Part shown: positions 1 to 42,541 of the stretch, piece after piece
Layout: each line of letters opens with the position of its first letter
Position numbering within the stretch: the stretch's first letter is position 1
Source of the DNA: an uncultured Bacteroidales bacterium
Lineage (GTDB): Bacteria > Bacteroidota > Bacteroidia > Bacteroidales > CAIWKO01
Assembly (NCBI GenBank): GCA_903913285.1
Contig: CAIWKO010000019.1
Coordinates: 1 to 42,541 of the forward strand
DNA: 42,541 nt
Reading direction: 5' to 3'
Position numbers and translations under genes: made by a program
Notes under the pieces: model-generated
The model's database searches: none
Told to the model about the DNA's origin: nothing
What the model saw: only the letters and a program-made list of their open reading frames with translations

Positions 1-138
1 GAGAAGTCAAAAAAATCAAAAAACCCAACTGTCGATTTAATAAAGAACATCGTTTCAAATATATCAACTCAAAGGCACTATCATACTATTGAGAAAAGAA
101 GCCAGGAATTGGGTATTCTACAATGTCCTAAAACATAA

Positions 139-861
139 CCTTGGAATATTGATTATATTCTTGCTACCGATAATGCCGTTTATGCATTCGGGCCATTGGC
201 ATCAGGTAAGGATGCTTATTATAACGAACTGGTAGGAAATGTAACTAAATACAAATCGGTTCAGCTGATGAAAATTGCTGATAAAAAAGTTGAATATCTC
301 ACCGAAACCACCCTCGACGAATTTGCAACCAAACTAAAAACGCCTCCTTCTCAAAGAAGGTCGCCCGACTACGATGGAAAAAAGTTTGAGATAATCAATT
401 ATAAGGTTTTTGATAATGCTGATTTTATGGTTGTAGGCCAAAACTTTAAACTCGATCAAAACAAAGTAAAACAGTATAACGATATTGTTGCTTTTCATTT
501 CGATAGCAAAGGTATCCTCAAAGCTCAATACGGTGTCGACACGAAAGAGAGTAACGAATATTCTAAAAAATACGGAACACCCCAAAGCATGTTAATTGGC
601 AAAAATCCGAATAATATGTATTGGATCGTTCAGGAAATTAAGGGGTATTCTGATTGGTTCGACAAAGAACTCACTTATCCGCGTATTGCTAAAGTTGACA
701 TGAGTGCTGCAACGCTGGGCGATTTTACAACATTGGGAGGCAAAGAGTTTTATCTCGATCCTAAGTTTCCTTATCTGGAATCAGAACCGGGCAAACTGGT
801 TTTCTTCGGGTCGAACAAACCCGGTAAAATTATTTGGTTCAATAAAATAGACCTTGAATAA
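139..861 (+). CDS. C-terminal part of an unrecognised protein, 5' end disrupted
   Basis: The open frame ends at 861 and runs back to an in-frame stop at 136-138. It has no ATG near its beginning; the first usable codon is a TTG at 196 (221 aa), which falls in mid-domain sequence (ATDNAVYAFGPLASGK) rather than at a natural N-terminus. Bases 3-138 in another frame read as plausible continuing protein (KYINSKALSYY, then EKKPGIGYSTMS), broken by stops at 90-92 and 129-131. The gene is therefore either a pseudogene with several lesions or intact DNA with sequence errors near a contig end. The readable part alternates short hydrophobic and polar stretches, rich in aromatic residues, as in beta-propeller or beta-sandwich proteins. 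I do not recognise the family. A good terminator follows at 881-912. Confidence 0.6.
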   Translation, partial: PWNIDYILATDNAVYAFGPLASGKDAYYNELVGNVTKYKSVQLMKIADKKVEYLTETTLDEFATKLKTPPSQRRSPDYDGKKFEIINYKVFDNADFMVVGQNFKLDQNKVKQYNDIVAFHFDSKGILKAQYGVDTKESNEYSKKYGTPQSMLIGKNPNNMYWIVQEIKGYSDWFDKELTYPRIAKVDMSAATLGDFTTLGGKEFYLDPKFPYLESEPGKLVFFGSNKPGKIIWFNKIDLE

Positions 862-880
862 TTTCTGTTGCTTAATTCAT

Positions 881-912
881 AACGGAAGCTTAACAGGCTT
901 CCGTTTTTTTTT
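881..912 (+). terminator. Rho-independent terminator
   Basis: A perfect 9-bp stem (AACGGAAGC at 881-889 pairing with GCTTCCGTT at 897-905) has a 7-base loop and is followed by a run of T to 912. It lies 20 bases after the stop codon of the first gene and is a textbook terminator for it. Confidence 0.9.
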
Positions 913-967
913 ACCAAATATTCAAACTACGAAAAACAATATGCTCATACTTTTCGAACCGATTTTG

Positions 968-975
968 TATATTTG
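968..975 (+). promoter_or_regulatory. -7 box (TATATTTG) of the AraC-type regulator gene
   Basis: TATATTTG matches the Bacteroidota -7 consensus TAnnTTTG exactly. Only six bases separate it from the ATG at 982, so transcription would start at or next to the start codon. No clear TTTG -33 box is visible at the expected distance upstream. Confidence 0.5.
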
Positions 976-981
976 TCAAAG

Positions 982-1803
982 ATGGAAAAGCAATTCCGCA
1001 TATTCGAAATAACCAAAGATCTGGTGGATGATATCCTCTCGAGATCGTACGAAGCCCATTTTCACGATTTTGAAGAGATCATTATATTAAGTGAAGGCGG
1101 CCTGGAACATTATGTCGATTTCAAGATAGAAAAAGTGGATGCGCCTGTGGCATGCTATGTTCCCATGAACAAAATGCACAAACTGATTCCCTGTGCCAAT
1201 ATGCGCGGATGGGTGGTTAATTATAAAACAGAATTTGTTCCCGAATCAAAACTGAATTTCATTTCCAATTTCAACACTTCAACCAACATTCCCCTGCTGA
1301 GCGACGAAAATCTTAAGCGTTTCACGGGTTTGTGCCGCATCATGCACAGCGAATACAAGCAGGAATATATCGACCTGAAAGCCATCAGCCATTTGCTCAA
1401 CGGGTTTATCACCATGATAGACACACAACGCAAGAGGATCATCCCGATAGAGAGTACCATAAAAGCATCGCAAATAAGCGCCTTCAATAACTTCCTGAAA
1501 ATATTGGAAGAAAACTTCCGTCGTGATGCGGGAGTTACCTTCTATGCCGAAAAGATGAACATGTCGGAACGCAACCTGAATATCATTTGCAGAAACAACT
1601 TCCAGAAAAGCGTATCGGAGATCATCGAAACACGCAAACTGATAGAAGCAAAACATCTATTGCTGCATACCGATAAGTCGGTTTCGGAGATCGGCTACGA
1701 ACTGGGCTACAACGAGAAATCGTACTTCACGCGAGTGTTTCATGCTAAAATGGACATCACTCCTACCCGCTTTCGCGAAATGACACGAAGCATCCTTTCC
1801 TAA
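982..1803 (+). CDS. AraC family transcriptional regulator
   Basis: This 273-residue protein begins at ATG 982; a TTG at 973 is in frame but lies inside the -7 box. The N-terminal half (about residues 20-100, with the histidine-rich HFHDFEE stretch) looks like an AraC cupin-type sensing domain. The last 100 residues form the double helix-turn-helix DNA-binding domain: SVSEIIETRKLIEAKHLL for the linker helix, then SVSEIGYELGYNEKSYFTRVF and the closing P-x-x-FR motif (TPTRFRE). It is expected to be a cytoplasmic regulator responding to a small ligand. Its most obvious possible target is the YceI gene 103 bp downstream on the same strand, which has its own promoter box; that link is inference from adjacency. 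The ligand is unknown. Confidence 0.93.
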   Translation: MEKQFRIFEITKDLVDDILSRSYEAHFHDFEEIIILSEGGLEHYVDFKIEKVDAPVACYVPMNKMHKLIPCANMRGWVVNYKTEFVPESKLNFISNFNTSTNIPLLSDENLKRFTGLCRIMHSEYKQEYIDLKAISHLLNGFITMIDTQRKRIIPIESTIKASQISAFNNFLKILEENFRRDAGVTFYAEKMNMSERNLNIICRNNFQKSVSEIIETRKLIEAKHLLLHTDKSVSEIGYELGYNEKSYFTRVFHAKMDITPTRFREMTRSILS

Positions 1804-1854
1804 ATTTACCACACCTTTTCCAATTAGTGTTACCTCCTGCCGTTCGGTTAGGCG

Positions 1855-1862
1855 TAATTTTG
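1855..1862 (+). promoter_or_regulatory. -7 box (TAATTTTG) of the YceI gene
   Basis: TAATTTTG fits TAnnTTTG and would give a 5' leader of about 40 bases before the ATG at 1907. The leader just before the start is A-rich (AAACACAAAAACTTACATAAA region), as usual for Bacteroidota translation starts. Confidence 0.55.
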
Positions 1863-1906
1863 TATCATTAAATCAAACGATAGTTAAACACAAAAACTTA
1901 CATAAA

Positions 1907-2443
1907 ATGGAAACAAAAACAAACTGGGTAATCGACCCAACTCACAGCAAAATAAGCTTCAAAGTAAAACACCTTATGATAACAAACGTGGAAGGCAACT
2001 TTAAAGAATTTGAAGCAACGGTATGTACTCTTGGAAACGATTTTTCAACCTCGCTCATCTCATTTTCGATGAATGCTGCATCTATTGACACCGAAGTAGC
2101 CGACCGGGATGCACATCTGAAGAGTGCCGATTTCTTTGATGTAGCAAACCATCCGAAGATCACCTTCGAAGGAACAGGTTTAAAAGATCTCGGCGACGAT
2201 ATGTATGAACTCACCGGCAACCTTACCATAAAAGAAATAACACATCCGGTTACGCTGGCAGTTGAACACGGCGGAATAATAACCGATTCATGGGGAAACA
2301 TAAAGACAGGCTTCTCAATCGCTGGTATGATTAACCGCAAAGACTGGGGATTAAACTGGAATGCAGCCCTCGAAGCCGGTGGAGTTCTTGTTGGCGAAGA
2401 TGTAAAGATACTTTGTGAAGTTGAATTTGTGAAACAAGCTTAA
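1907..2443 (+). CDS. YceI family polyisoprenoid-binding protein
   Basis: The 178-residue product is a full-length YceI domain: it opens with TNWVIDPTHSKISFKVKHL and contains the family's VEGNFKEF and DVANHPKITFEG segments, ending with GEDVKILCEVEFV. YceI proteins fold as an extended lipocalin-like barrel that binds long isoprenoid or amide lipids. No signal peptide is visible, so this copy is probably cytoplasmic, unlike periplasmic E. coli YceI. It lies directly downstream of an AraC-type regulator. A strong bidirectional hairpin follows the gene. The lipid ligand and the physiological role are not evident from sequence. Confidence 0.95.
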   Translation: METKTNWVIDPTHSKISFKVKHLMITNVEGNFKEFEATVCTLGNDFSTSLISFSMNAASIDTEVADRDAHLKSADFFDVANHPKITFEGTGLKDLGDDMYELTGNLTIKEITHPVTLAVEHGGIITDSWGNIKTGFSIAGMINRKDWGLNWNAALEAGGVLVGEDVKILCEVEFVKQA

Positions 2444-2456
2444 AACTACTATACCC

Positions 2457-2499
2457 ATAAAAGCCATCTGCTTGATAACGATCAACGGATGGCTTTTAT
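2457..2499. terminator. Bidirectional terminator between convergent genes
   Basis: A perfect 12-bp inverted repeat (ATAAAAGCCATC at 2457-2468, GATGGCTTTTAT at 2488-2499) has A-rich and T-rich outer arms, so it can terminate the YceI transcript on the plus strand and the HD-domain gene on the minus strand, whose stop lies at 2513. Confidence 0.9.
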
Positions 2500-2512
2500 A
2501 TTATGCCGAATG

Positions 2513-3079
2513 TTAATACTGCAGTTTTTTCTGAAGTACTTCTTCTGCTAGGTTCAACATCTGTTGAAATGTTTGTATCGGCAGCTTTTCGCTTTCGTAA
2601 AATAATCGTTCGGCGTCGGCTATCATACCGAAAGTTGGTTCAAATCTGAGAAATTTGCGGTTCAGGTTATGTTCCCCGATACGGATACGGTCGAGAGCGT
2701 CGGCATCTTTCAATAAAGCTGTAACTGTATAATGCGGATGCCACTTTTTGATCTCAACATATTGCGAATGATTGGCAACAGCAGTTTTCAGGGTGCTTAT
2801 CTGCTCTTCATCCAATCTATATTTCTGAAACAAAGGTGTGAACTCCGGAACTTTTAGTTTCGCAGCCCTCGGGCCGTGCATCAGGCAAAAGCCATCGTGT
2901 TTGCGGGCCATATCGTGAATAAATGCCGCAAAAAAAGCTACCCGTTTTTCTTCCTGTAAGCCTACATCATTTCCCAATGCAAGCGTGTGGCACATAACCC
3001 GGTATGTATGCATCGCGCCATGCAAATTGCTGGCATGCATGAAATATCCGGGTTTAATATCAAAATCTGAGAGATCCAT
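2513..3079 (-). CDS. HD domain-containing protein
   Basis: This is a likely metal-dependent phosphohydrolase of the HD superfamily. Counting from the ATG at 3079 (188 aa), the metal ligands appear in the right order: His24 in GAMHTYRV, His55-Asp56 in FAAFIHDMA, and Asp125/Asp127 in LLKDADALDRIR. An in-frame TTG at 3130 would add 17 residues; I prefer the ATG because the extension (AFDIIKKCNFNVELT) does not look conserved and starts with two leucine codons. The protein is soluble, with no signal peptide. It stands alone on the minus strand, divergent from the FKBP gene. The substrate (nucleotide, ppGpp or other) cannot be read from sequence. Confidence 0.85.
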   Translation of the reverse strand: MDLSDFDIKPGYFMHASNLHGAMHTYRVMCHTLALGNDVGLQEEKRVAFFAAFIHDMARKHDGFCLMHGPRAAKLKVPEFTPLFQKYRLDEEQISTLKTAVANHSQYVEIKKWHPHYTVTALLKDADALDRIRIGEHNLNRKFLRFEPTFGMIADAERLFYESEKLPIQTFQQMLNLAEEVLQKKLQY

Positions 3080-3207
3080 TGTCAATTCAACATTAAAATT
3101 ACACTTTTTGATAATATCAAAAGCCAACAATTCAATAATCTGTTCAAAAACTACAATATTATCATAAAATGCAAGCGACTACTAGGCAGCCGTAATGGTT
3201 TTCTTAC

Positions 3208-3215
3208 TATATTTG
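3208..3215 (+). promoter_or_regulatory. -7 box (TATATTTG) of the FKBP gene
   Basis: TATATTTG is an exact TAnnTTTG match, 37 bases before the preferred ATG at 3253. No convincing -33 TTTG is seen. Confidence 0.5.
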
Positions 3216-3252
3216 CTGACTCAAATTTTATTTACCTAAATCAATGTATTTC

Positions 3253-3954
3253 ATGAAAAAAATTATTCTGCTTGCAGCAATTGTATCGTTTGGTTTCATG
3301 GCCAATGCGCAAAAAACCAATTTTAAACTTACCACCAGAAATGACTCTGTAGCTTATACTATTGGTATAAACATCGGTAAAAATTTAAAGACGAATATGG
3401 ATAAAGACTCGTTGAAACTCAATTTAGCATTATTGACACAGGGATTTAATGATGCACTCAACGGTTTGGACACAGCAAAACTTACCGGAAAAATGCAACA
3501 AAAGGTGATGACAAATTTCCAGGTTGAGATGCAGCAAAAACAAATGAAAAAAGACAGTAAAATAGCAGGACCAAACAAAGAAGCCGGCAAAAAATTTCTG
3601 GAAGAAAATAAAAGCAAACCCGGAGTGATACAAACTGCCAGTGGGTTGCAATATAAAGTTATTAAAGAAGGTACCGGTAAAACTCCGACAACTCAGGATA
3701 AAGTAACCGTTAATTATGAAGGAAAATTACTCGACGGAAAAGTTTTCGATTCTTCCTATGACCGCAATAAACCCGAAACATTTCCTGTTACTGGTGTTAT
3801 TAAAGGCTGGACAGAAGCTCTTCAACTGATGAAAGAAGGCGGAACGTACGAATTATATATTTCGTCCGATCTTGGATATGGCGATCAGGGAAACCAGGGA
3901 ATACCCGGCGGATCATGTCTTATATTCAAAGTTGATCTGATCGAAGTTAATTAA
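3253..3954 (+). CDS. FKBP-type peptidyl-prolyl cis-trans isomerase, exported
   Basis: The gene encodes a 233-residue protein from ATG 3253; an ATG at 3244 adds only MYF before the same signal peptide. Residues 1-20 (MKKIILLAAIVSFGFMANAQ) are a signal peptide. The N-terminal region (about 25-115, with VAYTIGINIGKNLK) is the FKBP-N dimerisation-type segment. The C-terminal 110 residues are the catalytic FKBP domain with SGLQYKVIKEGTGKTP, VNYEGKLLDGKVFDSS, GVIKGWTEAL and the LGYGDQG loop. It resembles FkpA/Mip periplasmic folding catalysts that isomerise X-Pro bonds in exported proteins. It lies just upstream of a secreted prolyl-specific peptidase in the same orientation, but the 95-bp gap leaves co-transcription unproven. 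Confidence 0.96.
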   Translation: MKKIILLAAIVSFGFMANAQKTNFKLTTRNDSVAYTIGINIGKNLKTNMDKDSLKLNLALLTQGFNDALNGLDTAKLTGKMQQKVMTNFQVEMQQKQMKKDSKIAGPNKEAGKKFLEENKSKPGVIQTASGLQYKVIKEGTGKTPTTQDKVTVNYEGKLLDGKVFDSSYDRNKPETFPVTGVIKGWTEALQLMKEGGTYELYISSDLGYGDQGNQGIPGGSCLIFKVDLIEVN

Positions 3955-4049
3955 ACCAGATTCTATTAATCTCAGAACGAGCATTTTTGATTAATACAAT
4001 TGCTTAAAAATTGAGTAGTTATAAAATTGCAATAAAACAAATTAATCTT

Positions 4050-6242
4050 ATGAGAACAAGGTTTTCCGCAATATTTATTGCTTTATTGCTGCTGACAATT
4101 TCGCTGCCGGCACAAACCCACAAACAAGTTACTCTCGAAGATCTGTGGATTAATTATGCCTTCTATCCCGAACGTTCTGACGAAATAGTTCCGATGAACG
4201 ATGGCGAACATTATCTTGTGCTGACCAACAGTAATACGATCGACAAATTCTTTTACAAGAATGATAAATCACAAGGCTCATTGATTACAAAAGATATGCT
4301 GGTTCCAACAGGAAAAACAGAATCGATCAAGATCGAATCGTTTGAAATGAGCAGCGACGAAACAAAAGTTCTGATAAAGACCGAATCGGAGCAAATATAC
4401 CGTCATTCCGAAATAGCCAACTATTATGTTCTTGACCTGACGGCAAAAAAACTCACTCCCGTTTCGGAAACATCTAAGCAACGCCTTGCCGATTTCTCTC
4501 CCGATGGCAATAAAATTGCATACATAAGAGAAAATAACCTTTTTGTAAAAGACCTGAAAACAAATGCAGAAACACAGATTACCAACGACGGACTGATAAA
4601 CAACATTATCAACGGAACCACCGATTGGGTTTATGAAGAGGAGTTCAGTTTTACAAAAGCATTCTTCTGGTCGCCCGATAGCAAAAAGATCGCATACATG
4701 CGTTTCGACGAAAGTAAAGTGAAGGAATATCAGTTAACCAATTATGGAGAACTCTATCCCGAACAGTATAAATACAAATATCCTGTTGCAGGCGAAGACA
4801 ACTCCATCGTTAGCGTTCTGGTTTATGATATGTCGGATGCTGCAAAAAGTGTCACACATAAAATGGATATCGGAACGGTTACCGATCAATATATTCCGCG
4901 CATTTGCTGGACTAAAGACCCAAATAATCTTGCCATTTTCCGCATGAACCGCCTGCAGAACAAACTAGAGATATTGTTTGCTAATGCCGCAAATGGTAAT
5001 ACTTCCGTGTTCTACACTCAGGAAAACAAAAAGTATATTGAGATCACCGATGACTATAAATTCACCGAAGATGGAAAATATTTCGTCATTATGAGCGAGC
5101 AGAATGGCTACAGCCACATTTATTTATACGAAATGACCGGCAAACTGGTAAAACAGGTAACAAGCGGAAACTGGGATGTAACTGCCATAAAAGGTGTGGA
5201 TGAAAAGAATAAGGTGATCTATTATGTCTCGGCCGAAAGCAATCCCTATAACCGCGATTTATACAGCATCAAGTTCGATGGTACGGGAAAAACCTGCATC
5301 TTTAACAAGCCAGGAAGCTATGATGCGGCTTTCAGCAAAAACTTCAATTATTTTGTTTCAACTTTTTCTGATGCAAACACTCCGCCGAAAGTAGCTATCA
5401 ACAGCAATACAGGTAAAGAACTGCGTGTACTTACCGACAATCAGAAACTTCTTGATAAAACCAAAGAATATGGGTTCAGCAAAAAGGAATTCTTTAATTT
5501 CAAAACTTCCGAAAATGTTTCGCTGAACGGTTATATCATTAAGCCCGCCGATTTTGACGCAACAAAAAAATATCCTGTGCTGATGAATGTTTATGGCGGA
5601 CCGAATTCACAATATGCAACCAACGACTGGGATACCTTTGATATGGTTTGGTATCAGTATTTGGCACAACATGGCTACAGCATCGTTTGTGTGGATGGCA
5701 GAGGAACCGGTGAACGCGGTGAAGAATTCAGAAAGTGTACTTATATGGAACTGGGCAAACTTGAAACAGAAGACCAGATAGAAACAGCAAAATATTTAGG
5801 AACCCAGTCGTATGTTGATTCAAAGCGTATCGGCATCTGGGGATGGAGCTATGGCGGTTTCGAAGCAGCCCTTTGCATGACCAAAGGAGCTGACGTTTTT
5901 AAAGCGGGTATTGCCGTGGCACCTGTAACCAACTGGCGTAATTACGACAATATCTACACCGAACGGTATATGCGCACACCTCAGGAAAACGCTGCAGGCT
6001 ACGACGATAATTCGCCTGTAAAATTCGTAAAAAAGCTGAAAGGCAAGTTTCTTATCTGCCATGGCATGGCTGACGATAATGTGCATTTTCAGAATACGGT
6101 TGAAATGGTGGATGCTTTGGTCAATGCAAATAAGCAATTCGAAATGCAGTTCTATCCAAATAAAAACCACGGCATCTATGGCGGTTATACACGTTATCAT
6201 CTGTACAAAAAGATGTCGGATTTTATAATCGAGAATTTATAA
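4050..6242 (+). CDS. Dipeptidyl peptidase IV, S9B family, exported
   Basis: This 730-residue enzyme removes X-Pro (or X-Ala) dipeptides from peptide N-termini. A signal peptide covers residues 1-23 from ATG 4050 (RFSAIFIALLLLTISLPAQ); an upstream in-frame TTG at 4011 would spoil it. The N-terminal beta-propeller carries the double-glutamate motif DWVYEEEF (Glu196-Glu197), which anchors the substrate N-terminus and is diagnostic for DPP-IV rather than other S9 enzymes. The C-terminal alpha/beta-hydrolase domain has Ser600 in GWSYGG, Asp675 in HGMADDNVHF and His707 in NHGIYGG, a complete catalytic triad. It is probably periplasmic and used in peptide scavenging. Confidence 0.97.
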   Translation: MRTRFSAIFIALLLLTISLPAQTHKQVTLEDLWINYAFYPERSDEIVPMNDGEHYLVLTNSNTIDKFFYKNDKSQGSLITKDMLVPTGKTESIKIESFEMSSDETKVLIKTESEQIYRHSEIANYYVLDLTAKKLTPVSETSKQRLADFSPDGNKIAYIRENNLFVKDLKTNAETQITNDGLINNIINGTTDWVYEEEFSFTKAFFWSPDSKKIAYMRFDESKVKEYQLTNYGELYPEQYKYKYPVAGEDNSIVSVLVYDMSDAAKSVTHKMDIGTVTDQYIPRICWTKDPNNLAIFRMNRLQNKLEILFANAANGNTSVFYTQENKKYIEITDDYKFTEDGKYFVIMSEQNGYSHIYLYEMTGKLVKQVTSGNWDVTAIKGVDEKNKVIYYVSAESNPYNRDLYSIKFDGTGKTCIFNKPGSYDAAFSKNFNYFVSTFSDANTPPKVAINSNTGKELRVLTDNQKLLDKTKEYGFSKKEFFNFKTSENVSLNGYIIKPADFDATKKYPVLMNVYGGPNSQYATNDWDTFDMVWYQYLAQHGYSIVCVDGRGTGERGEEFRKCTYMELGKLETEDQIETAKYLGTQSYVDSKRIGIWGWSYGGFEAALCMTKGADVFKAGIAVAPVTNWRNYDNIYTERYMRTPQENAAGYDDNSPVKFVKKLKGKFLICHGMADDNVHFQNTVEMVDALVNANKQFEMQFYPNKNHGIYGGYTRYHLYKKMSDFIIENL

Positions 6243-6380
6243 GTTCGGATTAGAGTTAATGTTTTCAAAACTGATTTTATCAATCTTTATGCACAGGTTA
6301 AAATAATTTCTCTATTTTTACGCATAGTAAAAACTGATACCATTATTTTAATTAACCTAAAGAATCAGTAATCAGGCAAA

Positions 6381-8144
6381 TTGAGACGCTTTTTAGAATA
6401 CATATTTTCGTGGCGCGAAAAATTCGTCGGTAATAGAGCTTTTTTAATCATTGCCAGTATTATTGTTGGAATCGTATCGGCATTGGTGGCGGTTCTTTTA
6501 AAAACTACGGTTCATTTATTGCATCAGGTTCCTGAATATTATCACGAATATTTCTACAAGAATTTATGGTTATTTGTGTTCCCTATTATTGGAATTATAC
6601 TAACTATTCTGGTTGTAAAATTTGCATTAAAAGGCAAAATAGACAAAGGTCTTGGAAACGTTTTATACGCCATAACCCGCAAATCGTCAAAGATCGACAA
6701 GGTAAATACCTATTCGCAGATCATCACCAGCAGTATTACTGTTGGTTTGGGCGGTTCTGCAGGACTTGAAGCGCCAATTGCCATCACGGGTTCTGCTATC
6801 GGTTCGAACATCGGGAGTTTTTTCAAACTGGGGCGTAAAGAACGCACGCTGCTTTTGGCATGCGGCGCCGCTTCGGGTATAGCGGCCGTGTTCAATAGCC
6901 CAATCACAGGTGTTATTTTTGCTATCGAGGTCTTATTGGTCGATTTCTCAATACCATCATTCATACCATTATTAATTTCGACCGCATCAGCTACCATTGT
7001 CTCGAAGCTACTCTATAAAGGCCAGCTTTTTTATCTGGTTTCTCACGATTGGTTCTACAATGCAATCCCTTTTTATATCGTGTTGGGAATACTCTGCGGA
7101 TTCTTGTCGGTTTACATGAAGCGGGTCACATTATGGTCAGAAGGTTATTTCAACACTAAGAAAAAAGTAGTGTTGAAAACTACACTCGGACTGGCGATAC
7201 TGGGTCTGCTGATCTTTTTGCTGCCTCCGTTGTTTGGTGAAGGATATTCATCCATAGAGAGCTTATTGAACGGACATTTTTCAAATATTCTGGATTATTC
7301 GGTGTTCGATTCGTTTAAAGATAATGCATGGTTTATTCTGATCTTTACGGCTGCCATCATCCTCCTGAAAATAATTGCCACTGCATTAACTGTCGGGACG
7401 GGAGGCAACGGAGGTATATTTGCGCCCTCACTGTTCACAGGTGCTTTCACAGGATTCGGGCTGGCACATCTGGTAAACACAAGTGAAATAAGCAAACTAA
7501 ACACACCCAATTTCATCGTTGCCGGTATGGCAGGCATCTTGAGCGGCGTGGTTCATGCCCCACTTACAGCTATATTTTTAATTGCGGAGATCACGGGAGG
7601 ATATACCCTTTTCGTTCCACTAATGATCGTTTCGGCGCTTTCGTATTTCATCACCCGTATCTTTGAACCGCATTCCGTTTATACTAAAAAACTTGCCGAA
7701 TCGGGTAACCTGCTGACCGACGATAAAGACAGCAATGTTCTGAAGTATCTAAAAATGGAAGACCTGATCGAGAAAGATTTTGCCGTACTGAACATCAACG
7801 ATACCTTGCAAAGTTTAATAGAAGCTTTTACGAACAGCAAACGCAGCATTTTTCCGGTGGTGAATGATGAGCATGAATTGGAGGGTGTTATTTTCCTCGA
7901 CAAAGTAAAAGATCTGATGTTTAAGACCGAACTTTACGAAAGCATGAAAATTAAAGACATCACCGAGAAATCAATTTCAATCTCTATTACCGATTCCATG
8001 GAAAGTTCGATGGATAAGTTCGAAAAGTCGAACCTATGGAATATACCTGTTTTGGATGATGGAAAGTATGTAGGCTTTATTTCCAGGTCGAATATACTGA
8101 ACTATTACCGCAAGATATTAAAGAAAAACGTTTCGTTGTTCTGA
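6381..8144 (+). CDS. CLC-family chloride channel or transporter with CBS domains
   Basis: The 587-residue membrane protein has about 450 residues of CLC transmembrane core followed by a cytoplasmic pair of CBS domains (about 455-580). Key CLC sites are visible: the gating glutamate Glu130 in GSAGLEAPI, the third filter motif GGNGGIFAPSLF, and the central-ion tyrosine in HSVYTKKL. The first filter motif is degenerate (KGLGNVL instead of GSGIP). At the position of the internal proton glutamate (E. coli ClC-ec1 E203) the sequence is FAIEV, so Val184 replaces it, which argues against classic Cl-/H+ exchange. The start is TTG 6381: an in-frame stop lies at 6369-6371 and no ATG is near. The CBS pair suggests nucleotide regulation. 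Confidence 0.93.
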   Translation: MRRFLEYIFSWREKFVGNRAFLIIASIIVGIVSALVAVLLKTTVHLLHQVPEYYHEYFYKNLWLFVFPIIGIILTILVVKFALKGKIDKGLGNVLYAITRKSSKIDKVNTYSQIITSSITVGLGGSAGLEAPIAITGSAIGSNIGSFFKLGRKERTLLLACGAASGIAAVFNSPITGVIFAIEVLLVDFSIPSFIPLLISTASATIVSKLLYKGQLFYLVSHDWFYNAIPFYIVLGILCGFLSVYMKRVTLWSEGYFNTKKKVVLKTTLGLAILGLLIFLLPPLFGEGYSSIESLLNGHFSNILDYSVFDSFKDNAWFILIFTAAIILLKIIATALTVGTGGNGGIFAPSLFTGAFTGFGLAHLVNTSEISKLNTPNFIVAGMAGILSGVVHAPLTAIFLIAEITGGYTLFVPLMIVSALSYFITRIFEPHSVYTKKLAESGNLLTDDKDSNVLKYLKMEDLIEKDFAVLNINDTLQSLIEAFTNSKRSIFPVVNDEHELEGVIFLDKVKDLMFKTELYESMKIKDITEKSISISITDSMESSMDKFEKSNLWNIPVLDDGKYVGFISRSNILNYYRKILKKNVSLF

Positions 8145-8909
8145 TCAACTTCTCAGATACGAAGCCCCGTTGATATCAAGAATACAGCCCGTCATAAATT
8201 CTGTTCTGTCAGATGCCAGCAAAACAATAGCATGTGCCACTTCCTCAGGTTTGGCAACCCTGTTCAGCGGACTTTGGCCTTTTATTTTTGCTCCCTCCTG
8301 CCCTTTCAATGCTTTGGTCGACATTTCGGTTTCCACAAATCCCGGAGCCACCACATAAACAAACACATTTTTTGGTGCCAGCAGTTGAGCCAGCGACTGG
8401 CTGAACTGATTCAGTGCAGCCTTACTTGCTCCGTAAGCCGGTGCATAAGGTTCGCCGCGAAAAGCACCCCTCGACGACACATTGATTATCTTGCCTCCTC
8501 CCCCTGAAGCCATTTGTCTGCCGACAAAATACGTGAGGTTCGCCATTCCGGCAAAATTGGTATTCATTGTTTCATTAATGTGAAGTTGCCATTCATTATA
8601 GCTGCACGAAAGCATATTGCATTCCTTGAATATTCCCGCGTTATTCACCAAAACATCGATATGTCCGGCTTTACGGAGGGCTTTGAAGACTGCACGCTCT
8701 ACTATGAATGAATCGCATAGATCGGCTTTCAGCAGAAAATGTTTCTCGCCCGGCAACATCGACAAAGTTTTCAGTGCAGCAGTTTCATTTTCTTTATAAT
8801 GAATAATGACATGCGCTCCGCATGTTGCAAACTCGACAGCTGTTGCCCTGCCGATTCCGCGAGAAGCTCCGGTTACCAATACATACTTGCCGCTAAAATC
8901 AATGTTCAT
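8145..8909 (-). CDS. SDR family NAD(P)-dependent oxidoreductase
   Basis: A 254-residue classical short-chain dehydrogenase. The nucleotide-binding TGASRGIG motif is at residues 13-20, NNAG at 89-92, the catalytic Asn at about 118, Ser146 in INVSS, Tyr159 and Lys163 in YGASK. It resembles 3-oxoacyl-ACP reductases (FabG-like), but many SDRs do, so the substrate is open. It begins 12 bp after homoserine kinase and is the last gene of the dapA-like/thrB/SDR operon. Its TGA and the TGA of the convergent CLC gene abut within the palindrome TGATCA, so no terminator fits between the two genes. Confidence 0.92.
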   Translation of the reverse strand: MNIDFSGKYVLVTGASRGIGRATAVEFATCGAHVIIHYKENETAALKTLSMLPGEKHFLLKADLCDSFIVERAVFKALRKAGHIDVLVNNAGIFKECNMLSCSYNEWQLHINETMNTNFAGMANLTYFVGRQMASGGGGKIINVSSRGAFRGEPYAPAYGASKAALNQFSQSLAQLLAPKNVFVYVVAPGFVETEMSTKALKGQEGAKIKGQSPLNRVAKPEEVAHAIVLLASDRTEFMTGCILDINGASYLRS

Positions 8910-8921
8910 GGATAATTTTAA

Positions 8922-9836
8922 TTACATTTCGCAAACACCTGTGTTGCTGGTGGTAGTTTTTATGATCTTCACAAAATTAGGGTTCCCTTTCAATCCACTT
9001 TCCATAATAGCTGCTATTTCGTCCTGCAAATGGGCCGGACAGATGGTGATGACCGAAGAACCGCCACCGCTAACCGTACTCCCGAATGCTCCCGCAGCCA
9101 GAACCTTCGCTTTGGTTTCGTTATAATTTGCTATAACAGCCGAACGAACCGGTTCCGCAATATGATCGACACTAATGGCCTTGCCGAATTCTTCGGCATC
9201 GCGTGTGTGAATGGCATGTATCACCCGCGAACAACGCGCCATTTGATCTTTAAGTTTGTCGGGGCCAATTTCGTAAGTGATGAATCCGCGTGTGGTACGC
9301 TGGGTCTTCTTGATCACAGCCAAAACCACGGGAAATTCGGGCATCTGGAGTTTCAACACATCAATGGGATGATAGTCTTTTATAAGGATGAATCCGCCAA
9401 GCATTGCTGCTGCCACATTATCGGCATGAGGCGAACCTCCGGAAGCTATTTCGCCCATACGCGCCAGGTCGACCAGTTCGTTGTCAGATAAATTAAGTTG
9501 CAGCATTTTGTTCAGGCCATAAATAGCTGAAGAGGCCGATGTTCCTGTGGTCCCCAATCCACAACCCGAGGTCATATGTTTGGTGATGGTTACTTTCACT
9601 CCCAGATCGGGCTTGTAACGCTTTTTGAGCTCCAGTATCGCCAAACCGGCAGTATTGTCTTCTATTGTTATGGGTATGTTCTGGCTGTCGCCCTCGAAGT
9701 TTATAGTAATGGCGTTATCGTTGGTAAGCTCCAGTAACATTTCATCATAAGGTTCTTTGAGCGCCATGGCAAAAATATCGTATCCCGGTCCCACGTTGGC
9801 ACTGGTGGCAGGGCCGCGTAATCTTATACTGTTCAT
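8922..9836 (-). CDS. thrB: Homoserine kinase
   Basis: This 304-residue GHMP-family kinase phosphorylates L-homoserine to O-phospho-homoserine in threonine synthesis. Diagnostic parts are the N-terminal LRGPATSANVGPGYD, the GHMP phosphate loop SGCGLGTTGTSASSA and the homoserine-kinase motif GGSPHADNVAAAMLGGF. Length is normal. Its ATG overlaps the TGA of the upstream aldolase gene by four bases (ATGA), which suggests translational coupling. No thrA or thrC is present in this window, so the usual Bacteroidota thrA-thrB-thrC arrangement is not seen here. Confidence 0.92.
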   Translation of the reverse strand: MNSIRLRGPATSANVGPGYDIFAMALKEPYDEMLLELTNDNAITINFEGDSQNIPITIEDNTAGLAILELKKRYKPDLGVKVTITKHMTSGCGLGTTGTSASSAIYGLNKMLQLNLSDNELVDLARMGEIASGGSPHADNVAAAMLGGFILIKDYHPIDVLKLQMPEFPVVLAVIKKTQRTTRGFITYEIGPDKLKDQMARCSRVIHAIHTRDAEEFGKAISVDHIAEPVRSAVIANYNETKAKVLAAGAFGSTVSGGGSSVITICPAHLQDEIAAIMESGLKGNPNFVKIIKTTTSNTGVCEM

Positions 9837-10711
9837 AATAAACCTTTTTGTTGCATGAAGAATCTGAGTTTTTTGGTCTTTTCTTCGCTGAGCGGAGTGA
9901 GAGGCGAACGATGGCCGCCGGCAGGCAAACCCATCAGGTTGAGCGCCATTTTGGCTGCCATGGGATTTGATTCGTAGCGGAAGGCTTCGAAGAGTTCGTA
10001 ATAGTTGTAGTGAATTTCTGCTGCTTCTTTCATCTTGCCGTTCAGGGCCAGATCGGTCATGTTGCGCATCACTTCGGGGATGACGTTTCCGGCAACGGTG
10101 AAAGTTCCTGCACCGCCAAAGGATATGAGCGGATAGGCCGTGGTATCTTTTCCGGTGAATACATAAAAATCGTCATCGCGGGTAAGATGCAATATCTTTG
10201 CCAGATGGTCTAACTTCTTATTGCCGTCTTTAATGCCAACTATGTTGGGATGTTTGGCAAGTACGCCTGTGGTTTCGGGAAGTAAATCCACACCTGTACG
10301 TTCGGGAGCGTTGTGCAATATGATAGGAACCTTTGCAAAATCGGCTAACTTAGTATAGAAATCGATCAAACCTTCCTGCTTTGGCAACACGAAATAAGGT
10401 GTGAACACCGAAATGTAATCGGCACCCAGATCGATAAAGCGGCTGACGCGCTCTTTGGCTTCCCATAAACTGGTGCTGCAGGCATCGGGAGCCAATTTGG
10501 TTTTGCCTTTGGCCACTTCAGCAATGATCTCTACCACACGATATACTTCTTTGTCGGTCATCATCGTGTTTTCGCCCGTTACGCCCAAGGGAGCTATTCC
10601 CTGTATACCGGCATCGACCTGACGCTGCACAAGCAAACGCAAGCCATCTTCATCCAGTGTAAGATCTTCTTTGAAAGGAGTTATCAGTAATGTATACGCG
10701 CCTTTTACCAT
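9833..10711 (-). CDS. DapA/N-acetylneuraminate lyase family aldolase with altered active site
   Basis: The 292-residue protein aligns end to end with dihydrodipicolinate synthase and happens to share E. coli DapA numbering. The Schiff-base lysine Lys161 (VGIKDGN) and the carboxylate-binding Arg138 (NAPERTG) are present. All three proton-relay residues differ: Thr44 is Val (GVTGEN), Tyr107 is Phe (TPYFVLP) and Tyr133 is His (ILHNAPERTG). I therefore call it a class I pyruvate-dependent aldolase or lyase of this superfamily and not a proven DapA. It is the first gene of the operon with thrB and an SDR, so amino-acid metabolism is a reasonable guess, but the substrate is unknown. Confidence 0.88.
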   Translation of the reverse strand: MVKGAYTLLITPFKEDLTLDEDGLRLLVQRQVDAGIQGIAPLGVTGENTMMTDKEVYRVVEIIAEVAKGKTKLAPDACSTSLWEAKERVSRFIDLGADYISVFTPYFVLPKQEGLIDFYTKLADFAKVPIILHNAPERTGVDLLPETTGVLAKHPNIVGIKDGNKKLDHLAKILHLTRDDDFYVFTGKDTTAYPLISFGGAGTFTVAGNVIPEVMRNMTDLALNGKMKEAAEIHYNYYELFEAFRYESNPMAAKMALNLMGLPAGGHRSPLTPLSEEKTKKLRFFMQQKGLL

Positions 10712-10812
10712 GGTTTTATCGTTTTTAGTTTATACAAAGTAAAGCAAAATGATATAATCCACAGAAGGAAAGAAGGAATTTTATTAAACGGGTTTTGAAC
10801 AAGGAAAAGTTT

Positions 10813-10850
10813 GAAGTGCCTAAAGTGATCTAAAGTGCCTAAAGTTAGGT
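10813..10850. repeat. Short imperfect repeats between divergent genes
   Basis: The 288-bp stretch between the aldolase gene and the phosphatase gene has no plausible reading frame. It holds short direct repeats: AAGTGCCTAAAG occurs twice, with related AAAGTGATCT and AAAGTTAGGT between and after them, followed by pyrimidine-rich TTCTGTATTCTG repeats up to 10977. Confidence 0.5.
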
Positions 10851-10986
10851 AAAAAGAATAAGTTAGGCAGGCATTAGGCAACCGGCATTGGCCTTAATGG
10901 ATAGTTTATCCATTTATCCAACTTCCGGCTTCGGACTTCCATCTTCTCGTATTCTGTCTTCTGTATTCTGTATTCTAAAAATAAAC

Positions 10987-10994
10987 TATTTTTG
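10987..10994 (+). promoter_or_regulatory. -7 box (TATTTTTG) of the YjjG-type phosphatase gene
   Basis: TATTTTTG fits TAnnTTTG. Only five bases separate it from the ATG at 11000, so the mRNA would begin at the start codon. Confidence 0.5.
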
Positions 10995-10999
10995 CACGC

Positions 11000-11698
11000 A
11001 TGACTACAAAATACTCCCACATTTTCTTCGATCTGGATAAAACCATCTGGGATTTTGAAACCAATTCGGAACAAACAATCCGTGAGATATACGATATGCT
11101 GAAGTTCGATAAACAGAACATCAGCAGCTTTGATGCGTTTCACAAGATATACGACGGCCATAACCTGAGATACTGGGAATTGTATCGCCAAAACAAGGTG
11201 GAAAAAGCCGACCTGATGGTGATGCGCTTTCAGGATGCACTGCTCGAATTTGGAATAGACGATACGGAAATCGCTCAGCAATTTTCGACAAAATATCTGG
11301 AATTGCTTCCCGAAAAGACCGCCGTTTTTGAGGGCACGCACGAAACACTCGAATACCTTTCGGCAAAATACAAACTGCATATCATCACCAACGGCTTTGA
11401 GGAAGTGCAGTTTCGCAAGATACACAACACGGGCATGGATAAGTTCTTTACACGCATTATCACCTCGGAAGAAGCAGGTTGCAAAAAACCCGATCAACGC
11501 ATTTTTGAATACTCTTTAAAACTTATACAAGCTTCGGCACACGAATGCCTGATGGTGGGCGACGATATGGAAGTGGACCTGCTGGGAGCCAGACATGCAG
11601 ACATCGATCAGGTGTTCTTCAATACTAAAAACATCAAACATAATCATAAATTTACATACGAGATCAAGGATATGAGGGAGCTTTGCGGGTTGTTATGA
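11000..11698 (+). CDS. YjjG family noncanonical pyrimidine nucleotidase (HAD)
   Basis: The 232-residue protein is a haloacid-dehalogenase phosphatase. Motif I is FFDLDKTIWDFE with nucleophile Asp11 and acid Asp13; the WDFE continuation is typical of YjjG, which dephosphorylates noncanonical or surplus pyrimidine nucleoside monophosphates. Motif II is HIITNGF, the motif III lysine lies in GCKKPDQRIFE, and motif IV is MVGDDMEVDLLGA. The cap is helical (C1 type). It is a soluble, probably cytoplasmic house-cleaning enzyme. The gene is monocistronic, with a promoter box almost touching its start codon. Confidence 0.9.
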   Translation: MTTKYSHIFFDLDKTIWDFETNSEQTIREIYDMLKFDKQNISSFDAFHKIYDGHNLRYWELYRQNKVEKADLMVMRFQDALLEFGIDDTEIAQQFSTKYLELLPEKTAVFEGTHETLEYLSAKYKLHIITNGFEEVQFRKIHNTGMDKFFTRIITSEEAGCKKPDQRIFEYSLKLIQASAHECLMVGDDMEVDLLGARHADIDQVFFNTKNIKHNHKFTYEIKDMRELCGLL

Positions 11699-11715
11699 AA
11701 GAGCCCGTTTAGCAT

Positions 11716-11880
11716 CTATATATTCGTCAGAAACAAGTATAGCCCTATCCAGAGCGCGATAAAAACAAAACCCACTATCACTTCGTTCTTGTGGTTGCTG
11801 AGGTCTTTTTTTAATAGCCAGCGATAGAACACCCAAATAACAAATACCGGGATAAAGAAAAAAGGCATAAATGCTTTCAT
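11716..11880 (-). CDS. Small hypothetical membrane protein, 54 aa
   Basis: An ATG at 11880 opens a 54-codon frame ending in TAG at 11716-11718. The product starts MKAFMPFFFIPVFVIWVFYR and has two clear hydrophobic segments (about 5-22 and 34-51), separated by a charged loop, KKDLSNHKNE. This hairpin architecture, with positive charge at the loop, is unlikely by chance in a random short frame. It follows the 336-aa gene by 59 bp on the same strand and may be co-transcribed. I do not recognise a family. Confidence 0.6.
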   Translation of the reverse strand: MKAFMPFFFIPVFVIWVFYRWLLKKDLSNHKNEVIVGFVFIALWIGLYLFLTNI

Positions 11881-11939
11881 CGGTTTGGGTTTTGGTGCTA
11901 TACTTCAGTCAACATATTTTTGCTTCGTACATCAGAAAT

Positions 11940-12950
11940 CTAACAACCGTATATATCCACATCCAGCACTTTACGGAACTTCCCGTTCTTGAGGCTGTAT
12001 ATCACTATGCCTGTCGATTCGTAGCCATTCTCGTGAAATATCAGTTCGGGATTGTGGTCTGAGTCGATGTCCAGAGCATCAATAAATTCGTATCCTTTTC
12101 CCCAGCTCCCGTCTTCCACATCATCGTATTTGTCGAGCAAGGTCTCGATCTTTCCCGAACGTATCTTATAGATGCTGAGCAGCGAAACCATCAAATTTTG
12201 GGTAGTATCGCTGCAGGTGGCAACACTGACAAATGTGGGCAGGGTATCGTTCGCAAAATTTAGTTGCACGGTTGATTTTTGCTTTATAATGAATTGGGTG
12301 TAGCTGGTCACATGAGACTTAAATTTCGAACGCAGGGTTTTGGTTATTAAGGCGGCTTGCTGAGCATCGGATTTTTGAGGTTGGGTGTAGCAATTGCTGA
12401 TGGTGGAATGGTTTGAGCTAACGGCAATAAAATCGGTTAGGCTGTATTGTATCTCCTTCCCTGCGGAATATCCTGAAATACCCTCGCTGAATTCTTTATT
12501 TCGTTGCACAAATATCTGATGAGCGATCTTGTTTTCGCAAATCCCGACAGTGACCTCGATGCAGGAATATTCGGAGGAATCTATTTTACGAACAAATGCT
12601 TCGGACACCAAACCGCCATGATAATACACATCGTATAATTTATGCTTTTGCAAAATATACCTGCGTTCGGGCTTGGGGTCGTTTGTCGCGGTATCGTAAT
12701 CATTAACCATAATGTATTTGCCTTTGGCATATTTGCCGAACAACATCAATTGCCCTTCGGTTTTGTTGTTTATTTCATCGGTTTTGACGAAAAACAACGA
12801 AAGATAGGTGGTATCGGGCGGTGCATTGATGGTTTGCGTGGCTGGAGGCGATTGCTTTGGTATAAATGACCTGAAGGATGCAAACAGCAGGGTGCCTGTT
12901 GTTAGTATGAACATCCATTGGATGAAGCGCAGTGTTTTTGAATGGTTCAT
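11940..12950 (-). CDS. Hypothetical envelope protein with C-terminal FG-GAP-like motif
   Basis: The 336-residue protein has an N-terminal membrane anchor or uncleaved signal (about residues 10-28, FIQWMFILTTGTLLFASF), then a proline/threonine-rich linker. The body is mixed beta sequence. Near the C-terminus, ALDIDSDHNPELIFHENGYE is reminiscent of the calcium-binding D-x-D-x-D loops of FG-GAP/VCBS repeats. I do not recognise a defined family. It heads a possible two-gene unit with the small membrane protein downstream. It is likely exported or anchored facing the periplasm. Confidence 0.75.
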   Translation of the reverse strand: MNHSKTLRFIQWMFILTTGTLLFASFRSFIPKQSPPATQTINAPPDTTYLSLFFVKTDEINNKTEGQLMLFGKYAKGKYIMVNDYDTATNDPKPERRYILQKHKLYDVYYHGGLVSEAFVRKIDSSEYSCIEVTVGICENKIAHQIFVQRNKEFSEGISGYSAGKEIQYSLTDFIAVSSNHSTISNCYTQPQKSDAQQAALITKTLRSKFKSHVTSYTQFIIKQKSTVQLNFANDTLPTFVSVATCSDTTQNLMVSLLSIYKIRSGKIETLLDKYDDVEDGSWGKGYEFIDALDIDSDHNPELIFHENGYESTGIVIYSLKNGKFRKVLDVDIYGC

Positions 12951-13013
12951 ATTGTTTCGCCGCTTTTATTTGCTACTATAAATATAAAAATTAAACGCTA
13001 TAGGTGTGGAAAT

Positions 13014-13379
13014 TTATTTACCCTCCGGATGCTCGGGGTCTAATTCAACCCGGCCTTCCACGTGGTTTTTTTCGATTTTCGGAACGTAGCCCTTCTTATA
13101 ATATTCCATATAAAAATCCCAACGCCTCACGCTCAAACCATAGCCTATCATTTCTTCACATTTGAAGCGTCCGGCTGTATCGGTATAGCCCTGCAGACCG
13201 TAGTTTACTTGTTCTTTGTCGCCGACCCTTACTTTTACGGCCACGAAAACGCTATCCAAAGGCTTCTGTGTTATTTTGTCGATAACAATTACCGAATAAG
13301 TTTTCGGCCCCTCGCACGAAACACAAAATAATACTACGATCAAGATCAGAATTGCAAAGCGAATTTTTTTCATTTTCAA
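13014..13379 (-). CDS. Hypothetical lipoprotein, 121 aa
   Basis: The N-terminus (KKIRFAILILIVVLFCVSC) is a signal peptide with a probable lipidated Cys22, although the lipobox is imperfect (Cys at -3). The mature part resembles a short carboxypeptidase-regulatory-like beta domain: TYSVIVIDKITQKPLDSVFV near its start and YTDTAGRFKCE later, ending in VEGRVELDPEHP. Such domains are common in Bacteroidota surface lipoproteins. The gene stands alone, with 63 bp to the next minus-strand gene downstream. The function is unknown. Confidence 0.75.
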   Translation of the reverse strand: MKMKKIRFAILILIVVLFCVSCEGPKTYSVIVIDKITQKPLDSVFVAVKVRVGDKEQVNYGLQGYTDTAGRFKCEEMIGYGLSVRRWDFYMEYYKKGYVPKIEKNHVEGRVELDPEHPEGK

Positions 13380-13567
13380 ATTATATTTCCTCCTTCAAAA
13401 ATACAAATTATTATTCATAAAGCTACTTCCTCAGCATTTTAATTCAGAAGAATTCTAATAGTTACGAATTATGGGAAATAAGAAATCAAGTATAATGTAC
13501 CGTAACTAATCGGTCTAATCAATATAATGATTAATTGCCGTTGAAGATTTATTTTCTGCAACATTTA

Positions 13568-13693
13568 CCTCCGGTTGCGAGGTAACTGCCTCCAGTCACG
13601 AGGTAACTACCTCCGGTTGCGAAGTAACTACCTCCCGTTGCGAAGTAATTACCTCCCGTTGCGGGGTAAATACCTCCCGTTGCGGGGTAACTA
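13568..13693. repeat. Tandem array A: six 21-bp units
   Basis: Six back-to-back units of exactly 21 bp fill the middle of the 414-bp gap 13380-13793. Shared core: CCTCCSGTTGCGARGTAA; variable bases are the sixth (G or C) and the GAA/GAG/GGG triplet. A partial unit (CAACATTTA) precedes the array. The only open frame through it lies on the minus strand, translates as a heptapeptide repeat (GGSYxAT) and lacks a start codon, so I treat it as non-coding. The palindrome GAGGTAACTACCTC recurs at unit junctions. The rest of the gap shows nothing I can name. Confidence 0.9.
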
Positions 13694-13793
13694 CCTTTAT
13701 TTAAGGGATTGTAGCTTACAGTTGTATTGTAAAAGTCAGATTATAAAATAAAAAAACTGTCGTTTCTATCCATTTCTTCATTTTCATTCTGCG

Positions 13794-15617
13794 CTATTCC
13801 TTCACAAACTTCCTCACCACCATCCCCTTTTCCGAAGTAGCTTTAATAAAATAGATGCCGGCGGGCAGTTGGCTAACATCAATGCTTGATTTTGTTTCAG
13901 TTTGAGTTAGTGTTTTCAGTATTTGCCCTTCCGGGTTTAATATCTCGATTGAGGATACCTGCAGAGTTTCTATAGTGATGGATGAATTGGCGGGGTTGGG
14001 ATACACATTCACCAAACCATCATCTTTAATCTCATCAATACCTACAATATTTGCCAGCGTATTCAACACTATGTTGGTAGGTATAGCGGGGTTCGAATCG
14101 AAATAGATCTGTGCCCGGTTGGTTATTTGGGTACCCAAAGGCAGCGATGGATTCAGTTTCACGCTGAAACGCACATAGCCATGGCTTGCAGGTTCGTTCA
14201 TGCCACTGTCGGGCAGATTAATGTTATTGAAATTAAACCGCACTACATTAGGTGCCAGCCATTGCGGCGAAAGAGTGTGGCTGCTTCCCAAAATGCGTAG
14301 GCTGTTGGGAACGATGTGTGCATTGAGCGTATCCACCAGCGAAATATTGATGGCCGGAGCTGTTCCGGTGTTCTGAAAATGCACAACGTAGGTCAGTTCA
14401 TTGGTTGCAAGTGGAATATTTCCGGCTGCGCCAATGCCTTTCGGCGAAACTTCCTTAAAGTTGGGGTCGAACGAATTCACCACAGGCAAACAAATCGTGT
14501 AATCGTTGTTGGCCAGATCCACATCGCCCGCGGGGCCGGTTGCCATAACGCGGAAACACAAAGAATCGCCGCTGTTAACTGAAGCGTTAGGAGTGAGATA
14601 AATGCCCGACATAAAACTGTTCCAATACGCTCCGTTGCTGATACTGGTGAGGTTGGTAAAATTCCAGATGAGCGTGTCGCCCACTATGGATGTAGGCAGG
14701 TTAGTGCTTAAACCGGCATTGTAAACAACGTTTGCATCCAACACAAGTTTGAGCAAACCCGAAGCCATGTTGCAGCCCGTATTGCTCACATACGGATATA
14801 GCATGAAAGGCTGATTGGGTCTCACGATACCTGCCGAACCTGCCCAGCACTGCACATCCATCAAACTGGTGCATTGCAAAGAAAAGTCCAGATTGGCCTG
14901 CGGCAATGAGCTGATGGTATATCCTGCCGGCGAACAAAATGTGGATGGAAAAATGAATTGATAGTTGGTCGGGATAGTGATCAGCGCCGAAGTCATCCAG
15001 CTTTGCAAACCGTGAACTGTGTAGTTTCCCACACCGTCGCTGGTGGTGCCGTAGCCTATGCTGGTCATCGCTGGACTGTTGAGGGTTTCGGCCACCGAAA
15101 CACCCACGCCAACCAGGGGCTGGTCGCTGCCGTTGTATGAACAATCGTTGTTGTAGTCCACATACACCTTGCCCGACATGTTGGCATACTGGCATGGATT
15201 GGGAACCGGGATCACATAACCGTTGCCGATATTATAAACCGTATCGGTACCCGAGATCACCTTATTTATGGTTCCCCCGAAAAACACAACGCCGCCGCTA
15301 ACCTGGTCGTCGGTAGCAAAACCGAAACCATTATAAACCGGGAGCATCATAATCCAGGGATTTTGTCCGGTGCTGTTCACCGCCGAGTTGATGAAAGTGC
15401 CGCTGCCCATTTCTTTTATCTTCACCGAATCGCCTATAAAAGAATTGTTGACGGTGATATTATAAAACAATTGCCCCATGGTGGAACAATTGTTGGTGTC
15501 GTGCGAGCCCGATGGCTGCAACATCACGGTAACGTCGCCTTGTGTAAAAACCTGGGCATTAACTTTAATATAAGATAACGAAAGAATAGCGATTAAAACA
15601 AGGTAAACCTTTTTCAT
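13794..15617 (-). CDS. Large secreted protein with T9SS type A sorting domain
   Basis: This 607-residue protein has a signal peptide (KKVYLVLIAILSLSYIKVNAQ). Around residues 150-180 there is an SdrD-B-like segment (GKVYVDYNNDCSYNG). The region from about 385 to 520 is a DUF11-like conserved repeat domain as in cell-surface proteins (LTYVVHFQNTGTAPAINI, then FDSNPAIPTN). The last 80 residues are a Por-secretion tail: VYPNPANSSITIE, a central SIEILNPEGQ, and the terminal GIYFIKATSEKG...RKFVKE. It should be exported through the type IX system and anchored on or released from the cell surface. The role may be structural or adhesive; that is inference. Confidence 0.92.
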   Translation of the reverse strand: MKKVYLVLIAILSLSYIKVNAQVFTQGDVTVMLQPSGSHDTNNCSTMGQLFYNITVNNSFIGDSVKIKEMGSGTFINSAVNSTGQNPWIMMLPVYNGFGFATDDQVSGGVVFFGGTINKVISGTDTVYNIGNGYVIPVPNPCQYANMSGKVYVDYNNDCSYNGSDQPLVGVGVSVAETLNSPAMTSIGYGTTSDGVGNYTVHGLQSWMTSALITIPTNYQFIFPSTFCSPAGYTISSLPQANLDFSLQCTSLMDVQCWAGSAGIVRPNQPFMLYPYVSNTGCNMASGLLKLVLDANVVYNAGLSTNLPTSIVGDTLIWNFTNLTSISNGAYWNSFMSGIYLTPNASVNSGDSLCFRVMATGPAGDVDLANNDYTICLPVVNSFDPNFKEVSPKGIGAAGNIPLATNELTYVVHFQNTGTAPAINISLVDTLNAHIVPNSLRILGSSHTLSPQWLAPNVVRFNFNNINLPDSGMNEPASHGYVRFSVKLNPSLPLGTQITNRAQIYFDSNPAIPTNIVLNTLANIVGIDEIKDDGLVNVYPNPANSSITIETLQVSSIEILNPEGQILKTLTQTETKSSIDVSQLPAGIYFIKATSEKGMVVRKFVKE

Positions 15618-15783
15618 AAAATTGTATGTTTAGTGGATGATTTGTGGATTCGATACTATAAACGCTAAATTAAGGAAAAAACTTGGTAAAATATTTATTA
15701 TTGCTGAAAAAATCATAAAACGATACAATTTCTTAATAATTGAGTGTGTAAATTGCCTTTTAGTGAAGGCTAATCGTCCAAAA

Positions 15784-15847
15784 CTTAACCTTAACTTAAA
15801 ACTTAATGTTAACTTAACATAGGAACAAAATTTATCTTCTAATATTG
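15784..15847 (+). promoter_or_regulatory. Probable operator and promoter of the phosphate transporter gene
   Basis: A perfect 15-bp palindrome ATGTTAACTTAACAT (15806-15820) lies where the -33 element should be relative to a -7-like box TAATATTG (15840-15847), 16 bases before the ATG at 15864. CTTAA recurs at 15784, 15790, 15795, 15802 and 15813, including two pairs 11 bp apart. The spacing recalls Pho-box direct repeats of TTAACA type; that reading is inference from the neighbouring gene. The remaining gap from 15618 is AT-rich with no gene visible. Confidence 0.5.
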
Positions 15848-15863
15848 TAAACAAAAACACATT

Positions 15864-17270
15864 ATGTTTGGATTAAGCATTGGATTATCAGTTTTATTAG
15901 TGGTCTGCATACTGGCAGCCTGCGCATTTGAATTCATCAATGGTTTTCACGACACAGCTAACGCTGTTGCCACCGTAATTTACACCCGTTCGCTCAAGCC
16001 GCGCACTGCAGTAATCTGGTCGGGTTTCTGGAATTTCGTGGGTGTTTATTTCGGCGGGCTGGCAGTCGCGGTGGGCATCATCAACCTGTTACCCCTCGAG
16101 GCTCTGGTTGACCAAAACATTCAGCACAACATTGCCATGATACTCTCTCTAATCTTCACGGCCATTATTTGGAATCTGGCCACCTGGTATTTCGGTATTC
16201 CCTGTTCCAGTTCGCACACCTTGCTCGGATCCATTTTCGGAATCGGCATCGCTTTCATGTTCATCAGTTCTAGCGGACAAATTGCACTTAACTGGAAAAA
16301 AGTAATAGATGCGGGTCTTTCGCTGCTCATATCGCCCGTCTTCGGATTTGGGCTCACCATGTTGCTTATGTGGATATTCAAAAAAGCTGTAAAAAAGAAA
16401 AAATTCTTCAACGAACCCAGTCCCGATAAAAAACCTCCGTTTTGGATACGCGGTTTGCTGGTGCTCACCTGTACGAGTGTGAGCTATTCGCACGGCTCGA
16501 ACGACGGACAAAAAGGCGTTGGGCTAATGATGATCATCCTCATCACCATGCTGCCAGCCTATTTCGCTCTCAACAATTCGAAAAATCCGGCTGTAATGAG
16601 CGCTAACACAACTCAGATATCTGCATACATAAACAAAGCAGACACCACACATTTGGCCAAAACCGATCGCGGCAATCTGGCTATAGTAAACTCTAAAATA
16701 GCCGACATGAACACGATACTTTCCATTTCGCAAACTCCCGCAGGAATACCCAAAGAAAAACGTTTTGAAGTGCGTCAGGATATTATAACAATAGCACGCA
16801 CCACTGATAAACTGCTTTCGAGTGATCAATTCAAATCTGCATTAAACAAAGATGAGATCGGTCTGATAAAAAAGAACATCGGCGAACTGAAATCGAACAC
16901 CGAATTTGCGCCATGGTGGGTTTTGTTGCTCATATCCGCCTCCTTGGGTCTTGGAACCATGGTTGGATGGAAACGCATTGTGGTGACCATAGGCGAAAAG
17001 ATCGGAAAATCACATCTGAGTTATGCACAAGGTGCCAGTGCCGAAATTGTTGCTGCAACAACCATAAGTGCCTCATCGCTGTTAGGTTTACCCGTCAGCA
17101 CCACTCATGTATTGTCGTCTGGAGTTGCCGGAAGTATGGTTTCGCAGGGCGGAATAAAAAACCTGCAATACGCTACCGTAAAAAACATTTTACTGGCATG
17201 GGTAGTAACCATACCAGTCACTGTACTAATGGCAGGCTCCATGTTTTTGCTGCTGAGAGCAATTATCTAA
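15864..17270 (+). CDS. Inorganic phosphate transporter, PiT family
   Basis: The 468-residue integral membrane protein has the two inverted PHO-4 signature halves: GFHDTANAVATVIYTRS near residue 28 and GASAEIVAATTISASSLLGLPVSTTH near 390. Between them lie a hydrophilic region rich in K and N (about 165-195) and a periplasmic-type domain (about 235-345, TQISAYINKADTTHLAK) longer than in minimal PiT proteins. It should import phosphate, as a metal-phosphate complex, coupled to H+ or Na+. The gene stands alone, preceded by a palindromic operator candidate. Its stop codon lies in a TCTAA pentanucleotide repeat that runs to the end of the convergent psd gene. Confidence 0.96.
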   Translation: MFGLSIGLSVLLVVCILAACAFEFINGFHDTANAVATVIYTRSLKPRTAVIWSGFWNFVGVYFGGLAVAVGIINLLPLEALVDQNIQHNIAMILSLIFTAIIWNLATWYFGIPCSSSHTLLGSIFGIGIAFMFISSSGQIALNWKKVIDAGLSLLISPVFGFGLTMLLMWIFKKAVKKKKFFNEPSPDKKPPFWIRGLLVLTCTSVSYSHGSNDGQKGVGLMMIILITMLPAYFALNNSKNPAVMSANTTQISAYINKADTTHLAKTDRGNLAIVNSKIADMNTILSISQTPAGIPKEKRFEVRQDIITIARTTDKLLSSDQFKSALNKDEIGLIKKNIGELKSNTEFAPWWVLLLISASLGLGTMVGWKRIVVTIGEKIGKSHLSYAQGASAEIVAATTISASSLLGLPVSTTHVLSSGVAGSMVSQGGIKNLQYATVKNILLAWVVTIPVTVLMAGSMFLLLRAII

Positions 17271-17295
17271 TCTAATCTAATCTAATCTAATCTAA
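17266..17295. repeat. Pentanucleotide repeat (TCTAA)6 between convergent genes
   Basis: Six perfect copies of TCTAA fill the entire space between the PiT stop codon (17268-17270, inside the first copy) and the last base of psd (17296). Every copy carries a TAA, so the tract provides stops in all plus-strand frames as it slips. Confidence 0.9.
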
Positions 17296-17958
17296 TTAAT
17301 CTTTAAACCGCGCAATGCGGGTGATACCTCCGCGTACTTTATCGTTGATTTTTACCAGCACTTCGGTATTCAATGGCAGCAAAATATCAACCCGTGAACC
17401 GAATTTGATGAAACCCAATTGCGTTGATTGTTTAGCATCCAAACCTTCGGTAGCAAAGCAAACAATTCGACGTGCAACGAAACCAGCTATCTGGCGCACT
17501 AAAATTGGTTCGCGGCCTTCGGGTTGTATTATAACAGTCGTATGTTCGTTCAGGAACGATGATTTCGGGTTGCGGGCTATCAGGTAGCGACCGCTGTAAT
17601 AATCGTCCTTAATAACCTTTCCGCTTACCGGAAACCAGTTGATATGCACATTGTGCAACGACATGAACACCGATACCTGTATTCGTTTCTCGAACAAAAA
17701 ACGATCCTCGTCCACTTCTTCTATAGCTACCACGGTACCATCGGCGCCGCTCAAAATAGCGTCGTCGTCATGAGTCATTTCCCGTGAAGGAAATCGAAAA
17801 AACCGTATGATGATGCCCAGACAAACCAGCGTAGCAAACATGATAACCCACTCGAACCACAACAAAAATGGAGAATAGAAAAAAAGTGGAATATTGATAA
17901 GCAGAACGATAAATAGTGATATTAGTATAGTACCGGTTCCTTCTCTGTGGATTTTCAT
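17296..17958 (-). CDS. psd: Phosphatidylserine decarboxylase family protein
   Basis: The 220-residue proenzyme is the short PSD type found in archaea and many Bacteroidota. Two hydrophobic segments lie at about 10-30 and 33-52. Conserved parts are SGADGTVVAIEE, FMSLHNVHINWFPVSGKV and the C-terminal cleavage motif: Gly187-Ser188 in IKFGSRVDILLP, where self-cleavage makes the pyruvoyl group. It makes phosphatidylethanolamine from phosphatidylserine at the inner membrane. It is the last gene of the rsfS-ftsH-cdsA operon, 6 bp after cdsA, so two steps of phospholipid synthesis are co-expressed. A phosphatidylserine synthase gene is not in this window. Confidence 0.94.
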   Translation of the reverse strand: MKIHREGTGTILISLFIVLLINIPLFFYSPFLLWFEWVIMFATLVCLGIIIRFFRFPSREMTHDDDAILSGADGTVVAIEEVDEDRFLFEKRIQVSVFMSLHNVHINWFPVSGKVIKDDYYSGRYLIARNPKSSFLNEHTTVIIQPEGREPILVRQIAGFVARRIVCFATEGLDAKQSTQLGFIKFGSRVDILLPLNTEVLVKINDKVRGGITRIARFKD

Positions 17959-17964
17959 AAAGAA

Positions 17965-18789
17965 TTAGAGATAAATAAATAAATAAACATATAGAAAAAC
18001 GAAAGGTGCTGAAAACAGCACACAATCAAAACGGTCGAGTATGCCGCCGTGCCCGGGCAATATCGAACCAGAATCTTTAACATTGACACTGCGCTTGAAC
18101 ATCGATTCAACCAGATCGCCGTAACCGCCGGCAATTGTTATTATCACCGAAATGATGGCCCAATGATAAAAAGGCATATCGCGAAAAAACAAACTTACAA
18201 CATAAGCTGCCCCCACCCCAAACAGCAAACCGCCAATACTACCTTCCCAACTCTTTTTTGGCGAAATGCGCTCGAACAATCGATGCCTGCCGATGGCTAT
18301 CCCTACCAAAAATGCAGCCGTGTCGACAACCCAGGTAATGCTGAAAAATGCGATCAACAGATGCGTGTTGAACTCACCTCTTAACTGGAACGGACTGAAC
18401 AAGAAATTCAGCAACGCCAGTGGAAGTGCAATATAAAGGATGCCCAAAATGGTGGTAGCAATATTGGTAAAGGGCAGTTCTTTTTTGCGATACAATTCAA
18501 AAATAAACAGCAGCAGTAGTATAGGAATATTGATCAGTAAGATTTTAAAGCCCACCAAATTATGAGCGTATAAGGCAATACTCAAAAACATGAATGCCCC
18601 GGCTACAACACCTGAAATGCGCTGCGGTTTCAGAGTTTCGTTAGCAGATAGTTTGTAGAACTCCAGTAATCCGAGAATAGTGATGAGCAAAAAAACAGCC
18701 ATGAAAGTGTATACACTCAGCACAATCGACCCAATGACAATAATGATAAAAATCGAACCGGTAAGTGTGCGTGTAACTATGTTTTTCAC
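17965..18789 (-). CDS. cdsA: Phosphatidate cytidylyltransferase (CDP-diglyceride synthase)
   Basis: The 274-residue polytopic membrane enzyme has about eight hydrophobic segments and the CdsA signature near the C-terminus: GDLVESMFKRSVNVKDSG followed by ILPGHGGILDRFDC (about 222-255), with the catalytic aspartates and basic residues in place. It converts phosphatidic acid and CTP to CDP-diacylglycerol, the precursor of all phospholipids. Its ATG overlaps the stop of the DUF2007 gene by four bases and it is followed closely by psd, so translation of the three genes is probably coupled. Confidence 0.96.
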   Translation of the reverse strand: MKNIVTRTLTGSIFIIIVIGSIVLSVYTFMAVFLLITILGLLEFYKLSANETLKPQRISGVVAGAFMFLSIALYAHNLVGFKILLINIPILLLLFIFELYRKKELPFTNIATTILGILYIALPLALLNFLFSPFQLRGEFNTHLLIAFFSITWVVDTAAFLVGIAIGRHRLFERISPKKSWEGSIGGLLFGVGAAYVVSLFFRDMPFYHWAIISVIITIAGGYGDLVESMFKRSVNVKDSGSILPGHGGILDRFDCVLFSAPFVFLYVYLFIYL

Positions 18790-18992
18790 AACTCGGCTCC
18801 CTCAATTAAAGTTCTTGCTCTCATTATGTTCTCGCGAGTCACATAGAGTTCAAAATAACCGAACAAATAAGCAGAATCTTTTTTATTCATCACCACCGAT
18901 TCTATAAGGTCTTCGAGCAGCATATCCTTCACCATCTCAATTTCGTATTCTTTGCCTGTTTCGAAAACTTTTACCCAATCTTTGTCTGCCAT
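18786..18992 (-). CDS. DUF2007 domain-containing small protein
   Basis: The 68-residue soluble protein (MADKDWVKVFETGKEYEIEM...) matches the DUF2007 pattern: a ferredoxin-like beta-alpha-beta fold in which a target identifier (VFETGKEYEIEMVKDMLLED) is followed by ELYVTRENIMRARTLI. The family is annotated as a putative signal-transducing protein with unknown mechanism. Its position between the LUD gene (2 bp away) and cdsA (4-bp overlap) puts it firmly in the operon. Confidence 0.85.
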   Translation of the reverse strand: MADKDWVKVFETGKEYEIEMVKDMLLEDLIESVVMNKKDSAYLFGYFELYVTRENIMRARTLIEGAEL

Positions 18993-18994
18993 TT

Positions 18995-19642
18995 CTAAAT
19001 TGCTGAATTATCAATAAGAAAAACATACAGATCGCGGGGTCCGTGAGCACCCATCACCAAAGTTTTTTCGATATCGGCGGTACGGCTGGGTCCTGAGATT
19101 ACGGATATCAGAGAAGGTAATTGCTTTCCGTATTTTTCGGAAATAGCCAACAGCGCATCGGGCAGATCGAGAACAAGCTGCGAAGTATATGCAACTACAA
19201 TATGGGTATCGGGATAAACGATCAACCTTCTTCCCGAAGCCTGTGCTGACGAAACCATGATACTACCTAGGCGGGATATCAGAAATTCGCAAAAAGTTAT
19301 CCCTTGCTGAGCCTGAGTGATATTGTCGGAATTGTGCGAATATGCATTACCTGCATCATCGAGCCACATCTTTAATTTTTCTTCAAAACAGAATAACTGA
19401 TTCCAGTTCTGTTCTTTTGCTATGAGTTTAAAGTTTTCAATAAACTCAGTTTCATCAGCGCAATACACAAATTTACCGGCAATCTTGGTGAAAGCTTCAG
19501 CAAAAGCAATGTCAATAGGTTCTTCTGACATCACGAATACATTTGATGAAAAATCAATATCCGTATAAGGACAATCGGCCTGAACAATGCCTGCATTCCG
19601 AACTTTTTTCAGGACTTTTTCGCGGGAAGTACTCTCATCCAT
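18995..19642 (-). CDS. LUD domain-containing protein (LutC/YkgG-like)
   Basis: The 215-residue protein carries the LUD domain. The C-terminal motif SGPSRTADIEKTLVMGAHGP (residues about 185-204) is the family signature, as in LutC of the lactate-utilisation LutABC system. No lutA or lutB genes are nearby, so a role in lactate oxidation is not supported by context. In Bacteroidota, single LUD genes are often found beside ftsH, as here (32 bp after ftsH). It is soluble, without a signal peptide. Its function in this operon is unknown. Confidence 0.9.
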   Translation of the reverse strand: MDESTSREKVLKKVRNAGIVQADCPYTDIDFSSNVFVMSEEPIDIAFAEAFTKIAGKFVYCADETEFIENFKLIAKEQNWNQLFCFEEKLKMWLDDAGNAYSHNSDNITQAQQGITFCEFLISRLGSIMVSSAQASGRRLIVYPDTHIVVAYTSQLVLDLPDALLAISEKYGKQLPSLISVISGPSRTADIEKTLVMGAHGPRDLYVFLIDNSAI

Positions 19643-19674
19643 AATAATAATCCGTTAAACGTTTTTAACATTAT

Positions 19675-21828
19675 TTATTTTATTCCTGGATCTTCGTCTT
19701 TTGGTTCTTCAATGGGTAACGCATCTACAATTTTCTCTTCTTCTTTCGCTTTAACTTTGGCTTTTTCTTTTTTTTCTTTATCTGTTTTCGCGTTAGTAGT
19801 TTGAATATCCTTAGCTATTTCGTCGATATGAGAATGTGTTTCAAATTTTCTTTTTCCAAAAATTGCTTCAACGTCTTCACGAAAAATCACTTCCTTTTCG
19901 AGAAGCAAACTAGCCAGTTTTTCAACTTTCGATTTATTTTTTGTAATGATATCTTTGGCTCTTTTATATGCCGTTTCAACAATTTTGCTCACTTCTTCAT
20001 CAATAATTTGAGCCGTAGTTTCGCTATAGGGTTTGGTAAGTGCATATTCTGATTGACCTGTTGAATCGTAATAACTGATATTTCCGAGTTTCTTATTCAA
20101 ACCGAAGTATACTACCATAGAATAGGCTTGTTTGGTCACGCGTTCCAAATCGTTAAGCGCACCGGTGGATATCTTTCCGAAATTTACATCTTCCGAAGCT
20201 CTTCCGCCCAATACTGCACACATTTCATCCAGCAATTGTTCGGTATTGGTTATCTGACGTTCTTCGGGTAAATACCACGCAGCTCCCAATGCTTTTCCGC
20301 GAGGAATTATGGTTACTTTAACCAGTGGCGATGCATGTTCAACCAACCAGCTAATGGAAGCATGTCCTGCTTCGTGGAACGCTATTACATTCTTTTCATC
20401 CTGCGAAATGATCTTGCTGCGTTTTTCCAACCCGCCCACTATACGGTCGATAGCATCCAAAAAATCCTGCTTTTCGATAATCTTTTTATTCTTACGTGCA
20501 GCAATCAAAGCCGATTCATTACAAACATTGGCAATATCAGCACCCGAAAATCCCGGTGTCTGACGTGCCAAAAACTCAATATCCATTTCGGGCGACAATG
20601 TCAAAGGTTTCATATGGACCTTAAAAATTGCTTTACGTTCTTCCAGATCGGGCAATTCAACATGTATCTGACGATCGAACCTTCCGGCACGCAACAAAGC
20701 TCTGTCGAGTATGTCTGCACGATTGGTAGCTGCCAGTATAATAACGCCTGCATTGCTCGAAAAGCCATCCATTTCAGTTAACAACTGGTTTAATGTATTT
20801 TCTCTTTCGTCGTTAGCGCCATTCATGGGGTTTTTTCCACGGGCACGACCGATAGCATCAATTTCGTCAATAAAAACGATACAAGGTGCTTTTTCCTTGG
20901 CTGTTTTAAAGAGGTCGCGGACACGCGAAGCGCCAACACCCACGAACATCTCAACAAAATCGGAACCAGATAAGGAAAAGAAAGGAACTTTTGCCTCACC
21001 TGCAACGGCTTTTGCCAATAAAGTTTTTCCGGTACCCGGAGGGCCAACAAGCAATGCACCTTTTGGAATTTTTCCACCCAGAGTAGTATATTTCTTGGGG
21101 TCTTTTAAAAAGTCAACAATCTCCATAATCTCAACCTTCGCTTCTTCAAGCCCGGCTACGTCGCTAAAAGTTATTGTACTGCTAGTATTCTTATCAAAGA
21201 GTTGTGCTTTCGATTTTCCGACATTGAATATCTGCGAACCTCCTGTTCCACGCCCCATCATCCGCATAATAACAAACCAGATCGCAATTATAACGACAAA
21301 CAAAATAACATAAGAAAGAATATCTCCTCCCCAATTTTTTCTGGTTTCAGGAATAATATCAACCAATTGCTGATTGGCAATAATCTTTTGTTTTGCTAAT
21401 GCAGTTTTTCCTATTGTATCATTTGTAAATATCCTCTTTTCTTCCTCGCGGACCTTAGCCTCAAAATTTTCAGATGAAAGGATTTCAAATTCAAAATGAG
21501 GACCTTTATTAACAGAACTTCCCAGGCCTTTTTTCTGATTAAGGTCTTTAAAAGCAGTATCAGCAACTATGGCATCCTGCTTTATATAAATTTCTGCTTT
21601 TTCTTTATTTACGACAACAATTTTTTCAACCTCGTGTTTTTCGAGTATCTTAACGAATTTGTTCCAGGTAATATCTTTAGTTCCTGAACCGTTCCAGTTA
21701 TAAAATTGTAGTCCAATAAATACAAGCGCTAAAATTGCGTATATCCAGTAAAAACTGAATTTCTTTTTTTGATTTGAATTATTTCCCGGTAAATTATTTT
21801 GAAATTTTTTATCCTGTTGATCAGCCAT
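19675..21828 (-). CDS. ftsH: ATP-dependent zinc metalloprotease FtsH
   Basis: The 717-residue membrane-anchored AAA+ protease has a first membrane segment at about 27-43, a periplasmic domain, and a second segment near 165-187 ([19 protein letters not shown]). The AAA module contains Walker A GPPGTGKT (262-269), Walker [12 protein letters not shown] and the arginine-finger region RAGRFDR. The zinc protease site is HEAGH (485-489). An acidic, lysine-rich tail of about 60 residues follows. FtsH degrades misfolded and regulatory membrane proteins, and in other bacteria controls lipid synthesis. Here it is co-transcribed with cdsA and psd. It starts 30 bp after rsfS. Confidence 0.98.
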
Positions 21829-21858
21829 ATCGTTTATAATATTGTATTAGAATAATAA

Positions 21859-22233
21859 TTATTCCGAATCAAACTTCTTTATTTTTGCATCTGCCCATAA
21901 CTTTTCGATCTGATAAAATCCCCTGCTCTCCTCCTGAAATATATGAACAACTGTATCCACATAATCCAACAGTACCCATTCTGCATTAACCAATCCCTCT
22001 TTATGCCATGGCTTTTCACCGGTTGCCTTTATCACTTCGTTTTCTACTGAGTCTGCAATTGCTTCAACCTGGCTTCTTGAATTGCCATGACAAATAACAA
22101 ATCCTTTGAAAATAGTATTTTGTACAGAACTGAAATCAATTGCCAAAATCTCTTTTCCTTTTTTCTCAAGCATGCCTTTTACAATCACATCGGTAATTTC
22201 GGGAACGTCTTTTGATTTCTTTTTTACAGGCAT
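21859..22233 (-). CDS. rsfS: Ribosome silencing factor RsfS
   Basis: The 124-residue protein belongs to the RsfS/Iojap family, which binds ribosomal protein uL14 and blocks subunit joining when nutrients are scarce. Diagnostic segments are ILAIDFSSVQNTIFKGFVICHG, then GEKPWHKEG and NAEWVLLDYVDTVVHIF near the C-terminus. A basic N-terminal extension (MPVKKKSKDVPE) precedes the domain. It is the first gene of the six-gene operon running to psd, with a TACTTTTG promoter box 23 bases upstream. Confidence 0.95.
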   Translation of the reverse strand: MPVKKKSKDVPEITDVIVKGMLEKKGKEILAIDFSSVQNTIFKGFVICHGNSRSQVEAIADSVENEVIKATGEKPWHKEGLVNAEWVLLDYVDTVVHIFQEESRGFYQIEKLWADAKIKKFDSE

Positions 22234-22255
22234 TAAAAAATATTTAATAAGTTTG

Positions 22256-22263
22256 CAAAAGTA
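22256..22263 (-). promoter_or_regulatory. -7 box (TACTTTTG) of the rsfS-ftsH operon
   Basis: On the minus strand TACTTTTG fits TAnnTTTG and gives a short leader of about 17 bases before the rsfS ATG. No clear -33 box is visible. Confidence 0.5.
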
Positions 22264-22360
22264 AGTATTTTTATTGAATTATCTCTTATTAATTGTGTAT
22301 ATCATTCGGTTTGAATGTTTATTTTCAGGTTTATTTTAGTCTTTCCAAAACGTTCATTTT

Positions 22361-23110
22361 ATGGTTCCGCTAAAAATTATCAAAATTGCTTCTACAGAAT
22401 CTACAAATTCTTATGCAGAAAATCTATTATCTCAAAATAAGATCGATACACCTGCATGCATTGTTGCAATTGATCAAACCTCTGGAAAAGGGCTTGAACA
22501 AAACAAATGGGAATCAGAACCCGGAAAAAATCTAACATTCAGTATTGTTTGCTTCCCGGGATTTTTGCCGGCAGCACAGCAGTTTTCTTTAAATAAAACT
22601 GTTGCTCTTACTGTTTTTGATACACTAAAACTATTATTGCCTACTGAGAGAATTTTTATTAAATGGCCGAACGATATTTATATCAACAATAAAAAAGCAG
22701 CAGGCATTTTAATTCAAACCTCGGTTCAAAGTCAAAGAATGAATTGGGCAATTATCGGTATTGGTATAAATATCAATCAAAAAACATTTCCAAAACAAAT
22801 CCCAAACCCGGCATCAGTAATTCAATATAAAAAAACAGTATCTGATTTGAATAAGGTGCTTGATAATTTTATCAAAGCTTTTAACAAACGATACTCCCAG
22901 TTAGAAGCCGGAAAGATCGACTTGATTGATGAACAATATTCAGAATATCTTTATCTCATCAATTCCAGCTCAAAATTCATCATCAATGAAAAAAAAATCC
23001 AGGCTACCATTATGGGGGTAAATCAATATGGATGGTTACAACTGAGCGTTTCTGATGGTAAAATTGTTGAATGCGATATGAAACAGGTTCAATTTATTGT
23101 TGGCAAGTAG
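22361..23110 (+). CDS. birA: Biotin--[acetyl-CoA-carboxylase] ligase, single-domain
   Basis: The 249-residue protein is a group I biotin protein ligase without the DNA-binding domain of E. coli BirA, so it should biotinylate carboxylases but not repress transcription. The core is visible: STESTNSYAE near the start, the substrate loop SGKGLEQNKWESEPGKNLTF (41-60), KWPND at 101-105, KKAAGILIQT and GIGININQ. The loop that reads GRGRRG in E. coli is GKGLEQ here, so the arginine retaining biotinoyl-AMP (R118) is replaced by Leu45. A small C-terminal beta domain follows. It is divergent from the rsfS operon. Confidence 0.94.
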   Translation: MVPLKIIKIASTESTNSYAENLLSQNKIDTPACIVAIDQTSGKGLEQNKWESEPGKNLTFSIVCFPGFLPAAQQFSLNKTVALTVFDTLKLLLPTERIFIKWPNDIYINNKKAAGILIQTSVQSQRMNWAIIGIGININQKTFPKQIPNPASVIQYKKTVSDLNKVLDNFIKAFNKRYSQLEAGKIDLIDEQYSEYLYLINSSSKFIINEKKIQATIMGVNQYGWLQLSVSDGKIVECDMKQVQFIVGK

Positions 23111-23129
23111 TTACAAGACACCTTGATCT

Positions 23130-23552
23130 TTAACTAAACTCAGGTCGTTCGCAGTATTCCTTCAACTTCTTCCCAAAAATATCAACCAGATTTTGTAACG
23201 GACGTGAAGCCATCATGCTTATCATAGCTGGCATCTCATGATTAAATATAAATTCCGTTTCCGTTTGATTTTCCACGGGTGCATTCAACAAACAAACCAA
23301 TTCGAATGTAAACGGAATTTTCGTCCCTGCTTCAGGAATAATGGTTAATCGGGTATTAGGCAATCTTTCTGTCATTTTGAGTGACAATTGTCCTATGCCA
23401 CTTACATTAAATGAGCAGGAATCTTCCGTTGACTGCCAGTTGGATACTTGCTCTGGCATTAGGTTCTTAAAATTGTTGAAATCAGATAAAAAACCGTATA
23501 TATTATCGATTGTTTTATTGATTATTGTTAATTCGCTTTTTATTTGAGCCAT
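23130..23552 (-). CDS. SRPBCC-fold protein
   Basis: From ATG 23552 the product is 140 residues (MAQIKSELTIINKTIDNIYGFLSDFNNF...). An ATG at 23570 is also in frame but would overlap the end of pyrE by 13 bases. The pattern (an N-terminal beta strand with a polyketide-cyclase-like start, F-L-S-D-F-N-N-F, a central beta sheet and a long C-terminal helix MMASRPLQNLVDIFGKKLKEYCE) is that of START/SRPBCC helix-grip proteins, which enclose a hydrophobic ligand. The ligand is unknown. It is probably co-transcribed with pyrE, 5 bp upstream. Confidence 0.85.
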   Translation of the reverse strand: MAQIKSELTIINKTIDNIYGFLSDFNNFKNLMPEQVSNWQSTEDSCSFNVSGIGQLSLKMTERLPNTRLTIIPEAGTKIPFTFELVCLLNAPVENQTETEFIFNHEMPAMISMMASRPLQNLVDIFGKKLKEYCERPEFS

Positions 23553-23557
23553 ATATT

Positions 23558-24199
23558 TTACTTTCCCCATTTATCAGGTGATTCACGCCAAGTAGCCAGA
23601 TGCGTAAGTTCTTCTTCATTAATATAATTGCTGATCACTGCTTGCTGCAGTAATGAGTTATAATCAGAAAGGGTAATTAATTCACACTTTGCCTTGGCAA
23701 AACTTTCTGCAGCTTTTGGAAATCCGTAGGTAAAAATAGCAACCATACCTTTCACATCACATCCGGCATCCCGTAATGCTTCCACAGCTTTCAAACTACT
23801 TCCTCCTGTTGATATAAGATCCTCGATCACAATAACAGATTGACCGCTTTCAACCACACCTTCTATCAAATTTGCCAGCCCGTGTTCTTTGGGTGCTGAA
23901 CGCACATACACAAAAGGCAAACCCAACTCCTGCGCAACTAAAGCCCCCTGAGCGATAGCTCCTGTTGCAACTCCGGCAATAACGTCTGGCAAACCGAATT
24001 CATTTCTGATTAAATCAGCAAACTGCTGACGAATATAAGTCCTGATTTTCGGATACGATAAGGTTTTCCTGTTATCGCAATATATGGGCGATTTCCAACC
24101 TGATGCCCAAGTATACGGATTTTGCAGATTCAACTTTATTGCTTTTATTTGCAATAAGTATTCTGCAGTTTTCAACGCTATATCATTATTTTTTTCCAT
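23558..24199 (-). CDS. pyrE: Orotate phosphoribosyltransferase
   Basis: The 213-residue enzyme transfers the phosphoribosyl group of PRPP to orotate, making OMP in pyrimidine synthesis. The PRPP-binding motif VIVIEDLISTGGSSLKAV lies at 122-139; the orotate-side segments WKSPIYCDNR, GVATGAIAQGA and YVRSAPKEHG are present. The ATG at 24197-24199 overlaps by two bases the ATG of the divergent Nudix gene (24198-24200) in the sequence CCATGT. Its promoter therefore lies within the Nudix coding region, and the predicted mRNA has almost no leader. A SRPBCC gene follows. Confidence 0.96.
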   Translation of the reverse strand: MEKNNDIALKTAEYLLQIKAIKLNLQNPYTWASGWKSPIYCDNRKTLSYPKIRTYIRQQFADLIRNEFGLPDVIAGVATGAIAQGALVAQELGLPFVYVRSAPKEHGLANLIEGVVESGQSVIVIEDLISTGGSSLKAVEALRDAGCDVKGMVAIFTYGFPKAAESFAKAKCELITLSDYNSLLQQAVISNYINEEELTHLATWRESPDKWGK

Positions 24200-24830
24200 G
24201 TCGCAAATTTACAAAGTTTACGTAAAAAACAAAGAAGTAATCTTCAGAAAAGAGGAAACTATTTCACAAATGAATAACAGTTTTTCTTTTACAAAATTGC
24301 CCGAACCTAAAGAAATATCGAATATCATTAGGGAATTTGAAATTGATGCAACACGTTCAACATTACAACTGATATATACTAACCCGAATGATCTGTTTAA
24401 CTTTTTTGCTTCTTCCTATAAATTGATTTCGGCTGCCGGTGGAATTGTCAGAAACAATTCCGGCGACATATTATTTATTTTCAGAAACGCAGTATGGGAT
24501 TTACCGAAAGGCAAAGTCGAAAAGTACGAAACACCAGAACAATCAGCCCTGCGTGAAGTTATAGAGGAAACGGGATTATCAGCTCTATCAATCAAAACAA
24601 AACTACCTTGCACCTATCACACCTATACTGAGAATAATATCGACATCTTAAAAAGAACACATTGGTTCGAAATGATTGCCGAAAGAAACGAGAAATTTAT
24701 ACCTCAAAAAGAAGAAGGCATTACAGAAATAAAATGGGTTAACTATAACAACACTGAATCTATTCTAAAAAACTCATATCTGTCAATTTCTAATTTGCTT
24801 CACGACTACCTTAAATTGAGTAAACCTTAA
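24198..24830 (+). CDS. NUDIX hydrolase
   Basis: From ATG 24198 the product is 210 residues (MSQIYKVYVKNKEVIF...); extending upstream would run antisense through pyrE and is unlikely. A roughly 70-residue N-terminal segment precedes the Nudix domain. The Nudix box GKVEKYETPEQSALREVIEETGL (105-127) has all required Gly, Glu and Arg residues, so it should cleave a nucleoside diphosphate linked to another moiety with Mg2+. Substrate specificity cannot be read from the box. Its promoter must lie within pyrE; no clear box is visible there. Confidence 0.93.
   Translation: MSQIYKVYVKNKEVIFRKEETISQMNNSFSFTKLPEPKEISNIIREFEIDATRSTLQLIYTNPNDLFNFFASSYKLISAAGGIVRNNSGDILFIFRNAVWDLPKGKVEKYETPEQSALREVIEETGLSALSIKTKLPCTYHTYTENNIDILKRTHWFEMIAERNEKFIPQKEEGITEIKWVNYNNTESILKNSYLSISNLLHDYLKLSKP
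24204..24233 (-). promoter_or_regulatory. Promoter of pyrE, inside the Nudix gene
   Basis: Read on the minus strand, TTTG (24233-24230) and TAAATTTG (24211-24204) are separated by 18 bases, a close match to the Bacteroidota consensus TTTG-N19-TAnnTTTG. Four bases separate the -7 box from the pyrE ATG, so the transcript should start at the start codon. The whole promoter is embedded in codons 3-12 of the divergent Nudix gene. Confidence 0.65.
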
Positions 24831-24921
24831 ATAAATTTGAACTAAATTCTCAACAAAAAACGTCCCTTATTGTTTTATTTTTTATTATTGTATCAAAATT
24901 ATAAATCCAAATTCATTGCAA

Positions 24922-26406
24922 ATGGCAAATCGTTTATTCATCAAAAAATCTATTCCCAAATTAATGGTGGAAGCAGCCGATGATGGTCGTGGATTAAAGA
25001 GATCATTGACGTCTCTAAGTTTAGTTGCTTTAGGGATAGGTGCAATTATTGGAGCCGGGCTTTTCGTCAGAACTGCCGCCGCCGCTGCAAACAATGCCGG
25101 GCCCTCAGTCACCATAGGCTTTATTATTGCCGGTATTGGTTGTGCACTTGCCGGACTTTGCTACGCTGAATTTGCATCTATGATTCCTGTTGCTGGAAGC
25201 GCATATACATACTCATATGCAACTATGGGCGAATTGGTGGCATGGATTATTGGATGGGACTTAGTACTTGAATATGCACTTGGAGCTGCTACTGTAAGTA
25301 TCGCCTGGAGCGAATATTTGAATAAACTTTTGGGATATTTCAATTTTCACATTCCTTATGCATGGTGCCATTCGCCTTTTGAGGTCAGTACGGCCGGAGC
25401 GCATGGTATTATGAATATTCCTGCACTCTTTATATTGTTTCTGTTATCTATTTTATTGATTCGTGGTGCGCGGGAATCTGCTTTGGTAAATGCAATTATT
25501 GTAATCACAAAAGTATCTATTGTGATTCTGTTTATTGTATTTGGTTGGTCGTTTATCAATCCTGCAAATCATGTACCTTTTATCCCGGAAGCCACTATGT
25601 TTACTGATGCACAGGGTGTTTCTCACAATTTTGGAGGTATCTTAGGAATATTGGGAGCTGCAGGGGTAGTATTTTTTGCTTTTATTGGTTTCGATGCAGT
25701 TTCAACAGCAGCTCAGGAAACAAAAAATCCAAAGAAAGCTATGCCTATTGGTATACTGGGCTCTTTAGTTATTTGCACGGTGCTTTATATTCTATTCGCT
25801 TATGTTTTAACTGGGGTGGCTTCAACCAATGATTTCAGAACGGCGGGAAAAGAAGCATCTGTCACTTACGCAATTCAAACGTATATGACAGGCTTCGGAT
25901 GGTTGGCAAAACTTGTTACTATTGCAATTTTAGCCGGTTTTTCATCGGTTATTTTAGTGATGCTTTATGGTCAATCCCGGGTGTTCTATTCGATGAGTCA
26001 CGATGGACTTGTACCCAAACTCTTCTCCGACCTGCACAAAAAGTTCAGAACACCCTACAAATCAAATTGGCTTTTTTTGGGATTTGTCGGAATTTTTGCA
26101 TGTTTCGTTCCTCAGGATATCGTTGGTGATATGACCAGCATCGGAACCTTGTTTGCCTTTATGCTGGTTTGCGGAGGAGTGTGGATAATGCGTGTCAAAA
26201 GTCCTGAATTGAAGCGGGAGTTTAAAACACCGTTTGTTCCTTATGTACCTATTCTCGGTATTATAGTATGCAGTGCCATGATTTTCGGTTTAGGCTGGGC
26301 AAACTGGACCAGATTATTTATCTGGATGGCTATCGGATTTGTATTCTATTTTTCATACGGAATCCGCAAAAGCAAACTAAAAAAAGAATTGGACGGCAAC
26401 AAATAA
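24922..26406 (+). CDS. APC superfamily amino-acid permease
   Basis: The 494-residue membrane protein starts at ATG 24922; an upstream TTG at 24916 adds two residues. It has 12 or more hydrophobic segments. The first carries the helix-breaking substrate site typical of APC transporters (LVALGIGAIIGAGLFVRTAAAA). A later GFDAVSTAAQETKNPKKAMPIGILGS matches the conserved loop after TM6 in the cationic amino-acid transporter (CAT) branch. The N-terminal RLFIKKSIPKL resembles Bacteroidota CAT-type permeases. It should import an amino acid with H+; the specific substrate is uncertain. The gene is monocistronic. Confidence 0.93.
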   Translation: MANRLFIKKSIPKLMVEAADDGRGLKRSLTSLSLVALGIGAIIGAGLFVRTAAAAANNAGPSVTIGFIIAGIGCALAGLCYAEFASMIPVAGSAYTYSYATMGELVAWIIGWDLVLEYALGAATVSIAWSEYLNKLLGYFNFHIPYAWCHSPFEVSTAGAHGIMNIPALFILFLLSILLIRGARESALVNAIIVITKVSIVILFIVFGWSFINPANHVPFIPEATMFTDAQGVSHNFGGILGILGAAGVVFFAFIGFDAVSTAAQETKNPKKAMPIGILGSLVICTVLYILFAYVLTGVASTNDFRTAGKEASVTYAIQTYMTGFGWLAKLVTIAILAGFSSVILVMLYGQSRVFYSMSHDGLVPKLFSDLHKKFRTPYKSNWLFLGFVGIFACFVPQDIVGDMTSIGTLFAFMLVCGGVWIMRVKSPELKREFKTPFVPYVPILGIIVCSAMIFGLGWANWTRLFIWMAIGFVFYFSYGIRKSKLKKELDGNK

Positions 26407-26494
26407 TCCAATATTTCTTCTTAGTATTCTGTTGGTAAAACTTCTAAAAAAAGTTCTTTCTATTGGCTATTAATGACAATTAATAAATAACCAT

Positions 26495-28441
26495 TTAATG
26501 ATCACAATACTTATAAAGCAAATTATACGATTCCTTGATTCCCAATTCTCCGGCTTTACTAATATCCTTGCATCCTAATTCCTTATCTCCCAAAAACAGA
26601 TATAATACTCCACGATTATAATAAGCCTCAGCAAATGAATTATCATAAAAAATACTTACCGAATAATCCAGAATAGCGCCCCTGTAGTCATTTAAAACAC
26701 CTTTCGCGTATGCCCTGTTATAATATGCAGGGCTGAATTTGTTATTCTTTTCAATAGCTACGGTATAATCCTGTATTGCCTGCATATAATAATCCGTATT
26801 AAACGTAGTATTTTTATTGACAAATAATTGGTTATTCAATTGGTCGTTTTCATCTTTTTGCCCCATCGCAAAATGCAGATTTCCCTTCACGAACCATATC
26901 AAATAGCTATAATTAGATGTATCCGAAATTTTAGATACGGAATTTAATGCCTGACTATAATTAACTATTGCACCCGATATAATACTTTTCCAAAACTGAT
27001 ACATTTGCGACAGCGAATCTGTTCGTACCAATGAATCAATTATACTGCGTTCCTTTAATAGTTCAGTCACATCAATGTCCGTATTTTTCAAACTGAACAT
27101 CATTTTACAATCCGTAGGTTTTATCGTATTCAGTTGCTCCAGTTCCGGATTGAATTTCTGATACTCCTTTACAGCATCATTTCTCGCCAGAATGATATTG
27201 AACTGAGTTTTCATTATTATTTCATAAGGTTTAAATTGTATCTTGCCCTGTGCTGTATCATTATTTTCAAATTCCGACCTTAACTCAAACAGTTTTTTAT
27301 TTGAAGTAATCTCCTCAGGACTATAATGTATCGAATCGTTATTGGTCATCAACATCTCGGCTATCCTTTTATCGGTTGCGTATGCCTTATAGTTTTTTAC
27401 TTCCCTATACGCGAGCGAACGTAAATAATAAGCATTATAAAAGGTCGGATACAACGATATCACTGTGGAATAATCATCAATAGCTCCTTGATAATCTTTC
27501 AATCGCTCACGAACATTCGCCCGATAAAAATAGGCAAACAAATTTTTAGGGTTCAACGCTATCACTTTCGTATAATCAGTATTGGCTTCCGCAAAATGGT
27601 CGTGTTGCGCGTAGAGCGTTGCTCGGTTATAATAACATTCAGCATTGTATGGGTCCAATGCTATCACTTTCGCGTAATTTCGCAAGGCAGGCTCAAAATT
27701 GTTCTTATCATGATAATATCCTGCCATATAATAATAAGCCATGGCATTGTTCGAATCTTTCGAAATGGTGTATTCAAAATCCTTCAAGGCCCCCAGCGAA
27801 TCTTTCATAAATAATTTTATCTGGCCACGCAAAATGTAGGCATTAAAAAATTCAGGCATCAGACCAATAGCGCTGTTACAATCTTGCAGGGCTTTTGTGT
27901 ATTTTTTCGATTCAAGCCCCATAATGCTTCGGTTCAGGTAGGCATTAATATTAGCAGGATCAATTTTCAATGCTTCGTTAAAATCTTTCAGGGCATTCAC
28001 ACTGTCGCCGATCTGAGCCTTTGCAAACCCGCGGGCATTGAGATAATCCGAGTTGATGCTATTTATAGCAATAGCTTTATCAAAATTGGATATGGCATCA
28101 TAATAATCCTTCTGATCGGTTTGAACGATTCCTAAATAATAAAATGCAGGACTATAGCCGTGATGTATCAGCGTAGTTTGCTTAAAATCCGCTTCAGCGC
28201 CTAACTTATCTCCCAACTCAAGTTTTGCCACACCTCTGAAGAAGAATGCCTGATGATTTTCAGGAGAACTCTCGATTACTTTATTGAAGATCGATATTGC
28301 GTTTGTAAAATTGTTGCTTTGTAATTCCTGCTGACCTTCTATCAAATACCTGTTGATGTTCAGTTGCGCAAACAAACTCAAAGAGCTAAAATTTGCAACA
28401 GCAAACATTAATAAAAAAATATAGTGGTAACGAAACTTCAA
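26495..28441 (-). CDS. Exported TPR-repeat protein
   Basis: The 648-residue protein has a signal peptide (YIFLLMFAVANFSSLSLFAQ) and then at least ten tetratricopeptide repeats of 34 residues from about 32 to 360, for example AYYYMAGYYHDKNNFEPAL and AYLNRSIMGLESKKYTKAL. A less regular middle region (about 365-540) is followed by two more TPRs near the C-terminus (FSPAYYNRAYAKGVLNDY, FAEAYYNRGVLYLFLGDK). Such proteins serve as periplasmic or outer-membrane scaffolds for protein complexes. No catalytic domain is visible. The gene is monocistronic, with a TACTTTTG promoter box 36 bases upstream. Confidence 0.92.
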   Translation of the reverse strand: MKFRYHYIFLLMFAVANFSSLSLFAQLNINRYLIEGQQELQSNNFTNAISIFNKVIESSPENHQAFFFRGVAKLELGDKLGAEADFKQTTLIHHGYSPAFYYLGIVQTDQKDYYDAISNFDKAIAINSINSDYLNARGFAKAQIGDSVNALKDFNEALKIDPANINAYLNRSIMGLESKKYTKALQDCNSAIGLMPEFFNAYILRGQIKLFMKDSLGALKDFEYTISKDSNNAMAYYYMAGYYHDKNNFEPALRNYAKVIALDPYNAECYYNRATLYAQHDHFAEANTDYTKVIALNPKNLFAYFYRANVRERLKDYQGAIDDYSTVISLYPTFYNAYYLRSLAYREVKNYKAYATDKRIAEMLMTNNDSIHYSPEEITSNKKLFELRSEFENNDTAQGKIQFKPYEIIMKTQFNIILARNDAVKEYQKFNPELEQLNTIKPTDCKMMFSLKNTDIDVTELLKERSIIDSLVRTDSLSQMYQFWKSIISGAIVNYSQALNSVSKISDTSNYSYLIWFVKGNLHFAMGQKDENDQLNNQLFVNKNTTFNTDYYMQAIQDYTVAIEKNNKFSPAYYNRAYAKGVLNDYRGAILDYSVSIFYDNSFAEAYYNRGVLYLFLGDKELGCKDISKAGELGIKESYNLLYKYCDH

Positions 28442-28477
28442 TATTTTAACTTAAATTATAATCGCTTAGATTAACAT

Positions 28478-28485
28478 CAAAAGTA
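28478..28485 (-). promoter_or_regulatory. -7 box (TACTTTTG) of the TPR gene
   Basis: On the minus strand TACTTTTG fits TAnnTTTG and lies 36 bases before the ATG. No -33 box at the usual spacing is evident. Confidence 0.45.
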
Positions 28486-28518
28486 TTGTTTTATTGCTCC
28501 AATTATTGCTATCCTACT

Positions 28519-28549
28519 AAAAAAAGCGCTCCGATTTTCATGGAGCGCT
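28519..28549 (-). terminator. Rho-independent terminator of the 28640-29569 lipoprotein gene
   Basis: The perfect 8-bp stem AGCGCTCC / GGAGCGCT (28525-28532 and 28542-28549) has a 9-base loop. On the minus strand it is followed by seven T residues (complement of 28519-28525). It lies about 90 bases beyond the stop of the upstream lipoprotein gene and insulates the TPR gene from it. Confidence 0.85.
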
Positions 28550-28639
28550 CTCAATTAATAAAACTTTACGGGACTTATTCGTGAGTTCTAATAATTACGA
28601 AACTGAATTGTTTCAACTTCGGTTTGTATTAGAATTCCA

Positions 28640-29569
28640 TTATAAATTTCTATAGATCGTACCACTGTTTCCGTTCTTTTCCCAATCAATTCTGTATTTT
28701 GTTGGGCAAACCGTACCGTTCACATCAACGGGTAGATCGCTGCTGTTATATCCGCCGGTAAAAATGGCTTTCTTATCATCAGAAGGTATATTGTATACTT
28801 TCACTCCTGCACAGGGTTGCCAGTCACAAGCTTGTTTAAATATTACCGATTGGGTTATCTGGGTATAAAAAACTTCCCCGTTGCGGTTCGTACCCCAGGC
28901 TACCAAACTGCCGTAACTGTCGGCCGTTCCAAATCCATCAACCGACATAAATAAATTGCCTTGTGTACCCGTAAAAGTTCTTTGGCGTGTCAAATTCCAG
29001 GTGCGGGTAGTTCCATCGTCAAATGTAGCAATGAGTGCACCGGTAATACGATGTACTATCGATGTTGCTGATGTTCCTAGTTCGGCAATATATCTGCCAC
29101 TCACATTTTCAAATTTCTTGGTTCCGCTCAACGTAAGCGATTTACTGTCCGAAACCCGTGTGATCACCACGCTGTTATATTTCACATAAACCACAGCACC
29201 GGCATCAACCCAATGGGTATTCACATTTTTTCTAACTACAGCTTGTCCCACTCTGTTTCGCGTTCCTTCGCAATTCAGTCCGTTAAAAGTAATGTTATAA
29301 TAAATCGTATCTCCGATGATACTCGACGAATCCACAGTGATATTACAAGGCAAACTCATCGTGGATTTTGTGCCGCCTCCCGATAGCACTGTATTAACAT
29401 CGTTCATTACATCGTCGTCCGAAACCGCCATCTTGGTTTCATCCGAAACCAAATTTTGCATGGAAGTGGTATCCACATCCTTGCTTTTGTCTTTCTTACA
29501 GGATGTATATCCAATAAGAAGAACCACACATAAAAGTGAGGCTAACCGTATTAATTTAATTGTTTTCAT
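28640..29569 (-). CDS. Hypothetical lipoprotein, 309 aa
   Basis: The signal peptide ends in a lipobox with Cys24 (LLIGYTSC), followed by KKDKSKD, so this is an exported lipoprotein. The mature part is almost entirely beta-strand-like (CNITVDSSSIIGDTIYYNITF, TWNLTRQRTFTG, VIFKQACDWQPCAGVKVY) with a conserved-looking cysteine pair near the C-terminus. I do not recognise a named family. It is monocistronic and ends at a strong terminator. A surface or periplasmic binding role is only a guess. Confidence 0.8.
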   Translation of the reverse strand: MKTIKLIRLASLLCVVLLIGYTSCKKDKSKDVDTTSMQNLVSDETKMAVSDDDVMNDVNTVLSGGGTKSTMSLPCNITVDSSSIIGDTIYYNITFNGLNCEGTRNRVGQAVVRKNVNTHWVDAGAVVYVKYNSVVITRVSDSKSLTLSGTKKFENVSGRYIAELGTSATSIVHRITGALIATFDDGTTRTWNLTRQRTFTGTQGNLFMSVDGFGTADSYGSLVAWGTNRNGEVFYTQITQSVIFKQACDWQPCAGVKVYNIPSDDKKAIFTGGYNSSDLPVDVNGTVCPTKYRIDWEKNGNSGTIYRNL

Positions 29570-29756
29570 TGTTGTTTATTTTTTGGTAAATAAAAATTGT
29601 TAGTTATAATTAGTACACACTTAATAAACTTTACCCTGAGTACTTTATTATTATTTTCCGACTTTTTATTATAAAATAACATTTGGATCAAATTTATTGG
29701 TTCAGTAAATGATTTTTTTTTAATAAACTTAATAGGAAGTTACGAGTTCCTAGTAA

Positions 29757-30368
29757 CTAAAAACTTCTCACCGCTCTGACTTTGGCTGTTGTGTCTTTCT
29801 TAAAACTGCCAATACTTCCGGTGCCGAAATGTTGTGTCCAGGCGTGGTTTGCATCGCTTTGTGTCGAGCTCCAGTAATAGTCGGATGTAAAACCACCCAC
29901 GGCGGTTTTGTTTGCATATAATCGGTTCAGTTCTTCTTTGCTGGGCAGATACCAGTCGCTGTATCCGCCAGCTATCAAGTCGTTGCAATAGCGAGGTGCC
30001 GTGCCCGTGGCAGAGCAAGCTGCTATGATGGCTGTTGTGTTGGCCTGTCCGGTGCCCATGGCTGCCGAAGTGGCAATGGATGTGCTGTCGCATCCCCAGG
30101 AAAACAATGTGTAGGTTAAGGGTGCCACTATCAAGCCGTGTATCACTGCGGCATCATAGCCGGGATCGCCCTGCACGAATAAATAAGCCACAGTGCCCCC
30201 CTGGTAGCTGTCGCCCACCACGATATAAGAACACGAACCATCGTCGACGGTGGCATCGGAGTTATAGTTGGTTGCAGTTTTATCGGTACATCCGTCCACT
30301 ATTTTTTTACAACTGTTGGTTGCCCAAAAACCCAGAGCCAAAACCAAAAGAAACACTATTTTTTTCAT
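29757..30368 (-). CDS. DUF1566-like (Lcl domain) lipoprotein
   Basis: The 203-residue lipoprotein has a signal peptide with Cys20 (FWATNSC). Right after it comes a short module, GCTDKTATNYNSDATVDDGS (26-45), a motif widespread in Bacteroidota surface proteins. The rest is a DUF1566/Lcl-type domain with the typical C-terminal elements GGYSDWYLPSKEELNRLYANK and YYWSSTQSDANHAWTQHFGTG; this fold is related to formylglycine-enzyme and C-type-lectin-like domains. The protein is probably exposed at the cell surface. The function is unknown. Upstream lies the repeat-rich divergent region. Confidence 0.85.
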   Translation of the reverse strand: MKKIVFLLVLALGFWATNSCKKIVDGCTDKTATNYNSDATVDDGSCSYIVVGDSYQGGTVAYLFVQGDPGYDAAVIHGLIVAPLTYTLFSWGCDSTSIATSAAMGTGQANTTAIIAACSATGTAPRYCNDLIAGGYSDWYLPSKEELNRLYANKTAVGGFTSDYYWSSTQSDANHAWTQHFGTGSIGSFKKDTTAKVRAVRSF

Positions 30369-30384
30369 GCTTTATTTTTAATTT

Positions 30385-30392
30385 CAAAGGTA
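30385..30392 (-). promoter_or_regulatory. -7 box (TACCTTTG) of the DUF1566 lipoprotein gene
   Basis: On the minus strand TACCTTTG fits TAnnTTTG, 16 bases before the ATG. Confidence 0.45.
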
Positions 30393-30548
30393 GTATTTCT
30401 TTTGATGCGTGATTATTTTTTGAAGGAAGTTTTAAGAGAGAATTTATTTTTTTAAAATTTTTTTATGTACTGTTTTTGATAGAAAATGAAAAATAAGAAA
30501 AACACTATGGAAAATGCAAAATACAGCTAAGTTATTGATTTATTGAAT

Positions 30549-30776
30549 TTGTCCGATGCAAGTTCCTGTTTATCCGACGCGAGTTCCTGTTTATCCGATG
30601 CGAAATCCTGTTTATCCGACGCGAGTTCCTGTTTATCCGATGCGATATCCTGTTTATCCGACGCGAAATCCTGTTTATCCGATGCGATATCCTGTTTATC
30701 CGATACGATATCTTGTTTATCCGACGCGATATCTTGTTTATCCGACGCGAAATCTCGATTGTCTGATGCGAAACCT
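30549..30776. repeat. Tandem array B: about eleven 21-bp units
   Basis: Nine perfect-length units (30567-30755) are flanked by a shortened first and a diverged last copy. The core is TGTTTATCCGAYGCGA, followed by a variable pair (GT, AA or TA) and TCC or TCT. Both plus-strand frames that stay open encode only heptapeptide repeats (VPVYPTR or SCLSDAx), and differences between units are not concentrated at third codon positions, so I regard the array as non-coding DNA. It begins about 180 bp before the start of the minus-strand lipoprotein gene and abuts array C. Confidence 0.9.
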
Positions 30777-30782
30777 AAATGA

Positions 30783-31054
30783 TTGTTTGGGAAACGAAAA
30801 ATATTGTTAGGAAAACGAAAAATATTGAAAGGTGAACGAGAAATATTATAAGGAAAACGAGAAATATAGGAAGGAGAACAAGAAATATTATTTGGAAAAC
30901 GAAGAATATTGTATGGAAAACAAGAAATATTGAAAGGTGAACGAGAAATATTATAAGGAAAACGAAATATATAGTAAGGAAACGAGAAATATTATTTGGA
31001 AAACGAAGAATATTGTATGGAAAACAAAAAATATTGGAAGGAAAACGAAAATTA
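30783..31054. repeat. Tandem array C: thirteen 21-bp units with a nested duplication
   Basis: Thirteen units follow array B after six bases; one (30972-30991) is 20 bp. The core is GGAAAACGAGAAATATT with variable leading bases. Units 3-7 (30825-30929) are repeated in the same order as units 8-12 (30930-31033), a higher-order repeat of about 105 bp. Runs of A recur every 21 bp, in helical phase, so the DNA should be intrinsically curved. A minus-strand frame through it gives only hydrophobic heptads and looks spurious. Confidence 0.9.
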
Positions 31055-31106
31055 ATATAAGGAAGAAATGAAAACATGAAAGGAAAACTACTTTTCGAGT
31101 TACGAG

Positions 31107-31190
31107 ATATTAATTACTAGTTATGAGTTACTAATTATTAGTTATAAGTTACTAATTATTAGTTGTAATTTATTAATTACTAGTTACAAG
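31107..31190. repeat. Tandem array E: four 21-bp AT-rich units
   Basis: Four units of 21 bp (starting 31107, 31128, 31149, 31170) share TAATTAYTAGTTAYRAG; a degenerate fifth copy ending CGAGTTACGAG precedes them. The second and third units contain the palindrome ACTAATTATTAGT. Together with arrays B and C this fills most of the 945-bp gene-free interval 30369-31313. Confidence 0.85.
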
Positions 31191-31265
31191 TTAGGAGATA
31201 GGTGAAAGATGAAAGGTGAGCTATATGTATTAGAGATAGGGAATGAAAGATATTAAAAAAAATTC

Positions 31266-31273
31266 TATCTTTG
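31266..31273 (+). promoter_or_regulatory. -7 box (TATCTTTG) of the metallophosphoesterase gene
   Basis: TATCTTTG fits TAnnTTTG and would give a leader of about 35 bases before the ATG at 31314. It lies just past the end of the repeat arrays. Confidence 0.5.
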
Positions 31274-31313
31274 TTACCAGAATCACAAGCTTTTCAAACC
31301 AACCGAAACCCTT

Positions 31314-32531
31314 ATGAGAAAATTGATAAACATCTTTTGCTACCTGGCCATTATAAACTTTTTGTTTTCGACCTTCGATGTGTTTGGTCAGATAACGTTT
31401 GTTGACATCAGCGATCTGCATGTTTCGAATGCCGTTTCGTATGTGAACAGTTGCGATAATCAGGCAGCCGCGTTTCAGTGCTATATTAAAGAATTTGCCG
31501 CAATGAGCCCAAAACCTGCTTTCGTGGTGGCCAGCGGCGACATTGCCAATATAGGCAACAGCAGCCCCGATGGCATGTATCCCGAACTGACACAATACCT
31601 GTTTCCGCCTTCGCAAACCAACCCTATGCCAGGCGCATATTTTATTGATTCGGCACAAACCATTCCTATTTATTTTACATCCGGGAATCATGAATATTAT
31701 ATCACGCTGATTCCTCCCCTGTCGAACTCTACGATGCAATATTATCCGCATTATGTTTCGCCCGATGAGGATTACACGGTTGAAACTTCCGATGCAGTTA
31801 TTTTGTTTTTGCGTTCGGGCGACGATGCTTTCAGACCCATTTGGGAAGATGTAAACATCACTTGCCCCGAAGGGTCGGGCATAACAACAGCACAGTGCAA
31901 TTGGTTGCGCACAGTGCTGAACGCCAACCCTGATAAACATAAGATCATCGTGATGCATCACCCCCCTGTGAATGTTGCAGGCACCAGTTCGGACGGAACG
32001 CCTTTTACGGGCACTATTTTAGACCCTGCCGACGGTTCGATACTGAACAACCGCACTACTTTTTTGAATATCTGCGATTCGATGCATGTTGACATAGTAC
32101 TTGCCGGACACGAACATCAAAACGTGGTTGCCAACCGCGCAGGAAACGTTGTGGACGAAAACTGGACTGGAGGTACACGTTATGTGCAAACGGGTGCGGC
32201 TTTCAACCATTCGTACAGGTTGGTTACGATAGATGCTGCATCGGTGAGCGTGAGCACCCCGATGCTGAGTTGCACCACCACAGATATTGCTGAAACGAAG
32301 GACAGATCATCGCTGAGCGTTTATCCAAACCCAAGCACCAGTATGATAACTATTGAAGCCCAGATGAACTGCAAACTGCAAATCATCAGTATGGAAGGGA
32401 AATGCATGAGAGACATCACTGTTGAAGAACCTAAAACTGTGGTTGATGTTTCGGGTTTTCCGAAAGGTTTGTATTTAGTGAAAGCTGAAACGAATGAGGG
32501 AAGTGTGGTAGGGAAATTTGTGAAGGAATGA
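31314..32531 (+). CDS. Secreted metallophosphoesterase with T9SS type A sorting domain
   Basis: The 405-residue protein has a signal peptide ending near Gln26 (FGQ). The calcineurin-like phosphoesterase motifs are all present in order: DLH (Asp34, His36), SGDIAN (Asp76), SGNHEYY (Asn125, His126), VMHHPP and AGHEHQN. The last 75 residues are a type IX sorting tail (SVYPNPSTSMITIE, ending KGLYLVKAETNEG...GKFVKE). It should hydrolyse phosphoester bonds outside the cell, using two metal ions; the substrate is unknown. The final residues VGKFVKE nearly match VRKFVKE of the other T9SS protein in the window. Confidence 0.95.
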   Translation: MRKLINIFCYLAIINFLFSTFDVFGQITFVDISDLHVSNAVSYVNSCDNQAAAFQCYIKEFAAMSPKPAFVVASGDIANIGNSSPDGMYPELTQYLFPPSQTNPMPGAYFIDSAQTIPIYFTSGNHEYYITLIPPLSNSTMQYYPHYVSPDEDYTVETSDAVILFLRSGDDAFRPIWEDVNITCPEGSGITTAQCNWLRTVLNANPDKHKIIVMHHPPVNVAGTSSDGTPFTGTILDPADGSILNNRTTFLNICDSMHVDIVLAGHEHQNVVANRAGNVVDENWTGGTRYVQTGAAFNHSYRLVTIDAASVSVSTPMLSCTTTDIAETKDRSSLSVYPNPSTSMITIEAQMNCKLQIISMEGKCMRDITVEEPKTVVDVSGFPKGLYLVKAETNEGSVVGKFVKE

Positions 32532-32581
32532 GGTTAGATACGAGTTATTAGTTATTAGTTACGAGTCATAAATATAACAGC

Positions 32582-33298
32582 ATGAAAAAACAACTATTTG
32601 TTATTGTATTCGTCATATTTTCGCTACAGATATTTGCACAGACCGGAACGGTGAGTACAGAAGTATTGTCGCGGGAAGCTACTGTCAAAATTTTTAGTGA
32701 CAGTATTAAGCAGAAGCTAAATATCACTTACCCTATTTATCGTGTTTATAAATGCACCGACCTGACAGGGCTTTTTTACGTGGTTTTAACCGAAAGTGGA
32801 GACAGTTTAACGCCTAACAATGACACAGTGAATAAGAGCATACGTGCTCTGAAGATCACTTCTACGAAGAATGGGCTTTCGAAAAGCTGGGAACTTAACG
32901 ATTTTATTATAAAACTAGTGTATGGCAGCGGGTATGAATCGTCGCTGTTTTTTTGGCCACGCTATAATGAATATACCGACCTGGACGGGGACAATCTGAT
33001 AGATCCACTGGTGATTTACGGAACTTCAGGTAACGATGGTTATTATGATGGCCGGATAAAGATAATCATCTATCACAAAGGAGCAAAAATTGCGATACGA
33101 CATCAGAACAGCCCAATGGATTTTGAACGGAACACGCAAGTGGATAAGGAATTTTATGATCTACCCCTGAAAATTCAAAACAAAGTGAAAGAAATTATGC
33201 TGAGGATGGAAGATGACAACAGGGCAATTTTTCCGGCAGGATGGCAAGAGGCCATGAAACGGAAAGAGTTAAAATTTGACGAAAACCACCACAAATAG
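32582..33298 (+). CDS. Hypothetical secreted protein, 238 aa
   Basis: A signal peptide (KKQLFVIVFVIFSLQIFAQ) is followed by a soluble domain. Distinctive segments are YNEYTDLDGDNLIDPLVIYG, a D-x-D-G-D calcium-loop-like motif, and HQNSPMDFERNTQVDKEFY. The overall pattern recalls proteins annotated as the M949_RS01915 family in Bacteroidota, whose surface-polysaccharide assignment is weak; I am not certain of this match. It follows the metallophosphoesterase by 50 bp on the same strand and may share its transcript. Nine bases separate its end from the convergent DUF4249 gene. Confidence 0.75.
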   Translation: MKKQLFVIVFVIFSLQIFAQTGTVSTEVLSREATVKIFSDSIKQKLNITYPIYRVYKCTDLTGLFYVVLTESGDSLTPNNDTVNKSIRALKITSTKNGLSKSWELNDFIIKLVYGSGYESSLFFWPRYNEYTDLDGDNLIDPLVIYGTSGNDGYYDGRIKIIIYHKGAKIAIRHQNSPMDFERNTQVDKEFYDLPLKIQNKVKEIMLRMEDDNRAIFPAGWQEAMKRKELKFDENHHK

Positions 33299-33306
33299 AA
33301 AAAATT

Positions 33307-34122
33307 TTATTGCACTACCAAGGAATCGCTAAACACTTCACAAGCAGTAAAAAAACCGATAGCACCCTCGCTCATATTGGTAGGGACATTTGCAGGAGCC
33401 GAATCGAACAGGCCCCCTTTCCAAGTAGTTTCGGATATCATGGCCCGAATAAACTCGGTGTATTCGGGATTCATTGAATATTTCTTTTCATATATCCTGG
33501 TACCCAAAGGAAAATTGATCTGTTGAATTTCGGGAGCAAATATTTCGCCCACATCGAGAGTAGGTAAGGTATAATAGTAAAGTGTGGCTTTGCAGGTGGA
33601 AGGATCGAGGGTGGTATAGCCCGGAACTTTGGACCAGTCGAGAGATATTTGGAACATGGCAGGATGAACCGCATCGTAAGGATTGCCGATCCAGACGATA
33701 TGATATAAATCGTCGGAAGTGTTTTTTTGATATTTCAGACTTTTGAAAGAGCTGATGTCGACCATATAGGTTTTTGCCGTGTAGGTTTTTCCGCCGACTG
33801 TAATGAGCAAAGTATATATAACATTTGTTTTCGCAAAAAAAGGCCAATGAGTTTGGTAAACACCCGGGTTGGATGGTTCTTCATCAAAATAGAAATTATA
33901 AATAGAATCGCTCAGCATGATTTGTGCTCCCGACACAGCTTGAGGAACAGCATTCAGTTCGCTGACGGTTCGGGTAAGGCGAATAGTTTGCGGTGCGTGC
34001 TCGTTGGTGATCATTCCATCCACAACCAGAAGATTGAGATCTTCGCTTTTGATGAGATGGTCGGATTTTTTTTCGCAACCAACCAACAACACTATTATTA
34101 CATAAAAAAACAATTTCTTCAT
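33307..34122 (-). CDS. DUF4249 family lipoprotein
   Basis: The 271-residue lipoprotein has a short signal with Cys16 (VIIVLLVGC). The mature part fits DUF4249: LLVVDGMITNEHAPQTIRLTRT at the start, GAQIMLSDSIYNFYF, then YTLLITVGGKTYTAKT, and SEGAIGFFTACEVFSDSLVV at the end. These proteins are regularly encoded right after TonB-dependent receptors and probably act as their surface partner in substrate capture. Its ATG shares one base with the TGA of the receptor gene (TGATG), so the two are translationally coupled. Confidence 0.9.
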   Translation of the reverse strand: MKKLFFYVIIVLLVGCEKKSDHLIKSEDLNLLVVDGMITNEHAPQTIRLTRTVSELNAVPQAVSGAQIMLSDSIYNFYFDEEPSNPGVYQTHWPFFAKTNVIYTLLITVGGKTYTAKTYMVDISSFKSLKYQKNTSDDLYHIVWIGNPYDAVHPAMFQISLDWSKVPGYTTLDPSTCKATLYYYTLPTLDVGEIFAPEIQQINFPLGTRIYEKKYSMNPEYTEFIRAMISETTWKGGLFDSAPANVPTNMSEGAIGFFTACEVFSDSLVVQ

Positions 34123-36797
34123 CAGAATTTGAATTTATAATTTATAGAAGGTATTATTCCGGCCACAGAAACGGTAGTGGGTATGAGATCATATCCTTTT
34201 GAATTATCGGCCGGAACAACGATATTGCCATCAGAATCGATTTTATTGTAATTTATTGAGAACGGATTTTTTCGGGCGTAAGCATTATAAAACGAAAGAA
34301 CCAGACTGTGCTGATATTTTCGTTCGGGTTTACTTAACCTGAAACCAACGGATAAATCCAAACGATGGTAATCGGGAAGCCGATCGTTGTTTTTAGCGCC
34401 ATAAACAGGCACCGAAGAACCCATATAATAATAATAACTAACGGGAGTGGTGATGGCATTTCCTGTCATGTATATCCAGTTTGCCGTAAAATACCATCGT
34501 TTGTGGGTATCGAAAGAAATGTTGACATAGATATTATGCGGACTATCGTAGTTGGCCGGAAAAACATCGTTATTATTGACACCGACAATCTGCTTGAATG
34601 AACGGGAATAAATATACCCTATCCAACCGGTTAGTTTTCCCGCGGATTTGCGAAGCATGAGTTCGGCACCATACGACCAGCCTTTCCCGAACCTGAGTTC
34701 GCCTTCGATCAATGGATTGAAAAGCATGTTGGCATGGTCCTGATAATCGATGGTGTTATAAAAACGTTTATAAAAGCCTTCGAGTGAAATATTCACTCTT
34801 GATTTAAAGAGTTTTTGATAAAACCCTAAATCTACCTGATCGGTTTTCTGAGGTTTTATATTGGGCCCGCATGGTACCCAAACTTCGAGGGATGTGAAAG
34901 GCCCTATGGAATTGGTTAGAATTTGAATAAACTGGCTGGTTCGTGAATAACTTAGTTTTAATGCGGTTTTTTTGGTCATGTTGTAATTGATGCTAAAACG
35001 TGGTTCGGGGTTGCAATATGTTGAATAGACCTTGCGATTAGCAACCTGAGTAGTATCAAACACATCATACAAAGTATTAAAAGAATAGTAGGTTGTTGGT
35101 CCCAGGTCTTGCCATACCGGCACCCTTATGCCATAATTCAAAGTAATTTTTTTTCCGATCTGCTCTTCGTTACCGGCATAAAAAACATATTCCAATGAGG
35201 TATAACGAGAAATAACCGGTGCATGCTCCTGAATATCTATGTTTGTGAAACTGACATTTCCCGGGTTTGAACTATGAGCACTGACCAACAAACCTGAGCG
35301 AATCGTATTATTCGCATTCAGAAACCAGGAAAAATCCGTTTTTAGTGCAAGTTCCGAAATAGCCGATTTCCAGTAGTTTTTATCTTCTCTTGATAAATAC
35401 AGGAAGTAATTGTATTGGCTGTAGTATGCAGTAGTGTTTGAAAATAACTTAGCGTTAAAAATATGATTCCAACGAAAGGTTCCCAAAATATTATTCCACG
35501 AAAGGCCATAGGTGCTAACCGAAGATTGCATCAGCTGACTGTAATTATCCTGTCCGGCATAAAAAGATAAATAAAAACGATTGTTATCGTTGAGTTTGAA
35601 ATTTATTTTGGCATTTACATCAAAGAAATTCAGTTTAACTTTTCTGTTTTTATAAAAGATATCTGTTAGCCAAAACAAAGTTGATTTACGACCAGAAACA
35701 AAGAACGAACAACGATCTTTTTTAATAGGGCCCTCAAATGAAAGATAAGAAGTGTAGGGTCCAATGCTTCCACCGAATCCAAACTTTTTCATATTCCCTT
35801 CCTTGATCTTAATATCAATGACGGAAGAAAGGCGGCCACCATATTTGTCAGGAAAATCGCCTTTATATACTTCAGCATCATTAATTGCATCGGGCGCCAA
35901 AGCAGAGAAAAAACCAAACAAATGAGAGGGGTTGTATATTGGAGCATCGTCAACCAAAATCAAATTTTGATCGCTGTTGCCTCCCCGCACATAGAACAAT
36001 GCAGAACCATCGCCATAGGTTTTAATTCCCGGAACTGACTGCAAGGACTTAATAATATCAATATCGCCGACAAAACCCGGCAAGAGTGCAAGTTCCTTTG
36101 GAGAAAGTTTGATACAACTCAGAGGTAAAACAGCAAGCGGTTTGTTATCGGTGTTAGCATTAATTTCAACGGGTTTGATATCGGTCTTGGAAAATTCCAG
36201 TTCCTTCGAAACCTTTAAATTTTCACGAAGTACTATATCTTCACGTATGCTTTTATAACCAATAAAGGAATAGATCAAAGTATAATTTCCGGCAGGCATT
36301 GTAAGCGAATAATAGCCATATTCGTTGGCAGCAGTTCCCATGTTGGTGCCTTTAGCATAAACATACGCACCAATAAGCACTTCACCTGTTGCCTGATCTT
36401 TTAAATAGCCGCTGATTGTATATTGGGGAACTTCAGCTTTTGTTGGTTTTATTAATACCTCGATAGGTTTTCGGGTAAGTTTGAGCACAACCTGATTCTC
36501 CAGAAGAAAATAATCGATCCCGTTTTTCTTGAGCAGATCGTCGAGAATTGACCGAACCGTTTTGTTGGAAGCCCTGATGCTGACTTTTTTCTCGACCGGG
36601 ATAATTTGTGAACTGTACGAAAAATTGATTTGAGCCGCCTGACTGATCTGTTTTATCACTTCACCCAAAGGTTTGTCTTTAGCTTTAATACTGATCTTTT
36701 GATCAATGTTTTGTGCAGTAACGATAGTTGTTACCATAAAACACAGGGCAAAAATCGAAAAACGATATGTCAGTTTCAAACAACTCAAGGTATACAA
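34122..36797 (-). CDS. TonB-dependent receptor with STN and carboxypeptidase-like domains
   Basis: The 891-residue outer-membrane transporter has a signal peptide, an STN signalling domain (about 30-105; KISIKAKDKPLGEVIKQISQ), a carboxypeptidase-regulatory-like beta-sandwich (about 125-205; YTISGYLKDQATGEVLIGAY), a plug domain (about 225-335; FYVRGGNSDQNLILVDDAPI) and a 22-strand barrel. The STN domain plus the adjacent FecR and ECF sigma genes imply FecA-type transmembrane signalling. The start is not ATG: TTG at 36797 is the furthest, six bases after FecR, and TTG at residue 7 would give a more standard signal (KLTYRFSIFALCFMVTTIV). The substrate is unknown; siderophores or glycans are both possible. 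Confidence 0.94.
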   Translation of the reverse strand: MYTLSCLKLTYRFSIFALCFMVTTIVTAQNIDQKISIKAKDKPLGEVIKQISQAAQINFSYSSQIIPVEKKVSIRASNKTVRSILDDLLKKNGIDYFLLENQVVLKLTRKPIEVLIKPTKAEVPQYTISGYLKDQATGEVLIGAYVYAKGTNMGTAANEYGYYSLTMPAGNYTLIYSFIGYKSIREDIVLRENLKVSKELEFSKTDIKPVEINANTDNKPLAVLPLSCIKLSPKELALLPGFVGDIDIIKSLQSVPGIKTYGDGSALFYVRGGNSDQNLILVDDAPIYNPSHLFGFFSALAPDAINDAEVYKGDFPDKYGGRLSSVIDIKIKEGNMKKFGFGGSIGPYTSYLSFEGPIKKDRCSFFVSGRKSTLFWLTDIFYKNRKVKLNFFDVNAKINFKLNDNNRFYLSFYAGQDNYSQLMQSSVSTYGLSWNNILGTFRWNHIFNAKLFSNTTAYYSQYNYFLYLSREDKNYWKSAISELALKTDFSWFLNANNTIRSGLLVSAHSSNPGNVSFTNIDIQEHAPVISRYTSLEYVFYAGNEEQIGKKITLNYGIRVPVWQDLGPTTYYSFNTLYDVFDTTQVANRKVYSTYCNPEPRFSINYNMTKKTALKLSYSRTSQFIQILTNSIGPFTSLEVWVPCGPNIKPQKTDQVDLGFYQKLFKSRVNISLEGFYKRFYNTIDYQDHANMLFNPLIEGELRFGKGWSYGAELMLRKSAGKLTGWIGYIYSRSFKQIVGVNNNDVFPANYDSPHNIYVNISFDTHKRWYFTANWIYMTGNAITTPVSYYYYMGSSVPVYGAKNNDRLPDYHRLDLSVGFRLSKPERKYQHSLVLSFYNAYARKNPFSINYNKIDSDGNIVVPADNSKGYDLIPTTVSVAGIIPSINYKFKF

Positions 36798-36803
36798 CAG
36801 AAT

Positions 36804-37832
36804 TTATTTGCAAGCTTTTCCTGAGATCTCAATTGTATTGCCTTTTTTAGCAATATCAAGGTCTAATGTCGCTTTCAGCACATTGAGAACTGCGTCTAAA
36901 GATTGCTTATCAAAAGTAGCAGTTATTCTGCACTCGGCAATAGATTTTGTTTTAAGTTTAATTTCGGAACGATAAACTTTGTTTAAAACCGGAATTACCT
37001 TTTCAAGAGGATCATCAGCAAAGATCAGCTTTTGGGTTTTCCAGGCAATATAATTTTTATCGTCATTTTGAGATTTTGTAATTTTTGTATCGGTAAGCGA
37101 AACAACAACCTTTTCTCCAGGCTCAAGTATCGTTTTCTCTTCGGGCTTATCTTTATAGTAAACGGCAACTTTTCCCGAAGTCAGAACAACTTCAACATTA
37201 TTGTTCCCAATATTGGTATTGACATAAAATGAGGTTCCCAGGTCTTCTATCCTCACATCGCCAACCATAACGACAAAGGGTTGCTCTGCGTCATGTTTTA
37301 TGTTAAAGTATGCTTCGCCTTTCAGTTTAATTTTTCGTTTATCACCTTTAAATTTATCAGGATACACAATGGTTGAACCGGAACCCAAAGTAATATCAGT
37401 CCCATCAGGTAAAACTTTCTGTACCATTTCTGTTTTGGCAGTGAGCACTTGTTCTTTACTGCTATTCACATAATGAATAATCAAAAAAGTTGATAACGCA
37501 AGCCAGACAATGATAGCCGCTATTTTAACGATCTTCATGAAGCGTTTTCTATTGGTCTTAGTGCCAGGATATAATTCTTTAACTTTGGTTTCTTCTTCAA
37601 CTCCAGAATTTATTCTGGAGTGAATTTTCAACCATTCCTTTTCAATATCGACCGAACTTTCTATTTTCGCTTTTTCAAGTTGTTGCCATACTTTATTGTA
37701 ATCATCGAACTGTTGCTTATTATCAGCATCAATCTTCAGCCAATCCTTCAAAGCAAGAATATCATCACCGGAAGCTTCTCCGGCAAAATACCTGTTCAAC
37801 AAGTCAATATTATATGTTTCGTTATTCTTCAT
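36804..37832 (-). CDS. FecR family anti-sigma factor
   Basis: The 342-residue inner-membrane protein has a cytoplasmic anti-sigma part (1-95; LLNRYFAGEASGDDILALKDWL), one membrane helix (about 98-121), a FecR domain (about 130-235; LPDGTDITLGSGSTIVYP, GEAYFNI) and a C-terminal DUF4974 domain (about 270-340; KLIFADDPLEKVIPVLNKVY). It should hold the adjacent ECF sigma factor inactive until the receptor's STN domain signals substrate binding. It lies between the sigma gene (57 bp) and the receptor gene (6 bp). Confidence 0.95.
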   Translation of the reverse strand: MKNNETYNIDLLNRYFAGEASGDDILALKDWLKIDADNKQQFDDYNKVWQQLEKAKIESSVDIEKEWLKIHSRINSGVEEETKVKELYPGTKTNRKRFMKIVKIAAIIVWLALSTFLIIHYVNSSKEQVLTAKTEMVQKVLPDGTDITLGSGSTIVYPDKFKGDKRKIKLKGEAYFNIKHDAEQPFVVMVGDVRIEDLGTSFYVNTNIGNNNVEVVLTSGKVAVYYKDKPEEKTILEPGEKVVVSLTDTKITKSQNDDKNYIAWKTQKLIFADDPLEKVIPVLNKVYRSEIKLKTKSIAECRITATFDKQSLDAVLNVLKATLDLDIAKKGNTIEISGKACK

Positions 37833-37889
37833 TTACTTTGTAACTATTATACACTGAACTATAAATTTACCCTTATTCACGCTTTGCTT

Positions 37890-38462
37890 TTATTTATTTA
37901 TAGTCAATTCAAAAATTATCAACAATATCGTAATGTACTCTGCCAAACGAACCCTCATGTGTTGTAATGCTTTCGACATATGAGTTTCAACTGTTTTCAC
38001 AGATATACTTAATTTATCCGCAATTTCCTGATATTTCAGATTTTCAAAACGGTTCATCAAAAATACTTCCCTGCATTTTTCGGGCAGTTCCTGAATTGAC
38101 GAATCCACAAGCTTCGCAATTTCTTTCGCAACTAAAGGGTCTAAATCTTTATAACAGGAATCAGAAAATAGATTTTCGGCAATAAGAATATCTTTATCAA
38201 ATTTCTTACTGTCGCGAAGATAGTTCAACGATTTATTATTAACAGCTGTGCTTAAATACGAATGGACAGCTTTAAAAGGGTCAATTGTTTCCCGCTTTTC
38301 CCATAGTGCAACAAAGGCATCCTGAACTATTTCCTTTGCTGTTTCAATATCTTTTACATAACGTTGTGCAAAAAAACACAAGCTTTTGAAATGCGTTTTA
38401 AACAGCAGTTCAAACTCCGACACGGTCATACCTTTATCAGTTTTTTGCAGTTCCGATTCCAC
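37890..38462 (-). CDS. ECF RNA polymerase sigma-70 factor
   Basis: The product is a two-region ECF sigma factor of the Bacteroidota FecI-like expansion. Region 2 (about 18-85) contains FELLFKTHFKSLCFFAQRYV and AKEIVQDAFVALWEKRE; region 4 (about 125-175) contains LPEKCREVFLMNRFENLKYQEIADKLSISVKTVETHMSKAL. The GTG at 38462 gives 190 residues; ATG at 38429 would give 179 and also keeps the whole region 2. It is the first gene of the sigma/FecR/receptor/DUF4249 locus and should direct transcription of the receptor once released by FecR. Confidence 0.93.
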   Translation of the reverse strand: MESELQKTDKGMTVSEFELLFKTHFKSLCFFAQRYVKDIETAKEIVQDAFVALWEKRETIDPFKAVHSYLSTAVNNKSLNYLRDSKKFDKDILIAENLFSDSCYKDLDPLVAKEIAKLVDSSIQELPEKCREVFLMNRFENLKYQEIADKLSISVKTVETHMSKALQHMRVRLAEYITILLIIFELTINK

Positions 38463-38481
38463 GAATCTTTATTCTAAAAGG

Positions 38482-38489
38482 CAAAGATA
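38482..38489 (-). promoter_or_regulatory. -7 box (TATCTTTG) of the ECF sigma gene
   Basis: On the minus strand TATCTTTG fits TAnnTTTG, 19 bases before the GTG start and 52 before the ATG alternative. It lies just after the terminator of the M3 peptidase gene. Confidence 0.5.
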
Positions 38490-38514
38490 AAACTTTTACT
38501 AAAAATTTCGTTCA

Positions 38515-38545
38515 ATAAAAAAGGCTTCGATAATTTCGAAGCCTT
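38515..38545 (-). terminator. Rho-independent terminator of the M3 peptidase gene
   Basis: The perfect 10-bp stem AAGGCTTCGA / TCGAAGCCTT (38521-38530, 38536-38545) has a 5-base loop. On the minus strand it is followed by six T residues. It lies 20 bases beyond the peptidase stop codon. Confidence 0.9.
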
Positions 38546-38565
38546 TTCAGTATTAAACAACTTTA

Positions 38566-40677
38566 TTATTTCAATCCTCTTTTCTTCAGCAGCGGTTCTA
38601 TTGAAGGATCTTTTCCGCGGAATTTGCGATACTGATCCATACCTTCGCCGTTGCCAACTTCCTGCAAACAATATTTGCGGAACCTGGCAGCTATTTCTTT
38701 ATTATAAACATCGCCCGATTCTTTGAAAGCGCTGAACGCATCAACATCCAATACGGCTGCCCATAAATAAACATAATAACCTGCTGCATAGCCACCGTTC
38801 CAAATATGAGCAAAATAGGTCGAACGATATCGGGGTAATATTTCCGGTATCAAACCAATTTTATCCATTTGTGCTTTTTCAAAGTCTCTTGGGTTTTTAA
38901 AATTCGGGGTTGTTAAATTGTGATAGTCCATATCCAAAATCGAAGCTGCAATATATTCCAAAGTTTCAAAACCCTGATTGAATTGTCCGCTCTTCTGAAT
39001 TTTTGCAATTAGTTCGTCGGGAATAACTTCTCCGGTTTTATAATGTTTTGCAAATATTTTCAGCACCTGTGGTTCAGCCGGAAAATTTTCCATGAACTGC
39101 GAAGGCATTTCAACATAATCCTGAGGAACAACTCCTGCTGTGCGGTTATATTTTCCGTCTGAAAACAATCCGTGCAAACCATGGCCGAACTCATGGAACA
39201 ACGTTTCCACTTCATCCCAGGTTAGCAGCGATGGAGTATCTTTGGTTGGTTTTGTAACATTATAAACTATGCTCACGATAGCATCAACTTTTTTTCCGTC
39301 GCGCCATCCTGCGTTCTGAAAACTGGTGCACCATGCCCCGCTGCTCTTCGATTCGCGTGGAAAATAATCAAAATAAATGATCCCAAGATGTTTTCCGTCG
39401 GCCTCTTTCACCTCAAAAGTTTCAACATCCTTCTGATAAACCGGCAGATTTGTCAGCTTCGTAAAAGTCAAACCATACATCTTATTGGCCACATAAAACA
39501 TTCCGTCTCTCACATTTTCCAGTTTGAAGTATGGTTTCAACTGCGATTCATCAAGATCATATTTTTCTTTACGCACTTTTTCCGAATAATACCACCAATC
39601 CCAGGGTGCCAGCTTAAACTTGCCGCCTTCTTTATCAATAATTTTCTGCATTTCCTTCACTTCATTTTTTGCCATCGGCAAAGCAGCGTTCCACAAATTC
39701 ATCAAAAAAGTATCCACTTTTTCGGGAGTCTTTGCCATATTATCGTCAATAGTGTAAGCAGCAAAACTCTTATAACCCAACAACTGAGCCTTTCTGCATC
39801 TCAGGTTGGTAATTTTGGTAATAATATCATTATTATCATTCTTGCCGCCGTTATCACCTTTCATAAAATATCCGCGATATAGCTTTTCGCGAAGAGCACG
39901 GTTTTTAGCATACTGCAAAAACGGTATCATGCAGGGCTTATCGATCGTAAAAACCCATTTACCATCCAGTTTCCGTTCTTTGGCAACTTCGGCAGCAGCA
40001 TCTATCGAAGATTGAGGCAACCCGTCAAGATCAGCTTTATTATCCACCACCATTTTAAAATCCTTGTTTTCAGCAAGCAAATTTTCTCCAAATTTCAACG
40101 AAAGCGTTGACAGATCAGCATTGATCTTTTTCAAAGTATCCTGCTTATCCTTGGGCAAATTAGCTCCCAAACGAACAAAATCGCGGTAATATTTCTCAAC
40201 AACTCTGATCTGCTGATCATCTAATTTCAAATTATTGCGTTTATCATAAATTGTTTTTATACGGGCAAAAAGCTTTTCGTTCATCGAAATATCATCATTA
40301 TGCTTCGATAAAAGCGGACTTATTTTTCGTTCAATTGCCTGAATATTTACATCGGTATTTGCCTGCGAAACATTAAAAAACACATTACTCACCTTGGTTA
40401 ACAAATAGCCCGATTTATCATAAGCCAAAATCGTATTCTCAAAAGTAGGCTCATCTTTCGAATTGATGATAGCCTGAATTTCCGCGTCATGTTGTTTCAT
40501 GCCTTCCTCAAAAGCAGGCATATAATGGGTTGTATCTATTTTATCGAAAGGCGGAACCTGAAAAGGCGTTTGATACTCCGATAAAAACGGATTGTTCTTT
40601 GTGTCTTTTTTGCCGTTGTTGCAGGCCGAAAAAAACAAGATGGACGAAGCCATGACCATAAATGTAAGTTTTTTCAT
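38566..40677 (-). CDS. dcp: M3 family dipeptidyl carboxypeptidase, lipoprotein
   Basis: The 703-residue zinc metallopeptidase is preceded by a lipoprotein signal with Cys19 (ILFFSAC), so it is periplasmic or membrane-anchored. The zinc motif HEFGH is at 495-499 with the third ligand Glu523 in DYVEMPSQFMENF. Other Dcp/oligopeptidase A segments are IIYFDYFPRESKSSGAWC and the C-terminal YFAHIWNGGYAAGYYVYLWA. It removes dipeptides from the C-terminus of peptides, complementing the DPP-IV of this window, which works from the N-terminus. It is monocistronic, ending at a strong hairpin terminator. Confidence 0.95.
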   Translation of the reverse strand: MKKLTFMVMASSILFFSACNNGKKDTKNNPFLSEYQTPFQVPPFDKIDTTHYMPAFEEGMKQHDAEIQAIINSKDEPTFENTILAYDKSGYLLTKVSNVFFNVSQANTDVNIQAIERKISPLLSKHNDDISMNEKLFARIKTIYDKRNNLKLDDQQIRVVEKYYRDFVRLGANLPKDKQDTLKKINADLSTLSLKFGENLLAENKDFKMVVDNKADLDGLPQSSIDAAAEVAKERKLDGKWVFTIDKPCMIPFLQYAKNRALREKLYRGYFMKGDNGGKNDNNDIITKITNLRCRKAQLLGYKSFAAYTIDDNMAKTPEKVDTFLMNLWNAALPMAKNEVKEMQKIIDKEGGKFKLAPWDWWYYSEKVRKEKYDLDESQLKPYFKLENVRDGMFYVANKMYGLTFTKLTNLPVYQKDVETFEVKEADGKHLGIIYFDYFPRESKSSGAWCTSFQNAGWRDGKKVDAIVSIVYNVTKPTKDTPSLLTWDEVETLFHEFGHGLHGLFSDGKYNRTAGVVPQDYVEMPSQFMENFPAEPQVLKIFAKHYKTGEVIPDELIAKIQKSGQFNQGFETLEYIAASILDMDYHNLTTPNFKNPRDFEKAQMDKIGLIPEILPRYRSTYFAHIWNGGYAAGYYVYLWAAVLDVDAFSAFKESGDVYNKEIAARFRKYCLQEVGNGEGMDQYRKFRGKDPSIEPLLKKRGLK

Positions 40678-40730
40678 GTTTATTGATTTTAATTATACGG
40701 ATTTCTGTTTCACAAAAGATTTCGGTTCAC

Positions 40731-40746
40731 CAAAAATACAAAAATA
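40731..40746 (-). promoter_or_regulatory. Two overlapping -7 boxes (TATTTTTG) upstream of the M3 peptidase gene
   Basis: On the minus strand TATTTTTG occurs twice, 8 bases apart (40746-40739 and 40738-40731), about 53 bases before the ATG. The rest of the 443-bp interval 40678-41120 is AT-rich; short frames there have no recognisable product and I see no gene. Confidence 0.4.
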
Positions 40747-41004
40747 AATTCCAACCATCGAAATTTAAATTTCACGAATATTTGTTGCTAAAATTACTAT
40801 TACTTATAATAAACCGAAGAGATATTTCCCAAAAATCTACAAATCAGTCAAAATATCGTGTAAAATCGATAAATAAATCGACAACATTAATTCTAATAAC
40901 AGCGAAACAGCATTCTAAATCCTAATAAAAATGCATTTTTATATACTTTTCAAACAATTTAAGAATAAAACTCAACTAAAATCAAAAAGAACCATATTTT
41001 TAAT

Positions 41005-41012
41005 TACTTTTG
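41005..41012 (+). promoter_or_regulatory. -7 box (TACTTTTG) upstream of the cold-shock-domain gene
   Basis: TACTTTTG fits TAnnTTTG and predicts an untranslated leader of about 100 bases before the ATG at 41121. Long leaders are usual for cold-shock genes, where they control translation; that is inference here. Confidence 0.4.
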
Positions 41013-41120
41013 TAAGTTACCAATATGGTCTAACTCTCAGCAAATTCAATCACTATTTACTTAGACAAGGCATATTAATTCATTTTTTACTCGTAATAAT
41101 CCCTCAAAACAAAAAAATCT

Positions 41121-41582
41121 ATGGCCAAATCGAATGAACGATTTAACAAAATTGAAAAAGAAAAGATAAAACAGAAGAAGAAAAAAGACAAAGAAAAGAA
41201 AAAAGAAGAACGCAAAGCCAATGCAGGTACCGGCGGCATCGACGATATGATTGCTTATGTGGACGAAAACGGGAACCTCTCTTCAACACCACCCGATCCT
41301 TCAAAAAAAATACAAGTTAATGCCGAAGATATTGAGATCGGCATTCCAAAAAACAGAAATACCGAAACTGTCGACGTTATCCGAACCGGAGTTGTTACAT
41401 TTTATAATTCATCAAAAGGATTCGGGTTTATAAAAGATCTCGAATCGCAGGAAAGCATTTTCACCCACGTTAACGGGCATCTCGAACCCATAAAAGAAAA
41501 CGACAAAGTTACTTTTCAGGTAGAAAGGGGTCATAAAGGATTAAATGCCGTGAATGTAAAACTACTGGTAAAAAATCCCTAA
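41121..41582 (+). CDS. Cold-shock-domain protein with basic N-terminal extension
   Basis: The 153-residue protein has a highly charged lysine/glutamate-rich N-terminus (about 6-34, KIEKEKIKQKKKKDKEKKKE), a linker, and a C-terminal cold-shock domain (about 87-150). The nucleic-acid-binding motifs are RNP1 (SSKGFGFIKD) and RNP2 (ESIFTHVNG). Typical CspA proteins are 70 residues, so this one is twice as long; the extended form is common in Bacteroidota. It probably binds single-stranded RNA as a chaperone. It is the last recognisable gene in the window. Confidence 0.92.
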   Translation: MAKSNERFNKIEKEKIKQKKKKDKEKKKEERKANAGTGGIDDMIAYVDENGNLSSTPPDPSKKIQVNAEDIEIGIPKNRNTETVDVIRTGVVTFYNSSKGFGFIKDLESQESIFTHVNGHLEPIKENDKVTFQVERGHKGLNAVNVKLLVKNP

Positions 41583-41797
41583 AATTCTAACAAAGCATTT
41601 ACTGATCAATAATTTCAGGAGCGGATAAAAAAGGGTTTCAGAAAACATATAAAATAACAGCATTGATTATTGAGGCATCTCGAGAAAACACTTGAAACCT
41701 ATGATTTCACCATAAAAATTCATTGTTATTTACTCTATTGAATCCACGTGCATTTATAGAACCACATACTGTCTTTAGCATTTTCTTCTTGCAAAAA

Positions 41798-41857
41798 AAA
41801 TGAGTTTTTACCTATTCGTATCTTTTCCCTACAAATAGAAATGAGTTTTTACTTATT
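41798..41857. repeat. Direct repeat of AAATGAGTTTTTACYTATT
   Basis: Two 19-base copies (41798-41816 and 41839-41857) differ at one base and are 41 bp apart, close to two 21-bp steps. They lie in the gene-free interval 41583-42541, which otherwise holds array D and palindromes. Confidence 0.6.
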
Positions 41858-41955
41858 TCCATTCATCTTTCCCGGACAAATATTAAGTTGCCGGCACGAT
41901 GTATCACCTGCGCAAAATATTGGAAGATTTCGGTTTCTCGAGCATGGAAGTGAGG

Positions 41956-42249
41956 AAAATCGTGCGTGCGCATACCGAAATGGAGCGTGCACATAAAGAA
42001 ATTGAGCGTGCGCATACCGAAATTGAGCGTGCGCATAGCGAAATTGAGCGTGCGCATACCGAAACCGTGCGTGTGCATACCGAAATCGTGCGTGTGCATA
42101 CCGAAATCGTGCGTGCGCATACCGAAAATGAGCGTGCGTATACCGAAACTGTGCGTGTGCATACCGAAATCGTGCGTGCGCATACCGAAACTGTGCGTGC
42201 GCATACCGAAATCGTGCGTGCGCATAGCGAAATTGAGCGTGTGCATATA
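41956..42249. repeat. Tandem array D: fourteen 21-bp units
   Basis: Fourteen consecutive units of exactly 21 bp share CGTGYGCATACCGAAA; a variable part (TTGAG, TCGTG, CCGTG, CTGTG or ATGAG) completes each unit. An ATG-started frame from 41899 to 42312 reads through as 137 residues of EIERAHT heptads with coiled-coil-like spacing, and an opposite-strand frame is open too. Most differences between units change the amino acid (ATT to ACC, GAG to GTG, GCG to GTG) while silent changes are few, so selection for a protein is not apparent. I annotate it as non-coding repeat with a possible small coding interpretation. Confidence 0.9.
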
Positions 42250-42282
42250 GAAATGGAAAAGTGTCATTTTTATTATTCTTTT

Positions 42283-42338
42283 AGCTACGCTGAGATTTCT
42301 TCGTTCATTTAGCTTCGCTGAGCTCACTTCGTTCATTT
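42283..42338. repeat. Two 28-bp tandem copies
   Basis: Two adjacent 28-bp copies begin AGCTWCGCTGAG and end CTTCGTTCATTT; they differ at a few internal positions. They lie directly after array D. Confidence 0.7.
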
Positions 42339-42368
42339 CTTTTTCTTGTTAAAAAGAAACGAACCAAA

Positions 42369-42541
42369 CCTGCCTGACTGCCTAAACGGCAGTTGACGGC
42401 AGGCAGGGAAAAGAACAGTCCAAACGAAGCTTCAGCGCGCTCTGAAAAAAATAAGAAAATCAGTAAAAGTAGTCTGCCTATCGGCAGAAACGTAAACGCC
42501 CCGCCAGGGGGCGGGCAGGCCCGCCTTTTTGTCGGGCAAGC
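42369..42541. repeat. Cluster of GC-rich palindromes at the window end
   Basis: Several hairpins lie close together: CCTGCCTG ... CAGGCAGG (42369-42376, 42400-42407) enclosing ACTGCC/GGCAGT, then CTGCC-TATC-GGCAG (42474-42487), then CCCGCC/GGCGGG (42500-42505, 42510-42515) overlapping GGCGGG-CAGG-CCCGCC, which is followed by five T residues. The base composition is much richer in GC than the flanking DNA. This looks like a REP-like palindromic element, possibly working as a terminator. The window ends within it. Confidence 0.6.

Follow-up and report, generated by a model that had tools for sequence, protein, structure and literature searches.

The window, i.e. the whole 42,541-nucleotide stretch of DNA from an uncultured Bacteroidales bacterium that was analysed, carries a DapA-like gene whose product (hereafter DapA') belongs, as judged from its sequence, to a real, conserved and separate subfamily whose active site has been remodelled; DapA' likely catalyses a reaction different from that of DapA. 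The reading we favour, possible though clearly short of probable, is that DapA' is a DapA-derived Schiff-base enzyme that, together with the homoserine kinase-like protein encoded next to it (HK'), took over DAP synthesis. An earlier note on the same DNA had proposed a different pyruvate-type aldolase or lyase reaction; the distinct subfamily and the changed active site agree with the first part of that proposal, whereas the aldolase or lyase type was not borne out. The features of the operon are collected in Table 1.

Table 1. Positions of the DapA' operon and of codons for active-site residues of DapA' in the window
Feature	Position	Strand	Remark
DapA' (DapA-like, relay-less subfamily), 292 aa	9833..10711	-	Intact ORF; profile, alignment, tree and model
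HK', homoserine kinase-like GHMP kinase	8922..9836	-	Start overlaps DapA' stop by 4 bp
Short-chain dehydrogenase/reductase (SDR)	8145..8909	-	12 bp after HK'
Val44 codon (Thr44 in E. coli DapA)	10580..10582	-	
Phe107 codon (Tyr107 in E. coli DapA)	10391..10393	-	
His133 codon (Tyr133 in E. coli DapA)	10313..10315	-	
Arg138 codon, retained	10298..10300	-	Second-substrate carboxyl contact in DapA
Lys161 codon, retained (Schiff base)	10229..10231	-	
Lys188 codon (Asp187 in E. coli DapA)	10148..10150	-	New positive charge
Arg245 codon (Phe244 in E. coli DapA)	9977..9979	-	New positive charge

DapA' is a full-length PF00701 protein and the sole PF00701 match in the window genome (97% complete). It scored 237.4 bits against the TIGR00674 dapA equivalog profile (cut-off, 206.15) and stayed below the cut-offs of the NAL-type profiles. 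In the window, DapA' is accompanied only by HK' and the SDR, and the stop-start overlap of 4 bp between the DapA' and HK' genes was seen in 11 of the 24 loci in which it was measured, the window's included. No riboswitch was detected at gathering scores in 22 loci or in positions 7900-11800 of the window. Scanning with a Bacteroidota promoter pattern gave no site upstream of the DapA' operon and a chance-level number of sites in the window. At the far end of the window (41863-42336), open repeat ORFs occur on both strands and contain a short repeated motif (MRTHDFG / ERAHTEI).

Residues are numbered here as in E. coli DapA. The earlier note had taken this numbering to coincide with that of DapA', which holds to about residue 170; beyond it DapA' is offset by +1 (E. 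coli residues 187, 203, 244 and 248 are 188, 204, 245 and 249 in the window protein). When window DapA' was aligned to E. coli DapA, Val44, Phe107 and His133 were found in place of Thr44, Tyr107 and Tyr133, and Thr45, Arg138 and Lys161 were retained. The loss of the three residues with Lys161 and Arg138 kept, as the earlier note had described it for the one protein, turned out to be a fixed feature of the clade of 29 DapA' members defined below: Val44 and His133 occur in all 29, position 107 is Phe in 25 and Leu in four, and none of the members retains any residue of the Thr44-Tyr133-Tyr107 triad. In contrast, 85 canonical DapA rows (eight NAL-like rows and a Chlamydiales row on a long branch, L099, were excluded from this set) all have Tyr107 and Tyr133, and 84 of them have Thr44 and one Ser44. 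These three residues are described as the proton relay of E. coli DapA (PMC3188589, PMC4977564), in line with the roles assigned to them in the earlier note, and the substitutions Y107F and Y133F are reported to lower the kcat of E. coli DHDPS 12-fold and 177-fold, respectively (PMC3188589).

The changes extend beyond the relay. Fixed in 29/29 DapA' members and absent or nearly absent in the 85 canonical DapAs are T44V, Y133H, His169 and S185T, together with A8L, G76D, A163G, G165K, D187K, I203F and F244R, the last seven being additions to what the earlier note had described; Leu8, Lys187, Phe203 and Arg244 do not occur in a single one of the 85 canonical DapAs. Asn80, a lysine-site residue, is lost in at least 28 of the 29 members. 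Conversely, Thr45, Arg138, Lys161, Gly186 and Asn248 are unchanged in 29/29, as is Gly43 of the GxxGE motif, Glu47 of which is replaced by Asp in three rows (L068, L073 and L074). In DapA, Arg138 is reported to contact the carboxyl group of the second substrate or its analogue (PMC3188589, PMC11201819), and Asn248 likewise contacts the carboxyl of a second-substrate analogue (PMC11201819). Because both residues are kept, an amino-acid-like partner is presumably still bound by DapA'. The pattern suggests that DapA' has given up the part of the active site serving the aldehyde oxygen and has retained both the half-site for pyruvate and the contacts to the carboxylate; it has also gained positive charges at 187 and 244, which, from their position, probably face the substrate. 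A degenerate DapA or a pseudogene was ruled out, the changes being fixed in 29/29 members and the remainder conserved. Nor do we regard it as anything other than highly improbable that DapA' is a non-catalytic relative, i.e. a pyruvate-binding pseudoenzyme that acts as a regulator of the kinase or as a metabolite sensor: the loss of the relay and of Asn80 and the pairing with HK' would fit such a role, whereas the five invariant residues from Thr45 to Asn248 and the frequent lack of intact DapA and DapB in genomes bearing DapA' speak against it.

The 29 members were collected by searching genome contigs. In the resulting 80 loci (the best 80 of 498 relatives), 27 encode proteins 57-91% identical to window DapA', and identity next drops to 40%. 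Adding the window protein and another copy, from genome G002, brings the clade to 29 members in 28 genomes, not counting six loci in which the same genes recur. All 27 loci come from MAG or bin records, labelled as Bacteroidota (18), Cloacimonadota (three), Armatimonadota, TA06 and WOR-3 (one each) or unlabelled (three). A quick tree of the superfamily, the check that the earlier note had named, placed DapA' in a clade of its own, a single branch (SH-aLRT support, 100) on the DapA side and apart from the Bacteroidales DapAs; the eight NAL-like rows fell outside the branch formed by DapA and DapA'. A Chlamydiales DapA-like protein (L099, 5929-6840, + strand), with Gly163, Phe203 and Pro106, of which the first two are common to DapA', branches beside DapA' on a long branch, and its placement is unsure. 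The AlphaFold2 model of DapA' has a pLDDT of 95.1, and all of the 50 PDB matches listed for it are DHDPS or MosA, with TM scores of 0.93-0.97 over the query. In literature searches of limited depth, we found no paper describing such a subfamily or reaction. The second DapA' copy (L034, G002, 448-7235; L071) does not lie beside HK'; its neighbours are genes for a NifX-like protein (by eye), an ARMT1-like phosphatase, CGGC and a MinD/ferredoxin ATPase.

Genomes that bear DapA' mostly do without the canonical first enzymes of the pathway. Intact canonical DapA (in the relatives, one with Tyr107, Tyr133, Arg138 and Lys161) was found in 6 of the 28 bearers as opposed to 31 of 33 same-order relatives without DapA', the two remaining relatives having NAL-like matches only (G009) or none (G012). 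DapB_C exceeded its cut-off in five of the six bearers with intact DapA and in one of the other 22, namely G048, which has DapB beside a DapF-like ORF and DapA' as its sole DapA type. Fisher p values were 4e-9 (DapA) and 4e-4 (DapB); neither they nor the counts are corrected for relatedness, and for DapA the bearers span several phyla but the relatives a single order. Five further bearers have a canonical-type DapA with broken residues: Gly43 is changed in G041; Gly43, Thr44 and Asp187 in G046; Ala8 and Arg138 in G051; Thr44, Tyr133 and Asp187 in G056; and Lys161 and others in G063. In G051 (L169), moreover, about 610 bp (85%) of dapB is deleted and a short remnant is left, unlike its close relative G052 (L164), in which both dapB and canonical DapA are intact. 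The four genomes of the window's genus (G000-G003) have no DapB over cut-off. A divergent DapB was considered and rejected, since PF05173 at E values up to 1 gave no match in G001-G003 and a single one in G000, to a frame of 34 aa with an E value of 0.113. Beside lepB (named by eye), dapB is absent in G000 and G001 and present in G004, G005, G006, G040 and G045. Absences of this kind may be gaps because the loci come from MAG or bin records, with completeness given for 4 of the 28 bearers (81-97% in the four genomes of the window's genus).

The possibility that another DapA had been overlooked in the window genome was rejected because PF00701 gives a single match there: the search for a canonical DapA returned DapA' and nothing else. 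The earlier note had held that the lack of any other DapA in a lysine-prototrophic genome would tell against its reading. No other DapA was found, yet DapB, DapL and LysA are also under cut-off, so lysine prototrophy of the window genome is unsupported, and this argument does not count against the note's reading. One could ask whether DapA' is simply an atypical DapA that makes HTPA from pyruvate and aspartate semialdehyde, His133 and Lys187 replacing the relay and another reductase, such as the SDR, replacing DapB. The DapA fold, the TIGR00674 score, the retained Arg138, Asn248, Thr45 and Lys161, the lack of another PF00701 protein in the genome and the DapB of G048 beside its DapF-like ORF would all agree with this. 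We nevertheless judge it decidedly unlikely: DapB is over cut-off in just one of the 22 bearers that lack an intact canonical DapA, no more than eight genomes have the SDR after HK', six bearers keep an intact DapA besides DapA', Y133F alone costs E. coli DapA the 177-fold noted above (PMC3188589), and the association with HK' where ThrC gave no match is left unexplained.

The link to a homoserine kinase gene, which the earlier note had described as translational coupling in the window, extends across the clade: HK' is the next same-strand gene downstream of DapA', within 700 bp, in 26 of the 28 genomes. It is present in 27 of them, being on another contig in G040 and missing in G059; ORF clustering saw HK' in 24 of 29 loci and missed at least one, in L084. 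HK' is the only strong ThrB-like match in each of the 27 genomes, the window's included. The window HK' scored 250.8 bits against NF002288 (cut-off, 194) and, with 166.3 bits, just under the TIGR00191 cut-off of 168.25, which is exceeded in 22 of 28 genomes. Of 27 genomes tested for ThrC, 14 gave a match above or near the cut-off or a fragmentary one, and the 13 genomes without a ThrC match, among them the four of the window's genus, all have HK'; the idea that HK' merely serves threonine synthesis was set aside on this ground. Pairwise distances of DapA' and HK' correlate (r = 0.70, 276 pairs), as do those of DapA' with aldehyde:ferredoxin oxidoreductase (r = 0.69, 36 pairs) and homoserine dehydrogenase (r = 0.63, 21 pairs). 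Because these other neighbours give similar values, the correlation singles out no link with HK'. The earlier note had also thought of a new branch from homoserine or aspartate metabolism; the pattern of gene loss agrees no less well with the DAP branch having been taken over.

Other neighbours vary from locus to locus. Aldehyde:ferredoxin oxidoreductase is encoded upstream of DapA' in 9 of 29 loci and homoserine dehydrogenase in the cluster in 7 of 29 (NF004912 was over cut-off for the one tested, L074), and an SDR orthologue follows HK' in eight genomes, including the window's. Near a few copies lie genes for a MocR-like aminotransferase, Met-gamma-lyase-like enzymes, aldehyde dehydrogenases and a sodium-dependent symporter, and near some, by eye, Lrp-type regulators and 2-oxoacid:ferredoxin oxidoreductase. 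One Cloacimonadota and one Bacteroidales contig (L070 and L078) have the same gene order: aminotransferase, homoserine dehydrogenase, oxidoreductase, DapA', HK'. A protein of 310-413 aa without a Pfam or NCBIfam match (L229, 12451-13692, - strand; L227, 4623-5555) clusters with aminotransferase, homoserine dehydrogenase, aldehyde:ferredoxin oxidoreductase, DapA' and HK' in two phyla.

Such neighbours invite the main rival explanation, that DapA' is a catabolic lyase in an amino-acid fermentation module, which would cleave a 4-hydroxy-2-oxo acid to yield pyruvate together with an amino-acid semialdehyde or a related aldehyde, the aldehyde then being oxidised by aldehyde:ferredoxin oxidoreductase or reduced by homoserine dehydrogenase and the DAP/lysine branch having been lost independently. 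We hold this to be rather unlikely. The two oxidoreductases, the catabolic-looking genes of the few loci that have them and the shared cluster order count in its favour, as does the finding that in the window's genus DapL, LysA and ThrC fall below cut-off, which would suit a scavenger of amino acids. On the other hand, window DapA' has only HK' and the SDR for company; the kinase spends ATP in a step for which a catabolic route has no obvious use; DapF is retained in three of the four genus genomes and DapD in G043; and the loss of the relay would be odd for a retro-aldolase, mutation of Tyr168 (the equivalent of Tyr133) being reported to abolish the activity of human HOGA (PMC3188589).

The later genes of the DAP/lysine pathway bear on the same question. 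All four genomes of the window's genus encode a full MurE with a DNPR motif, which we take to indicate the DAP type, and three of the four a DapF with both active cysteines, so DAP still seems to be needed in this genus. Neither DapL nor LysA exceeds its cut-off in any of the four, nor in G004 and G006, two of three tested relatives with canonical DapA and DapB; in G004, neither DapF nor a full MurE was found despite canonical DapA and DapB. Since they are also seen in such relatives, single absences are weak evidence either way. We note that the window's genus as a whole thus combines a DAP-type MurE, and DapF in three of four genomes, with no ThrC, DapB, DapL or LysA over cut-off. In G043, which has DapA' only, without DapB or a canonical DapA match, a 269-aa DapD ORF adjoins the DapA' cluster (NF008808, 249.5 bits for the 181-aa part scored; cut-off, 204). 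DapD uses tetrahydrodipicolinate. At this locus (L226/L238, G043:C27), DapD and an aminotransferase adjoin a cluster of DapA', HK' and oxidoreductase. On the strength of a few genomes, these findings favour the view that tetrahydrodipicolinate or DAP is still being made in the absence of DapA and DapB.

How might DapA' and HK' have taken over DAP synthesis? Lys161 would bind pyruvate as an enamine, and the partner, held by Arg138 and Asn248, would be an amino acid of the homoserine/aspartate type with no aldehyde oxygen to protonate, so that the relay would not be needed. In the specific reaction that we rank first, O-phospho-L-homoserine and pyruvate would then give phosphate and L-2-amino-6-oxopimelate, the open form that closes to tetrahydrodipicolinate; Lys187 and Arg244 would be expected to bind the phosphate. 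Homoserine dehydrogenase, encoded in the cluster in 7 of 29 loci, would supply the reduction (two electrons) normally added by DapB, HK' the activation and DapA' the C-C bond, and DapA and DapB would be replaced together. The carbon count and redox balance of this reaction fit. If it took place, it would account for the loss of the relay, the new positive charges, the pairing with a kinase, the presence of that kinase without ThrC and the joint loss of DapA and DapB. The active site of DapA is reported to hold alpha-ketopimelate (PMC4977564), which we count for the takeover because alpha-ketopimelate is a deamino analogue of the proposed product. That pyruvate and O-phosphohomoserine are converted to tetrahydrodipicolinate by DapA' in exactly this manner is, in our estimate, unlikely; DapA' would then be a new Schiff-base-lysine C-C enzyme, using O-phospho-L-homoserine to alkylate the enamine of pyruvate in one step, and with homoserine dehydrogenase and HK' would form a new entry to DAP in several uncultured lineages.

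Several points weigh against the takeover. Six of the 28 bearers keep an intact DapA, and G048 has DapB with only DapA'; extra copies of DapA' lie beside Fe-S/NifX-like genes rather than HK'; DapL and LysA are below cut-off in the window's genus; and the neighbours near some copies look catabolic. Alkylation of an enamine by an alkyl phosphate is not known to us from any enzyme of the superfamily, which counts against the proposed reaction. An aldolase of a 'homoserine cycle' acting on formaldehyde and pyruvate was set aside, as Arg138 and Asn248 are not needed there.

DapA' passes the curated DapA profile, so annotation pipelines will name it DapA and report the first step of lysine/DAP synthesis, and they do so where the known lysine/DAP route looks broken. 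If DapA and DapB have indeed been replaced by DapA' and HK', a textbook essential pathway has a new homoserine-derived entry and the gap in DAP synthesis of these uncultured bacteria is partly filled. If DapA' is instead a catabolic lyase, it is a superfamily member that works without the catalytic tyrosine.

Compared with known systems, DapA' is closest to DapA/DHDPS (TIGR00674), with which it shares homology over the whole length, Lys161, Thr45, Arg138, Asn248 and the GxxGE motif; its model superimposes on the DHDPS structure 2yxg with a TM score of 0.95 at 36-37% identity. It differs from DapA in lacking Thr44, Tyr107 and Tyr133, in the fixed A8L, D187K, I203F, F244R and other changes, in forming a separate clade, in running with HK' and in the lack of DapB from most of its genomes. 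HOGA and the other NAL superfamily aldolases share the TIM barrel, the Schiff-base lysine and the pyruvate half-site with DapA'. HOGA, however, is reported to keep Tyr168 and to have Asn173 at the place of Arg138 (PMC3188589), and all 29 DapA' members combine His133 with Arg138, as opposed to a catalytic Tyr133 with a residue other than Arg at 138. The DHDPS of Ca. Liberibacter solanacearum is likewise a departure from DapA, a different product, of altered stereochemistry, being reported, yet it is described as keeping the catalytic residues and changing Val135 and Asn248 (PMC11201819), whereas DapA' keeps Asn248 and loses the relay. HK' aligns with homoserine kinases (the M. jannaschii 1fwk family) at the HADNVA, EPVR and N-terminal AN.G.G.D motifs and is altered at the phosphate loop and other motifs, GLGSSA having become GLGTTG, ISGSGPS SGGGSS and AREILP TRGFI.Y. 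In Fub7 and CndF, which depend on PLP, activated homoserine is coupled to a carbonyl carbanion to yield a six-membered cyclic imine; the chemistry there is a PLP gamma-substitution, whereas that proposed for DapA' would proceed through the enamine of a Schiff-base lysine.
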